From: Candidatus Anaerobutyricum avicola
GTDB taxonomy: Bacteria; Bacillota; Clostridia; Lachnospirales; Lachnospiraceae
Length of the DNA: 45,585 bases
Assembly: GCA_019113845.1 (NCBI GenBank)
Contig: DXGQ01000045.1
Location: 1 to 45,585 of the forward strand
Direction of reading: 5' to 3'
Positions 1-45,585 of the stretch are shown here, piece after piece (the stretch's first letter is position 1; every line of letters starts with the position of its first letter). A program made the position numbers and the translations under genes. The notes beneath the pieces were generated by a model. It searched no databases, had not been told where the DNA came from, and saw only the letters and a list, made by a program, of their open reading frames with translations.

Positions 1-225
1 AAGACTTGTGGAAGGCAGGGAGCAGGATTGGAAAAGGGATGGCTCCCGTGCTTGCACGAAGGAGCAGACCTTTTTAATCCTGTAAAGCGTAGCTGAAACC
101 GCTTTGCGGTTTCTCCCTGCCAATCAGAAAACGTCAGTAGTCCGAGTGAGGGTCGAGTCGGGAGGAACTGTATGGAAACGAATGGCATCGTCTGTTATAT
201 GAGAAACCTGTTGTCACCTTTACAA
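1..225. repeat. Dispersed structured inverted-repeat element, copy A (left end cut off)
   Basis: This is the right part of an element found several times in the window. From about 14 to 112 it can fold as a branched core: GGCAGGGA pairs with TCCCTGCC; GGATT plus AAAAGG pairs with CCTTTTTAATCC; GCTCC/GGAGC encloses GTGCTTGCAC; and GAAACCGC-TTT-GCGGTTTC is a separate hairpin. It is followed by the conserved GTGAGGGTCGAGTCGGGAGG stretch and an outer arm ending in CTTTACAA (218-225). The arm from 140 on is nearly identical to copy C (8578-8818). The stop codon of the MATE gene lies in the terminal repeat. The left half lies outside the window. Confidence 0.75.
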
Positions 226-1563
226 ATTCCCTGTCCCTCCCCGCAGCGCTCTCCTGTATATCACAAAAGCAATGACCGCCGTAATGGTTTCCGCAATCCA
301 GAACGCATTCCACACACCGACGGCGCCGAAGATACGGCTTAACAGAAATGCCGCCGGGATGATGATCACGACATACCGGAATAAAGATATAATAAAGGAA
401 GGAACTCCCTTTCCAAGCCCTTCCAGGGCGCCGGATGAGGCGACAGATACCGCCGATACGATGAATCCGGCGCTGATCAGGCGCAGGGCTGTTTTGCCGG
501 CGGAAATAGTTTCCGGGTTGGTGGTGTAGATGCCGATGAGCTGCCCCGGAGCCACCAGGCAGACAACTGTACCGGCAAGCATGATCGCTGCGCTGATCGC
601 CAGTGCGATCCGGTAAATCTGTTTCACCCTCTTATGTTCTTTCGCGCCGTAATTATAGCCGATGATCGGGCGCATTCCCTGCACGATGCCGTTGACCGGA
701 AGATAAAGGAAAGTCTGAAGTTTATAATAGATTCCCAGAATCACCACATAGATCTGTCCGTACATTGCCAGAATCCCGTTGAGCGCCGAAATGAGCAGAG
801 ACGGCAGCGCCAGATTAAGCGTCGCCGGTATACCGATGGAATACAGGCGGCGAAACAGCCCGGTCTCCCGGATCAGGTACTTTCTTCCAATCCACACCGG
901 CAGCGGGCGCGCCAGGTAAATGACCAGATAGATCACTACCGTCAGCACCTGGCCGATACCTGTTGCCAGAGCGGCACCCTCTATACTCATGGCCGTGAAA
1001 GGACCGATGCCGAAAATGAGTACCGGATCAAGAATAATGTTCGTCACACAGCCGGCCAGCATACCGCCCATGGTCACTTTCATCCGCCCCACGGACTGGA
1101 AGATTTTCTCAAAAGCGAGGCTGGCGGCGATGACAAGGGAAAATGCAAAGGCGATCCGGGCATAGCGGATTCCGTAATCAATGACCTGCGCATCGGAAGT
1201 AAACATCCGAAGAAATGTCGGGATGATCACGATGCTCCCCACCAGGAGCACTGCCCCGTGAATCATGGACAGGACGAAGCCCCAGGTCGCTGCCGCGTTG
1301 GCTTTCTTCGGTTCTCCCGCTCCCAGATGATACGCGATCACCGCGTTGATGCCGACGCCAAAACCGATGGCAACGGCATTAATAAAATTCTGTACCGGGT
1401 AAACAAGGGAGAGTGCCGTCATGGCATCCTCACTGATTTTCGCCACGAAAAAACTGTCCACGATATTATAAAGAGAATTGACCAGCATGGAAATGACCAT
1501 AGGCAGGGACATGGAGATCAGCAGTGGCAGCACCGGTTTTTCTTTCATAAATGTCTCATTCAT
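220..1563 (-). CDS. MATE family multidrug/sodium antiporter
   Basis: A 447-residue inner-membrane exporter with about twelve hydrophobic segments, the usual length for the MATE family. These proteins use a Na+ or H+ gradient to expel cationic drugs or metabolites. Family signs include the early SLPMVISMLVNSLYNIVDSF segment and the second-half NGIVQGMRPIIGYNYGAKEH segment. The start is the ATG with GAGAGGAG upstream; an ATG seven bases earlier is out of frame. It is a single-gene unit downstream of its own promoter (1749-1778) and a leader with a terminator-like hairpin (1646-1684), so expression may be controlled by attenuation. The stop codon TAA (220-222) is provided by the end of repeat element A. 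The substrate cannot be told from sequence. Confidence 0.92.
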   Translation of the reverse strand: MNETFMKEKPVLPLLISMSLPMVISMLVNSLYNIVDSFFVAKISEDAMTALSLVYPVQNFINAVAIGFGVGINAVIAYHLGAGEPKKANAAATWGFVLSMIHGAVLLVGSIVIIPTFLRMFTSDAQVIDYGIRYARIAFAFSLVIAASLAFEKIFQSVGRMKVTMGGMLAGCVTNIILDPVLIFGIGPFTAMSIEGAALATGIGQVLTVVIYLVIYLARPLPVWIGRKYLIRETGLFRRLYSIGIPATLNLALPSLLISALNGILAMYGQIYVVILGIYYKLQTFLYLPVNGIVQGMRPIIGYNYGAKEHKRVKQIYRIALAISAAIMLAGTVVCLVAPGQLIGIYTTNPETISAGKTALRLISAGFIVSAVSVASSGALEGLGKGVPSFIISLFRYVVIIIPAAFLLSRIFGAVGVWNAFWIAETITAVIAFVIYRRALRGGTGNL

Positions 1564-1645
1564 CTTTCATATTCTCCTCTCTGTAAATTTTTTCATAACC
1601 GTAAACTTTTCGGGACATCTGCGTTCAGTCGGAATTCCTGTGAAA

Positions 1646-1684
1646 TAAAAAAACCACACAATCATCCTCTCAATGATTGTGTGG
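1646..1684 (-). terminator. Intrinsic terminator/attenuator in the MATE leader
   Basis: On the minus strand a perfect 12-bp stem (CCACACAATCAT / ATGATTGTGTGG) with a seven-base loop is followed by TTTTTTT. It lies downstream of a good promoter and 83 bases before the MATE start codon. It would therefore stop transcription before the gene unless its folding is prevented. It could also back up termination of the thiamine operon. Confidence 0.8.
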
Positions 1685-1714
1685 CGAAAAATGGCAATAC
1701 CCAGAAAAATCCAC
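1670..1714 (-). CDS. Possible 14-codon leader peptide of the MATE gene
   Basis: A GTG-initiated reading frame encoding MDFSGYCHFSPHNH starts about 28 bases after the predicted transcription start and ends in a TGA inside the loop of the attenuator hairpin. Its last codons form the first arm of the hairpin. That layout is typical of leader peptides whose stalled ribosome blocks terminator formation. No clear ribosome binding site precedes it, so it is tentative. Confidence 0.35.
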   Translation of the reverse strand: MDFSGYCHFSPHNH

Positions 1715-1748
1715 AGTATGTTTTAGCGATATTTTATTTCCGGCATCT

Positions 1749-1778
1749 ATTATAATATAGCCTTTCCTCAGCCGTCAA
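1749..1778 (-). promoter_or_regulatory. Promoter of the MATE transcript
   Basis: On the minus strand TTGACG, an 18-base spacer and TATAAT. The predicted start is near 1742, giving a leader of about 180 bases that contains the attenuator. It lies just beyond the terminator of the thiamine operon. Confidence 0.7.
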
Positions 1779-1805
1779 GAAAATTTTTCACTTGCAGGCT
1801 TTTAT

Positions 1806-1838
1806 GAAAAAAACGTTGCCGCTCACGCAGTGACCGGG
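1806..1838 (-). terminator. Probable terminator of the thiamine operon
   Basis: Starting ten bases after the cytX stop codon, the minus strand reads a CCGgTCAC-TGC-GTGAgCGG stem with one mismatch, then CAACG and seven T residues. Confidence 0.55.
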
Positions 1839-1848
1839 AATAAAAATC

Positions 1849-3042
1849 TTATTTCTGCTTTTGTCCCGTACATTTTGCCACGATCAGGCAGAGAAGAATC
1901 GTGATCACCATATCCGGCAGCGTGTTGCCAAGCGGCAGGTCAATGCGCATGAGGATACGATAGATGACAAAACCGACTGCCCAGACCGCCAGGTTAGCTA
2001 TCTGCACATTTTCTCTTTCCGCATTTCTTTTTAACAGAAAGAAATCTGCGATCTGCACGGCGATCATCGGCGCGAACACGGAACCGATCAGATAAAGGAA
2101 GTCCGTGATGTTATCCATCGGATACACGATGGCTCCGATGATACCGATGACGGTTACGATCACCGCCGCATATTTTCCCCGGATGCCGGAAAAAATCGTC
2201 TCCCCGGACACGCCGGCAGAATAGGCGTCCAGAAATGTGGTCGTTACCGTGGAGAAAATGACGATAATGAGTCCGGCGATGCCAAGACCGGATTTTACCA
2301 TGATGAGGGCAATATCGGATTCCCCGGTGATGATGGCAGCTCCCATGCCGATGACGTACATCCAGCAGCTCACGATACCGTAGACAACGGCGCTGACCGC
2401 CGTGGCCTTCACCGGATGCTCTGCCTCTCTTGTGTAATCACTGATGAGCGGCAGCCAGGATAATGGCATGGCGACAGAGAGTTCTACCGCGGCGCCAAAG
2501 CTCATGGCGTCCCCTGCCGCTTCCCCTCCGGAAAAGATATTTCCTGCCGCGCCGCCGTCAAAAAAGATGATCTTGCACAGCACGAGGGTCAGGATAAACA
2601 GAGCTGCCATGGCGATGGTATTGATCTTGCCAAGGTTTGTGACGCCGACCAGAATCCAGAGGATAATGAGCGCGCCGATGACCAGACACCAGATCCACCG
2701 GCCGGTGTGCATGATGCCGTCGGCGGCGATGGCTCCGTCATAGATCATGATGGCTGTCCAGCCTACCAGCTGCAATACATTTAAGATGGCAAACAGCAGG
2801 CTGCCCTTTTGTCCGAAGCTCATCTTTACGCTTTCCATGGCGCTTTTTCGTACCGTACCGCCAATCACTCCCGAAAGAAACAGCAGGATACATCCGATGA
2901 GATGCCCCACGAGGATGGCGGCCAGCCCTTTTGCGAAACCGAGAGGCGCAATATAAGTTCCCGTGAGAATCTCCGCCAGGGAAACCGCCGCGCCAAACCA
3001 GATCAGCCCATTTTCAAATAACCCTGTTCTTTTCTGTTCCAT
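1849..3042 (-). CDS. cytX: CytX-type hydroxymethylpyrimidine transporter (NCS1 family)
   Basis: A 397-residue polytopic membrane protein of the cytosine/purine permease (NCS1) family with about twelve hydrophobic segments. It closely fits the CytX group, which is usually found in thiamine operons and is thought to import the pyrimidine precursor HMP. It is the last gene of the thi operon. Its ATG (3042) overlaps the thiD stop by one base (TGATG), so translation is likely coupled; a GTG one codon earlier could also initiate. Substrate is inferred from family and operon context. With ThiD it would form an uptake and phosphorylation route for HMP. Confidence 0.88.
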   Translation of the reverse strand: MEQKRTGLFENGLIWFGAAVSLAEILTGTYIAPLGFAKGLAAILVGHLIGCILLFLSGVIGGTVRKSAMESVKMSFGQKGSLLFAILNVLQLVGWTAIMIYDGAIAADGIMHTGRWIWCLVIGALIILWILVGVTNLGKINTIAMAALFILTLVLCKIIFFDGGAAGNIFSGGEAAGDAMSFGAAVELSVAMPLSWLPLISDYTREAEHPVKATAVSAVVYGIVSCWMYVIGMGAAIITGESDIALIMVKSGLGIAGLIIVIFSTVTTTFLDAYSAGVSGETIFSGIRGKYAAVIVTVIGIIGAIVYPMDNITDFLYLIGSVFAPMIAVQIADFFLLKRNAERENVQIANLAVWAVGFVIYRILMRIDLPLGNTLPDMVITILLCLIVAKCTGQKQK

Positions 3043-3989
3043 CACTGGCAGCCCCCTTTCCCGGCGGCCGTCCCTTCCACGGCCATGGACTCCTCTGCCA
3101 TCTCTGTCGCCTCTTCCGGATCTGTCTTCTCCGGTTCGGCGACACAGCCAGCCGCATCGCTGACCGCATCATTTGCCGCTGCGTTTTCTGCCTCCGCAGT
3201 AAATGTACTGCGGATATCAAATCCGTGATGCATCGGCCCGCTGCCTCTGCCAAGGTCAAGCATGGCGGCAAGGGCTCCGGAAATGTATTGCTTTGCCCTC
3301 TCTACAGACGCATCCAGCGAATAGCCTTTGGCAAGATTGGAGGCGATGGCACTTGACAGCGTACAGCCGGTGCCATGGGTGTTTGGATTGTCAATCCTTC
3401 TGCCATAAAACCAGCGATAAGAACCGTCGCGATAGAGCAGGTCGTTGGCGTCGTTTAACTGGTGTCCTCCTTTACAGAGAACGGCACAGCCGTAAGTTTC
3501 ACTGATGATTTTTGCCGCCGCGATCATATCCTCTTCCGTCTGCACGGACATGCCCGATAACACTTCTGTCTCCGGGATATTCGGCGTCAGGATCTCTGCC
3601 ATCGGCAAAAGATATTCTTTGAGAGCGGCAACCGCGTCATCTGCGATCAGCTTCGCTCCGCTGGTCGCCACCATCACCGGGTCCACCACAATGTGCTCCG
3701 CATGATATTCTTTCAATTTCTCCGCAATCTTTATAATCAGATCTGCGGAGGAAACCATACCGATTTTTACTGCATCCGGGCGGATATCCGTAAAAATATT
3801 GTCAAGCTGTTCTCCCAAAAACTCCGGGGAAACGTCCATAATTCCTGTCACGCCGGTGGTATTCTGCGCGGTCAGGGCAGTGATCGCACTCATGGCGTAT
3901 ACGCCATTGCAGATCATTGTCTTGATATCCGCCTGGATGCCGGCGCCTCCGCTGGAATCACTGCCAGCGATTGTTAATGCTGTTCTCAT
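3042..3989 (-). CDS. thiD: Hydroxymethylpyrimidine/phosphomethylpyrimidine kinase
   Basis: ThiD phosphorylates HMP and then HMP-phosphate to give HMP-diphosphate, one of the two substrates of ThiE. The protein begins MRTALTIAGSDSSGGAGIQAD, the family signature, and has the GTGCTLSSAIA motif of ribokinase-like enzymes near residue 205. The start at 3989 is chosen because AAGGAG lies just upstream and because the extra 11 residues of the longer frame do not match the family. The 315-residue protein carries a C-terminal tail of about 50 residues rich in Ala, Glu and Asp beyond the usual length of about 265. The tail has no recognisable domain and may be disordered. Confidence 0.95.
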   Translation of the reverse strand: MRTALTIAGSDSSGGAGIQADIKTMICNGVYAMSAITALTAQNTTGVTGIMDVSPEFLGEQLDNIFTDIRPDAVKIGMVSSADLIIKIAEKLKEYHAEHIVVDPVMVATSGAKLIADDAVAALKEYLLPMAEILTPNIPETEVLSGMSVQTEEDMIAAAKIISETYGCAVLCKGGHQLNDANDLLYRDGSYRWFYGRRIDNPNTHGTGCTLSSAIASNLAKGYSLDASVERAKQYISGALAAMLDLGRGSGPMHHGFDIRSTFTAEAENAAANDAVSDAAGCVAEPEKTDPEEATEMAEESMAVEGTAAGKGGCQ

Positions 3990-4152
3990 ACTCGCTCCTT
4001 TCTGACGCACTCGCTGCATCAATCATGGCTGATGTGAAAGTGATATCTTCCACACTTTATTTTTTCGTTCGCATTAATTTTGTAACGCGACACAAGGTGG
4101 TGTCCCCAATGTGCCGCCTTTTTTAACACTGTCTGTTTCGTCCGGCCTGCCG

Positions 4153-4788
4153 TTATATCATCAGCTGCCGCATATCTGTCACGGCGACATCGGCCTCTTT
4201 TTTCAGGCGATCCCAGTCCTTCCCGGCAGACGGGTCGTAGACCGCCACCGTATAAAAGCCCGCCTGCTTTGCGGTCTCCAGTGCATGAATGGCATCTTCA
4301 AACACAGCGATTTCCCGGAAATCGCCGCCGATATATGCGCCCGCTCTCTCGTAGATGAGCGGCTTCGTTTTTCCCGCGCCCACCTCTGAGCAGGTAAATA
4401 CCTTCGCAAAGTAATCGAGGACGCCCAGCCGCCGCAGAGCCGCTTCCACATGAGCCCGCACGCTGGAAGTGGCGATGACCATGGGGATTTTTCTCGCTTT
4501 CAGCTCGTCCAGATATTCCCGCACTCCCGGTTTTAACGGCGCTTCATAAAAATAAAAATCCTCCACGATTTTCAGCGTGGCGCGGGCAATCTCCTCCGGG
4601 GTCTCTTCCAGCCCATAGGTTTTCTTCAGATAAGCAGCCCCTTCCTCCACAGACATCCGTTCCAGTTTCCGAGACAGACCGCATTCCGCTTCCACCCCAA
4701 GGCTGTGCAGATAGCGGACGCTCACATCCTCCCAGATGGGCATGGAATCCAGCAAGGTACCGTCCACATCAAAAATTGCTCCCGTCAT
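4153..4788 (-). CDS. HAD-superfamily phosphatase in the thiamine operon
   Basis: A 211-residue haloacid dehalogenase-like hydrolase of the beta-phosphoglucomutase/Gph type. Motif I is FDVDGTLLDS with the two catalytic aspartates (D7, D9), followed by a helical cap domain. Motif II is ATSS near residue 107, a Lys sits in KTKP, and motif IV is FEDAIHA. It lies between thiE and thiD on the same strand, with RBS AGAGGAG. Context suggests a phosphatase acting on a thiamine intermediate, for example TMP or HMP-P, but HAD substrate cannot be read from sequence. It could equally be a house-cleaning phosphatase. Confidence 0.85.
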   Translation of the reverse strand: MTGAIFDVDGTLLDSMPIWEDVSVRYLHSLGVEAECGLSRKLERMSVEEGAAYLKKTYGLEETPEEIARATLKIVEDFYFYEAPLKPGVREYLDELKARKIPMVIATSSVRAHVEAALRRLGVLDYFAKVFTCSEVGAGKTKPLIYERAGAYIGGDFREIAVFEDAIHALETAKQAGFYTVAVYDPSAGKDWDRLKKEADVAVTDMRQLMI

Positions 4789-4894
4789 GTTTGTCTCCTC
4801 TTTTCTGACTTATTCTGACATTTCTTTTGCAATATCTCCTGACGTCCTTATTCCTGAGGTCATCAATACTCTCTTCCTGTCGTTCTTTCCGCCT

Positions 4895-5554
4895 TTATTT
4901 TTCTAATTTGAAAGAAATGTGCAGCATTTCCTCTGTCCGCTCTTTCAGCTCTCTGGCCGCCGCCTCGATATCCGGCTTCGCAAAGATGGCGCTGATGACC
5001 GCGATGCCGCAGATGCCGCTCCCGGCAAGTTCCATCACATTTCCTGTGCTGATACCGCCGATGGCGATGACCGGAATGTCCACCGCCTCGCAGATGGCGC
5101 GCAGCGTCTCCTGACTGACTTCCACCGCGTCGTCTTTGGAACCGGTCGGAAAAACTGCGCCGACTCCAAGATAATCCGCGCCCCTCTGCTGCGCCAAGAC
5201 TGCCTGCTCCACCGTCTGGGCGGACACACCGATGATCTTATCCGGCCCCAGCTTTTCCCGGACGCTGCCGGCTTCCATATCGCTCTGTCCCACATGAACG
5301 CCGTCGGCGTCCATGGTAAGGGCAATGTCCACATTGTCATTGATCACAAACGGAACCTGGTATCTTTTGCACAATTCTTTGATTTCCTTTGCTTCTTCCA
5401 GAAAATGTGCCTCATCCAGATTCTTTTCCCTAAGCTGAATAAAGGTAGCTCCGCCTTTGATGGCTGCCTCCACATCCTGATACAGCGTGTGGCTGCCCAG
5501 CCAGCTTCTGTCCGTGACCGCATATAAAAGCAGATCTTTTTTATCGACTCTCAT
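4895..5554 (-). CDS. thiE: Thiamine phosphate synthase
   Basis: ThiE joins HMP-diphosphate and hydroxyethylthiazole phosphate to give thiamine monophosphate. The 219-residue TIM barrel has typical family motifs: YAVTDR at the start, IQLREK near residue 40, INDN near residue 72, DGVHVGQSD near residue 85, GVGAVFPTGSK (diphosphate loop) near 133 and the VIAIGGI strand near 163. It sits between thiM and the HAD phosphatase, with a GGAAGACAGGG ribosome binding region. Length matches the family. Confidence 0.96.
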   Translation of the reverse strand: MRVDKKDLLLYAVTDRSWLGSHTLYQDVEAAIKGGATFIQLREKNLDEAHFLEEAKEIKELCKRYQVPFVINDNVDIALTMDADGVHVGQSDMEAGSVREKLGPDKIIGVSAQTVEQAVLAQQRGADYLGVGAVFPTGSKDDAVEVSQETLRAICEAVDIPVIAIGGISTGNVMELAGSGICGIAVISAIFAKPDIEAAARELKERTEEMLHISFKLEK

Positions 5555-5664
5555 CCCTGTCTTCCTTTCCTTCTTCTATACCCGATGTCCTTGTCCGTTC
5601 CCATTGATTGCATGATCTGTCCCGATCGTCCTAAATGTGTCACATTTGCCACACGATCCATATC

Positions 5665-6486
5665 TCACCGGATCTCATACCGGGCGCCCGCGTCAAGAGC
5701 TGCGCCGTCCATGTTGTAGATGGCGTCAATGATCCGGTTCCGGTAGGTGGCGTTGCCGTCTCCTTCCCGCATCCGGCTCCAGCCGATCTCCCCGGCAAGG
5801 CCCATGGCGCAGACTGCCGCTGCCGCCGCCTCTGTCTGATTGTCCGGGTTAGCCACAAGAAATGCGGTCATCATACCGGAAAGCTGACATCCGGTTCCGG
5901 TGATCCTTCCCATCTCCGGGCGTCCGTTTCGGATGACATAGCAAGTCTCCCCGTCGCTGACCAGGTCGATGGCTCCGGTGATCGCCACGATGCAGCCGGC
6001 TTTTTGGGCAAATTCTTTGACAAAAGCGACCGCTTCGGTGAGATTCTCTTCCGTCACCGCATCCGCCACGTCAGCGTCCACTCCTTTTGTGGTGCCGCTG
6101 CCAAGCGCCAGCGTCTTGATCTCCGAAATGTTCCCCCGGATCGCTGTCAGCTCAATCTCATCCATAATCTGAACCGCCGTATCCGTCCGAAGCGCGCTGG
6201 CTCCTGCGCCCACCGGGTCCAGAAGAACCACATGATCCAGTTCATTGGCACGCTTTCCGGCGGCGAACATCCCCGCAATGCTTCTCTCGTTCAGCGTTCC
6301 GATATTGATATTCAGTCCACCGCAGATGGAAGTGATATCCACCACATCCCTCGGATCATCGGACATGATCGGACTGCCGCCGCAGGCCAGCAGTACATTT
6401 GCCACATCATTTACCGTCACATAATTGGTGATATTATGCACTAACGGTACATTTTTTCTCACATTATCAAGACAGTTTCCAAACAT
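5665..6486 (-). CDS. thiM: Hydroxyethylthiazole kinase
   Basis: ThiM salvages the thiazole moiety by ATP-dependent phosphorylation. The sequence has VHNITNYVTVNDVANVLLA near the N-terminus, the substrate-site DPVGAGAS near residue 96, and the GTGCQLSGM anion-hole motif near residue 200. The start at 6486 is preferred over the longer frame (6576) because AAAGGAGGA precedes it and because the longer N-terminus would run into the riboswitch terminator. It is the first gene after the TPP riboswitch, so the whole thi operon should be repressed by thiamine diphosphate. Length is 273 residues, normal for the family. Confidence 0.95.
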   Translation of the reverse strand: MFGNCLDNVRKNVPLVHNITNYVTVNDVANVLLACGGSPIMSDDPRDVVDITSICGGLNINIGTLNERSIAGMFAAGKRANELDHVVLLDPVGAGASALRTDTAVQIMDEIELTAIRGNISEIKTLALGSGTTKGVDADVADAVTEENLTEAVAFVKEFAQKAGCIVAITGAIDLVSDGETCYVIRNGRPEMGRITGTGCQLSGMMTAFLVANPDNQTEAAAAAVCAMGLAGEIGWSRMREGDGNATYRNRIIDAIYNMDGAALDAGARYEIR

Positions 6487-6584
6487 CTCATTTCCTCCTT
6501 TTATCTGATCGTACAGCCTCACGACCGCCGGGTTGATGGTTTGCTGCCGTCTGGCAGCGCCGCCTGATTCTGTCATAAAACGCC

Positions 6585-6618
6585 AAAAGGCGGATATGCC
6601 AATCTGACATATCCGCCG
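6585..6618 (-). terminator. Expression-platform terminator of the TPP riboswitch
   Basis: On the minus strand a ten-base perfect stem (GGCGGATATG / CATATCCGCC) is followed by TTTT. It lies right after the TPP aptamer and about 100 bases before the thiM start, so ligand binding would stop transcription of the operon. Confidence 0.85.
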
Positions 6619-6634
6619 AAATCCTTCGTACTTA

Positions 6635-6722
6635 TATCCCTACGTTGGCATTATCCAAATCAGGTAAAGGGTCGAGACGATTCAGTCTCCTCTCAGCCTG
6701 CTTGATACGCAAGCTCCCCGTT
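6635..6722 (-). promoter_or_regulatory. TPP (THI-element) riboswitch aptamer
   Basis: The minus strand contains the conserved TPP aptamer blocks in order: GGGGAGC, GGCTGAGAGGAG, CGACCCTTTACCTGAT, TGGATAATGCCAACGTAGGGA. Its position upstream of thiM and directly before an intrinsic terminator indicates transcriptional control of thiM-thiE-HAD-thiD-cytX by thiamine diphosphate. Confidence 0.96.
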
Positions 6723-6753
6723 TTCAATTGTGTAAGAATCCTTACATTTATCT

Positions 6754-6781
6754 ATTATACTCTTTTTCTAAGCCTTGGCAA
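6754..6781 (-). promoter_or_regulatory. Promoter of the thiamine operon
   Basis: Minus-strand TTGCCA, 16-base spacer, TATAAT. The predicted transcription start near 6747 lies about 25 bases before the riboswitch aptamer. Confidence 0.65.
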
Positions 6782-6834
6782 GACTTTTTTCTACTTTTCG
6801 TATTTCTCCACGCACAATCCACCATGTTCCAACC

Positions 6835-8151
6835 TTATCTCTGCGCCTTTTTATCCGGCACAAAAAACATAAAAATCAGAGAACTGATGAGCAGCATATA
6901 CGGATAGATCAGATTCGGCATCACATCAAAGCCCGACAGCTCACAGCCAAGCTCCGCTGACGCCGACAGGGCGATGAGCATCTGCGCGCCGTAAGGGATC
7001 ACTCCCTGGAAAATGCACGAAAATGTGTCGAGGATGGAGGCCGTATTCTGCGGTGTGATTCCATACTCCTCCGACATGTCCTTCGCAATCGGATTCGCCA
7101 TGACGATGGCCACCGTATTGTTAGCTGTGGCGATATCCAGCGCGCCAACCAGCAGGCCGATTCCCAGTTTGCCGCCGTTACGGCTCCGGAATACTCTCTT
7201 AATAAAATGCAGCAATGCTTCAAATCCGCCGTACTCTCCGATGAGACCGCCGATGGCTGACACAAGGATCGTCACCATGATCGTCTCGTACATTCCTGAC
7301 GCGCCGGAGCCCATGTTGGCAAGCAGGTCAACACCGGAGACATTTCCCGTCGCCAGTATGATCGCCGCGCCGGACACGATACCGATCAAAAGCACCACAA
7401 AAACATTGACGCCGGCGATACCTCCCACCAGCACCAGCAGATATGGGATCACCTGAATCAGATTGTAATCCTGTACGATCCGGCCTTCCGGTACATTTCC
7501 TGATGTCACAAAGAAGATGACAACCATGGCCGCCAGCGCCGCCGGCAGGGCGATCTTAAAGTTAGCCCGGAACTTATCCCGCATCGCACAGCCCTGCCCG
7601 TTGCAGGCCGCGATCGTCGTATCGGAGATAAAAGACAGGTTATCGCCAAACATGGCTCCCCCCACCACAGCGCCCACGCAGGAAGCCGCCCCAAATCCGG
7701 ACGCCTCCGACACGGCCACCGCGATAGGCGTCAGCAACGTGATCGTCCCCACCGATGTTCCCATGGCCAGAGATACAAACGCACTGACCACGAACAACAC
7801 AACCACCGCATACTGCGCCGGGATCAGCGACAGCAGGCAGTAAGCCACACTCTCCGCGCTACTCCTTCCCACTACGCCCACAAACACACCGGCCGCCAGA
7901 AAAATGAGGATCATGGTCACGATATTTTTATCGCCCACTCCCTTTGCCATGATCTCCAGCTTCCGGTCAAAATCCAGCTTCGGATTCTGCACACAGGCCA
8001 CCAGCAAAGCGGCCAGGAACGAAACAACGATCGGCACATTGTAAAACCCCATCGGTATCTTCATCACATACTCAAACAAAATCCCCAGCCCCAGATACAG
8101 TACCAGAAATACCCCAATCGGCAAAAGCGCCTTCCAGTTTTCTTTCTTCAT
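6835..8151 (-). CDS. NhaC-family Na+/H+ antiporter-type transporter
   Basis: A 438-residue membrane protein with about eleven hydrophobic segments and the NhaC-family half-repeats, including the GTSVGTITLLTPIAVAVSEA segment and the GGAMFGDNLSFISDTTIAA motif characteristic of this family. Members exchange Na+ for protons or amino-acid-derived substrates such as malate/lactate or lysine/arginine-derived amines. The start at 8151 has GGAAAGG upstream; the longer frame (8211) has no such site. It is a single gene following a promoter with an extended -10 (8270-8278) and a hairpin at the 5' end of the transcript. The exact substrate is unknown. Confidence 0.88.
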   Translation of the reverse strand: MKKENWKALLPIGVFLVLYLGLGILFEYVMKIPMGFYNVPIVVSFLAALLVACVQNPKLDFDRKLEIMAKGVGDKNIVTMILIFLAAGVFVGVVGRSSAESVAYCLLSLIPAQYAVVVLFVVSAFVSLAMGTSVGTITLLTPIAVAVSEASGFGAASCVGAVVGGAMFGDNLSFISDTTIAACNGQGCAMRDKFRANFKIALPAALAAMVVIFFVTSGNVPEGRIVQDYNLIQVIPYLLVLVGGIAGVNVFVVLLIGIVSGAAIILATGNVSGVDLLANMGSGASGMYETIMVTILVSAIGGLIGEYGGFEALLHFIKRVFRSRNGGKLGIGLLVGALDIATANNTVAIVMANPIAKDMSEEYGITPQNTASILDTFSCIFQGVIPYGAQMLIALSASAELGCELSGFDVMPNLIYPYMLLISSLIFMFFVPDKKAQR

Positions 8152-8243
8152 ATTCCTTTCCTCTCTGCAGAACAAACCATTGATTTCCCGTCGAAAAACT
8201 TTCCATAACAAAGAATCCCCGGGAAATTCTTATCATTATAAAT

Positions 8244-8278
8244 CCCGGCACAAAAAATGTGTCGGGGGTATTATAACA
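8244..8278 (-). promoter_or_regulatory. Extended -10 promoter and 5' hairpin of the NhaC-type gene
   Basis: Minus-strand TGTTATAAT (8270-8278) is an extended -10 box; no good -35 is seen. The predicted start near 8263 is within a hairpin CCCGACACA-TTTTT-TGTGCCGGG (8244-8266), which would form the very 5' end of the message and may stabilise it. Confidence 0.45.
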
Positions 8279-8323
8279 TAAAACGAGAGAGTTTTCTCGC
8301 TCAAAATGGGGATTTATCGCGGT

Positions 8324-8516
8324 GATAAGAAAGATAACCTGTAACACAGACGATGACGCTGGAGCACAGACAGTTTCTCCTGCTCGGCCCTCACTCAGAC
8401 GGAACGACAGGCTCAGCTATGCGGGGAATATGACCGTCCTCGCTCACAGCTCGCAGTCGAAGTCTGTCTGTGTCCGGAACGTCATCTGTGCTGTGTAAAA
8501 TTATCTGTTTCTTATC
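8324..8516. repeat. Dispersed structured inverted-repeat element, copy B
   Basis: 193 bases bounded by GATAAG and CTTATC. The arms GATAAGAAAGATAA…ACAGACGATGACG and CGTCAT…TTATCTGTTTCTTATC are imperfect inverted repeats, followed inward by CACAGACAG / CTGTCTGTG. The shared GCCCTCACTC and GCTCACAGCTCGC motifs show the element is in the opposite orientation to copies A, C and D. The interior is a short unique sequence without the branched core. Together with copy C it fills the intergenic space 8152-8787. Confidence 0.75.
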
Positions 8517-8577
8517 CCCTCGACAAAACAATTATCTATGTCTATAGCCTGCTGTTTTGCCAACATACACAGGATTC

Positions 8578-8818
8578 TTGTAAAGATGAAACAGATTTTC
8601 CCCATATACAGATGCCATTTGAAGTGCATACAGTTTCCGACCGCGAGCTGTGAGGGAGGGCTGGCTAAGACTTGGAGAAAGCAGTGAGAAATCGCAAGGT
8701 GATTTCTCACTGTTGATCAGAAAATGTCAGTAGCCCGAGTGAGGGTCGAGTCGGGAGGAACTGTATGAGAACAAATGGCATCGTCTGTTATATGAGAAGT
8801 CTGTTATCACCTTTACAA
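8578..8818. repeat. Dispersed structured inverted-repeat element, copy C (complete)
   Basis: 241 bases with terminal inverted repeats of about 50 bases: TTGTAAAGATGAAACAGA…ATGCCATTTG on the left and its imperfect complement ending CTTTACAA on the right. Inside are ATACAGTT / AACTGTAT, GCGAGCTGTGAGGGAGGG, a simple hairpin CAGTGAGAAATC-GCAAGGT-GATTTCTCACTG (8682-8712), and GTGAGGGTCGAGTCGGGAGG. The right half matches copy A almost base for base. The right arm contains the last codons and stop of the neighbouring gene at 8788. Confidence 0.8.
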
Positions 8819-9141
8819 CTCCCCACTGTCACTTCTTCCGGCGCTTCCACCTCATTTGCAATGGTATGCTCGGTCAGTTCTGACAGCAGGCGGATTTTCT
8901 GGTTGAGCATCGGTCGCAGGCAGTTTGGCACATGTTCCTGATGCGCCCGGTGGATGGCGACACATTCCTTGCAGTTGCCGTGATAGCGGCAGGCTTTTTT
9001 GCAGGGACAGTGGTCTTTTTCTTTGTACTCTTCCCGAAAGGCGGAGGCGAATTCTTCCTGGATTCGCAGACCTTCTTTCCGGTTTCCTCTGTGAAATTCC
9101 TTCATGGCAGCTTTTTCAATTTCATTTCCGTCAATGATCAT
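8788..9141 (-). CDS. Small Cys-rich protein, possible metal binding
   Basis: A 117-residue protein of unknown function. A cysteine and histidine cluster in the middle (CPCKKACRYHGNCKECVAIH, then PNCLRP) is of a type common in small clostridial proteins and could bind zinc or an Fe-S cluster. The N-terminal 40 residues are charged and helical. The start at 9141 is supported by AGGAGG; longer starts lack an RBS. The last ten residues (GSCKGDNRLL) and the stop codon are encoded by the terminal repeat of element C, so the original C-terminus seems to have been replaced. It is divergent from the AraC regulator at 9328. Confidence 0.75.
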   Translation of the reverse strand: MIIDGNEIEKAAMKEFHRGNRKEGLRIQEEFASAFREEYKEKDHCPCKKACRYHGNCKECVAIHRAHQEHVPNCLRPMLNQKIRLLSELTEHTIANEVEAPEEVTVGSCKGDNRLLI

Positions 9142-9245
9142 GATAGTTTCCTCCTGATATTCCATAGTGTGAGGGAAAGTCTTTGGCAACAGCCCGGCAC
9201 TTTCCCTCATCCTCTTCCCATATGTCATATTACCGTCTTTTTTCC

Positions 9246-9274
9246 TTGTATAATAGGGGATTTACACCTATAAT
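9246..9274 (+). promoter_or_regulatory. Promoter of the AraC-family regulator
   Basis: TTGTAT, 17-base spacer, TATAAT; predicted start near 9281, leaving a 46-base leader with AAAGGAG before the ATG. It lies in the divergent intergenic region shared with the Cys-rich gene. Confidence 0.65.
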
Positions 9275-9327
9275 ATAGAAAAAAAGAACCAAAATCGTAA
9301 CAGAAATACTATCACAAAGGAGTTATT

Positions 9328-10293
9328 ATGTCTTCTCCCATTTATTCTCACAATCCCCATGACGGCGGGGACTTTCCTCTTTTGGTGCTTGATGTCGCCA
9401 GCCAGGTATGTACACCTTCTAATGAAGGGTTCCGGGTACTCCACTGGCATGAGGAAGTACAGTTTATTTTCGTTTTGCAGGGCGTCATTCACACACAAGT
9501 TTACGATGAAGGCCTTGATCTGTGCGCCGGGGAGTGTCTGTTTATCAATCGGATGGTTCCCCACAAAACGACGGAAAAGGAAGATTGTCGGTATCACAGT
9601 TTTCTTATTCCGGAGCGGATGCTCAGCTTTTTTCCAGGCAGTATCATGGAAAAACGGGATGTCCATGCCATTCTCTATCATCCGGGCTTTACACATTTTC
9701 TGTTAAAGGAAGAAAATCATGCCGCTGTGCTTCGGGCTGTCCGCGCTCTGGATGACCGGTATTTCGCTTTCGACTCCCAATCGGCTTCCGCCCGGCAAGG
9801 CAGTGTTTCCGGAAAATGTACAGACGCCCCCTCTTCTCCCATAAAAAAAGAACCACGCCGGGAATACGCCCTGAGCGTGGCTTTAGTCTCTCTCTGGCAG
9901 GAATTTCTTGATGTGCTGCCGGAGCTGCCGGCCAATGCGCCCACGAGAGAGTATGCGCGCATTCGCGAAATGCTTTCCTTCCTTCACACATATTATAAGG
10001 AAGAAATATCTGTCACGGAGATCGCCGCGGCCGCTCACATCAGCAAGACTGAGTGCCTGCGCTGCTTTCACAGATTCGTGGGCGAACCGCCGTATCAATA
10101 TCTCATCAAATATCGTCTGCACATGAGTACGGCACTTTTAACAGACACGAACCATCCTGTCACACAGATTGCGTCTGACACCGGCTTTGCCTCTGCCAGC
10201 ACTTATATCCGCTACTTCCGAAAATGGTACGGCTGCACACCGGGGGAATACCGGAGAACGCATGCAACAGGCAACTTTACGCAGCACAGATGA
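9328..10293 (+). CDS. AraC-family transcriptional regulator
   Basis: A 321-residue cytoplasmic regulator. The N-terminal 110 residues form an AraC-type cupin sensor (HWHEEVQFIFVLQG, then GECLFINRMVPHKT). The C-terminal 100 residues carry two helix-turn-helix motifs, ISVTEIAAAAHISKTECLRC and PVTQIASDTGFASASTYIR, ending YFRKWYGCTPGEYRR. A linker (about 150-185) is polar and variable. RBS AAAGGAG precedes the ATG. It converges on the MATE gene at 10358 and is divergent from the Cys-rich gene. Its last residues (about NFTQHR) and stop TGA fall inside repeat element F. The target is unknown; neighbouring efflux genes are candidates. Confidence 0.92.
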   Translation: MSSPIYSHNPHDGGDFPLLVLDVASQVCTPSNEGFRVLHWHEEVQFIFVLQGVIHTQVYDEGLDLCAGECLFINRMVPHKTTEKEDCRYHSFLIPERMLSFFPGSIMEKRDVHAILYHPGFTHFLLKEENHAAVLRAVRALDDRYFAFDSQSASARQGSVSGKCTDAPSSPIKKEPRREYALSVALVSLWQEFLDVLPELPANAPTREYARIREMLSFLHTYYKEEISVTEIAAAAHISKTECLRCFHRFVGEPPYQYLIKYRLHMSTALLTDTNHPVTQIASDTGFASASTYIRYFRKWYGCTPGEYRRTHATGNFTQHR

Positions 10294-10368
10294 CGTTCTG
10301 GGCACAGACAGGTTCTGGCCGCGAACTGTGAACATGTACATCCCTGTACATTTCTTATCATCTGTTGC
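10264..10368. repeat. Dispersed inverted-repeat element, copy F (internally deleted)
   Basis: Between two convergent genes. The left half (CAGCACAGATGACGTTC…CACAGACAG…CCGCGAACTGTGAA) matches copy B read in reverse. The conserved right-hand motif is missing; instead a small ATGTACA-TCCC-TGTACAT hairpin leads to TTTCTTATC, the terminal sequence of copy B. GCAACAG and CTGTTGC form the ends. Both flanking genes take their stop codon inside it (10291-10293 and 10358-10360). Confidence 0.6.
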
Positions 10369-11842
10369 CATATTCCCGGATTACCGCCGTCTTTGGCATC
10401 TTGCGAAACTCCAGAACTGCCATCACAATGGTGACCATCGCCGCCACGAAGTCTGCAATCGGCCCGGTATAAATACATCCGTCCACTCCCAGAAAGACCG
10501 GAAGGATCAAAAGCAGCGGCACAAAGAAAATGATCTGTCTGGTCAGAGACAGGAAAATACCTTTCGCCGGTTTGCCGATGGACGTAAAGAAGGTGGATGT
10601 GATCGGCTGCAGCGCATCCAGCCAGATAAAGAACAGGTAAATGCGGAAAAACCGCACACCAAATTCAAAGTATTCTGCTGTTCCCGTGCCGAAGAGGGAC
10701 AGGATCTGCCTCGGAAATATCTGAAACAGCGCGAAAGAAATCACCGAGATAATGACGCCTGCCGTGGCCGCCAGACGGTAAGCCTTCCACACACGGTCGT
10801 ATTTTTCCGCTCCGTAGTTAAAGCTCTCCACCGGCTGGCTTCCCTGTGCCAGCCCGATCACAATGGAGAAAAAGACCTGATTCACTTTGATGACGATGCC
10901 GGCGCAGGCCAGCGGAATCGCCTCCCCGTAAATGGAACGGGCACCATAATAGGTCAGCGAATTGTTGAGCACCACCTGCACGACCATCATGGCAATCTGG
11001 TTGAAAAAGGACGCAAGACCGATCTGTGCCGTCCGCTTCACATACACCGCCTGCAGACGGAAGTGTTCCGACAGCAGCGGCATCGTCTTAAAATGCAGCA
11101 GATAACGCACCACAATAATTGCAGAAACAACCTGACCGATGACGGTCGCGATGGCGGCTCCGGCCATCCCCCAGTGGAAGACCATGGTAAACATGGCATC
11201 CAGAATCGTGTTAATAATAGCTCCCGTCAGGTTGCAGATCATCGCCATCTGCGGGCTGCCGTCGGCACGAATCAGATGACAGCCGCCAGTGGTCAGAATC
11301 AGAAACGGAAATCCCACCGCCGTAATCCTCACATACGTCTTTGCATAAGGCAACACATTGTCCGGCGCGCCAAACAAGATCAGCAGCGGCTCCATAAAAA
11401 TCTGCGTCAGGATACAGAGCAGCAGACCGCTGCCCGCCAGACAGACCAATGCATTTCCTACAAAATAGATCGCCTGCTCTTTGTTTCCTCTTCCCATATT
11501 TAAATTAAAACAGGAAGCGCCGCCGATGCCGAACATCAATGCCAGCGCCACACAGGAAGTGGTCAGCGGAAATGCCACGTTGGTCGCCGCATTTCCCAGC
11601 GTTCCCACTGCCTGCCCGATAAAAAGCTGATCCACGATATTGTAAAGAGCGCTGACCAGCATCGCCACAATACTCGGCACGGCAAAACGTACCATAAGGC
11701 TGGAGACCGGTTCCGCTCCCAGCGGATTCTCCTCACCATTGCCACCTTGATGTTTTGTCTGTACATTCTCCGGCCTGTCTTCCGGCAGACCATCGGAGGC
11801 ACTCTTGCCTTTGCTGACAGAGCGCTTCATTTCTTCATTCAT
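10358..11842 (-). CDS. MATE family multidrug/sodium antiporter
   Basis: A second MATE exporter of 494 residues, of the clade with a long hydrophilic N-terminal tail (about 45 residues, rich in Glu, Lys and Gly) before the first membrane segment VRFAVPSIVAMLVSALYNIVD. Family motifs include GNAATNVAFPLTTSCVALAL and GLAQGSQPVESFNYGAEKYDR. The start at 11842 has GGAGAGAG upstream and removes 51 unlikely residues of the longer frame. It lies 31 bases after the truncated YczE-like remnant. Its stop codon is provided by repeat element F. The substrate is unknown. Confidence 0.9.
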   Translation of the reverse strand: MNEEMKRSVSKGKSASDGLPEDRPENVQTKHQGGNGEENPLGAEPVSSLMVRFAVPSIVAMLVSALYNIVDQLFIGQAVGTLGNAATNVAFPLTTSCVALALMFGIGGASCFNLNMGRGNKEQAIYFVGNALVCLAGSGLLLCILTQIFMEPLLILFGAPDNVLPYAKTYVRITAVGFPFLILTTGGCHLIRADGSPQMAMICNLTGAIINTILDAMFTMVFHWGMAGAAIATVIGQVVSAIIVVRYLLHFKTMPLLSEHFRLQAVYVKRTAQIGLASFFNQIAMMVVQVVLNNSLTYYGARSIYGEAIPLACAGIVIKVNQVFFSIVIGLAQGSQPVESFNYGAEKYDRVWKAYRLAATAGVIISVISFALFQIFPRQILSLFGTGTAEYFEFGVRFFRIYLFFIWLDALQPITSTFFTSIGKPAKGIFLSLTRQIIFFVPLLLILPVFLGVDGCIYTGPIADFVAAMVTIVMAVLEFRKMPKTAVIREYGNR

Positions 11843-11873
11843 TTTCTCTCTCCTATTGTGCTCTCTGACACCT

Positions 11874-12203
11874 TCACGCCTGCTCCGGGCAGGCTTCCTC
11901 ATGGATGCCGCGATCGGTCTTGTCCGCAATTCCGGACAGCACATCCATACGGCCTTTGCACAGATGATTGAACACCGCGACCACTCTTCCCACACCGATC
12001 ACGGCAAAGATCGTCCCCACGCCGATACCGACCAGAAAATGTCCGGAAACAATACCGATCACAAACGTCATGGAAATGTTCACAAGGTCAAACAGGTTCT
12101 TCGCAAAACCTATATCCTTATGTAAAAAGTCCGCGATGGCGGCGACAATGCCATCTCCCGGGTTGGGCACAAGACGCATGTTGACGGACATGTCGTCCCC
12201 CAT
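11874..12203 (-). pseudogene. C-terminal remnant of a YczE/YitT-like membrane protein
   Basis: The 109-codon frame aligns by eye with the C-terminal half of the YczE-like membrane proteins of about 210 residues: a VPNPGDGIVAAIADFLHKDIG loop, then hydrophobic segments around NISMTFVIGIVSGHFLVGIG and GTIFAVIGVGRVVAVFNHL. The N-terminal membrane segments are absent. A TGA stop lies seven codons upstream of the ATG and the neighbouring AKR gene ends only 54 bases away, so there is no room for the missing half. No ribosome binding site is seen. It is best read as a truncated leftover. Confidence 0.65.
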
Positions 12204-12257
12204 TTTCTTCTCTGTTTTCTGTCACACCCTCTGATGGCAATCGCCCGTACGGACAGA

Positions 12258-13376
12258 TCATGCCAGACTTTCTGTCACCCGCACAAGTTCCTCACGAATG
12301 GAAATGTGCTGTGGACAGACTACCTCGCATTTTCCACATTTGATGCACTCGGACGCCGGTTTGCGTCCATGACCGCTCACCAGCCAGTCTTCCTGATGTT
12401 TCGCCGCTGCCTTATCTTTATACAAAGTAAGATAATTCATGGCCGTAAAGGAACCGGAAATGCCGATGTCCTGCGGACAGATTTTGGCGCAGTAGTTACA
12501 GGAAGTACACGGGATCAGAGGGATTTTATTTAAAGCCTCCCGCGCCTCATCAAGCGTCTTTCTCTCTTCCTCCGAAAGCCCGTTGAAGTTTTTCATGACG
12601 GATAAGTTATCTTCCATCTGCTCCATATTGCTCATGCCGGAAAGTACCGTGATGATGCCGTCAAGGTCTGCCGCAAATCGAAGCGCCCAGGAAGCACAGG
12701 AAGAATCCGGCTCCGCTTTCCGGAAAATCTCCTGCACAGATTCCGGAGGATTGGCGAGCATTCCACCCTTGACCGGTTCCATGATAATGACCGGCTTGCC
12801 ATGTTTTCTTGCCACCTCATAGCAGGCTCTTGACTGGATGGCCGGGTTCTCCCAGTCGCCATAGTTGATCTGCAACTGTACGAACTCCATCTCCGGATGT
12901 CTGGTCAGAATCTTATCGAGCTCCTGCGGTGTGGAATGGAAGGAAAAGCCGATATGCCTGATCAGCCCTTCTTCTTTTTTCTCCCGCACAAAGCTCCACA
13001 TATCAAAGTCGTCAAAAAACTTCGTCCGATGTTCGCCCAGATTATGAAGCAGATAAAAATCAAAGTATCCGGCGCCGGTCTGTCTTAACGAGGTATCAAA
13101 CTGCGCGATCGCCTCCTCTCTCGTCTTGCAGTTGATCCAGGCGGCATTTTTCGTGGCGAGCTGGAAAGACTCTCTCGGATATCTCTCCACCAGCGCCTGC
13201 CGGATGGCGTCCTCGCTGCCGGCATACGCCCACGCCGTATCAAAATAAGTAAATCCTTCCTCCATAAAACGGTCCACCATCGCCTTTGTCTGCTCCAGAT
13301 CGATCGCATCGCCTTTCATCGGCAGACGCATCAGACCAAACCCAAGTTTCTTAATTTCTTCTCCTAAATATGCCAT
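12258..13376 (-). CDS. Aldo/keto reductase with C-terminal 4Fe-4S ferredoxin domain
   Basis: A 372-residue oxidoreductase. The N-terminal 280 residues are an AKR barrel with catalytic residues visible as D45 and Y51 (FDTAWAY), the Lys in LATKNAA and the His in YLLHNL. The C-terminal 90 residues hold two cysteine clusters, CTSCNYCAKICP and CIKCGKCEVVCP, for two 4Fe-4S clusters, so electrons may come from ferredoxin as well as NAD(P)H. Such fusions are common in anaerobes; the substrate is unknown. RBS GGGAGG. It lies 76 bases downstream of larC on the same strand and may be co-transcribed. Confidence 0.92.
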   Translation of the reverse strand: MAYLGEEIKKLGFGLMRLPMKGDAIDLEQTKAMVDRFMEEGFTYFDTAWAYAGSEDAIRQALVERYPRESFQLATKNAAWINCKTREEAIAQFDTSLRQTGAGYFDFYLLHNLGEHRTKFFDDFDMWSFVREKKEEGLIRHIGFSFHSTPQELDKILTRHPEMEFVQLQINYGDWENPAIQSRACYEVARKHGKPVIIMEPVKGGMLANPPESVQEIFRKAEPDSSCASWALRFAADLDGIITVLSGMSNMEQMEDNLSVMKNFNGLSEEERKTLDEAREALNKIPLIPCTSCNYCAKICPQDIGISGSFTAMNYLTLYKDKAAAKHQEDWLVSGHGRKPASECIKCGKCEVVCPQHISIREELVRVTESLA

Positions 13377-13452
13377 GATTTTTCCTCCCTGATCTACTAT
13401 ATTTTATGATCCATAACTTCAGATTGATAAGCCTTACCGCAGATAAGGAACG

Positions 13453-14922
13453 TTACCTTTTCTCCGTCGTCCGGCACGCAGAAACAGTGTCCTGATAAAT
13501 GTCCTGGTAACTGCGCCCGGTCTCCCGACTCAGCCTTTTCACACTCTCATACTCCGGATAATACTTTGTCACATTTCCATACCGGCAGACCTTCACCTGC
13601 ACCCTTCCGGCGCTCATGTCCACCTCCCGGTTTTCCCTTGCAAGCACCGTCCGCTCCATCTGCATCCGGCGGATGCCGATGGTCGTCGTCTCACGGAAAA
13701 TGATTTCTTCCATCCGTGAAATGTCTCTCTCATCGCAGATCACGTTCATCTGCCATGCCGGACGATTCTTCTTCATAAACACCGGATAATAATGCACGTC
13801 CCGGGCACCTGCCTCAAAGAGCAGCTCCATCACATAGCCGAGCACCTCGCCGGAACAGTCGTCAATATTTGTCTCCAGCTTCCAGATGATGTCTTTCGGA
13901 TCGGAAATGTTCTTCCGGGCCGCAGCGTTTTCCTGTAATGTCTCACCGACTTGCGGCGCAGTGCTTCCCTTCGTCATACCATCATCCTGCGCCTCCGGCT
14001 CGATCAACATCGCCCGCAAGATACTCGGCCGTTCATAGGTACGTTTGCCGGCGCCAAGACCGATTCTGTCGATCTTAAACCGTTTCGGCAGCTCACTTCC
14101 CGTCCAAACTGCCGCCGCGATAGCCGCGCCTGTCGGCGTCACAAACTCTCCCTGCACGTCCATGATCTCCAGACAAAGACCGCTCTTTGCCACAATATTT
14201 GCCACCGCCGGCACCGGTACCGGCAGCACGCCATGCTGGCAGCGCACTGTCCCCGTGCCCTCACAGAGCTTCGGAACGATCACCTCAGAAATGTGCAGAT
14301 TATCCAGGCAGACCGCCGCTGCCACCACATCCACAATGGAATCAATGGCCCCCACCTCATGAAAATGCACCTGCTCCACCGGAACCGCATGGGCTTTCGC
14401 CTCTGCCTCCGCGATGATCTCAAAAATCCGCAGCGCCAGCTCTCTGGCGTGAGGCGTCATCTTCGTGGCGGCGATCATCTCCCGTATCTCTTTCATTCCC
14501 CGGTGAGCATGATGATGGGTATGTTCATGAACATGTTCGTGTTCTTCCCCGTGGTGATGCCCGTGATCATGTCCATGGTCGTCTTCATGGTGATGTTCGT
14601 GATCATGTCCATGGTCTTCTTCGTGGTGATGCCCGTGATCATGCCCGGGTTCCTCCGCGTGATGATGTTCGCGCGGATGCCCGTGCAGATATTCCATATC
14701 GTGATCATGATTCTCGTGCTCTTCATCCAGAAGCACCGCAAAATCGCAGCAGTCCACACCGGACTTCCTGACCCTGGTTACTTCCACGGAAAATCCGTCC
14801 GCCGGAATACTGTCCAGCGCTTCCATCAGAACTTCTTCGCTGGCGCCCAAATCGAGGAGGGCCGCCACCGTCATATCTCCGCTGATCCCGGAATTACATT
14901 CCAGGTAAAGTGTTTTTGCCAT
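13453..14922 (-). CDS. larC: Nickel-pincer cofactor biosynthesis protein LarC
   Basis: LarC inserts nickel into the dithio-nicotinate mononucleotide made by LarB and LarE, in a CTP-dependent reaction, giving the NPN cofactor. The 489-residue protein is an uninterrupted frame, unlike the two-part larC1/larC2 of Lactobacillus plantarum. Typical motifs are YLECNSGISGDM at the N-terminus, VHFHEVGAIDSIVDVV near residue 185, VTPTGAAIAAA near 262 and the C-terminal LETNIDDCSGEVLGYVME near 350. Residues about 68-142 form an insertion very rich in His, Asp and Glu, a probable nickel store. RBS GAAAGGA. It is separated by five other genes from larE and larB. Confidence 0.95.
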   Translation of the reverse strand: MAKTLYLECNSGISGDMTVAALLDLGASEEVLMEALDSIPADGFSVEVTRVRKSGVDCCDFAVLLDEEHENHDHDMEYLHGHPREHHHAEEPGHDHGHHHEEDHGHDHEHHHEDDHGHDHGHHHGEEHEHVHEHTHHHAHRGMKEIREMIAATKMTPHARELALRIFEIIAEAEAKAHAVPVEQVHFHEVGAIDSIVDVVAAAVCLDNLHISEVIVPKLCEGTGTVRCQHGVLPVPVPAVANIVAKSGLCLEIMDVQGEFVTPTGAAIAAAVWTGSELPKRFKIDRIGLGAGKRTYERPSILRAMLIEPEAQDDGMTKGSTAPQVGETLQENAAARKNISDPKDIIWKLETNIDDCSGEVLGYVMELLFEAGARDVHYYPVFMKKNRPAWQMNVICDERDISRMEEIIFRETTTIGIRRMQMERTVLARENREVDMSAGRVQVKVCRYGNVTKYYPEYESVKRLSRETGRSYQDIYQDTVSACRTTEKR

Positions 14923-15159
14923 CGTTTGTTTTCCTTTCTACTACAATATATACTTGATATTAAGAACCAAAAAGCATTTTGTCCCCCTGAATACACAGAT
15001 AGCTGCGTGCTTATGCACTTTCTCTTTCTGATACCATCGTATAAAATAATAGCATATCAAAGCATCTTTTTCCACGCCAAGTCAGAGGGTTTTCGTCATA
15101 CATTTTCTCCGAAAAGATAAAACGGGTGTAAAAAATGCAGAGACAAGTACAGGATTTTC
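14923..15159. other. Divergent intergenic region between larC and the AGCS symporter
   Basis: This AT-rich stretch holds the larC start region. Minus-strand sequences such as TTGGCG with an 18-base spacer and TATGCT could drive larC, but none is strong. No reading frame with an RBS and no repeat was seen. The remainder of the gap up to 15307 holds the symporter promoter and palindrome, listed separately. Confidence 0.4.
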
Positions 15160-15188
15160 TTTACAAATGCCAAAAGAAATTATATACT
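15160..15188 (+). promoter_or_regulatory. Promoter of the AGCS symporter gene
   Basis: TTTACA, 17-base spacer, TATACT. The predicted transcription start near 15195 lies inside the palindrome 15192-15225. Confidence 0.65.
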
Positions 15189-15191
15189 CTC

Positions 15192-15225
15192 TGTAATGCG
15201 CTTTTTATCGTTAAAGCGCATTACA
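15192..15225 (+). promoter_or_regulatory. 13-bp perfect palindrome at the symporter transcription start
   Basis: TGTAATGCGCTTT and AAAGCGCATTACA are perfect inverted arms around an eight-base loop. The start point of the predicted promoter falls in the left arm and no T-tract follows. It may be a repressor operator or a 5' stem-loop; it is not a terminator. Confidence 0.6.
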
Positions 15226-15307
15226 GCCGTAAAATACAAAAGTTTTCATTTTCGTTGAGAGTCGTAAGGGCAATTTCTTCCCGCGGCTCTTTCTTATGGA
15301 GGAAAGT

Positions 15308-16696
15308 ATGGTTACATTAATCGAGACTGTTTACAATTTTTTGTGGGGAGACTTATTCTATCTTCCCCTTCCCGGCGGCGGAACGCTTCCGCTGTCCATC
15401 CTGGTGATCCTGCTGATTCCCACAGGGATCTACTTCACCATCCGCACGAAGGTTCTCCCTGTGCGTCTGTTCAAAGATATGGTCGCCGCTGTGATCGGCA
15501 GAAAAGATGAAAAAAACAGCGCGCTGTCTGTTCTCCAGACATTGATCGTGTCCACGGCGACCCGTGTCGGCATGGGCAATCTGGTGGGCGTGGTTGCCGC
15601 CATCTCCGCCGGGGGCGCCGGCGCTGTCTTCTGGATGTGGGTGACTGCCATCATCGGCTCGTCCACCGCATTTATCGAGGCAACTCTCGCCCAGCTCTAC
15701 AAAGAAAAAGACCCGCTCTACGGCGGATGGCGGGGCGGTCCTGCTTACTATATTCATAAATATTTTGAGGAGCGAAGCGGTAAAAAACGTCGTTATGTGC
15801 CACTGTCCGTGCTGTTTGCCCTCTCCGGTCTGATCTGCTGGTTCGGCATCAGCCAGGTGGTCAGCAACTCCGTGACATCCGCTTTTGAAAATGCATTCCA
15901 TATTCCGCCGCTGTACACCACCATCGTCCTGGTCATCCTGGGTGCGGTCATCGTTCTTCGCAAAAATGCCACCGTCCGGGTGCTGGACATCATGGTACCG
16001 ATCATGGCTGGCATCTATCTGTTGATGACGATCATCCTCATCATCGTCAACATTGACCTCCTGCCCTCTGTCTTCGGACGCATTTTCTCCGAGGCATTCG
16101 GACTTCGCCAGGTAGCCGCCGGCGGATTCGGCGCCGTCGTGATGAACGGCGTCAAGCGGGGACTGTTCTCCAACGAGGCCGGTTCCGGTTCCGCTCCGTG
16201 CGCCGCTGCCACCGCGGAGACAGATCATCCGGCAAAAGTCGGTCTTTCCCAGGCCCTCGGCGTATTTATCGACACCATATTAATCTGCAGCTGCACCGCC
16301 ATGATCATGCTGCTCACTCCGGAAAAACTCACACGGGGACTGGAAGGAATGGATCTGCTGCAGACTTCCATGCAGTATCACCTGGGAGAATTCGGCGTCA
16401 TCTTCATCGCCGTGATCATCTTCCTGTTCAGTTTTTCCACTTTCATCGGCGTTCTCTTTTACGCCCGCTCCAACGTGGCGTACCTGTTCGGCGATAACTG
16501 GACGTCCCAGACCATCTACAAGATACTGGCGCTTATCATGCTCTTTATCGGCGGACTGGCCGCCTACTCGGTCGTATGGGACTTAGGCGATGTGGGTGTC
16601 GGATTGATGACAGTATTTAACATCTTTATGCTCTATCCGCTGTCAAAGAAAGCGCTGGCGGCCCTCAAAGACTACGAGAGCAATCGCAAGAAATAA
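15308..16696 (+). CDS. Alanine/glycine:cation symporter (AGCS family)
   Basis: A 462-residue membrane protein with about eleven hydrophobic segments that imports alanine, glycine or a related small amino acid with Na+ or H+. Family motifs include the GMGNLVGVVAAISAGGAGAV segment, LYGGWRGGPAYYIHKYFE near residue 138 and FSNEAGSGSAPCAAATAETD near residue 285. The ATG at 15308 is chosen for GGAGGAAAG; the earlier in-frame ATG at 15296 overlaps that site. It is a single plus-strand gene among minus-strand neighbours, ending in a bidirectional terminator. The exact amino acid cannot be read from sequence. Confidence 0.93.
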   Translation: MVTLIETVYNFLWGDLFYLPLPGGGTLPLSILVILLIPTGIYFTIRTKVLPVRLFKDMVAAVIGRKDEKNSALSVLQTLIVSTATRVGMGNLVGVVAAISAGGAGAVFWMWVTAIIGSSTAFIEATLAQLYKEKDPLYGGWRGGPAYYIHKYFEERSGKKRRYVPLSVLFALSGLICWFGISQVVSNSVTSAFENAFHIPPLYTTIVLVILGAVIVLRKNATVRVLDIMVPIMAGIYLLMTIILIIVNIDLLPSVFGRIFSEAFGLRQVAAGGFGAVVMNGVKRGLFSNEAGSGSAPCAAATAETDHPAKVGLSQALGVFIDTILICSCTAMIMLLTPEKLTRGLEGMDLLQTSMQYHLGEFGVIFIAVIIFLFSFSTFIGVLFYARSNVAYLFGDNWTSQTIYKILALIMLFIGGLAAYSVVWDLGDVGVGLMTVFNIFMLYPLSKKALAALKDYESNRKK

Positions 16697-16703
16697 GGGC
16701 AAG

Positions 16704-16735
16704 AAAAAAGGCTGACTTCACATCAGCCTTTTTTT
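16704..16735. terminator. Bidirectional terminator between the AGCS and UDG genes
   Basis: AAAAAAGGCTGA and TCAGCCTTTTTT form a 12-bp perfect stem around CTTCACA, with A and T tracts on both sides. It ends transcription of the plus-strand symporter and the minus-strand glycosylase. The glycosylase stop codon (TGA, 16718-16720) lies in the loop, so the gene's last codons form one arm. Confidence 0.88.
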
Positions 16736-17263
16736 GATCGCCCGAAAATCCACCACCGTTTCCGGATACTTCGTATCATCCCGGAGAATAGCTGACGGGT
16801 GGTAAACCGCCGTGAGCCATACCCCCTTCCGCAGAAGGAAACTGCCGTGCTCTCTCGTGATACGGAAATCCGGCCGGATGATCCGCTGCGCAGCCACCCG
16901 TCCCAGACAGACGATCATCTTCGGCCGAAGAAGCAGCGTCTCATATTTCAGATACGGGATACACGCCTCCTGTTCCTCCGGTTTCGGATCCCGATTTCCC
17001 GGCGGATGGCACTTGACGATGTTGGTAATATACACATCCTCCCTCGTCATGCCAATCTCCCTCAGCAGCCGGTCAAACACCTGTCCCGACTGTCCGGTAA
17101 AGGGTATCCCGTCCCTGTCCTCATTCCTGCCGGCTCCCTCCGCGATAAACAAAACCGGTGACCGGAGGTTGCCCCGCCCCATCACCGCCCGGTTCCTTGT
17201 CCGCGCCAGCGGACAGCGCCCGCAGTGATCCACAAAATTCTTTAACTCATCATAGGTATACAT
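16718..17263 (-). CDS. Family 4-type uracil-DNA glycosylase with 4Fe-4S cluster
   Basis: A 181-residue enzyme that removes uracil from DNA to start base-excision repair. The 4Fe-4S ligands are visible as HCGRCPLA (C14, C17), C85 in IVKCHPPGN and C100 in EEQEAC. Motif A is AEGAGRNEDRDGIPFTGQSG, where most relatives have GEAPG, so GEGAG-like variation is noted. The uracil-binding end motif is HPSAIL. The RBS region GGAGAGGAAG is about nine bases from the ATG. The last codons form one arm of the shared terminator. It lies downstream of the exported-protein gene. Confidence 0.92.
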   Translation of the reverse strand: MYTYDELKNFVDHCGRCPLARTRNRAVMGRGNLRSPVLFIAEGAGRNEDRDGIPFTGQSGQVFDRLLREIGMTREDVYITNIVKCHPPGNRDPKPEEQEACIPYLKYETLLLRPKMIVCLGRVAAQRIIRPDFRITREHGSFLLRKGVWLTAVYHPSAILRDDTKYPETVVDFRAIKKRLM

Positions 17264-17315
17264 GAAAGATTCTTCCTCTCCATCCGGTATCTACTGCCTT
17301 TTATAAAGCTCCCGA

Positions 17316-18041
17316 TCATCGAATCGGTACAAAACCAAGCGGCGTCTGATATGCCACCGTCTTTTGGCACTCCGCATTATACTGCGCTTCGCTGATCTGC
17401 TTTCCGTTCTTCCAGTACGTCGTCACTGCGTACCGGCTTCCATCCGGCCATCTCCTAAGCCGCTCCAACTTCACAAACTGCTTCGCCTTTCCCTTATTGA
17501 TCTTATATCCGGTGATAATACTCTCCGTACTGCCGCCCACCTGCGCGTACAGCTTTCCATCGCGCAGGAACAGGCCGTTCCTCAATTCCTCAAAAGCCAT
17601 CAGCGGCTTCACCTTTCCTTTACGAAATGTAAGGACAAGCACCCGGGACTTAAACCCTCTTCCCGTGGAACTGGTAGAGAGCAAAAGCTCGCTGGTCCCA
17701 TCTCCGTTGACGTCCGCCACATTATAATAATCATACTCCGACAGCTTTGTCCGAATCTTCTTATATCGGTAAGAATAGCCGTAATTCCAGCACCGCACCT
17801 TATAGCTGCCTTTCCGCTTCTTCATCACCTTCTTATACCAGTTCTTTTTGCTCATCTTCTTAGCCTGCACACGCATTTCCTGCGCTCCGGCGTCCCGCGC
17901 ATTTGCCGCGGCAGCAGAACCACTTTCCCGTAAACTGCCCGCATCCGCCGCCAAAACCGGCTGCACCAAAGTCACAGCCACAGTCAGGCAGCTCGCCAGA
18001 ACGCCTGCGCCAAAACATTTTCTCAACATCACTTTTTGCAT
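17316..18041 (-). CDS. Exported protein of unknown function with Asp-rich calcium-type loop
   Basis: A 241-residue protein with a signal peptide (basic MQKVMLRK, a hydrophobic run to residue 29, cleavage probably after VLAA). The mature part begins with a low-complexity Ala/Glu/Ser linker and a Lys/Tyr-rich segment. It then has DVNGDGTSELLLST (about residues 109-122), an EF-hand-like or FG-GAP/VCBS-type calcium loop, followed by beta-rich sequence. It is probably secreted or cell-surface attached. RBS GGGAGG. It overlaps the 3' end of the HipA-like kinase gene by 13 bases, so it may be read from the same message. No enzymatic motif is seen. Confidence 0.75.
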   Translation of the reverse strand: MQKVMLRKCFGAGVLASCLTVAVTLVQPVLAADAGSLRESGSAAAANARDAGAQEMRVQAKKMSKKNWYKKVMKKRKGSYKVRCWNYGYSYRYKKIRTKLSEYDYYNVADVNGDGTSELLLSTSSTGRGFKSRVLVLTFRKGKVKPLMAFEELRNGLFLRDGKLYAQVGGSTESIITGYKINKGKAKQFVKLERLRRWPDGSRYAVTTYWKNGKQISEAQYNAECQKTVAYQTPLGFVPIR

Positions 18042-18835
18042 ACAATCCTCCCATTTTCCCTAAGTTCATTTCCTTCCAGGTCAAGTTTATCATTCCTATA
18101 CCGTTTTGCCTGATATAGAAACACTTCTTTTTCTTTCGTTTCTTCCTGTCCGTCCAGCCAATACAGAAAGCCGTCCCAATCTACAGAGAATCCTTTTCCA
18201 AAGTATTCATACATTTTCTCGTGGGAACCGGAAAACGGTCTGGCTATGACCCTCTTTACATTTTCTTCCACTGGAAAATGCCAGTTCACACTGACATTCG
18301 CTGTCAGAAGTGAAATACCGTTATCAAAAATCGGCGCTGGCCGAAACTTACTACCATCAAAAATCACTGCGAGATTATTTACATGGCGGTCTTCATTTAA
18401 AACTACCATATCCAGCATCAATACTTTTTTGAGATAATCTGTCACATCCAATCCGGTAATGCTGCGAACCATCTTGAGCGTAAACGCGATCCGTTCTTCC
18501 ATAGTCGGTATCTTAGCCAGCCGTTCTGCCAGATTACCACCAAACTCTGAATAGTACAGGCGATAAAATGTAAGTAGCGATTCATGTTCCATCAAAAAAT
18601 TTTTACTGCGGCATCCCCTCTCCCCGTTAATGTATCCCTGTTCATACAAAACGTATTCCTCAGGCTGCAAATCCGTAAATGTCAGAAAATGTGACACAAG
18701 ATATTCTGTCAGGCCCTCTCTTCCCCGATTATCTTCTTTATACCAATAATCTCCTTTTCTATATTTAATTTGTGTCCCTTCGCTGGTTCCGTCCATTACC
18801 ACAATATCGCTTTCACTTAAATATTCATGAAACAT
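18029..18835 (-). CDS. HipA-like Ser/Thr kinase (toxin-like)
   Basis: A 268-residue single-domain kinase of the HipA/CtkA fold. Candidate ATP-binding Lys is K33 in YWYKED, followed by a Glu-containing helix. The catalytic loop is LNEDRHVNN with D149 as putative base and N154 as metal ligand, and the metal-binding motif is IFDNG with D171. It lacks the N-terminal subdomain found in E. coli HipA, so it is a short form. The start codon follows the upstream gene by four bases with GAGGTGAGGAT as RBS. The pair resembles a toxin-antitoxin module, but targets and toxicity are inference. The region is visibly more AT-rich than neighbouring genes. Confidence 0.78.
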   Translation of the reverse strand: MFHEYLSESDIVVMDGTSEGTQIKYRKGDYWYKEDNRGREGLTEYLVSHFLTFTDLQPEEYVLYEQGYINGERGCRSKNFLMEHESLLTFYRLYYSEFGGNLAERLAKIPTMEERIAFTLKMVRSITGLDVTDYLKKVLMLDMVVLNEDRHVNNLAVIFDGSKFRPAPIFDNGISLLTANVSVNWHFPVEENVKRVIARPFSGSHEKMYEYFGKGFSVDWDGFLYWLDGQEETKEKEVFLYQAKRYRNDKLDLEGNELRENGRIVCKK

Positions 18836-18839
18836 ATCC

Positions 18840-19520
18840 TCACCTCACCAGCACATCCTTCGCTGTCAGTTTCTCTCCCGGAAACCGTATCCAAATAAAG
18901 TCATTCCAACTGACGCCATGGGTCTTTCGGACGATTGCCAGAGGGTTGTACTCCTCTATGCCGCGAACACGAAGCAACTTTTTAATATCTGGTCTGCCCT
19001 CATCCCAGCACCTGGTCTTCAGAATTTCACTCAATTGAAAACGGCTGAGCTTTCCTGCCGGAAAGAGTCGCTTTCCAGGCTGATTCGAGTAACTGGAAAC
19101 ATAGACATCTTTCCCTTTTACCCTCACTTTCGCCGTAAGCTCATCTTTCCAGTACACCTCGAAAGAGTAATCTTCCAGCATCGGCTTTTTATCTATTTCT
19201 TTTTTCAAAGCCTTTTCTGCCCTCTGCAATATACCGCGCAGAGCCAGCAGCTCTTTTCGCTCATCCAAAAGCTGTTTTCGCTCTATGATCAGCCTCTCTT
19301 CCTCCGCAATGTTCCCCGGCTTCACCGCACCTAATGACTTACTTTCTGTCTTTCCACCCTGTCTGAACTGCCGATAATAATACGGCTTCCCCTTTATTTT
19401 TTTGATGAGAACAGTCTCAGGAGGAAGTTCCTCCAGACGCTTTTCAATCTGGGAGAGACGCTCTTCTAGCTCCCTTAATTCTTCTGAGAACTCTTTTTGA
19501 TAATCAGAAATCTTCTTCAT
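18840..19520 (-). CDS. Coiled-coil partner protein of the HipA-like kinase
   Basis: A 226-residue soluble protein. Residues 1-35 and about 70-110 are predicted coiled coil, with many Glu, Lys and Leu. Between them is IKKIKGKPYYYRQFRQGGK, a basic beta-hairpin-like segment resembling the arm-binding part of recombinases and therefore a possible DNA contact. The C-terminal 100 residues (FEVYWKDELTAKVRVKGKDV…, then YNPLAIVRKTHGVSWNDFIW) match a type of sequence I associate with clostridial HipA-linked small proteins and could correspond to the HipA N-terminal subdomain or an antitoxin. RBS GAGGTAAGG. It is placed upstream of the kinase with four bases between them. Confidence 0.6.
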   Translation of the reverse strand: MKKISDYQKEFSEELRELEERLSQIEKRLEELPPETVLIKKIKGKPYYYRQFRQGGKTESKSLGAVKPGNIAEEERLIIERKQLLDERKELLALRGILQRAEKALKKEIDKKPMLEDYSFEVYWKDELTAKVRVKGKDVYVSSYSNQPGKRLFPAGKLSRFQLSEILKTRCWDEGRPDIKKLLRVRGIEEYNPLAIVRKTHGVSWNDFIWIRFPGEKLTAKDVLVR

Positions 19521-19652
19521 TCACCTTACCTCGATTTCGATAAAACAATCAACGAAACTACCTGACAGGCTCATGCCAATTGGCAACATTCTTGCAGAAA
19601 GCATATGGATACTATCTGTTTTAAAATATCCCTATTTTTCCATCCTCTCTTC

Positions 19653-20591
19653 TTACTTCTCTATCCCCTCATTCATACTCCCCGTCCGATACCCCTGCAG
19701 ATCCAAGGTCACATAGGAGAATCCAAACTTCCGGAACTTCTCTGCGATTTCTTTCCTAAGCGCCGGGGCAAGGAGTCTGTCCATCTCCTCCGGCAGCAGC
19801 TCGATGCGGGCGAGAGTGCCGTGGATGCGTACCCGGAACTGATGGAAACCGAGGGAGAATAAAAGCTGTTCACCCTGTTCCACCATGGCAAGCTTCTTTT
19901 CGGTGATTGTCTCACCGTAGACAAAGCGGGAGGCGAGGCAGGCGAAGGACGGTTTCTGCCAGGTGGGCAGTCCCAGTTTTTTTGAGAGGAAACGTATCTC
20001 TGTTTTGGTGAGGCCCACTTCCCTCAGCGGACTTTCAACGTGGAGTTCCGCGATGGCGCGGAGTCCCGGACGGTAATCGCCCAGATCGTCCATGTTGGAG
20101 CCTTCCGCCAGGATGTCCATGCCGTTCTCGGCCGCGATGGCTTTCATGCGGGTAAAAAGCGCTGTCTTGCAAATGTAGCAGCGATCCGGCGGGTTATCGG
20201 CAAATCCGGGAACTTCCATCTCGCCGAATCGGAAAATGATCTGGCGGCACCCGAGACTTTTGCAGAATTCGATGGATTCTGTTCGCTCTCTGCCCGGAAA
20301 TACCCGGGAATCTGCCGTGATGGCAAGCACTTTTTCCTGTTCACACACAGTATCGCCAACACTGTCCCGATTCCCCGGATTCGTCTCATCCGTATTGTTT
20401 TTATTTTGCAGCGCGTCACAGGCAGCTTTTAACAGGAGGGCGGAATCCACTCCGCCGGAGAAGGCGATGGCGACTCTGTCTTTTTCCCGGAACCATGTTT
20501 TCAGAAGCTCCAACTTCGCAAAGGCTTTTTGTGCCATATCATTTTCTACTCGGTCATTTTGTCCACGTTCTCTTCTGTCATTTTGTGGCAT
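19653..20591 (-). CDS. larE: ATP-dependent sulfur transferase LarE (nickel-pincer cofactor)
   Basis: LarE adds two sulfurs to the pyridinium-dicarboxylate nucleotide made by LarB. The 312-residue protein has the PP-loop AFSGGVDSALL (residues 43-53) for adenylation and the family motif FACLASRFVYGE (C218), whose cysteine aligns with the sacrificial Cys176 of L. plantarum. It also has C138 and C141 in RCYIC, giving three cysteines. This may indicate the type that binds a 4Fe-4S cluster instead of sacrificing a cysteine. An insertion around residues 62-82 is polar. RBS GAAAGGA. It follows larB by 62 bases, so they form one operon. Confidence 0.94.
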   Translation of the reverse strand: MPQNDRRERGQNDRVENDMAQKAFAKLELLKTWFREKDRVAIAFSGGVDSALLLKAACDALQNKNNTDETNPGNRDSVGDTVCEQEKVLAITADSRVFPGRERTESIEFCKSLGCRQIIFRFGEMEVPGFADNPPDRCYICKTALFTRMKAIAAENGMDILAEGSNMDDLGDYRPGLRAIAELHVESPLREVGLTKTEIRFLSKKLGLPTWQKPSFACLASRFVYGETITEKKLAMVEQGEQLLFSLGFHQFRVRIHGTLARIELLPEEMDRLLAPALRKEIAEKFRKFGFSYVTLDLQGYRTGSMNEGIEK

Positions 20592-20653
20592 ATCGTATCC
20601 TTTCTATTATATCGATTTTGCAATGTAAACGTCCAGGTTCTAAGCTTTGCCAT

Positions 20654-21409
20654 TTACTCCCGAGGCTTCCGCTCCGCCAGCCGATTGATCTGGGTCGCCA
20701 TATATCCGGCGCCATAGCCGTTGTCGATATTGACCACGGCGATGCCGTTGGCGCAGGAGTTGATCATCGTGAGGAGAGCGGACAGACCGTTCATGCTGGC
20801 GCCGTAGCCCACGGAGGTCGGCACGGCGATGACCGGGTTGGAAACCAGTCCGCCGAGGACGCTGGCAAGGGCGCCCTCCATGCCTGCCACGGCGACCACA
20901 CAGTTGGCGCTTTGAATAGTTTCCACCCGGGACAGAAGCCGGTGGATACCACTGACGCCCACATCAAAGATGCGCTCCACATGGGTGCCAAAGTATTCGG
21001 CAGTCTGCGCAGCCTCTTCCGCCACCGGAATGTCCGCAGTACCGGCGGTACAGACGGCGACACAGCCAATGTGCGCTTTGTCCGGCTTTTCCGCCTTTAA
21101 AATGTGTGAGATCTCATCGTAAGTGACGGCTGGCACGACTTTTTTTACCAGCTCATACTGGTGACGGCTGGCGCGGGTGCCGAAAACCTCCCCGTTGTGT
21201 TCGTACATTTTCTGATAAATCGAGACAAGGTAGTCGTCCGGCTTGCCGCTGCAGTAAATGACTTCCGGGAAGCCGGAGCGCACTTCCCGGTGAAGGTCCA
21301 GTTTTGCATATCCAAGTTCCTCATAAGGTTCTCTTTTAAAATATTTCTCGGCTTCTTCCACGGAGATTTCTCCGCTTTTCACACGATTTAATACTTCTCT
21401 TGCTTCCAT
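20654..21409 (-). CDS. larB: Nickel-pincer cofactor biosynthesis protein LarB
   Basis: LarB carboxylates and hydrolyses nicotinic acid adenine dinucleotide to give pyridinium-3,5-dicarboxylate mononucleotide, the first step to the NPN cofactor. It is related to PurE: the C-terminal half has TAGTADIPVAEEAAQTAEYFG, DVGVSGIHRLL, VAGMEGALASVLGGL and PTSVGYGASMNGLSALL. The N-terminal segment SGEISVEEAEKYF is also typical. The start at 21409 has GAAAGGA upstream, removing 13 residues from the longer frame. It is the first gene of a larB-larE operon with its own promoter. Confidence 0.95.
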   Translation of the reverse strand: MEAREVLNRVKSGEISVEEAEKYFKREPYEELGYAKLDLHREVRSGFPEVIYCSGKPDDYLVSIYQKMYEHNGEVFGTRASRHQYELVKKVVPAVTYDEISHILKAEKPDKAHIGCVAVCTAGTADIPVAEEAAQTAEYFGTHVERIFDVGVSGIHRLLSRVETIQSANCVVAVAGMEGALASVLGGLVSNPVIAVPTSVGYGASMNGLSALLTMINSCANGIAVVNIDNGYGAGYMATQINRLAERKPRE

Positions 21410-21474
21410 GTTACATATCCTTTCATCTATCAATGTAATCCTTTGCATTTTCAGAACACCGGTTCTATTTTCTT

Positions 21475-21504
21475 ATTATAAACTGTCCCCTTTGCTTTCG
21501 TAAA
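21475..21504 (-). promoter_or_regulatory. Promoter of larB-larE
   Basis: Minus-strand TTTACG, 18-base spacer, TATAAT. The predicted start near 21468 gives a leader of about 60 bases to the larB ATG. Confidence 0.65.
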
Positions 21505-21526
21505 GTCTAAAACTTTGCAATCCGCG

Positions 21527-21584
21527 AAAAAAGCTGCCGCCCCGGCAGAAGTCTTTGACTTTCGCGCGAAGCAGCAGCTTTTTT
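21527..21584 (-). terminator. Terminator after glgD
   Basis: Minus-strand AAAAAAGCTGCTGC pairs with GCGGCAGCTTTTTT through a long loop; A and T tracts make it usable in both directions. A second hairpin (GTAAATGTA / TACATTTAC, 21589-21632) lies between it and the glgD stop. Confidence 0.75.
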
Positions 21585-21676
21585 AACAGTAAATGTATCA
21601 GAAAAGTGATCGTCTGTTTCCTGTACATTTACAGATATATTCTTTTATTTTAAGGTTCCTGTCCGGGAAAAGAGAT

Positions 21677-22825
21677 CTATACGGTCTGTCTCTTCGCAAC
21701 AAAAACAGGGAAGGAATCGGTTCCGTTCAGATGTTTATTCTCTGTGATCGTAACCTTTTTGTCCGTGATGACATATTCGATGTCCACGCCGTCTTCCACA
21801 ACGGTATCCTGCATGAGGATACAGTTCTTTACTTTGGCTCCCTTACCAATCTTAACGCCACGGAACAGGATGCTGTTCTCCACTTCGCCCTCGATGACGC
21901 AGCCGTCTGCGATCATCACGTTGGATGCCTTGGCGTCGCCGATATATCTGGTCGGGTTGTCGTCACGGATCTTGGTGTAGATGGAATGTCCGGAGAACAG
22001 AGCGTCCAGATTCTCATCATCGAGAAGCTTCATGTTCTCATCGAAGTATCCTCTCAGGCTGAGAATACGGGAAGTATATCTGGTATACTCGTAACCGCAG
22101 ATCTTCATATCCTCAAGATGAGGCAGAAGGATATCTCTCTCAAAGTACACGCCGCCGCCGATGAATGCGGTGTTGATGGTATCGATCAGAAGCTCTCTCT
22201 CCATCACATAAACGTTCATGCCGTAATTCTGTACACCGGACTTCTGAGAGTTGATGTGGATGCCGTTGATCCTGCCCTCTTCGTCCATATCAAATGTATA
22301 GTAAGTTCCCTTGCTGGAGTCGTCTCTCATCGTCTGGAGATCTGCCGGGAGCTCTTCTTTCTTGTAAGAAACTGTGATATCCGCGCCGGAAGCAATGTGT
22401 GCGTCGATCATAGCGTTGAAATCAAAGTTCATGGCGATATTTGTGTCGGCCATCACCACATATTTTTCTTTCTGGGAACGAAGGAATCCGAGGATACCTG
22501 CGATCGCCTCGATACGTCCGCCGTATACGTTCATGCTCTTCTGCGCGAACGGAGGGAAAATATTCAGGCCGCCTTTTTTTCTCACCAGATCCCACTCACG
22601 GCCGGAGCCCAGGTGGTCTGTCAGGGAGAAGTAATTCTCGCGGACCAGAATAGAAATATTGTCAATGCCGCAGTTTACCATGCTGGATAACAGAAAGTCG
22701 ATCATACGATAACGGCCTCCGAACGGGATGGAAGCCATCAGACGCTCGCTGGTCAACTCCGGTACAAGTTTATCATAAATGTTCGGGAAAATGATTCCCA
22801 GTACGCTCTTGTTGGACATTACCAT
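21677..22825 (-). CDS. glgD: Glucose-1-phosphate adenylyltransferase subunit GlgD
   Basis: A 382-residue homologue of ADP-glucose pyrophosphorylase that in Firmicutes pairs with GlgC and stimulates it. The N-terminal nucleotidyltransferase domain is degenerate: the GlgC signature GGQGSRL is replaced by [13 protein letters not shown], so the subunit is probably regulatory. The C-terminal 90 residues are a left-handed beta-helix ([21 protein letters not shown]). The ATG at 22825 overlaps the glgC stop by seven bases; a second ATG at 22819 overlaps in the form TAATG and may be the real start. Translational coupling is likely. Confidence 0.93.
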
Positions 22826-24027
22826 TGTTCTTCACCATCCTTTACATTTTCATCAATCATGGCATTCGGGCCAATCTTTGCATTGTCGCCGATGTAGATA
22901 CCAGCGCCGATCGTTGCCACGCCGGACTCTTCTTCTGTCGGCATAGCGCCTACCTGCGCGTTCTCACCGATGATAACGTTCTCTGCTACGATACAGTGTT
23001 TTACAACCGCACCGGATTTGATAATGGTTCCGCCCATAACAACGGCGTCTTCCACTACAGCGCCTTCTTCTACTTTTACGCCTGCAAAAAGGATGGAATG
23101 TTTCACTTCTCCGGCTACCCGGCATCCGTCTGTAATCATGGAATTCTCGATCACAGCGCCCTCTTTGATCCTGTGGCCAGGCATACCGCTGTTGCGGCTG
23201 TAGATCTTCCAGTCATCGTCGAACAGGTTGATACCGCTATGCTCCGGATCGAGGATCTCCATATTTGCCTCCCACAGGGAAGGGATGGTTCCAACGTCTT
23301 TCCAGTAACCGTCAAAACGATATGCGTACATCTCTCTGCCGTCTTTTAACAGATTCGGGATGATGTTGTTACCAAAATCGTTCTCGGATTCCGGATCTTC
23401 CTCATCTTCAATGAGGTATTTTTTGAGGATATCCCAGTTAAATATGTAGATACCCATGGAAGCCAGATTGGACTTCGGCTCCTTCGGTTTCTCCTGGAAC
23501 TCTGTGATCTTGTCGTTATCGTCCGTTACCATCAGACCGAAACGGGAAGCCTCCTCCCACGGAACTTCCATAACTGCCACGCTGAATTCTGCGCCTTTTT
23601 CTTTATGGAAACGAAGGAAATCACTGTAATCCTGCTTGCAAATCTGGTCGCCGGAAAGGATGATGACGTACTCCGGATCGTATCTTTCAATAAAGTTGAT
23701 GTTCTGATAAATGGCATTGGCCGTACCTTTGTACCAGTCGGAACCGGAAACCTGCTGGTATGGAGACAGCACGTGAACGCCGCCGTACAGTCTGTCCAGG
23801 TCCCACGGCTGACCATTACCAATGTATTCATTCAGCACCAGCGGCTGGTACTGTGTCAGAACACCTACTGTGTCAATTCCTGAATTCACGCAGTTCGACA
23901 GTGGAAAGTCAATAATACGATACTTTCCGCCAAATGGAACTGCCGGTTTTGCCAGCTTCTGCGTCAGGGCATAAAGGCGGGAACCCTGTCCTCCGGCAAG
24001 AAGCATTGCAATCATTTCTTTGCCCAT
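22819..24027 (-). CDS. glgC: Glucose-1-phosphate adenylyltransferase
   Basis: GlgC makes ADP-glucose from ATP and glucose-1-phosphate, the committed step of glycogen synthesis. The 402-residue protein has [15 protein letters not shown] (nucleotide site), [15 protein letters not shown] (allosteric/activator region), [39 protein letters not shown] and a C-terminal beta-helix. RBS AAGGAGG lies ten bases before the ATG. It is the first gene of a glgC-glgD operon whose leader of about 120 bases contains a 10-bp stem (24084-24134). The rest of the glycogen pathway is not in the window. Confidence 0.96.
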
Positions 24028-24083
24028 TTCATTTAATCCTCCTTAAGAAATTAGTACCAATAAACGGAGAAGACAAAAACAAA

Positions 24084-24134
24084 GTTTCGCTGGCACAGTT
24101 CCTATACCGGATACGATCATAATCCCAGCGAAAC
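24084..24134 (-). promoter_or_regulatory. Structured leader of glgC-glgD
   Basis: In the minus-strand message GTTTCGCTGG pairs perfectly with CCAGCGAAAC around a 31-base apical region, followed by TTTGTTTTTGTC. It begins about 14 bases after the predicted start. It may stabilise the message or act as a weak attenuator; it matches no riboswitch class I recognise. Confidence 0.45.
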
Positions 24135-24154
24135 ACTTCCGCTTATTTTTATTC

Positions 24155-24160
24155 ATTATA
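24155..24160 (-). promoter_or_regulatory. -10 box of the glgC promoter
   Basis: A perfect TATAAT on the minus strand, about 128 bases before the glgC start. The -35 region (TGTAAA at 17 bases) is weak, so activation by a regulator is possible. The remainder of the interval up to 24303 is AT-rich with no gene visible. Confidence 0.5.
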
Positions 24161-24303
24161 GCATATTGCTCTCATTTTTTACAGGTAAAAATCAGCTTTT
24201 TGCTTAATTTTTTTCATTCTTTTATAAATTCTTAACAAAAAGACCGTCATATTTACCATGATTTTTCGGAAAAATCCCTGCAAAAAATTGCCATGATTTT
24301 TTA

Positions 24304-24317
24304 CGAACTTTTGTTCG
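24304..24317 (+). promoter_or_regulatory. LexA (DinR) operator 1
   Basis: CGAACTTTTGTTCG is a perfect palindrome and fits the Firmicutes LexA core GAAC-N4-GTTC. It lies just upstream of the -35 region of the radical SAM operon. Confidence 0.8.
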
Positions 24318-24325
24318 ATTTGCTC

Positions 24326-24354
24326 TTGTTTTTTTCGAACAAACGTGCTAGCAT
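24326..24354 (+). promoter_or_regulatory. Promoter with second LexA-like box
   Basis: TTGTTT, 17-base spacer, TAGCAT. Within the spacer CGAACAAACGTGCT (24336-24349) matches the left half and centre of the LexA box. A bound LexA dimer here would cover the promoter, indicating SOS control of the downstream repair genes. Confidence 0.6.
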
Positions 24355-24410
24355 AAAACAAACATATATTCGATGCATGGTTATGCAGATTATTTCAGGA
24401 GGTACATGAC

Positions 24411-26036
24411 ATGAATACTGCAACAGGAACTCTCTCTCTTCAGGATAAGTTAAATATACTGGCTGACGCTGCCAAGTACGATGTTGCCTGCACGTCGAGC
24501 GGTTCCAGCCGCCGCGGCAAAAAGGGGCATCTGGGCAATGCGGTCTCCGCCGGCATCTGTCACAGTTTCTCCTCCGACGGCCGCTGCATCTCCCTTCTGA
24601 AGATTCTTCTGAGTAATGAATGCATCTTCAACTGCCGCTACTGCATCAACCGCTCCGATAACGACCGTCCCAGAGCCACCTTCACCCCGGAAGAGATCTG
24701 TACACTGGTAGTAGAATTTTACCGGCGCAACTATATCGAGGGGCTGTTTTTAAGCTCTGGCGTGGTAAAAAGTCCCGCGCACACTATGGAGCTGATGTAT
24801 CAGACCATTTATCTTCTCCGGACCAGATACCGGTTTAACGGCTACATCCACGCCAAGGCGATCCCCGGCGCGCCGGAGGAACTGATCTTTCGCACCGGCT
24901 GTCTTGTGGACCGGATGAGTGTGAATATCGAACTGCCCACAAAAGAAGCACTGCATCGTCTGGCCCCTCACAAAAACCCGGAGAATCTCGTCCGTCCCAT
25001 GCGCCAGATTCAGCAGGGCATCGCCGGACAACGGCTCGCTCTGGGCAAAGATACCCGGATGGAACGTTCCCGCAACAATCGGTATCTGGAACATTCCATC
25101 TTTCAGGAGAATCCTTACCGGGTCCTTTCTGAAAAGCAGCCGACGACAGCTCTCTTTACAAAATCATCCCTGTCAGTCGGCCCGGAAGGTATGCCGGATG
25201 CCGCCGCTTCCGGGCTCTTTGCAACGTCCCCTCCGCCGGTCAGTCCGGAGGGGATGCCGGATACCGCCGCTTCCGGTTTTTCTGTTCAGACTCCTCGCCC
25301 GGCTCGCAGGATACCGGACTTTCTTCTGGATGGCTCGTCCTCCTTTGTTCCTGCCGGACAGAGTACCCAGATGATCATCGGCGCTTCCGGCGAGACAGAT
25401 CTGGAACTGTTATCCGTCACTCAGCGGCTCTATCAGCAGTATGACTTAAAGAGAGTCTTTTTCTCCGCCTATGTGCCGCTCAACGAGGACGCCGCCCTTC
25501 CTGCCCTTCACACGGCTCCTCCTCTTCTTAGAGAGCACCGTCTTTACCAGGCGGACTGGCTGCTGCGCTATTACGGGTTTCATGCGGACGAGCTTTTGAG
25601 CAAAGACCGGCCGAACTTCAATATTCTGATCGATCCGAAGTGCGACTGGGCGCTTCGCCATCTGGAACAGTTTCCGGTGGAGATCCAGACCGCCAGCTAT
25701 GCCAGTCTCCTCCGGGTTCCCGGCATCGGTGTCAAGTCTGCCCGCCGGATCATGCAGGCAAGACGACACGGCAGTCTCTCTTTTACGGATCTGAAGAAGA
25801 TGCGGGTTGTCTTAAAAAGAGCACAGTATTTCATCACCTGCGGTGGAAAGATGCTTTACCACATCCCCATCGAGGAAGATTTTATCACCCGCAGGCTCAC
25901 CGGCGAACAGGCGGCCGGTAACTGGGAGATCAGCCATCCGCAGACCTACCGTCAGCTGTCGCTCTTTGATGACTTTCACATCGACGGGGATGTGACGGTG
26001 GAAGATTCTGCCAAAACGATTTCCGGACAGTTGTAA
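24411..26036 (+). CDS. Putative DNA modification/repair radical SAM protein
   Basis: A 541-residue radical SAM enzyme of the family described as DNA modification/repair radical SAM (linked to uracil-DNA glycosylase). The 4Fe-4S/SAM motif is CIFNCRYC (C71, C75, C78), with a conserved N-terminal CTSSGSSRRGKKG segment. The C-terminal part has a helix-hairpin-helix, LLRVPGIGVKSARRIMQARR (about 428-447), for DNA binding. Residues about 225-310 are a low-complexity linker containing two copies of PEGMPD(A/T)AASG. RBS CAGGAGG. It is followed by its usual partner and preceded by LexA boxes. The chemical reaction is not known. Confidence 0.9.
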   Translation: MNTATGTLSLQDKLNILADAAKYDVACTSSGSSRRGKKGHLGNAVSAGICHSFSSDGRCISLLKILLSNECIFNCRYCINRSDNDRPRATFTPEEICTLVVEFYRRNYIEGLFLSSGVVKSPAHTMELMYQTIYLLRTRYRFNGYIHAKAIPGAPEELIFRTGCLVDRMSVNIELPTKEALHRLAPHKNPENLVRPMRQIQQGIAGQRLALGKDTRMERSRNNRYLEHSIFQENPYRVLSEKQPTTALFTKSSLSVGPEGMPDAAASGLFATSPPPVSPEGMPDTAASGFSVQTPRPARRIPDFLLDGSSSFVPAGQSTQMIIGASGETDLELLSVTQRLYQQYDLKRVFFSAYVPLNEDAALPALHTAPPLLREHRLYQADWLLRYYGFHADELLSKDRPNFNILIDPKCDWALRHLEQFPVEIQTASYASLLRVPGIGVKSARRIMQARRHGSLSFTDLKKMRVVLKRAQYFITCGGKMLYHIPIEEDFITRRLTGEQAAGNWEISHPQTYRQLSLFDDFHIDGDVTVEDSAKTISGQL

Positions 26037-26108
26037 GCTGCTGTTTCTTTGCCCGCGTAGTGACCCACATAACACATACCGACATTTATCATTTAAAAGG
26101 AGTTTACG

Positions 26109-26861
26109 ATGATCACTGTTTTTACCTGCGCCGATCAGTTCGACGATATGATGACCTGTGTCTACGATGCCTGGGCTTCCCGCCTGGGGCACGCCAATGT
26201 ACGGCTTTTAACGGAACCTCTGGGGACGCCGGAACTTTTCTGCACGTATCGTCATGTGGACGCACAGCCGGAGAAGGCGGCAAGCGTTGTCCGCACCATC
26301 CGCCAGAAGATTTCTTCCAGGGCGGTTCAGATGGTTTACCGGACCGCCATGGCAGAACAGGAGGAGAAGCTGGATGTCATTTACCGGTTTTTAATCCTCG
26401 GTTTTCATCTGGGAACTTCCGTGACGGATTACCTGCAGCATCCTTCTGTCATGCGCCTGTTGGAACTGGAGCGGACTGTCGCCAATGAAGCGCACTATTT
26501 TAAAGAGTTTCTTCGCTTTTCCAGTCTGGAAAACCGCGTGCTCGTCGGTCATATCGAGCCCAAAAGTAACGTGCTGACTTTACTTGCTCCGCATTTTGCA
26601 GACCGCCTTCCCTCGGAGAACTGGATGATCATCGATGACAGACGCCGTCTTGCCGTCGTCCATCCTGCAGACCGGGATTATTACCTCACACCGCTCTCTC
26701 CGGAGGAGTTTCAGACCCTTTCCAGAGAACCGGATGACACTTTCGTTCATCTCTGGAAAGGATTCTTTCATCACATCGGCATCTGCCAGCGCAGAAATTC
26801 CCGCTGTCAGCGAACCATGCTGCCTTTGTGGTACCGCAAAAACATGACGGAATTTCGGTAA
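26109..26861 (+). CDS. DUF4130-type DNA metabolism protein, partner of the radical SAM protein
   Basis: A 250-residue protein of the family that almost always sits next to the radical SAM DNA-repair protein and in other bacteria is fused to a uracil-DNA glycosylase. Family features include the FTCADQFDDMMTCVYDAWASR start, NEAHYFKEFLRFSSLENRVLV in the middle and the Arg/Lys-rich end. Here the UDG is not fused; a separate family 4 UDG is encoded at 16718. RBS AAAAGGAG. It lies 72 bases after the radical SAM gene, in one LexA-controlled operon. A role in repair of damaged DNA is inferred from context. Confidence 0.88.
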   Translation: MITVFTCADQFDDMMTCVYDAWASRLGHANVRLLTEPLGTPELFCTYRHVDAQPEKAASVVRTIRQKISSRAVQMVYRTAMAEQEEKLDVIYRFLILGFHLGTSVTDYLQHPSVMRLLELERTVANEAHYFKEFLRFSSLENRVLVGHIEPKSNVLTLLAPHFADRLPSENWMIIDDRRRLAVVHPADRDYYLTPLSPEEFQTLSREPDDTFVHLWKGFFHHIGICQRRNSRCQRTMLPLWYRKNMTEFR

Positions 26862-26868
26862 ACAGGCA

Positions 26869-26898
26869 TTGACCTTTTCCTGTGATAGGATGTATCAT
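26869..26898 (+). promoter_or_regulatory. Promoter of the alcohol/aldehyde dehydrogenase operon
   Basis: TTGACC, 18-base spacer, TATCAT, directly after the stop codon of the DUF4130-type gene. The leader contains a CCTGCG / CGCAGG hairpin (26936-26961). Confidence 0.55.
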
Positions 26899-27008
26899 CA
26901 TAACAGATATATATGACGTACATCCGGCAAAGATTCCTGCGCACGGGACATGTTCGCAGGCCGGCTTTGCGGATAAGAGATCAAAACCAGGAGAAAGGAG
27001 CAAGTATC

Positions 27009-28535
27009 ATGCATCCAGCGAGAAAAATCTACTGTCGGACTTTTCAGTCCGTACTCAAATTTGCCATTCCATTTCTGCCATACCGCCATCCGAAGATCAT
27101 CGGCAGTGTGCGGGGCATACCGGAAGTATTAAAAAAGAAAAAATGCCGCTCTGTTTTAATCGTCACCGACAAGGGTATCGCCAATCTCGGTATGCTCCGC
27201 CGGCTGAAAAAATCTCTGCGCGAGAATCATATCACCTATGTCATCTACGATAAAACTGTCGCAAATCCTACGACAGTCAATGTTTATGAGGCGGCAGCGC
27301 TTTATCATTCCGGTCACTGTTCCGCCATCATCGCTTTTGGCGGCGGCTCCAGCATCGACTGTGCCAAAGCTGTCGGCGTAAAGATTGCCCGCCCGGATAA
27401 ACCTCTGGCAAAGATGAAAGGCATTCTGAAAGTACACACAAAGCTGCCTCTTCTCATCGCCATTCCGACTACAGCCGGTACCGGCAGTGAGACAACCATC
27501 GCCGCCGTTATCACCGATGCGGAAACAAGACATAAATACACCATCAACGATTTTCCTCTGATCCCACGGTATGCGGTTCTTGACCCGGAAGTCACAGTGA
27601 GTCTCCCTCCGTTCATCACAGCCTGCACCGGCATGGACGCGCTGACCCATGCTGTGGAAGCCTACATCGGCAACTCAACCACACCGGGGACAAGGAAGAA
27701 TGCTCTCATGGCTGTCTCCCTGATCTTCAAAAACCTGGACACCGCTGTAAAAGACGGAACCAATCTGGAAGCCCGCAAAAATATGTTAAAGGCGTCCTAT
27801 TATGCCGGCTGCGCCTTTACCAAATCCTACGTGGGATACGTCCACGCTGTGGCTCATTCCCTGGGAGGAGCCTATAATATTCCTCACGGTTATGCCAATG
27901 CAGTACTTCTCCCTTATGTGCTGGATTCTTACGGAGAATGCATTCATAAAAAACTTCATGCCCTCGCCGTTGCCGCAGGTATAGCCAAGCGGGATATTCC
28001 ACATTATAAAGGGGCACGGCTGTTCATTTACGCCATCCAGAACATGAAAAAACGCTACGGCATCGGCAATACCATCGAGGAGATCCGGGAAGAAGATATT
28101 CCAAAGCTCGCACATTACGCCGACAAAGAGGCAAATCCTCTCTATCCGGTACCTGTCCTCATGAACGCGGAAGAACTGGAGAAATTCTACTACATGCTGA
28201 TGCCAAAGAAAAAACGGCAGCCGGCGCCAAAAATGGATTTCAAAGAATATGCCAGAAAAGCGGCAGCAAAAAGAGCCGCAGAAGCAGCGGCGCAGGCATC
28301 TGCCAAAGCTCCGGAGAAACCTGAAACCACAACACAGCCATCCGCCAAAACTCCGGAAAAATCTGAAACCGCGGCACAGCCATCCGACAGCGCTCCGGAA
28401 AAAGCCGGAACCACGGCACAGGCATCCGACAGGACTCCGGAAGAAGCCGGAACCACGGCACAGCCATCCGACAGCGCTCCGGAAAAATCTGAAACCGCGG
28501 AAACAGTATCCAGTGACAGCAAAACGGAGGAATAG
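27009..28535 (+). CDS. Iron-containing alcohol dehydrogenase with repetitive C-terminal tail
   Basis: A 508-residue group III alcohol dehydrogenase. The NAD(P) site is FGGGSSIDCAK and TTAGTGSE; metal ligands are expected in MDALTHAVEAY and in HAVAHSLGGAYNIPHGYANA. The enzyme interconverts an alcohol and an aldehyde; the next gene can oxidise the aldehyde. The start at 27009 has AAAGGAG upstream. The catalytic part ends near residue 395. A basic helix (KEYARKAAAKRAAEAAAQ) is followed by about 85 residues of imperfect 15-residue repeats of the form QPSDSAPEKSETAA, unusual for this family and probably disordered. Confidence 0.92.
   Translation: MHPARKIYCRTFQSVLKFAIPFLPYRHPKIIGSVRGIPEVLKKKKCRSVLIVTDKGIANLGMLRRLKKSLRENHITYVIYDKTVANPTTVNVYEAAALYHSGHCSAIIAFGGGSSIDCAKAVGVKIARPDKPLAKMKGILKVHTKLPLLIAIPTTAGTGSETTIAAVITDAETRHKYTINDFPLIPRYAVLDPEVTVSLPPFITACTGMDALTHAVEAYIGNSTTPGTRKNALMAVSLIFKNLDTAVKDGTNLEARKNMLKASYYAGCAFTKSYVGYVHAVAHSLGGAYNIPHGYANAVLLPYVLDSYGECIHKKLHALAVAAGIAKRDIPHYKGARLFIYAIQNMKKRYGIGNTIEEIREEDIPKLAHYADKEANPLYPVPVLMNAEELEKFYYMLMPKKKRQPAPKMDFKEYARKAAAKRAAEAAAQASAKAPEKPETTTQPSAKTPEKSETAAQPSDSAPEKAGTTAQASDRTPEEAGTTAQPSDSAPEKSETAETVSSDSKTEE
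28300..28510 (+). repeat. Tandem 45-base coding repeats in the ADH tail
   Basis: About four and a half imperfect copies of a 45-base unit containing GCTCCGGAAAAA and ACGGCACAGCCATCCGAC. The copies encode Ser/Pro/Glu/Thr-rich 15-residue units. Recent copies are nearly identical, so the copy number may vary between strains by slippage. Confidence 0.85.
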
Positions 28536-28536
28536 A

Positions 28537-29916
28537 ATGAAACAGGAACAAATCAGAAGAATTCTGCGCAATCAGCGTGATTTTTTTCAGAAAGGCGTCA
28601 CGCTGGATGTATCCTTCCGGATACGCGCGTTACAGAGATTAAAAGCATCGATCAAGCGAAATGAGAATGCTATCCACAAAGCACTCAAAAAAGATTTGGG
28701 GAAAAGCGCTTTCGAGAGCTATATGTGTGAGACCGGCATGGTGTACAGCGAGATCACCTACATGCTGCGCCATATCCGCTCCTTTGCAAGTGACAAGCGG
28801 GTACGTACGCCTCTCGCCCAGTTTCACGCAGTCAGCTTCAAAAAACCGTCGCCTTACGGAAATGTTCTCATCATGAGTCCATGGAATTATCCTTTTATGC
28901 TGACCATGGAACCACTGGTGGACGCTCTCGCCGCCGGCAATACCGCTGTGTTAAAACCAAGCGCGTATTCCCCGCATACCAGCGAGATCATCCGTAAGAT
29001 CATCGGAGAATGCTTCCCGGCCAGTTATGTGGCGGTCGTCACCGGCGGCCGTGCAGAAAATACCTGCCTTCTGCAGGAGCCTTTTGACTATATCTTTTTT
29101 ACCGGCAGTCAGGCAGTCGGTAAAGAAGTCATGCGGCAGGCTGCCGCGCATCTGACTCCGGTGACGCTGGAGCTTGGCGGCAAGAGTCCGTGCATTGTAG
29201 ACCGGTCGGCAAATCTTCGTCTTGCGGCCAGAAGAATCGTCTTTGGCAAATTTTTAAACTGCGGCCAGACCTGCGTAGCACCGGATTACATTTACTGCGA
29301 TAAAAGCATCTGCCGCCCTCTGGCAGAAGAGATCAAAAAAGAGATCATACGGCAGTTTGGCGCGAATCCTCTCAACAACCCGGACTACGGAAAGATCATC
29401 AACGAGAAACATTTCCGACGGCTTACCGGCCTCATTGACAGGAAAAAGGTCATCTGCGGCGGCAGCTCGAACCCGGATACTCTGCAGATCGCGCCGACTG
29501 TTCTTACTAATGTAAGCTTCCAGGATGCCGTCATGCAGGAGGAGATCTTCGGTCCGATCCTTCCGATCATCACCTGGCATTCTCTGGAAGAAGCAATCCG
29601 AAAGGTCAACAGTCTCCCACATCCGCTGGCCCTGTATTACTTCACCAGAAACCGGACCAATGCCAGAAAGGTCATGACTCACTGCGGGTTCGGCGGAGGC
29701 TGCATCAACGATACCATCATCCATCTGGCCACCAGTGAGATGGGATTTGGCGGATTCGGCGCCAGCGGCATGGGCTCTTATCACGGCAGAGACGGCTTTG
29801 ACACCTTTTCCCACTCTAAGAGTATCGTAGACAAAAAATTATGGCTGGATCTTCCGATGCGATACCAGCCATACCGATGTTTTTACGAGAAACTCGTTCG
29901 TTGTTTTCTGCGATAA
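28537..29916 (+). CDS. Aldehyde dehydrogenase (ALDH3-like, short form)
   Basis: A 459-residue NAD(P)-dependent aldehyde dehydrogenase of the class 3/coniferyl-aldehyde type. Motifs: SPWNYPF (about 108-114), the cofactor loop FTGSQAVGKEV, the general-base Glu in LELGGKSP and the catalytic Cys in FLNCGQTCVAPDY, then EEIFGPILPI. The C-terminal tail (LPMRYQPYRCFYEKLVRCFLR) is basic-hydrophobic, as in membrane-associated ALDH3 enzymes. The ATG lies one base after the ADH stop with GGAGG as RBS; the longer upstream frame only overlaps the ADH repeats. The pair probably detoxifies or uses medium-chain or aromatic aldehydes. Confidence 0.93.
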   Translation: MKQEQIRRILRNQRDFFQKGVTLDVSFRIRALQRLKASIKRNENAIHKALKKDLGKSAFESYMCETGMVYSEITYMLRHIRSFASDKRVRTPLAQFHAVSFKKPSPYGNVLIMSPWNYPFMLTMEPLVDALAAGNTAVLKPSAYSPHTSEIIRKIIGECFPASYVAVVTGGRAENTCLLQEPFDYIFFTGSQAVGKEVMRQAAAHLTPVTLELGGKSPCIVDRSANLRLAARRIVFGKFLNCGQTCVAPDYIYCDKSICRPLAEEIKKEIIRQFGANPLNNPDYGKIINEKHFRRLTGLIDRKKVICGGSSNPDTLQIAPTVLTNVSFQDAVMQEEIFGPILPIITWHSLEEAIRKVNSLPHPLALYYFTRNRTNARKVMTHCGFGGGCINDTIIHLATSEMGFGGFGASGMGSYHGRDGFDTFSHSKSIVDKKLWLDLPMRYQPYRCFYEKLVRCFLR

Positions 29917-29941
29917 CTTCTTTTTATCTTTACTTTTACCC

Positions 29942-30025
29942 TTATCAGATGAGGTAAGAGCTGCCCTCTGACAGGGAGCGGGTAATCCCCCTGTCCGTGT
30001 CGGTTCTCGATCCCTCATCTGATAA
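29942..30025. repeat. 84-bp imperfect palindromic element, possible bidirectional terminator
   Basis: Perfect 13-bp arms TTATCAGATGAGG / CCTCATCTGATAA enclose a second stem ACAGGG / CCCTGT. It fills the space between two convergent genes and its right end is flush with the Nudix stop codon (30026-30028). Outside the arms is T-rich sequence on the left, so it may terminate the Nudix message, but its size and symmetry resemble a small palindromic repeat. Confidence 0.6.
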
Positions 30026-30499
30026 CTATTCCATTTGGATTTCCCTGCCGTCAAGAGCCGCATACACAAGTGTAGCTCCCTCGTAAGATAACTTAAGCGA
30101 AAAAAACGTCGCGTCCTCCGCCAGCAATTTCAAAAAGATCTTATCTCCTTCCCAGAGATTCAGACGGGACAGTTCACTTTTTGGCACCCATTCCAGCTCT
30201 CCCTCATCGCAGGCGCTCATTTCTCCTTCAAATCCGTCCGCCGTGTACAAAAACATATATTCTGTCACCCAGCGGTCAGACACAAAAGTGACGATCCCTC
30301 TGAGACGATACGAGGTCAGGGTCAACCCTGTCTCTTCCTTCACCTCCCGGAGCAGACACTCCTCCGGACTCTCCTTATCTTCAAACTTTCCTCCGACACC
30401 GATCCATTTATCCTTATTGATATCCACTTTCTTGGACACACGATGCAGCATCAGGTAACAGTTATCTTTTTCTATGTAACATAACGTTGTCGGTATCAT
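30026..30499 (-). CDS. Nudix hydrolase, 8-oxo-dGTPase (MutT) type
   Basis: A 157-residue hydrolase of nucleoside diphosphates linked to another moiety. The Nudix box is complete: GGKFEDKESPEECLLREVKEETGL fits G-x5-E-x7-REUxEExGU (written here for pattern only, about residues 37-60). The N-terminal strand TLCYIEKDNCYLMLHR and the KWIGVGGK lead-in are typical of MutT/YtkD-like enzymes that cleanse oxidised nucleotides. The start at 30499 has AGAAGGAAG upstream. It stands alone between a palindromic element downstream and two dispersed repeat elements upstream. The precise substrate is not known. Confidence 0.9.
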   Translation of the reverse strand: MIPTTLCYIEKDNCYLMLHRVSKKVDINKDKWIGVGGKFEDKESPEECLLREVKEETGLTLTSYRLRGIVTFVSDRWVTEYMFLYTADGFEGEMSACDEGELEWVPKSELSRLNLWEGDKIFLKLLAEDATFFSLKLSYEGATLVYAALDGREIQME

Positions 30500-30563
30500 G
30501 TATTCTTCCTTCTTTCTCTTGTGCCATGGAAATGTACACAAATTAAACTTTTTCTAAATAAAA

Positions 30564-30704
30564 CAAACGATACCGTTCATTCTCATACAGGTCTGCCCGT
30601 CTCGACCCTCACTCGGACATCAGATAGCTGATTCTTTGTTATCTTTGATGTCCTCGCTCACAGCTCGCGTTCAGAGCCTGTATGGAATCTGAACGGTATC
30701 TGTT
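30564..30704. repeat. Dispersed structured inverted-repeat element, copy E
   Basis: Arms AACGATACCGTTC…CATACAGG and CCTGTATGG…GAACGGTATCTGTT pair imperfectly. Inside, in the orientation opposite to copies A, C and D, are CGACCCTCACTCGGAC and CGCTCACAGCTCGC. The interior is a simple hairpin, GGACATCA / TGATGTCC. With copy D it fills the interval 30500-31087. The arm sequence AACGGTATC recurs at 31051 beyond copy D, so the two copies may form one nested structure. Confidence 0.72.
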
Positions 30705-30781
30705 ATCTGTATATTAAAAAAATCATTATTTACATTCACAATTACCAGGAATATTCTGGAAAAACAGAAGCATATAATCAT

Positions 30782-31043
30782 AGCACAGAGGACATTTTGA
30801 GCCACAGACAGAATTCGACCGCGAGCTGTGAAGGAAGGATATCACACAACCTGAATAAGGCAGGAAACGGGATTGAAAAAGGGGAAACTCCTGTGCTTGC
30901 ACAAAGGAGCAGACCTTTTTCAATCCCGAAAAGCGAAGCCGGAACTGTTTACAGTTCCTTCCTGCCGTTTCTATAACTTCTTGATATCCGACTGAGGGCC
31001 GAGTCGGGCGAAACTGTCTGTGGCTTCAAGTCCTCGTCTGTAC
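30782..31043. repeat. Dispersed structured inverted-repeat element, copy D (with branched core)
   Basis: Outer arms AGCACAGAGGACATTTTGAGCCACAGACAG and CTGTCTGTGGC…GTCCTCGTCTGTAC pair (quoted in parts). The frame motifs GACCGCGAGCTGTGAA and CTGAGGGCCGAGTCGGG flank a branched core (30859-30966): GGCAGGAA/TTCCTGCC, GGGATTGAAAAAGG/CCTTTTTCAATCCC, CTCCT/AGGAG around GTGCTTGCAC, and GGAACTG-TTTA-CAGTTCC. The core matches copy A in layout with paired changes. It lies between the Hsp70 stop and the Nudix start. Confidence 0.8.
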
Positions 31044-31087
31044 GCCAACAAACGGTATCGTCTGTTTTACATCTGCAGCCCTCTCCT

Positions 31088-32791
31088 TTACTGCCCGGTC
31101 CACAGTTCTTCTTCTATCCAGTCCAGCGCTTCCTCGTAATCTTTTCGCGCTTCTGCGATCCTGTCCGGATTTTGTTTGTCAAGGATATATTCGAACTGCC
31201 TCGTCACCGCTTCCAGCTGTTCCCGGAGCTCACCTGTGGCCTCCTCATACAGTCGCTCCCCCCGGAGGAGCAGAACTTTGTTCGCTTCCTGGTCTCTGGG
31301 ATGAATCTTAAGGTACGAGAGCTCCCGCATCCTCGCCTGCATCTGCTCCAGCGTCATGTCCGTTTCCTGATTTTTGATCAGCTTCGTGACGACTTCTCCC
31401 GTTGATTTTATCTTTGCCTCCACCTCGAGGAGCGCATTAACATCATAAGTATAGGTGACAGAAATCTCTTCCTCTCCTGCCTTATTATCCGGTACCATCA
31501 GATGAATCGTTCCGAGAGAGATGTTGTTGGAGGCGAAGCGGCTCTCCCCCTGCAGGATGTGAATGTCCACCTGCGTCTGGTGGTCGTAGACAGTATAAAA
31601 CTTCTCCGTGCGGCTGGCGGGAATCACCGTATTTCTCTCAAGGATCGGACAAAAATGATTGCTTTCCAATCGGTCTCCCTCCGTCCGTATGGAGACTTCT
31701 GTCCCCAGAGTGAACGGACAGACATCCGTGAGGATCACTTCCCGGATGGACTCTCTTCTCTCCTTCATGGCTCCCTGAATGGCAGCTCCCAGCGCCACTG
31801 CCTCATCCGGATTGACACTGGTATCCGGTAGCCGGCCGAAGAGCTTGCCCACAAACTTTCGCACCGCCGGCATTTTTGTAGCGCCGCCCACCAGCACGAT
31901 CTCATCGATCTCGCTGACACGGACGCCTGCGTCTGCGAGACTGCGCCGCACCGGCTGACGGATTCTGTCAAACAGCTGTGACGCTTTTTTATCAAACTCT
32001 CTCTTTGAGAGAAGCGTTTCCAGTTTTTCTCCCTTCCATGATGCCTGCATCCGGAAAAAGGAATCCGCGCTGTTTTTGCATTTACATTTTTCCGCCTGAT
32101 TTCTGAGATACAGCCTCTCCTTTTCTGAAAGCGCAGTTTTATCTATAGAGTGGTCTTTCAGAAAGGCATCCAGAATCAACTCCGTGAAATCCTCGCCGCC
32201 CAGATAATTGTCCCCGGCCACGGCCCGCACTTCCATGATGTCATCATCCAACTCCAGGATGGATACATCAAAGGTACCTCCGCCCAGATCAAAAACAAGA
32301 AAGCGGGTGCTGTCCTTTTTCTGATACAGCCCATAGGCGATGGCCGCTGCCGTCGGCTCACTGATGATCCGCTCCACCTTAAAGCCTGCCAGTTCACCGG
32401 CGCGCTTGGTCGCCTTTCTCTTGACATCATTAAAGTACGCCGGAACGCTGATGACAGCTTCCGTCACCTCCTCGCCCAGATAATATTCCGCATCTTCCTT
32501 CAGGGAGCGCAGGACAAAAGAAGACAGCTCTTCCGCAGAAAACGTCCGTTTGCCCAGCACAAACTCCTTCCGGCTTCCCATGCTCCGCTTAAAAAGGCTG
32601 GCTCCCTCGTCCGGGTGAACCGCCATTCTCTCCAGGGCTGACCTTCCCACATATACCTGATCGTTCTCATCAATGCTCACGGCGGAGGGCGTCAGCCTCT
32701 CTCCCAGCCGATTCGGTATGATTCTGGGCCCCTCTTCCGTATAATACGCTGCCAGAGAATTGGTCGTTCCCAGGTCTATTCCAATAATCAT
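31088..32791 (-). CDS. HscC-like Hsp70 chaperone
   Basis: A 567-residue Hsp70 of the shorter HscC type, not the main DnaK. The ATPase domain has IIGIDLGTTNSLAAYY, VISVPAYFNDVKRKATKRAG, ISEPTAAAIAYGLY, VFDLGGGTFDVSI and the adenosine motif VLVGGATKMP. The interdomain linker is VILTDVCPFTLG, in place of the DnaK DVLLLD-type linker. A substrate-binding beta domain and a short helical lid follow. Start at 32791 with GGGAGG. It lies 88 bases after a giant J-domain/TPR protein, which is the likely co-chaperone, as in other HscC-J protein pairs. Clients are unknown. Confidence 0.9.
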   Translation of the reverse strand: MIIGIDLGTTNSLAAYYTEEGPRIIPNRLGERLTPSAVSIDENDQVYVGRSALERMAVHPDEGASLFKRSMGSRKEFVLGKRTFSAEELSSFVLRSLKEDAEYYLGEEVTEAVISVPAYFNDVKRKATKRAGELAGFKVERIISEPTAAAIAYGLYQKKDSTRFLVFDLGGGTFDVSILELDDDIMEVRAVAGDNYLGGEDFTELILDAFLKDHSIDKTALSEKERLYLRNQAEKCKCKNSADSFFRMQASWKGEKLETLLSKREFDKKASQLFDRIRQPVRRSLADAGVRVSEIDEIVLVGGATKMPAVRKFVGKLFGRLPDTSVNPDEAVALGAAIQGAMKERRESIREVILTDVCPFTLGTEVSIRTEGDRLESNHFCPILERNTVIPASRTEKFYTVYDHQTQVDIHILQGESRFASNNISLGTIHLMVPDNKAGEEEISVTYTYDVNALLEVEAKIKSTGEVVTKLIKNQETDMTLEQMQARMRELSYLKIHPRDQEANKVLLLRGERLYEEATGELREQLEAVTRQFEYILDKQNPDRIAEARKDYEEALDWIEEELWTGQ

Positions 32792-32879
32792 GGTGATTCC
32801 TCCCATTTCTTCTTATCACTGATTGATCCATCCCGCACCTTGTCATGCATGCCGCGGTCTCTTTCTTCTGACCGCCCCT

Positions 32880-35800
32880 CTATCTGCCGCCGGGCAGGCA
32901 CTCCTGCAGACGGCGCAGCTCAAATCTGTGTTCCATGTCGTCCGGCACTTTTTTCGCTGCTTTCCGGTACGCTTCTACCGCGCGGGCGGTTTCCCCTTTT
33001 GCAAAAAGCAGCATGGCCTCACCTAACAATTTCTCGTAACAGCAGGTTCTCGTGCAGCCGTCACAGCGGCATTTCTCTGTCCGCATCTCACGAAAACAGT
33101 GTTCCGCCTCCGTCACTTCTCCCAAAAACAGACAGACACAGCCGATCCGAAACTTCCGCCGTCCCCGCTCTCCGTAAAACTCCTCATAACGACGCTGACA
33201 GCCGTCCTCTCCCCGACAGCTTTTCATATAACGAAGAAAGTACTTTTCGGCTTCCTCCCTGCGCCCTTCAAATAAACGGCAGCGTCCCAGAAGATACAGA
33301 CTGCCCCGGACACACTCCCGGTCGCCGGACTGCTCCCCGAGACGGAGCGCCTCCTGTAAATATGACGCCGCCTCCCCGCATCGCTCAAACCCGAAAAGAC
33401 AGACTTCCCCTGCCAGCTGGTAAAGCACCGCATTGTCCGGATATTTCTTTTGCAGACGCCGACAGAGTGCCGACACCATGGCATAGTCTCCCTTCATACC
33501 GTAAGTGCGCAGCATCTCCATCTCCAGAGGCTCCTGATGTCCGGTCCTGCTCATCCCCTCCTCATAGGTAGCGATCGCTTTGTGATATTCTTCATTCTCC
33601 CGGTAAAAATCTCCCAGCAGAAGATACATATCCGGATTATCCGGAAAGAGCTCCATATTTTTCTTATAGCACTGGAGCGCCTCCTCATACTTTCCCAGAA
33701 TGCGGTAGCATTTTGCAAGATTATTATATGGAAGAGGGGTCTTTTCATTCTTCATCAGGCGCACTGCTTTCAGGAAAAGCTTTTCCGCCTCCCGCGGCTG
33801 ATTCATGGACAGCCGGCAGTTTCCCGCATTGTTGTACACATACACGCTCTCCGGATTCTTCTCCCCGGCTTTCTTAAAATAGAAAAGCGCTTTCTCATAC
33901 TCATCCATATCCAGATACAGAAGCCCCATCTCCACCAGATAGTACTCCTCCGGATACCTTTCCACCTGCTCCTTCATATAGGGAACAGCCAGATGATAAT
34001 ATGCGTTATCTTCTTCTCTTCTGGCCAGACGCTCATAAAGCTCCACGATGATCTGACGAACCCGCGAATGCTTCGGATTGAGTTCCAGTACCTGCTTCAT
34101 GCAGGAGAGCGACTCCTTATACTCTCCTTTTAACTTATAACACCAGCCGATGCGATACAGGATCCCATCGTCATCCGGCGCCAGACGATGCGCCTGCTTT
34201 AAATAATGCACCGCCAGGTCATACTCCTCACTCTGCATCAGGACCGACGCGTAGGCAAACAGTTTCGAGACATTTCCGCGATCCTCTTTCAGAGAAGCCT
34301 CCAGCGCCTCCCGGGCTTCTGTCAGCCGCCCCAGGTCCGTCAGGATCAATCCCCGCCGGTATGTCAGTTCGTCCCACTCTTCCTTTTCCATATCGGAATC
34401 GCTGCTCCGGCCCTTTTCCTGCAGCGCGTCCAGAATAGAGAGAGCATCTTTCAGGTCTTCCCGGGTTACGGCAGTGACCGCCCGATATCTGGCACGCAGC
34501 ATCTTAAGCGCATCACTCTCGATCTCATACTCTTCCGTGATCTTAAAGATCTCCCGTATCTTTTCATACTCCCCAAACAGAAAATACATTTTTATGAGAG
34601 TGGCATATGGACGCCCGTAAAAAGGATACATATGCACTGCTCTCTGGTAATCATCTGCCACTTCTTGATACATCCCGAGAAAGAGGCAGGCTTCCTGCCG
34701 GAGAAGTACCGCCGGATAATACCCCGGATTGAGTCTTAACATTTTGTCACAGACATCCACCACTTTGCCGTACTCCTGGCACTGCCGCCAGATATCCGCT
34801 ATCGTATGATAATAACTCACAACCTGGCCTTCCTCCTGCTCCGTCTTCACCGCCTTCTCCAGATACCTCATGGCCTCCGCAAAATCTTCCTGACGAATGT
34901 TCTCTCCGGCGTCCTTTTTCTGAAGAAGGATCGCAGCCTTTGCGGAACCGACAGTGTAACAGGCATAACCAAGTCTTGCCAGTCTGCGCTGTGTCTTCTT
35001 TGTTCCGTCCGGCCTGAGCTGCAGAATACCGGACAGCCATGGCAGAAGATGTGTGAGAGCCTCCTCATTTCTATCCATGGTCAGATAGACACGACCTTTT
35101 AAATTATGATAATCCAGCAAATGTTCCTCATCCGGAACAAAGTTGTCCAGAACACGCAGAGCATCCTCAAACTGCAGATTTTGATAATAACACCAGCCCA
35201 GATCCATCTGCCCGTCCTGTGTGAGACTTCCCTCTTTCCGGGACGTTTCCAGCTCTTCTATCATGGACAGATTGGCATCCGACAGATCTTTTATCAGCCG
35301 CTCATCCTGCGGACTGTATTCCAGAAGGTCAAGGACCATCTCCCGGCCTTTCCGGTACTCTCCGTCGTGGATCAGCTCCTCCGCCTTCCCGGTTTTTGCC
35401 CCGACAGAGTCCGGATGCTGTGCCAGCAGCCTGTCATAGACACCCCGGAGTTCCTCCCAGCGGTTCTCCATCTGCAAAAACTGCCCATAACAGCACGCGA
35501 TACGCTCTTCTGTGGGATACGCTTTCCCCAGGCGGAGAAAAATCTTCCCGGCCTCTTCTTTTTTCCCCTGACAGAGGAACATCCGCGCCTCCTCGATCTC
35601 TCCGTACGGATGATAGACCGGAGACTCTTTCAGGAGACGGAGTTCCTCCCCGGCCTGCTCCATCATCCCCAGATCCGTAAACTGCCGCAGCCGGTAATAC
35701 CTCTCGATATACTCGTCAATCTCCCGGCTCTCCTTTGCCTCTTTCGTCTCCTGTCCACCGAAAATGTCTTCTCCACCGTCTTCGCTCTCCCTGCTTTCAA

Positions 35801-36302
35801 AAAGCGTATAATTCAGCACACCCTCATCCTTCACCGCCTGCTGCAGATAATCCACAAAATCTTCCGGAAACCATTCGGCAAGGGTACGACGGTCTGTGCT
35901 GATGGCAAAAGCGCTGTCAATACATTTCCACACTTCCGGCGGAAAATGGAAATGATCCATCAAAAAAGTGAGAAAGGCGCGGCGTACCTCTTCCTCCGTG
36001 TCCAGATTGACACAGACCGGCTCCGCAAAAAGAACCTCCCACTCTTCCGGACGGATACGCCTGAAAAAGGAATCATAAAGCGTTCTGCAGCGTTCCATAA
36101 ACTGTTCCGATGCGCGTTTTTTCGGAGTTTCCTTCTTTCGGGCATAGCGGCACGCCTCCTCATAGGCGCCCCGAAGCCGGGTAAAGCCCTGCATATCGTC
36201 TTCCGGATTCGTCTTGTGCAAAAGCTTCCGGTATGCCTTTTTTATGATTGTCTCGTCTTTTGTGGGCGCAATGCCAAGCACATCAAAACAGTTTTCCGTC
36301 AT
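32880..36302 (-). CDS. Giant J-domain/TPR protein, probable co-chaperone of the Hsp70
   Basis: A 1140-residue cytoplasmic protein. Residues 4-55 form a J-domain (CFDVLGIAPTKDETIIKKAY), but the essential HPD is replaced by NPED (32-35). Residues about 200-1060 are mostly tetratricopeptide repeats, with clear units such as VYVYNNAGNCRLSMNQPREA and PLPYNNLAKCYRILGKYEEA. Near the C-terminus is a cysteine cluster, CRCDGCTRTCC (about 1078-1088), a possible zinc knuckle. The ATG overlaps the sirtuin stop by four bases (ATGA), so translation is coupled. It could deliver clients to the downstream Hsp70; mechanism with the altered HPD is open. Confidence 0.88.
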   Translation of the reverse strand: MTENCFDVLGIAPTKDETIIKKAYRKLLHKTNPEDDMQGFTRLRGAYEEACRYARKKETPKKRASEQFMERCRTLYDSFFRRIRPEEWEVLFAEPVCVNLDTEEEVRRAFLTFLMDHFHFPPEVWKCIDSAFAISTDRRTLAEWFPEDFVDYLQQAVKDEGVLNYTLFESRESEDGGEDIFGGQETKEAKESREIDEYIERYYRLRQFTDLGMMEQAGEELRLLKESPVYHPYGEIEEARMFLCQGKKEEAGKIFLRLGKAYPTEERIACCYGQFLQMENRWEELRGVYDRLLAQHPDSVGAKTGKAEELIHDGEYRKGREMVLDLLEYSPQDERLIKDLSDANLSMIEELETSRKEGSLTQDGQMDLGWCYYQNLQFEDALRVLDNFVPDEEHLLDYHNLKGRVYLTMDRNEEALTHLLPWLSGILQLRPDGTKKTQRRLARLGYACYTVGSAKAAILLQKKDAGENIRQEDFAEAMRYLEKAVKTEQEEGQVVSYYHTIADIWRQCQEYGKVVDVCDKMLRLNPGYYPAVLLRQEACLFLGMYQEVADDYQRAVHMYPFYGRPYATLIKMYFLFGEYEKIREIFKITEEYEIESDALKMLRARYRAVTAVTREDLKDALSILDALQEKGRSSDSDMEKEEWDELTYRRGLILTDLGRLTEAREALEASLKEDRGNVSKLFAYASVLMQSEEYDLAVHYLKQAHRLAPDDDGILYRIGWCYKLKGEYKESLSCMKQVLELNPKHSRVRQIIVELYERLARREEDNAYYHLAVPYMKEQVERYPEEYYLVEMGLLYLDMDEYEKALFYFKKAGEKNPESVYVYNNAGNCRLSMNQPREAEKLFLKAVRLMKNEKTPLPYNNLAKCYRILGKYEEALQCYKKNMELFPDNPDMYLLLGDFYRENEEYHKAIATYEEGMSRTGHQEPLEMEMLRTYGMKGDYAMVSALCRRLQKKYPDNAVLYQLAGEVCLFGFERCGEAASYLQEALRLGEQSGDRECVRGSLYLLGRCRLFEGRREEAEKYFLRYMKSCRGEDGCQRRYEEFYGERGRRKFRIGCVCLFLGEVTEAEHCFREMRTEKCRCDGCTRTCCYEKLLGEAMLLFAKGETARAVEAYRKAAKKVPDDMEHRFELRRLQECLPGGR

Positions 36303-37018
36303 AATTGTCCAAATACCTCTCCAATACTGTCGTTAATGATCAAATCCGCCTGACTGTCCCTCGGCGTGGAGGAACGGTTAATGAGAACCAGATGGCTGCC
36401 CCGGAAATAATCGATCATCCCCGCTGCCGGATATACGGCCAGAGAGGTTCCTCCGATGATCAGCACATCCGCGTGGGAGATCGCGTAAACGGCGTCAGAG
36501 ATCGTCTGGCTGTCCAGACTCTCCTCATAAAGCACCACATCCGGTTTCACCAGACCGCCGCAGGCGTCGCAGCGCGGCACTCCCTCACTGTTTTTCACAT
36601 AAGCCGCGTCAAAAAACTTGCCACATTTCGTGCAGTAGTTCCGGTGAATGCTTCCGTGAAGCTCCAGCACCTTTTTGCTTCCGGCCATCTGATGCAGCCC
36701 GTCAATATTCTGTGTGACCACCGCCCGGCACTTGCCTTCCTGCTCCCACTGCGCCAGCTTATAATGCGCCTTATTTGGTTTCGCATCGAGCGCCATCATC
36801 TTATCCTTATAGAATTCATAAAACTCTTCTGTCCGCCGCACAAAAAATGTGTGGCTCACAATGGTCTCCGGCGGATATTTATATTTCATATTATAGAGTC
36901 CGTCCGTACTCCTGAAATCCGGGATGCCGCTCTCCGTGGAAACGCCCGCTCCCCCGAAAAATACCAGATTATCCGTGTTATCCACAATCTCTTTTAATCT
37001 TCTTATTTTCTCATCCAT
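36299..37018 (-). CDS. Sirtuin, NAD-dependent protein deacylase
   Basis: A 239-residue SIR2-family enzyme that removes acyl groups from lysines at the expense of NAD. Motifs: FFGGAGVSTESGIPDFRS (20-37), TQNIDGLHQMAG, the catalytic His in LELHGSIH, a four-cysteine zinc site (CTKC and CDAC), GLVKPDVVLYEE and the GTSLAVYPA / LINRS NAD-site segments. The start at 37018 follows GGGAGGAG. It overlaps the J-domain/TPR gene by four bases, suggesting lysine deacylation and chaperone function are connected in this operon. Confidence 0.94.
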   Translation of the reverse strand: MDEKIRRLKEIVDNTDNLVFFGGAGVSTESGIPDFRSTDGLYNMKYKYPPETIVSHTFFVRRTEEFYEFYKDKMMALDAKPNKAHYKLAQWEQEGKCRAVVTQNIDGLHQMAGSKKVLELHGSIHRNYCTKCGKFFDAAYVKNSEGVPRCDACGGLVKPDVVLYEESLDSQTISDAVYAISHADVLIIGGTSLAVYPAAGMIDYFRGSHLVLINRSSTPRDSQADLIINDSIGEVFGQL

Positions 37019-37098
37019 AGCCCTTCTCCTCCCTGCTATATTTTTATCTCTTTTATCCACGCAACACCGGACAGGAAACGCTTTTCCACAGCATTTCC

Positions 37099-38010
37099 TT
37101 ATATATACAGAATCGCCGCGTTGACAAGACCAAAGATCAACCCGATCAGAGCGCCCAGATTGACCACGGCGCCAAGCTCTTTTTTCATGATGGAGAGCAT
37201 CAGTTCTTCTACTTCCGACACATCCATGGCCTGGATCCTCTCCTCCACGATCTCCGACAGCCGGAGAGAATCCAGAACTACTGGCAGTCTGGTGCGCACC
37301 AGGCTTTCATATTGTTCCACTGCCAGTGCGGGCAGATCCACACCGCTGTCTTCGATCTGCTCAAACAGCTCTCCCACCGTTTTTGCCTGCAGATTCTCCG
37401 ACTCCTCCCGGACCATCTGCTCCACCACCGGTCTTCCGTATTCTGCCACATATTCATTGATCTTTTCCTCCACCTGCCTGGCGATGGGTTCCAGAAGGGA
37501 ACCTCCGAGCATCATCCCGAACATGGAATCCTTTAACTTCTCCTTTGCGATCTCCAGAACCTTATCCGCAATGATCTCTCCGACGTTTTTCTGAAGAACC
37601 TTGTCATAAATCATGTCCGTCACGGTCTCCTCCGCGCGCTCCAGGAAATGTTCTGTCTTTTCTTCGGAAATAATCCTTTCTGCCGCCTCCCGCAGCGTCT
37701 CCTGTGACATCTTCTGTCTTTCGAGCATATCGGCGGCCGCTTTTCGGACAACCTCTTTCTTCTCCTCAGATAAGAGAACTTCCTGCAGAACTTCTCTCGC
37801 GAGAAGCTTTTCCTCCACAGCCCGGCCGACCGCCCGTGCCAGTCTCTCCTTTCCTTTCGGGATCACACCCGGCGTAAAGGGCAGCTGTCTGCCAAAAAGG
37901 CGGACTTCCTTCTGCGGACGAAAAAGCATTTTTACCGCCACCCAGTTGGTGGCATATCCTATCACCGCGCCGATCAGCGGTGTCGTGATCAATTTCCAGT
38001 ATGCAAACAT
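37099..38010 (-). CDS. DUF445 family membrane-anchored protein
   Basis: A 303-residue protein of the YheB-like DUF445 family. An N-terminal membrane segment (TTPLIGAVIGYATNWVAVKM) and a C-terminal one (LGALIGLIFGLVNAAILYI) enclose about 250 residues of charged helical sequence, probably coiled coil. The RPQKEVRLFGRQLPFTPGVIPK motif after the first segment is family-typical. Function is unknown; in Bacillus a relative affects spore/membrane properties. RBS AAGGAGG. It lies nine bases after sfsA in the long minus-strand operon. Confidence 0.88.
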   Translation of the reverse strand: MFAYWKLITTPLIGAVIGYATNWVAVKMLFRPQKEVRLFGRQLPFTPGVIPKGKERLARAVGRAVEEKLLAREVLQEVLLSEEKKEVVRKAAADMLERQKMSQETLREAAERIISEEKTEHFLERAEETVTDMIYDKVLQKNVGEIIADKVLEIAKEKLKDSMFGMMLGGSLLEPIARQVEEKINEYVAEYGRPVVEQMVREESENLQAKTVGELFEQIEDSGVDLPALAVEQYESLVRTRLPVVLDSLRLSEIVEERIQAMDVSEVEELMLSIMKKELGAVVNLGALIGLIFGLVNAAILYI

Positions 38011-38019
38011 ATTTCCTCC

Positions 38020-38703
38020 TTACAGACAGACCGGTACCGGCTGGTCGATGCGGATCTCTTCTCTGTCTACCTGACAGTCCACTGCCCGGATCGTGACGCC
38101 TGCTCTCTGTGCCATCCGAAGCGCTGCCGCAAACTCCGGCTGCCGCTCCTCAAACGGAGTGAACCGATGGACTCCTTTCATCTGGATCACAAACAGTACC
38201 GCACTCCGGTACCCGTCCTTTCTGCACGCCGCCAGTTCCTCCACATGTTTCTTTCCGCGCTCTGTGGGTGCGTCCGGAAACATGGCGGTTCCATTCACAT
38301 TCAGAGTGACGCCTTTTACTTCAATAAACCAACGCTCGCCGCCGGCTTCCACATAGAGATCAAAACGGGAATTGCCATACTTCTGCTCTCTTTTTATCAG
38401 CGTGACATCTTTTAAAAAACCTCCGGCGGCGATCCACTCCTCCGCCAGCCGGTTGGGCGCCTGTGAATCAATATTGACCCACTGCCCGTCCTTTTTTACA
38501 CAAATAAGCGAATACTTTGTCTTTCTTTTCGCGCCGGCCGCTGCCGGTTCCACCAGAACTTTCGCGCCCGGGAGCAGAAGCTCTCCCAGTCTTCCTGTGT
38601 TTTTTACATGGCAGACTTCTTCTTTTCCCCCGATACAGATCTGCGCCCGAAATCGGTTGGGACGTTTTAAGAAGACTGCCTCCTGTAGATTATTATATCT
38701 CAT
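38020..38703 (-). CDS. sfsA: DNA/RNA nuclease SfsA
   Basis: A 227-residue SfsA-family protein. It has an N-terminal OB-like domain (FLKRPNRFRAQI, CHVKNTGRLGELL) and a PD-(D/E)XK-like catalytic region with SRFDLYVE, WFIEVKGVTL and FPDAPTERGKKH. It was first described as a sugar-fermentation stimulation factor; nuclease activity has since been reported for members of the family. It lies 14 bases after the helicase gene and nine bases before the DUF445 gene, so it belongs to the same operon. Confidence 0.94.
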   Translation of the reverse strand: MRYNNLQEAVFLKRPNRFRAQICIGGKEEVCHVKNTGRLGELLLPGAKVLVEPAAAGAKRKTKYSLICVKKDGQWVNIDSQAPNRLAEEWIAAGGFLKDVTLIKREQKYGNSRFDLYVEAGGERWFIEVKGVTLNVNGTAMFPDAPTERGKKHVEELAACRKDGYRSAVLFVIQMKGVHRFTPFEERQPEFAAALRMAQRAGVTIRAVDCQVDREEIRIDQPVPVCL

Positions 38704-38717
38704 TTTTCTGTTTTCGG

Positions 38718-41111
38718 TTATACTATCTCTGCATTTTGGGATTCCTGTGAGGAAATCTCCTGCGCCTCCCAGAACCGCGTCAGCACCGTTTTGTAAGTAT
38801 GAAGATTCACCTCATAATAGCTGTCCCATTCTTCCGGCAGCAGAACCTGATTTTCCCGCAGCAGAAAACGGTCATCCATCAGCAGGATGCTGCCCACATC
38901 GCCGGCAGTGCGGATCACTCTTCCCGCCGCCTGGAGCACCTTGTTCATCCCCGGATACCGATATGCATAATCATAACCTTTTTTCCCCTTTCTGTCAAAA
39001 TACGCCCGGATTCTTTCCCTCTCTCTGCAGACCTGCGGGATACCGGTCCCCACGATCATCACACCGATCAGCCGCCGGCCGGTCAGGTCGATCCCTTCGG
39101 AAAAAATGCTTCCCAGCACACAAAATCCCACTAAAGACCTGCTGTTTTCCTCCTGAAATGCCAGCAGAAAGTCCTCTCTTTCCTTTTCACTCATGGAAGC
39201 CTTCTGCACCAGAATGTCTGCCAGCAGGACAAGTGTGCTCTCCTCCGCCAGTGCGAGCACCTGCGAGAGCATCTCATAAGAAGGAAAAAAAATCATATAA
39301 TTTCCCGTTCGCACAGAAAGCGTCTCTTCCAGATACCGGACAATCCGCCGGTACTGTTCTTCTCCCCGTCGGCTGTAGCGGCTGGTCACATCGGAGGCGA
39401 TGGCAAGAAGCCTGTTTTCTCTGGCAAACGGAGAGGCGATGCTGAACGCCTCCATGGCGCTGCTTCCTCCGAGAAGCTGCCGGTAATACATAACGGGCAG
39501 CAGTGTCGCCGAAAAAAAGATACACGCCCGGGACTTTTCCAGATATTCCGCCAGACGGGAGGAGGGGTCCACGCAACACAGATGCACACACAGGCGGTTT
39601 CCCTCCCCCTCCCCGTAGATCTCATATCCGTCTTCCATCGTATCGAGGATCATGAAAAAATGTCTTGCCTGAAAATAAAATTCCACGGCTTCCTCCCGGT
39701 TCTCCATCTCCGGATGGTCTTTCAGATAATCTTCCATGGCGCCCAGCAGCCAGAACAGCGGATAATACAACCGGTCTGTCTTTTCCGGCACACTGTCCAC
39801 ATCTCTGCTCATCAACAGCAGTTCTCTGTTGCAGGACTGCAGTTTCCGCACGATTCCTTTGCTTTTTTCCCGAAACAACTTTTTCATCCGCACAAAATCT
39901 TCTTTTTTCAGCGCTGCACTGTACATTTCCCTGGCACGGTCCAGAAGATTGTGCGCCTCATCAATCAGCAGGATGCCTCCGCCCTTGTCCGCAAACAGAC
40001 TTTTCCGGTTGACATGCGGATCAAACACATAGTTATAATCACAGATGACACTGTCCGCCCACCGGGCAGCCTCAAAAGCCAGCTCATACGGACACACCTG
40101 ATACCGTCTTGCATAGGTCAGAATGTCTTCCCGGCGTATAAAATCCAGCTCTGTCCAGAGCGCATACAACGCCCCGTTGATTCTGTCAAAATGTCCCTTC
40201 GCCTTTTCGCAGACAGACGGATCGCACTCCATCACTTCATTATCGCAGATCTTCTCCTTTGCCGTGATGGAGACCGCCGTGAGCCGGAGCCCCTGATGAC
40301 CAAGCAACCGGAGCGTCTGCTCCGCCACTGTCCGGGTGATCGTCTTTGCCGTCAGATAAAAAATCCTCTCCGACTTCTCTTCCCCCAGACTTTTCAGCGC
40401 CGGATACAGTGTGGAGATCGTTTTTCCCACACCGGTGGGCGCCTGCAGAAAAATATTTTTCTTCTCTTCTATCGAACGATATACCATGGCCGCCAGCTTT
40501 TTCTGTCCGGGACGGTACGAAAAAGGAAACGTCATCTCTTTGATGCTCTGATTCCTCTCCCGCCTCTTTTTCACGTACATATCCGCCCACATCGCATACT
40601 GACAGATCAGATCGTCAAACCATTCCTGGAGTTCCTCCATCCGGTAACGCTCTGTGATATATCGAAGTTCTTCCGTCTCTATATTGCAGTAAGTGATCTG
40701 AACGAGGATCTCCTCACACCCCTGCTCCTTTCCATACATGCAGGCATAGCATTTTGCCTGTGCCAGATGAAGCGGTTCCGCCTCCTCAATATGCCGGACA
40801 TCCTTATACACACATTTAATCTCGTCGATCAGCGGGGGCTTACCGTCATCGTCCGCAATATCAATTCCGTCCGCCCGGCCTTCCAGGATCAACGTATACC
40901 CTTCCCGCCTCCAGGACATTTTCAGAGGAACCTCACTCTGGTAGCCGACCTTTTTTGCCCGCTGGATCTTCCGGTGCAGCCGGCTTCCCATCAGCATGGC
41001 TTCCGGGTCTGATACGAGACCGCTTCCGGATTCTATGTCCCCGCTTCGCAGGAAAAATTCCACCAGCTTCCGCACGGAGGTCTTCACCGTATTATTCTGG
41101 TAAGACAACAT
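38718..41111 (-). CDS. XPD/DinG-like helicase fused to an N-terminal RecB-type nuclease domain
   Basis: A 797-residue protein. The first 180 residues form a PD-(D/E)XK nuclease with H46 (GSRLHRKI), D81 (GRADGI), E97-x-K99 (DEIK) and QxxxY (Q118, Y122). An SF2 helicase follows with Walker A APTGVGKT, DEAH in LIDEAHNLLDRA and motif VI QAAGRVIRT. Four cysteines between motifs (KICDNE, MECDPSVCEK, YQVCPYE) mark an XPD-type 4Fe-4S cluster. It probably resects or unwinds damaged DNA. Start at 41111 with GGAGG. It is first in the long operon and has a promoter at 41144-41172. Confidence 0.93.
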   Translation of the reverse strand: MLSYQNNTVKTSVRKLVEFFLRSGDIESGSGLVSDPEAMLMGSRLHRKIQRAKKVGYQSEVPLKMSWRREGYTLILEGRADGIDIADDDGKPPLIDEIKCVYKDVRHIEEAEPLHLAQAKCYACMYGKEQGCEEILVQITYCNIETEELRYITERYRMEELQEWFDDLICQYAMWADMYVKKRRERNQSIKEMTFPFSYRPGQKKLAAMVYRSIEEKKNIFLQAPTGVGKTISTLYPALKSLGEEKSERIFYLTAKTITRTVAEQTLRLLGHQGLRLTAVSITAKEKICDNEVMECDPSVCEKAKGHFDRINGALYALWTELDFIRREDILTYARRYQVCPYELAFEAARWADSVICDYNYVFDPHVNRKSLFADKGGGILLIDEAHNLLDRAREMYSAALKKEDFVRMKKLFREKSKGIVRKLQSCNRELLLMSRDVDSVPEKTDRLYYPLFWLLGAMEDYLKDHPEMENREEAVEFYFQARHFFMILDTMEDGYEIYGEGEGNRLCVHLCCVDPSSRLAEYLEKSRACIFFSATLLPVMYYRQLLGGSSAMEAFSIASPFARENRLLAIASDVTSRYSRRGEEQYRRIVRYLEETLSVRTGNYMIFFPSYEMLSQVLALAEESTLVLLADILVQKASMSEKEREDFLLAFQEENSRSLVGFCVLGSIFSEGIDLTGRRLIGVMIVGTGIPQVCRERERIRAYFDRKGKKGYDYAYRYPGMNKVLQAAGRVIRTAGDVGSILLMDDRFLLRENQVLLPEEWDSYYEVNLHTYKTVLTRFWEAQEISSQESQNAEIV

Positions 41112-41143
41112 TTCTGATTCCTCCTTCAAGACTGTCTGTTTTG

Positions 41144-41172
41144 CGAATAATTTTCTTACAAATAGTTGTCAA
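41144..41172 (-). promoter_or_regulatory. Promoter of the helicase-to-Hsp70 operon
   Basis: Minus-strand TTGACA (perfect -35), 17-base spacer, TATTCG. It lies about 30 bases before the helicase start codon. Confidence 0.5.
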
Positions 41173-41460
41173 ATATATTTCAAATAAAACAATTTTCTAC
41201 TCTACCGCAACAGCTTCGGACACACGATTTCCACGTTATTTTCCCTGAAATGAAAAATGTCCACAATGAGGGGCAAAACTCACTGTGGACATCTTCCATA
41301 TAATACTAACCTTTAACTTAGGGGATTACTTTTACTATAATACACTACTTCTGTTAAAATTTCATGTTTATCTAGGGGAAAAAATTGCTCAATTCCCACT
41401 AAAATTGTGTATTATTTTTGAAAACAGCAATATTCTTTCATTCGAAAGCAAAACTATTCT
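41173..41460. other. Intergenic interval between helicase and pyrophosphatase genes
   Basis: AT-rich, without a reading frame that has an RBS. It holds the pyrophosphatase terminator (41252-41292, listed separately). On the minus strand TATTAT and TTATAG boxes (near 41330) lie before that terminator; a short non-coding transcript of about 80 bases ending at it is possible but not convincing. Confidence 0.35.
41252..41292 (-). terminator. Intrinsic terminator upstream of the helicase gene
   Basis: Minus-strand ATGTCCACAGTGAG pairs with CTCATTGTGGACAT, followed by TTTTTC. It lies 169 bases after the pyrophosphatase stop and would isolate the helicase operon. Confidence 0.75.
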
Positions 41461-43119
41461 CTATTTCGGAAGCTGTCCCAAAATCGCCGGGATTAACTGT
41501 TTCTTTCTGGAGACAACGCCCGGCAGGATCACAGAATTCCCCTCCACTTTTACCGGGAAGGCGCCTTCCAGCACTTCCTTACACATATCTCCGAGGAGCA
41601 GCAGCTCTGTGGACTCTGTGAGAATGTCTGTCAGCATGAAGAACAGCATATCCAGACCGTAGCTCTCCTTCACCTCCGCCATGTACGTGAGAAGCTTCTC
41701 CTTGCAGGCAGAGAGCTGTTCTTTGTTCATGGCGCTGATCTGTCCCACGCCAAAGTTGATCTTATTATCGTTAAACTTCTTGAAATCCTGATAGAAGATC
41801 TCTTTTGCGGACTTGGCCGTCAGATTACTTCCGGCATCAAACATCTGCTTTGCGTAATCCTCGATATCAATCTCCGCGATAGACGCCAGTTTTTCTGCCA
41901 TCAGACGATCAATGGCCGTACAGGTCGGCGAGCGGAACATCAGGGTATCCGAGATGATCGCGGAGCACATGAGACCTGCAATGTACGGCGGAATGGAGAT
42001 ATTGTTTTCCATATACATCTGTGTCACGATCGTCGATGTGCAGCCCACCGGCTGGTTGCGGAAGTAAAGCGGCGCGTCCGTCTCCATATTGCCCAGTCTG
42101 TGGTGATCGATGATCTCCATGATATCCGCTTCCTCAAAGCCGTCCACGGCCTGCGTCTTCTCGTTGTGGTCCACCAGAATGATCTTCTTCTTTTCCAGAT
42201 CCAGCAAGTTCCGGCGGGAGATCATGCCGACATATTTATTCTGCGTATCCACGATTGGGAAATCCCGGAACCGTTTCTTCGCCATCGTTTCCTGAATATC
42301 ATCCACAAAGTCAACTGTGCGGAATGTCGTCAGATTCTCCGTTGTCATAAAGTAGCGGACCGGCATACTGTGGTTGATCAGTCTTGCCACGATATACGTA
42401 TCGTACGGACTTACGATGATACGGCAGCCCCGCTCTCTTGCAAGCTTCCGGATCGTCTTTGATACCGGGGCTCCCATACAGACAATGATACACTGTGCCT
42501 CCATCTCAATGGCGCAGAGCTGGGACTCGTACCGGTTACCAAGAATGACCATATCGTATGGCTCGATGATATCTTCCATCATATCCGGGTTGGCCGCCGC
42601 GATCAGCACATGACCCTCGTCAAAGTTTCCTTCTATGTCTCCGACAACCATCTCTCCGTCAATGGTCTCCACGATATTTCTGTAGCTGGTCCCCGCCTTG
42701 GACAGGATCATGTTATCATAAACATCCATGTCGGAATAAGCGATATCGCCTACTGTGATGATACCGGTCAGCTCCTCGTTGTCAAGAATCGGCAGCGACA
42801 CGATCCTCGCTGTCCGCATGATATCCCATGCCTTCTTCAGAGACAGGTCCGCCGGAATTCCTTTTGTCTTTCTGATCTCAATGTCGAGAACCTGTGGACG
42901 AATGTCCGTCAGATACAGCGGCTGCGGCACATCAAAATGCTTCAACACAAACTGTGTCTCCTCATTCACATGACCGTTGCGCGCCGGAACATAAAAATAC
43001 TCCAGTCCATCCCTCGCCGCGATCTCATTTTTCAGATATGCATAGGAAATAGCGGAGCAGATGCTATCTGTATCCGGATTCTTATGCCCGATCACATATA
43101 CATTCTTTTTGTCACCCAT
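41461..43119 (-). CDS. CBS/DRTGG-regulated manganese-dependent inorganic pyrophosphatase (family II)
   Basis: A 552-residue enzyme that hydrolyses pyrophosphate to phosphate. The catalytic DHH part is split: VIGHKNPDTDSI at the N-terminus (H12, D16, D18) and IDHHRLGN later, with the DHHA2 domain and RKKQL substrate motif at the C-terminus. Inserted are a CBS pair (LKKAWDIMRTARIVSLPILD and FRDFPIVDTQNKYVGMISR) flanking a DRTGG domain, the layout whose relatives are inhibited by AMP/ADP and activated by diadenosine polyphosphates. The start at 43119 follows AGGAGGG. It is 16 bases after the 365-residue gene. Confidence 0.95.
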   Translation of the reverse strand: MGDKKNVYVIGHKNPDTDSICSAISYAYLKNEIAARDGLEYFYVPARNGHVNEETQFVLKHFDVPQPLYLTDIRPQVLDIEIRKTKGIPADLSLKKAWDIMRTARIVSLPILDNEELTGIITVGDIAYSDMDVYDNMILSKAGTSYRNIVETIDGEMVVGDIEGNFDEGHVLIAAANPDMMEDIIEPYDMVILGNRYESQLCAIEMEAQCIIVCMGAPVSKTIRKLARERGCRIIVSPYDTYIVARLINHSMPVRYFMTTENLTTFRTVDFVDDIQETMAKKRFRDFPIVDTQNKYVGMISRRNLLDLEKKKIILVDHNEKTQAVDGFEEADIMEIIDHHRLGNMETDAPLYFRNQPVGCTSTIVTQMYMENNISIPPYIAGLMCSAIISDTLMFRSPTCTAIDRLMAEKLASIAEIDIEDYAKQMFDAGSNLTAKSAKEIFYQDFKKFNDNKINFGVGQISAMNKEQLSACKEKLLTYMAEVKESYGLDMLFFMLTDILTESTELLLLGDMCKEVLEGAFPVKVEGNSVILPGVVSRKKQLIPAILGQLPK

Positions 43120-43135
43120 AAAACATACCCTCCTG

Positions 43136-44233
43136 TTAATCTCTTTTTCTTCCATTTATAATTGTAAACATTTCCCTCTTTTTTTTCAACTGTTTTTGAC
43201 GGAACATTTTTTCGTATTCCTTTCTGGAATATCCTTTCAGCTCATACAGCGGTGCGTTCTCATAGAGCAGTTTTACCGCATCGTAGACATTTTCCCGCAC
43301 TTCATCCGACTCAAAGGGCAGCACGGCCATTTTCTCTTTCAGATCGCTCCACTCACAGCCGTTCTGTATCATCAGCAGCAATGTTTTCACCATCACCGTC
43401 GCCCGGTAATAATTCATCTGCATCTCATCGAGAAACAGCGTGCCAAGCTCAGAAATGCCTTTCCACCGGTTGTCGATGCCCGCCGCCTCACTGACATAAA
43501 ACAGGTCCTCTTTTTCGATGGTCTTATACGGCAGATCTTTGTACTGCTGTATGTACATCAGAAGGATCTCCGGGTTCTCCACGTGCACACACTGGTAAAA
43601 ATCTTTCTGTTTCTGGATATCTCTCAGAAACAGTCCGAAAGACCAGAGAGAACAGCGGCATTTTAAAAATGTCAGAAACTCTTCAAAGGGCAGCATCCTC
43701 TTCGTCACCTTCATAAACTGTTCGTGGAGGACCGTCACTTCCGCCATGCCGTAATAATACATGAATCCACAGATGATCTTCTCCCATTCCTCGTACTGCT
43801 CCATGAGCATCCGGCTTTTTTTACTTTTCAGCAGAAAGTAAAAGCGGTCTTTCATCTCCTGCACGCAGTAAATGACATTGGGCTCGTCCGTGATAGGATT
43901 CCCCTTTTTGAAGGTCGCCAGTCCGAATATCTTGAGATATTCCAGATAATCCCACTCTTCCAGGCTGATCTCTATCTCCGTTTTCTCCCAGACAGACAGC
44001 AGAAACTCAAGAAAATGTCTGGGAATCATTTTCAGTATCCATTCGTTGTTATTACAGAATTCTTCTTTGAACGCAGCGATATATGTCTCCTTGGGAAGCC
44101 CCTCGGTGAAATCTACCCCAATCCTGCTCAATATGGATTTCACGGTTTCCACCGGTGTCTTCTGCATAACGGATGACGCTTCCATATCGCCCTTCACAAT
44201 ATCTGCCCGCATCGCATCATATTTGTTTTGCAT
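43136..44233 (-). CDS. Conserved-type cytoplasmic protein of unknown function
   Basis: A 365-residue protein I cannot place in a family. It is helical, rich in aromatic and charged residues, without membrane segment or signal peptide. A central part (FLTFLKCRCSLWSFGLFLRD, near residue 190) has two close cysteines. The C-terminal 30 residues are very basic (KKKREMFTIINGRKRD). The ATG at 44233 has GGAGAGG and removes 44 unlikely residues. It lies between the SEC-C gene and the pyrophosphatase gene; the RBS of the latter begins at its stop codon. A terminator-like hairpin precedes it by 20 bases. Confidence 0.75.
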   Translation of the reverse strand: MQNKYDAMRADIVKGDMEASSVMQKTPVETVKSILSRIGVDFTEGLPKETYIAAFKEEFCNNNEWILKMIPRHFLEFLLSVWEKTEIEISLEEWDYLEYLKIFGLATFKKGNPITDEPNVIYCVQEMKDRFYFLLKSKKSRMLMEQYEEWEKIICGFMYYYGMAEVTVLHEQFMKVTKRMLPFEEFLTFLKCRCSLWSFGLFLRDIQKQKDFYQCVHVENPEILLMYIQQYKDLPYKTIEKEDLFYVSEAAGIDNRWKGISELGTLFLDEMQMNYYRATVMVKTLLLMIQNGCEWSDLKEKMAVLPFESDEVRENVYDAVKLLYENAPLYELKGYSRKEYEKMFRQKQLKKKREMFTIINGRKRD

Positions 44234-44251
44234 AGCCTCTCCATTTTTCTG

Positions 44252-44289
44252 TAAAAAAATCAGCATCCTGTGATAAAAACGGGATGCTG
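44252..44289 (-). terminator. Terminator or attenuator between SEC-C gene and the 365-residue gene
   Basis: Minus-strand CAGCATCC / GGATGCTG stem followed by ATTTTTTT. It ends only about 20 bases before the next start codon, leaving no room for a promoter downstream, so the following genes depend on read-through. The sequence before it (44290-44335) can fold CTGCCTG / CAGGCAG. Confidence 0.75.
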
Positions 44290-44348
44290 AACTATACTCT
44301 CTGCCTGTTGCCCACGGAAATCTCCGGCAGGCAGCAGTCTGTACTATC

Positions 44349-44855
44349 TTATTTGTTTCTGCCACAGCATTTTTTATATTTTTTACCGCTTCCGCATGGA
44401 CATGGATCGTTCCGTCCGATCTTCGGCGGCTTCACAACTGTCGTTGAGTTTTTCTGCTCACGGTACAGCTCTTTTCTGCGCTCCGGTGTCAGCAGATTAT
44501 CCCACTGTTCCAGATTATACAGCCATTCTGCTCTGGCTCCCACCATGTTGTAGTATAATTTCTCTTTGTCATAATCAAGAGAAACGACTGTGTTCTCATC
44601 CATCTCCTCGATTGGATTCGGAGTTTTTAAACTGTCATTGATCCCATCCAGATATCCGACAAAGTATGTCAGTTCCATATTATATTTCTGCGCCAACTCT
44701 GCCACCGTACCGCTCACCGGCTCATCCGGATGTGCAAGAATCTGCTCATAAACTGCTTTCTCCTGCTGGAAATAATCAATCCAGAAACGCTGTCCTTCCT
44801 GTGTTCTGTCGTCATGACTGTAGGCGAACTCCCGCCATTCTGATAATAAAGACAT
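44349..44855 (-). CDS. SEC-C motif protein
   Basis: A 168-residue soluble protein ending in a SEC-C zinc motif, [19 protein letters not shown], as at the C-terminus of SecA and in many stand-alone proteins. In SecA this motif binds zinc and contacts SecB or ribosomes. The N-terminal 140 residues are helical with no recognised fold, including a [14 protein letters not shown] segment. RBS GAAAGGA. Its promoter overlaps the terminator of the tRNA-Gln gene. It may act in protein handling, but no specific function can be given. Confidence 0.88.
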
Positions 44856-44933
44856 AATTCTCTTTTCCTTTCAGTAAACTAAGTAATGCCCTGCCGCGAA
44901 ACTGCAAATAGTCTGCACAGCATAATTATTTGT

Positions 44934-44962
44934 ATTATATCAAAAAAACTACCTGACTGCAA
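44934..44962 (-). promoter_or_regulatory. Promoter of the SEC-C gene
   Basis: Minus-strand TTGCAG, 17-base spacer, TATAAT. The -35 lies inside the loop side of the tRNA-Gln terminator, so the two signals overlap. Confidence 0.6.
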
Positions 44963-44985
44963 CCGGCATCTCAGATAGTTTTGCA
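44942..44985 (-). terminator. Terminator after tRNA-Gln
   Basis: Minus-strand AAACTATCTGA pairs with TCAGGTAGTTT (one wobble) followed by TTTTTTT, four bases after the tRNA. Confidence 0.8.
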
Positions 44986-44988
44986 AAA

Positions 44989-45060
44989 CAGCGCTACCAG
45001 GATTCGAACCTGGAAATGCTGGAATCAGAATCCAGTGCCTTACCATTTGGCGATAGCGCT
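44989..45060 (-). tRNA. tRNA-Gln (CTG anticodon)
   Basis: A 72-base cloverleaf: seven-base acceptor AGCGCTA / TAGCGCT, anticodon stem CTGGA / TCCAG around TTCTGAT (anticodon CTG, complement of 45026-45028), T-arm CCAGG-TTCGAAT-CCTGG, discriminator G as expected for Gln. CCA is not encoded. Confidence 0.93.
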
Positions 45061-45198
45061 TCATATAGATTCCAGAATGAAGCCCTGTCCTCAAAACATC
45101 GTTCATTTTGGAATTTTTCTAAATAAAAACAGGGACGATTCCCTGTAGAATAAAGATAAAATCTATGAGGAAGAATATGCGCATATCCTTCCTTTTCT
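45061..45198. other. Spacer between the two tRNA genes
   Basis: Contains an imperfect hairpin TTCCAGAATGAA / TTCATTTTGGAA and a small ACAGGGA-CGA-TTCCCTGT palindrome. No gene is seen. It may hold a promoter for tRNA-Gln but none is clear. Confidence 0.4.
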
Positions 45199-45220
45199 AA
45201 AAACCGATATATATCGGTTA
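45199..45220 (-). terminator. Terminator after tRNA-Gly
   Basis: Minus-strand AACCGATATATATCGGTT, a perfect palindrome, is followed by TTT and begins a few bases after the tRNA. Confidence 0.75.
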
Positions 45221-45221
45221 A

Positions 45222-45293
45222 AGCACGAGACGGGATTCGAACCCGCGACCCTCGCCTTGGCAAGGCGATACTCCACCACTGAGCCACTCGTGC
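45222..45293 (-). tRNA. tRNA-Gly (GCC anticodon)
   Basis: A 72-base cloverleaf: acceptor GCACGAG / CTCGTGC, anticodon stem TCGCC / GGCGA around TTGCCAA (anticodon GCC, complement of 45259-45261), T-arm GCGGG-TTCGAAT-CCCGT, discriminator T as is usual for bacterial tRNA-Gly. CCA is not encoded. Confidence 0.95.
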
Positions 45294-45379
45294 AAATAAG
45301 GGATGTACCCTTGAAAACTACACACAGTTGATAGATTCCAGTTTTCTTTTCAAGTCTTTTTTGATGGCTTTCTCCATCT

Positions 45380-45500
45380 TGACGGTCATCTCGGGAACTC
45401 CGTTCCCTCGATGTGGTTGCTCCGCAACCCCATATACCGTATTTCTTCGGCGGCCATCTCAGGGACTCCGTCCCTTCGATGTATCTGCTCCGCAGATGCC
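45380..45500 (-). repeat. Two direct repeats of paired CGGAG-loop hairpins
   Basis: Two units of about 50 bases (near 45383-45433 and 45451-45502) share GG-CATCTC, a hairpin, TCGATGT, a second hairpin and CCAT. All four hairpins have the plus-strand loop CTCCG, but the stems differ with both sides changed together: GGGAA/TTCCC, GGTTG/CAACC, AGGGA/TCCCT, ATCTG/CAGAT. They lie between the probable 23S rRNA end and tRNA-Gly and would be in the precursor rRNA. Confidence 0.8.
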
Positions 45501-45579
45501 ATCCAGCAGAAACCCTGTCATCCGCATGTAAACATGCTCCTGCCAGTCTTCCCTGCTGTCTGTCGCCTTTCTCCGCTTG

Positions 45580-45585
45580 AGGTCA
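45580..45585 (-). rRNA. Probable 3' end of 23S rRNA (runs off the window)
   Basis: The minus strand begins with TGACC at the window edge. This is the usual end of clostridial 23S rRNA (CTTGACC). The tRNA genes downstream on the same strand fit the tail of an rRNA operon. Only a few bases are inside, so the call rests on context; no 5S gene is seen between it and the tRNAs. Confidence 0.4.

Follow-up and report, generated by a model that had tools for sequence, protein, structure and literature searches.

A dispersed repeat of Candidatus Anaerobutyricum avicola arranged as divergent pairs of long hairpins, some with an insert resembling Clostridiales-1 RNA

Are the long self-complementary elements that recur in the genome of Candidatus Anaerobutyricum avicola mobile repeats, structured RNAs, or both? 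The question arose from a preliminary description of a stretch of 45,585 nucleotides (the window, contig 18 of the 55-contig, 2.87-Mb genome), which reported six scattered elements whose frame is fixed and whose inner hairpin can be exchanged. Using the copy at 8578-8818 as a query, blastn returned 57 matches genome-wide; these include the query, and the closest of the other copies is 89% identical. The covariance-model search that the description had proposed yielded further copies in five other species of the genus and, with the places of two models merged, at least 65 distinct hairpin-arm places in the 2.87-Mb genome, a lower bound because the place lists are limited to the best candidates. 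The sole Rfam matches at gathering score in the whole window were two tRNAs and a TPP riboswitch, none of them in an element, and a lax Rfam scan of the first composite element gave a chance snoRNA match only. The TPP riboswitch lies at 6620-6730 on the minus strand; the genes downstream of it on that strand are presumably thiamine genes, judging from their ORF translations. No title or abstract describing this repeat was found in the literature search, whose coverage left most subscription journals outside.

The elements of the window and their parts are as follows (scores in bits are labelled R1 or R2):

1..225, plus strand: arm cut by the contig start, which keeps the branched insert (about 14-121), the second motif and the 3′ stems and has lost the first motif; R2 118 bits (1-137)
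8309..8823, no strand assigned: composite element 1 (site 1), with ends GGGATTTAT... and ...ACAACTCCC around a divergent arm pair; frame common to G014, G009 and G021 at the same site
8324..8516, minus strand: left arm of composite 1, type 2 stems ATGACG/CGTCAT, short insert; fold z -6.0; R1 153 bits
8383..8393, minus strand: second core motif of the left arm, TGAGGGCCGAG (motif scan)
8443..8454, minus strand: first core motif of the left arm (motif scan)
8578..8818, plus strand: right arm of composite 1, the copy used as the query, type 1 stems ATGCC/GGCAT, motif distance 97; fold z -10.0; R1 123 bits
8643..8654, plus strand: first core motif of the right arm, GCGAGCTGTGAG, 5′ side of the kink-turn-like loop (column conservation)
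8740..8750, plus strand: second core motif of the right arm, TGAGGGTCGAG, 3′ side of the kink-turn-like loop (column conservation)
10264..10368, plus strand: truncated arm remnant, the 5′ half, in which the first motif is altered to GCGAACTGTGAA and the second motif is missing
30560..31068, no strand assigned: composite element 2 (site 2), a divergent pair with ends AAAACAAACGATACCGTT... and ...AACGGTATCGTCTGTTTT (by eye), flanked by NUDIX and Hsp70 genes (Pfam)
30564..30704, minus strand: left arm of composite 2, type 5 stems ATACCG/CGGTAT, short insert; fold z -8.6; R1 133 bits
30782..31043, plus strand: right arm of composite 2, type 4 stems AGGAC/GTCCT, long branched insert; fold z -9.1; R2 177 bits
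30859..30966, plus strand: branched insert with a GGCAGGA stem, a GUGCUUGCAC-tipped hairpin, a small hairpin and a GGAACUG hairpin, in the same helix order as the RF01699-like inserts of other copies

The folds of the four complete copies were compared with dinucleotide shuffles, and 0 of 200 reached them in each case. The remnant is 80% identical at 10266-10331 to positions 8444-8509, over 66 bases. The coordinates given for the six copies in the preliminary description are sound and its core idea is right. Both motifs, which it attributed to all six, are present in 8324-8516 and 30564-30704 on the minus strand and in 8578-8818 and 30782-31043 on the plus strand, and not in 1-225 and 10264-10368. 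The branched core, assigned there to two copies lettered A and D, is found in 1-225 and 30782-31043; the letter D does not agree with the coordinates listed, since the core sits in 30782-31043 and is absent from 10264-10368. What the description understated is the architecture, as it missed the divergent pairs and the larger outer frame (8309-8823).

The repeat unit is a divergent pair of hairpins rather than a single hairpin. Among the arm places listed, all 19 couples lying no more than 600 bases apart are in minus/plus order, and 16 of the 27 unpaired arms are near a contig end, a position in which a partner would be cut off. A looser motif scan of the fetched loci gave 43 minus-plus pairs, two minus-plus-plus, one minus-minus, no plus-minus and 23 single arms; some of the singles are spurious (e.g. 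window 26651-27027), which makes the context counts given below rough. Arms extend outward via further stems up to the frame GGGATTTGT...ACAAATCCC, which resembles a terminal inverted repeat of the pair and is equally the base of each hairpin. Divergent subfamilies with the ends ACAGACGACGG...CCGTCGTCTGT occur in G014, G010 and G002, and the genome studied here has both subfamilies.

Read from the outside in, an arm consists of the frame stem, CAGA/YGTCTG, two variable stems, a short CCG/CGG or CTG/CAG stem and a loop. This core loop is nearly invariant, with C-UGU-GA-NN-GA-GGAY opposite RUCC-GA-NN-GA-GGG, and its NN columns covary in the short-arm alignment (columns 62-140 with AU, GU and CG; 63-139 with GC and CG). 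A kink-turn is made of a C-stem, a 3-nt bulge, tandem G-A pairs and an NC-stem. At the level of sequence, the pattern C-UGU-GA.../...GA-G can be compared with this rule, and we infer a kink-turn-like loop in the core, with another tandem G-A step after it. What the GGAY/RUCC stem encloses varies, with 57-63, 75-105 or 165-181 bases between motif starts, and the exchangeable tip is a short hairpin, a deletion derivative or a branched module like Clostridiales-1 RNA. At locus L213 (C55), positions 950-2100, we noticed by eye three more units in tandem, some 430 bases long, whose motifs are like CCTCCTCCACTTC and CACAGTCGTCGGCGG; they apparently represent a further arm subtype. The last 250 bases of L205 (G014:C71) hold TTATCGCGATTTGA-like short tandem repeats just within the frame, reaching the contig end.

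The reading that we favour, with fair confidence, is that of a family of intergenic repeats that are mobile but non-autonomous and similar to REPIN and BOX repeats. In this reading the unit, two long imperfect hairpins in divergent orientation, is kept for its folded structure and mobilised in trans, and copies exchange their interiors. Each hairpin would combine an outer stem with family-typical ends, variable self-complementary middle stems, the invariant kink-turn-like core and an exchangeable tip. An enzyme acting in trans would recognise the folded single strand and move the copies, a mechanism proposed for REPINs, and interiors would be exchanged via recombination or nested insertion between copies. 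The elements would settle mainly near gene ends, be transcribed within 3′ untranslated RNA and fold there.

That structure is kept is suggested by covariation. In 18 short arms (A1, taken from 26 representatives and thinned at 93%), 21 of 41 pairs had compensated changes, as against a mean of 8.9 in shuffled alignments, and none of the 500 shuffles reached 21; structures slid along A1 paired 32-40% of cells vs 96.5% for the true structure. In 22 of the 27 long inserts (A2, thinned at 90%) compensation was found in 20 of 38 pairs (shuffled mean 14.4, reached by 0 of 500), and the number of further pair types was not clearly above chance, being reached by 37 of 500 shuffles; in A2, too, covariation exceeded that of the slid controls. 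These counts are flattered, as the tested structures were derived from the same two alignments. The claim of the preliminary description that pairing is kept while sequence drifts thus holds across copies and species, and the predicted structure that it took for a possible RNA is supported by the covariation, the G(CUUG)C-type tip and a similarity to RF01699 below the cut-off.

Pairing is maintained between stem types, but individual copies seem to decay. Within a type, cells changed from one Watson-Crick pair to another, to GU or to AC in the numbers 7/45/34 (type 1, own genome), 9/56/49 (type 1, all), 6/84/52 (type 3) and 27/50/45 (type 2, 11 mixed arms). Compensated changes are thus few within one type, as they should be where single copies decay while the spreading lineage retains the structure.

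It is unlikely, in our view, that the arms serve chiefly as structured RNAs with a function at 3′ ends (termination, protection or regulation), with duplication incidental, a core that binds an L7Ae-type protein and an active Clostridiales-1-like tip. The inserts and core do carry motifs which we take to be typical of RNA, namely the G(CUUG)C-type tip in 24 of 27 long inserts, a small GNRA-like hairpin and the tandem G-A pairs, and the matches to RF01699 below the cut-off agree with such a role. In column pairs favoured by the folds of both strands, GU exceeded AC on the sense strand (16:7 and 15:9), which lends modest support to the view that the working RNA is the sense strand; for the long inserts, however, the pairs of the antisense fold gave an even GU:AC of 22:21. 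The within-type excess of GU over AC is small (45:34, 56:49, 84:52 and 50:45), and with few compensations most single copies look weakly constrained. A folding-energy strand test was dropped, as mononucleotide shuffles gave the same sense-strand excess in 74 of 83 arms and the excess in stability is therefore largely composition. These 83 arms are 78 less five that were too close to a contig end plus ten from G014 and G021; a subset of 39 was obtained by dropping one by name and thinning at 88% identity.

With a rough ORF caller, 19 of 69 elements lay between convergent genes, 19 between genes in the same direction and five between divergent genes, and 26 were unresolved. Elements are thus seldom between divergent genes (5 of 43 classified, with no genome-wide baseline), and many lie within a few bases of an ORF end (rough ORF calling, likewise with no genome-wide baseline), as an RNA acting at 3′ ends would. 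Against such an RNA, promoter-like sites were at chance in both composites (0 vs 1.3 and 1 vs 0.9 expected), and relatives hold other contents or nothing at the same sites. No promoters or terminators of note were seen in the composites.

The preliminary description recognised no named family. This stands for the frame, but the branched insert resembles the named Rfam family RF01699 (Clostridiales-1 RNA), below its cut-off. At lax thresholds RF01699 matched five places in seven loci with 34.8-43.4 bits (the best, 43.4, at L136) and eight places in 19 loci with 28.8-35.8 bits; such lists depend on the amount searched, as L016 scored 42.8 bits in one and had no match at E <= 0.05 in another. No arm reaches the curated gathering score of 48 bits, the window has no match at gathering, and the insert of 30782-31043 (L114) has none at E <= 0.05. 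In the covariance-model alignment the insert and RF01699 share the outer stem, the long GUGCUUGCAC-tipped hairpin and the third and fourth hairpins, and the long inserts have the four-helix junction with a GCUUGC-tipped hairpin. The tip G[TA]GCT[TC]GCAC is present in the same 24 inserts, 20 of them with exactly GTGCTTGCAC.

RF01699 itself is above cut-off in 17 of 24 genomes of the genus, this one included, where three full genuine members score 108-131 bits; nine genuine copies of the genus, inspected by eye, have no kink-turn arms. The long insert is thus like RF01699 in helix order and tip, but differs in scoring below 48 bits and in a third helix reduced to a small hairpin, and we take it to be a reduced relative, or a convergent copy, of the RF01699 module. 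Multiple copies at E <= 0.001 were counted in G005 (21, three over cut-off), G006 (20, 14 over) and G023 (12, five over). Partial tandem copies trail some of the matches (L143), among matches such as L144, L146, L152 and others. From such sequence patterns, RF01699 itself may be a dispersed repeat. In the main text of Weinberg et al. 2010 (PMC2864571), the name of Clostridiales-1 RNA appears once, in a table.

The comparison of filled and empty sites proposed in the preliminary description was run on relatives, and the two composites gave different answers. At site 2 (30512-31088) the NUDIX and Hsp70 flanks are 577 bp apart here vs 2-157 bp in nine relatives (G002, G004, G006, G007, G008, G009, G010, G014 and G021). 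A tenth relative, G005, also has the two flanks on a single contig, at a great distance from each other. No core pair is present in the nine gaps, whose resemblance to the core is limited to isolated 9-mers with one mismatch. The flanks of the relatives are about 80% identical, so junctions are unreadable to the base. The difference could, less probably, reflect loss in the nine relatives instead of gain here.

Site 1 (8309-8823), between an antiporter gene and a hypothetical gene, is not empty in relatives. Its frame, GGGATTTG(T)...ACAAATCCC-like, recurs at this position in the genome studied here (G000) and in G014, G009 and G021, and encloses different insides: the type 2/type 1 pair in G000, a different divergent pair in G009, a collapsed remnant of about 73 bases in G021 and, in G014, a G014-type arm across a contig break, joined by synteny only. 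The fixed frame with exchangeable interior described earlier is supported by these four species, the many copies and the discrete insert classes. Judging from these alignments, site 1 is an old insertion that stayed put, and the filled/empty difference is at site 2 only. By eye, we also saw an arm inside the remains of another arm, to the right of site 2 and at L217. The gaps without the pair at site 2, the shared frame with different insides at site 1 and the nested remnants point to insertion as well as to interior turnover at an old site.

Less probable again are classical MITEs, that is, deletion derivatives of a DDE-transposase element with GGGATTTGT/ACAAATCCC as terminal inverted repeats. 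The suggestion of MITE-like elements in the preliminary description fits the filled/empty difference at one site, and the repeat does share with MITEs its inverted ends, a size of about 400-900 bp, its dispersal, the absence of a recognisable gene in the six longest frames and arms within the remains of other arms. However, the inverted ends follow automatically from two divergent hairpins, and they differ by type (GGGATTTGT, ACAGACGACGG, AAAACAAACGATACC). Target-site duplications of 3-9 bases, a feature of MITEs, were not above permutation in 29 flank sets from 23 places; for lengths 3-6 the observed numbers were 12, 3, 0 and 0 of 29 vs permuted means of 11.9, 3.4, 0.4 and 0.04. A full-length parent or an autonomous copy with the same ends is absent from the fetched stretches that we read. 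Two candidates for such a copy were rejected: C55:425-2286 has further repeats inside and three frames without a Pfam match, and C21:54747-57020 contains an E1-E2 ATPase.

The elements had been described as carrying no coding frame. Open frames of 71-182 codons are in fact the longest in the 43 composites, and the six longest of these have no Pfam match; moreover, two neighbouring genes of the window terminate within elements. The hypothetical gene at 8788-9228 on the minus strand has its stop inside composite 1 (8788-8818), its protein ending in EAPEEVTVGSCKGDNRLLI (...EVTVGSCKGDNRLLI), with EAPEEITVR in G014 and ...EVTVNRDL in G009, and the ORF of an AraC-type regulator (9328-10293) terminates in the remnant copy.

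No mobilising enzyme was found in the PF01797 search of 24 genomes or in the composites of the fetched stretches. A link to RAYT/Y1 genes was rejected for this genome, as its sole PF01797 hit belongs to an ordinary TnpA/TnpB element, and no core pair lies in its vicinity. The PF01797 loci read, this one of G000 and those in G021 and G009 (L103, L105 and L113; G009 has a second, fragmentary hit), showed no core pair nearby and no RAYT gene flanked by repeats. Further hits lie in frames of 205-259 aa in G002, G013, G015, G017 and G019, of which only G002 has the repeat.

That the elements are bidirectional terminators or gene-end hairpins of old standing, which grew through recombination among dispersed copies with no transposition, would suit the frame common to four species at site 1 and the A-run/stem/T-run look of some frame ends (AAAAT...ATTTT in G014), but is highly improbable given that the genes flanking site 2 are adjacent without the element in nine relatives and that similar type 1 arms stand at many unrelated places.

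We return to mobile paired hairpins, for which several known systems offer comparison. REPINs of Pseudomonas are non-autonomous, their replicating unit being an inverted pair predicted to form hairpins and their singlets being remnants; in the GI doublet, invariant 16-mers are spaced 71 bp apart, and repeat clusters have RAYT genes next to them (PMC3116915). An inverted hairpin pair is the unit here too (19 of 19 couples minus/plus among the places listed), but the arms are 140-330 nt long and branched, with variable stems, and no Y1 gene with adjoining repeats was found at the loci read. BOX elements of Streptococcus pneumoniae have outer modules and a replaceable boxB, with tandem boxB copies, measure 67-637 bp, form a predicted RNA stem-loop and have a TIR and target duplications (PMC3049150). 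Conserved outer modules with a replaceable inner module are also seen in our alignments and insert classes, whereas the repeat differs in its two divergent hairpins, its branched insert and target duplications at chance level. CGTC-tagged REPs occur predominantly as head-to-head pairs with stems of 8-9 bp and loops of 4-5, have a tag that varies to TGTC or CCTC and have no dedicated transposase (PMC3733652). They resemble the present repeat in the head-to-head arrangement and in the CGTCTG/TGTCTG variation of the ends, though the likeness of the tag may be chance. In functional terms the repeat would work most like REPIN and BOX repeats, as a dispersed structured non-autonomous repeat. We set it apart from RAYT-linked REPINs, duplication-making MITEs and RF01699, because the defining features tested were not found for the first two and the insert scores below the cut-off of the third.

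The long-arm model found at least 56 places here, at least 33 in G009, 28 in G014, eight each in G021 and G010 and seven in G002, each again a lower bound, and two weak partial matches in G008, so that 7 of 24 genus genomes have matches. A pattern scan of an 84,980-species collection, which may omit records close to the window's own genome, returned 41 stretches, with more than one only for Eubacterium sp. An11 (G009) and Eubacteriaceae bacterium CHKCI004 (G021). With the best seven candidates taken per genome, the short-arm model had one match among 392 genomes of the order, the own genome, which is a weak negative. Among 299 genomes of the family the long-arm model matched 20, the own included, most of the matches being confined to the tip hairpin or to the central part of the model; full-length matches outside the genus were in G651 (48 bits) and G041 (26 bits). 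The match in G651 (L186) was rejected as an arm-bearing copy, since it reads as an RF01699-like element without arms. In other genomes of the family, L187, L188, L193, L195 and L196 have hairpins tipped with GTGCTTGCAC or its complement, with small GGGCGAA(A)GCCC-type hairpins after several of them; L190, L191 and L193 reach the RF01699 cut-off, and the others of that set do not.

Tentatively, and with more doubt than belief, Clostridiales-1 RNA may not be a stand-alone RNA at all, but the hallmark module of mobile structure-dependent repeats found throughout the Lachnospiraceae; the form in this genus would be the most elaborate of them, two-armed, with the module enclosed in each arm by a kink-turn-bearing hairpin, and its folded strand (RNA or single-stranded DNA) would be recognised by the mobilising machinery. 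The repeats may explain breaks in the assembly, as 16 of the 27 unpaired arms among the places listed are near a contig end. The family gives a setting to RF01699, which has been in Rfam since 2010 without a function. Long-range pairing is moreover preserved by dozens of copies across discrete sequence types, which amounts to a natural experiment, and if the structure is needed for spread, these types and their compensations would reveal the parts read by the machinery.
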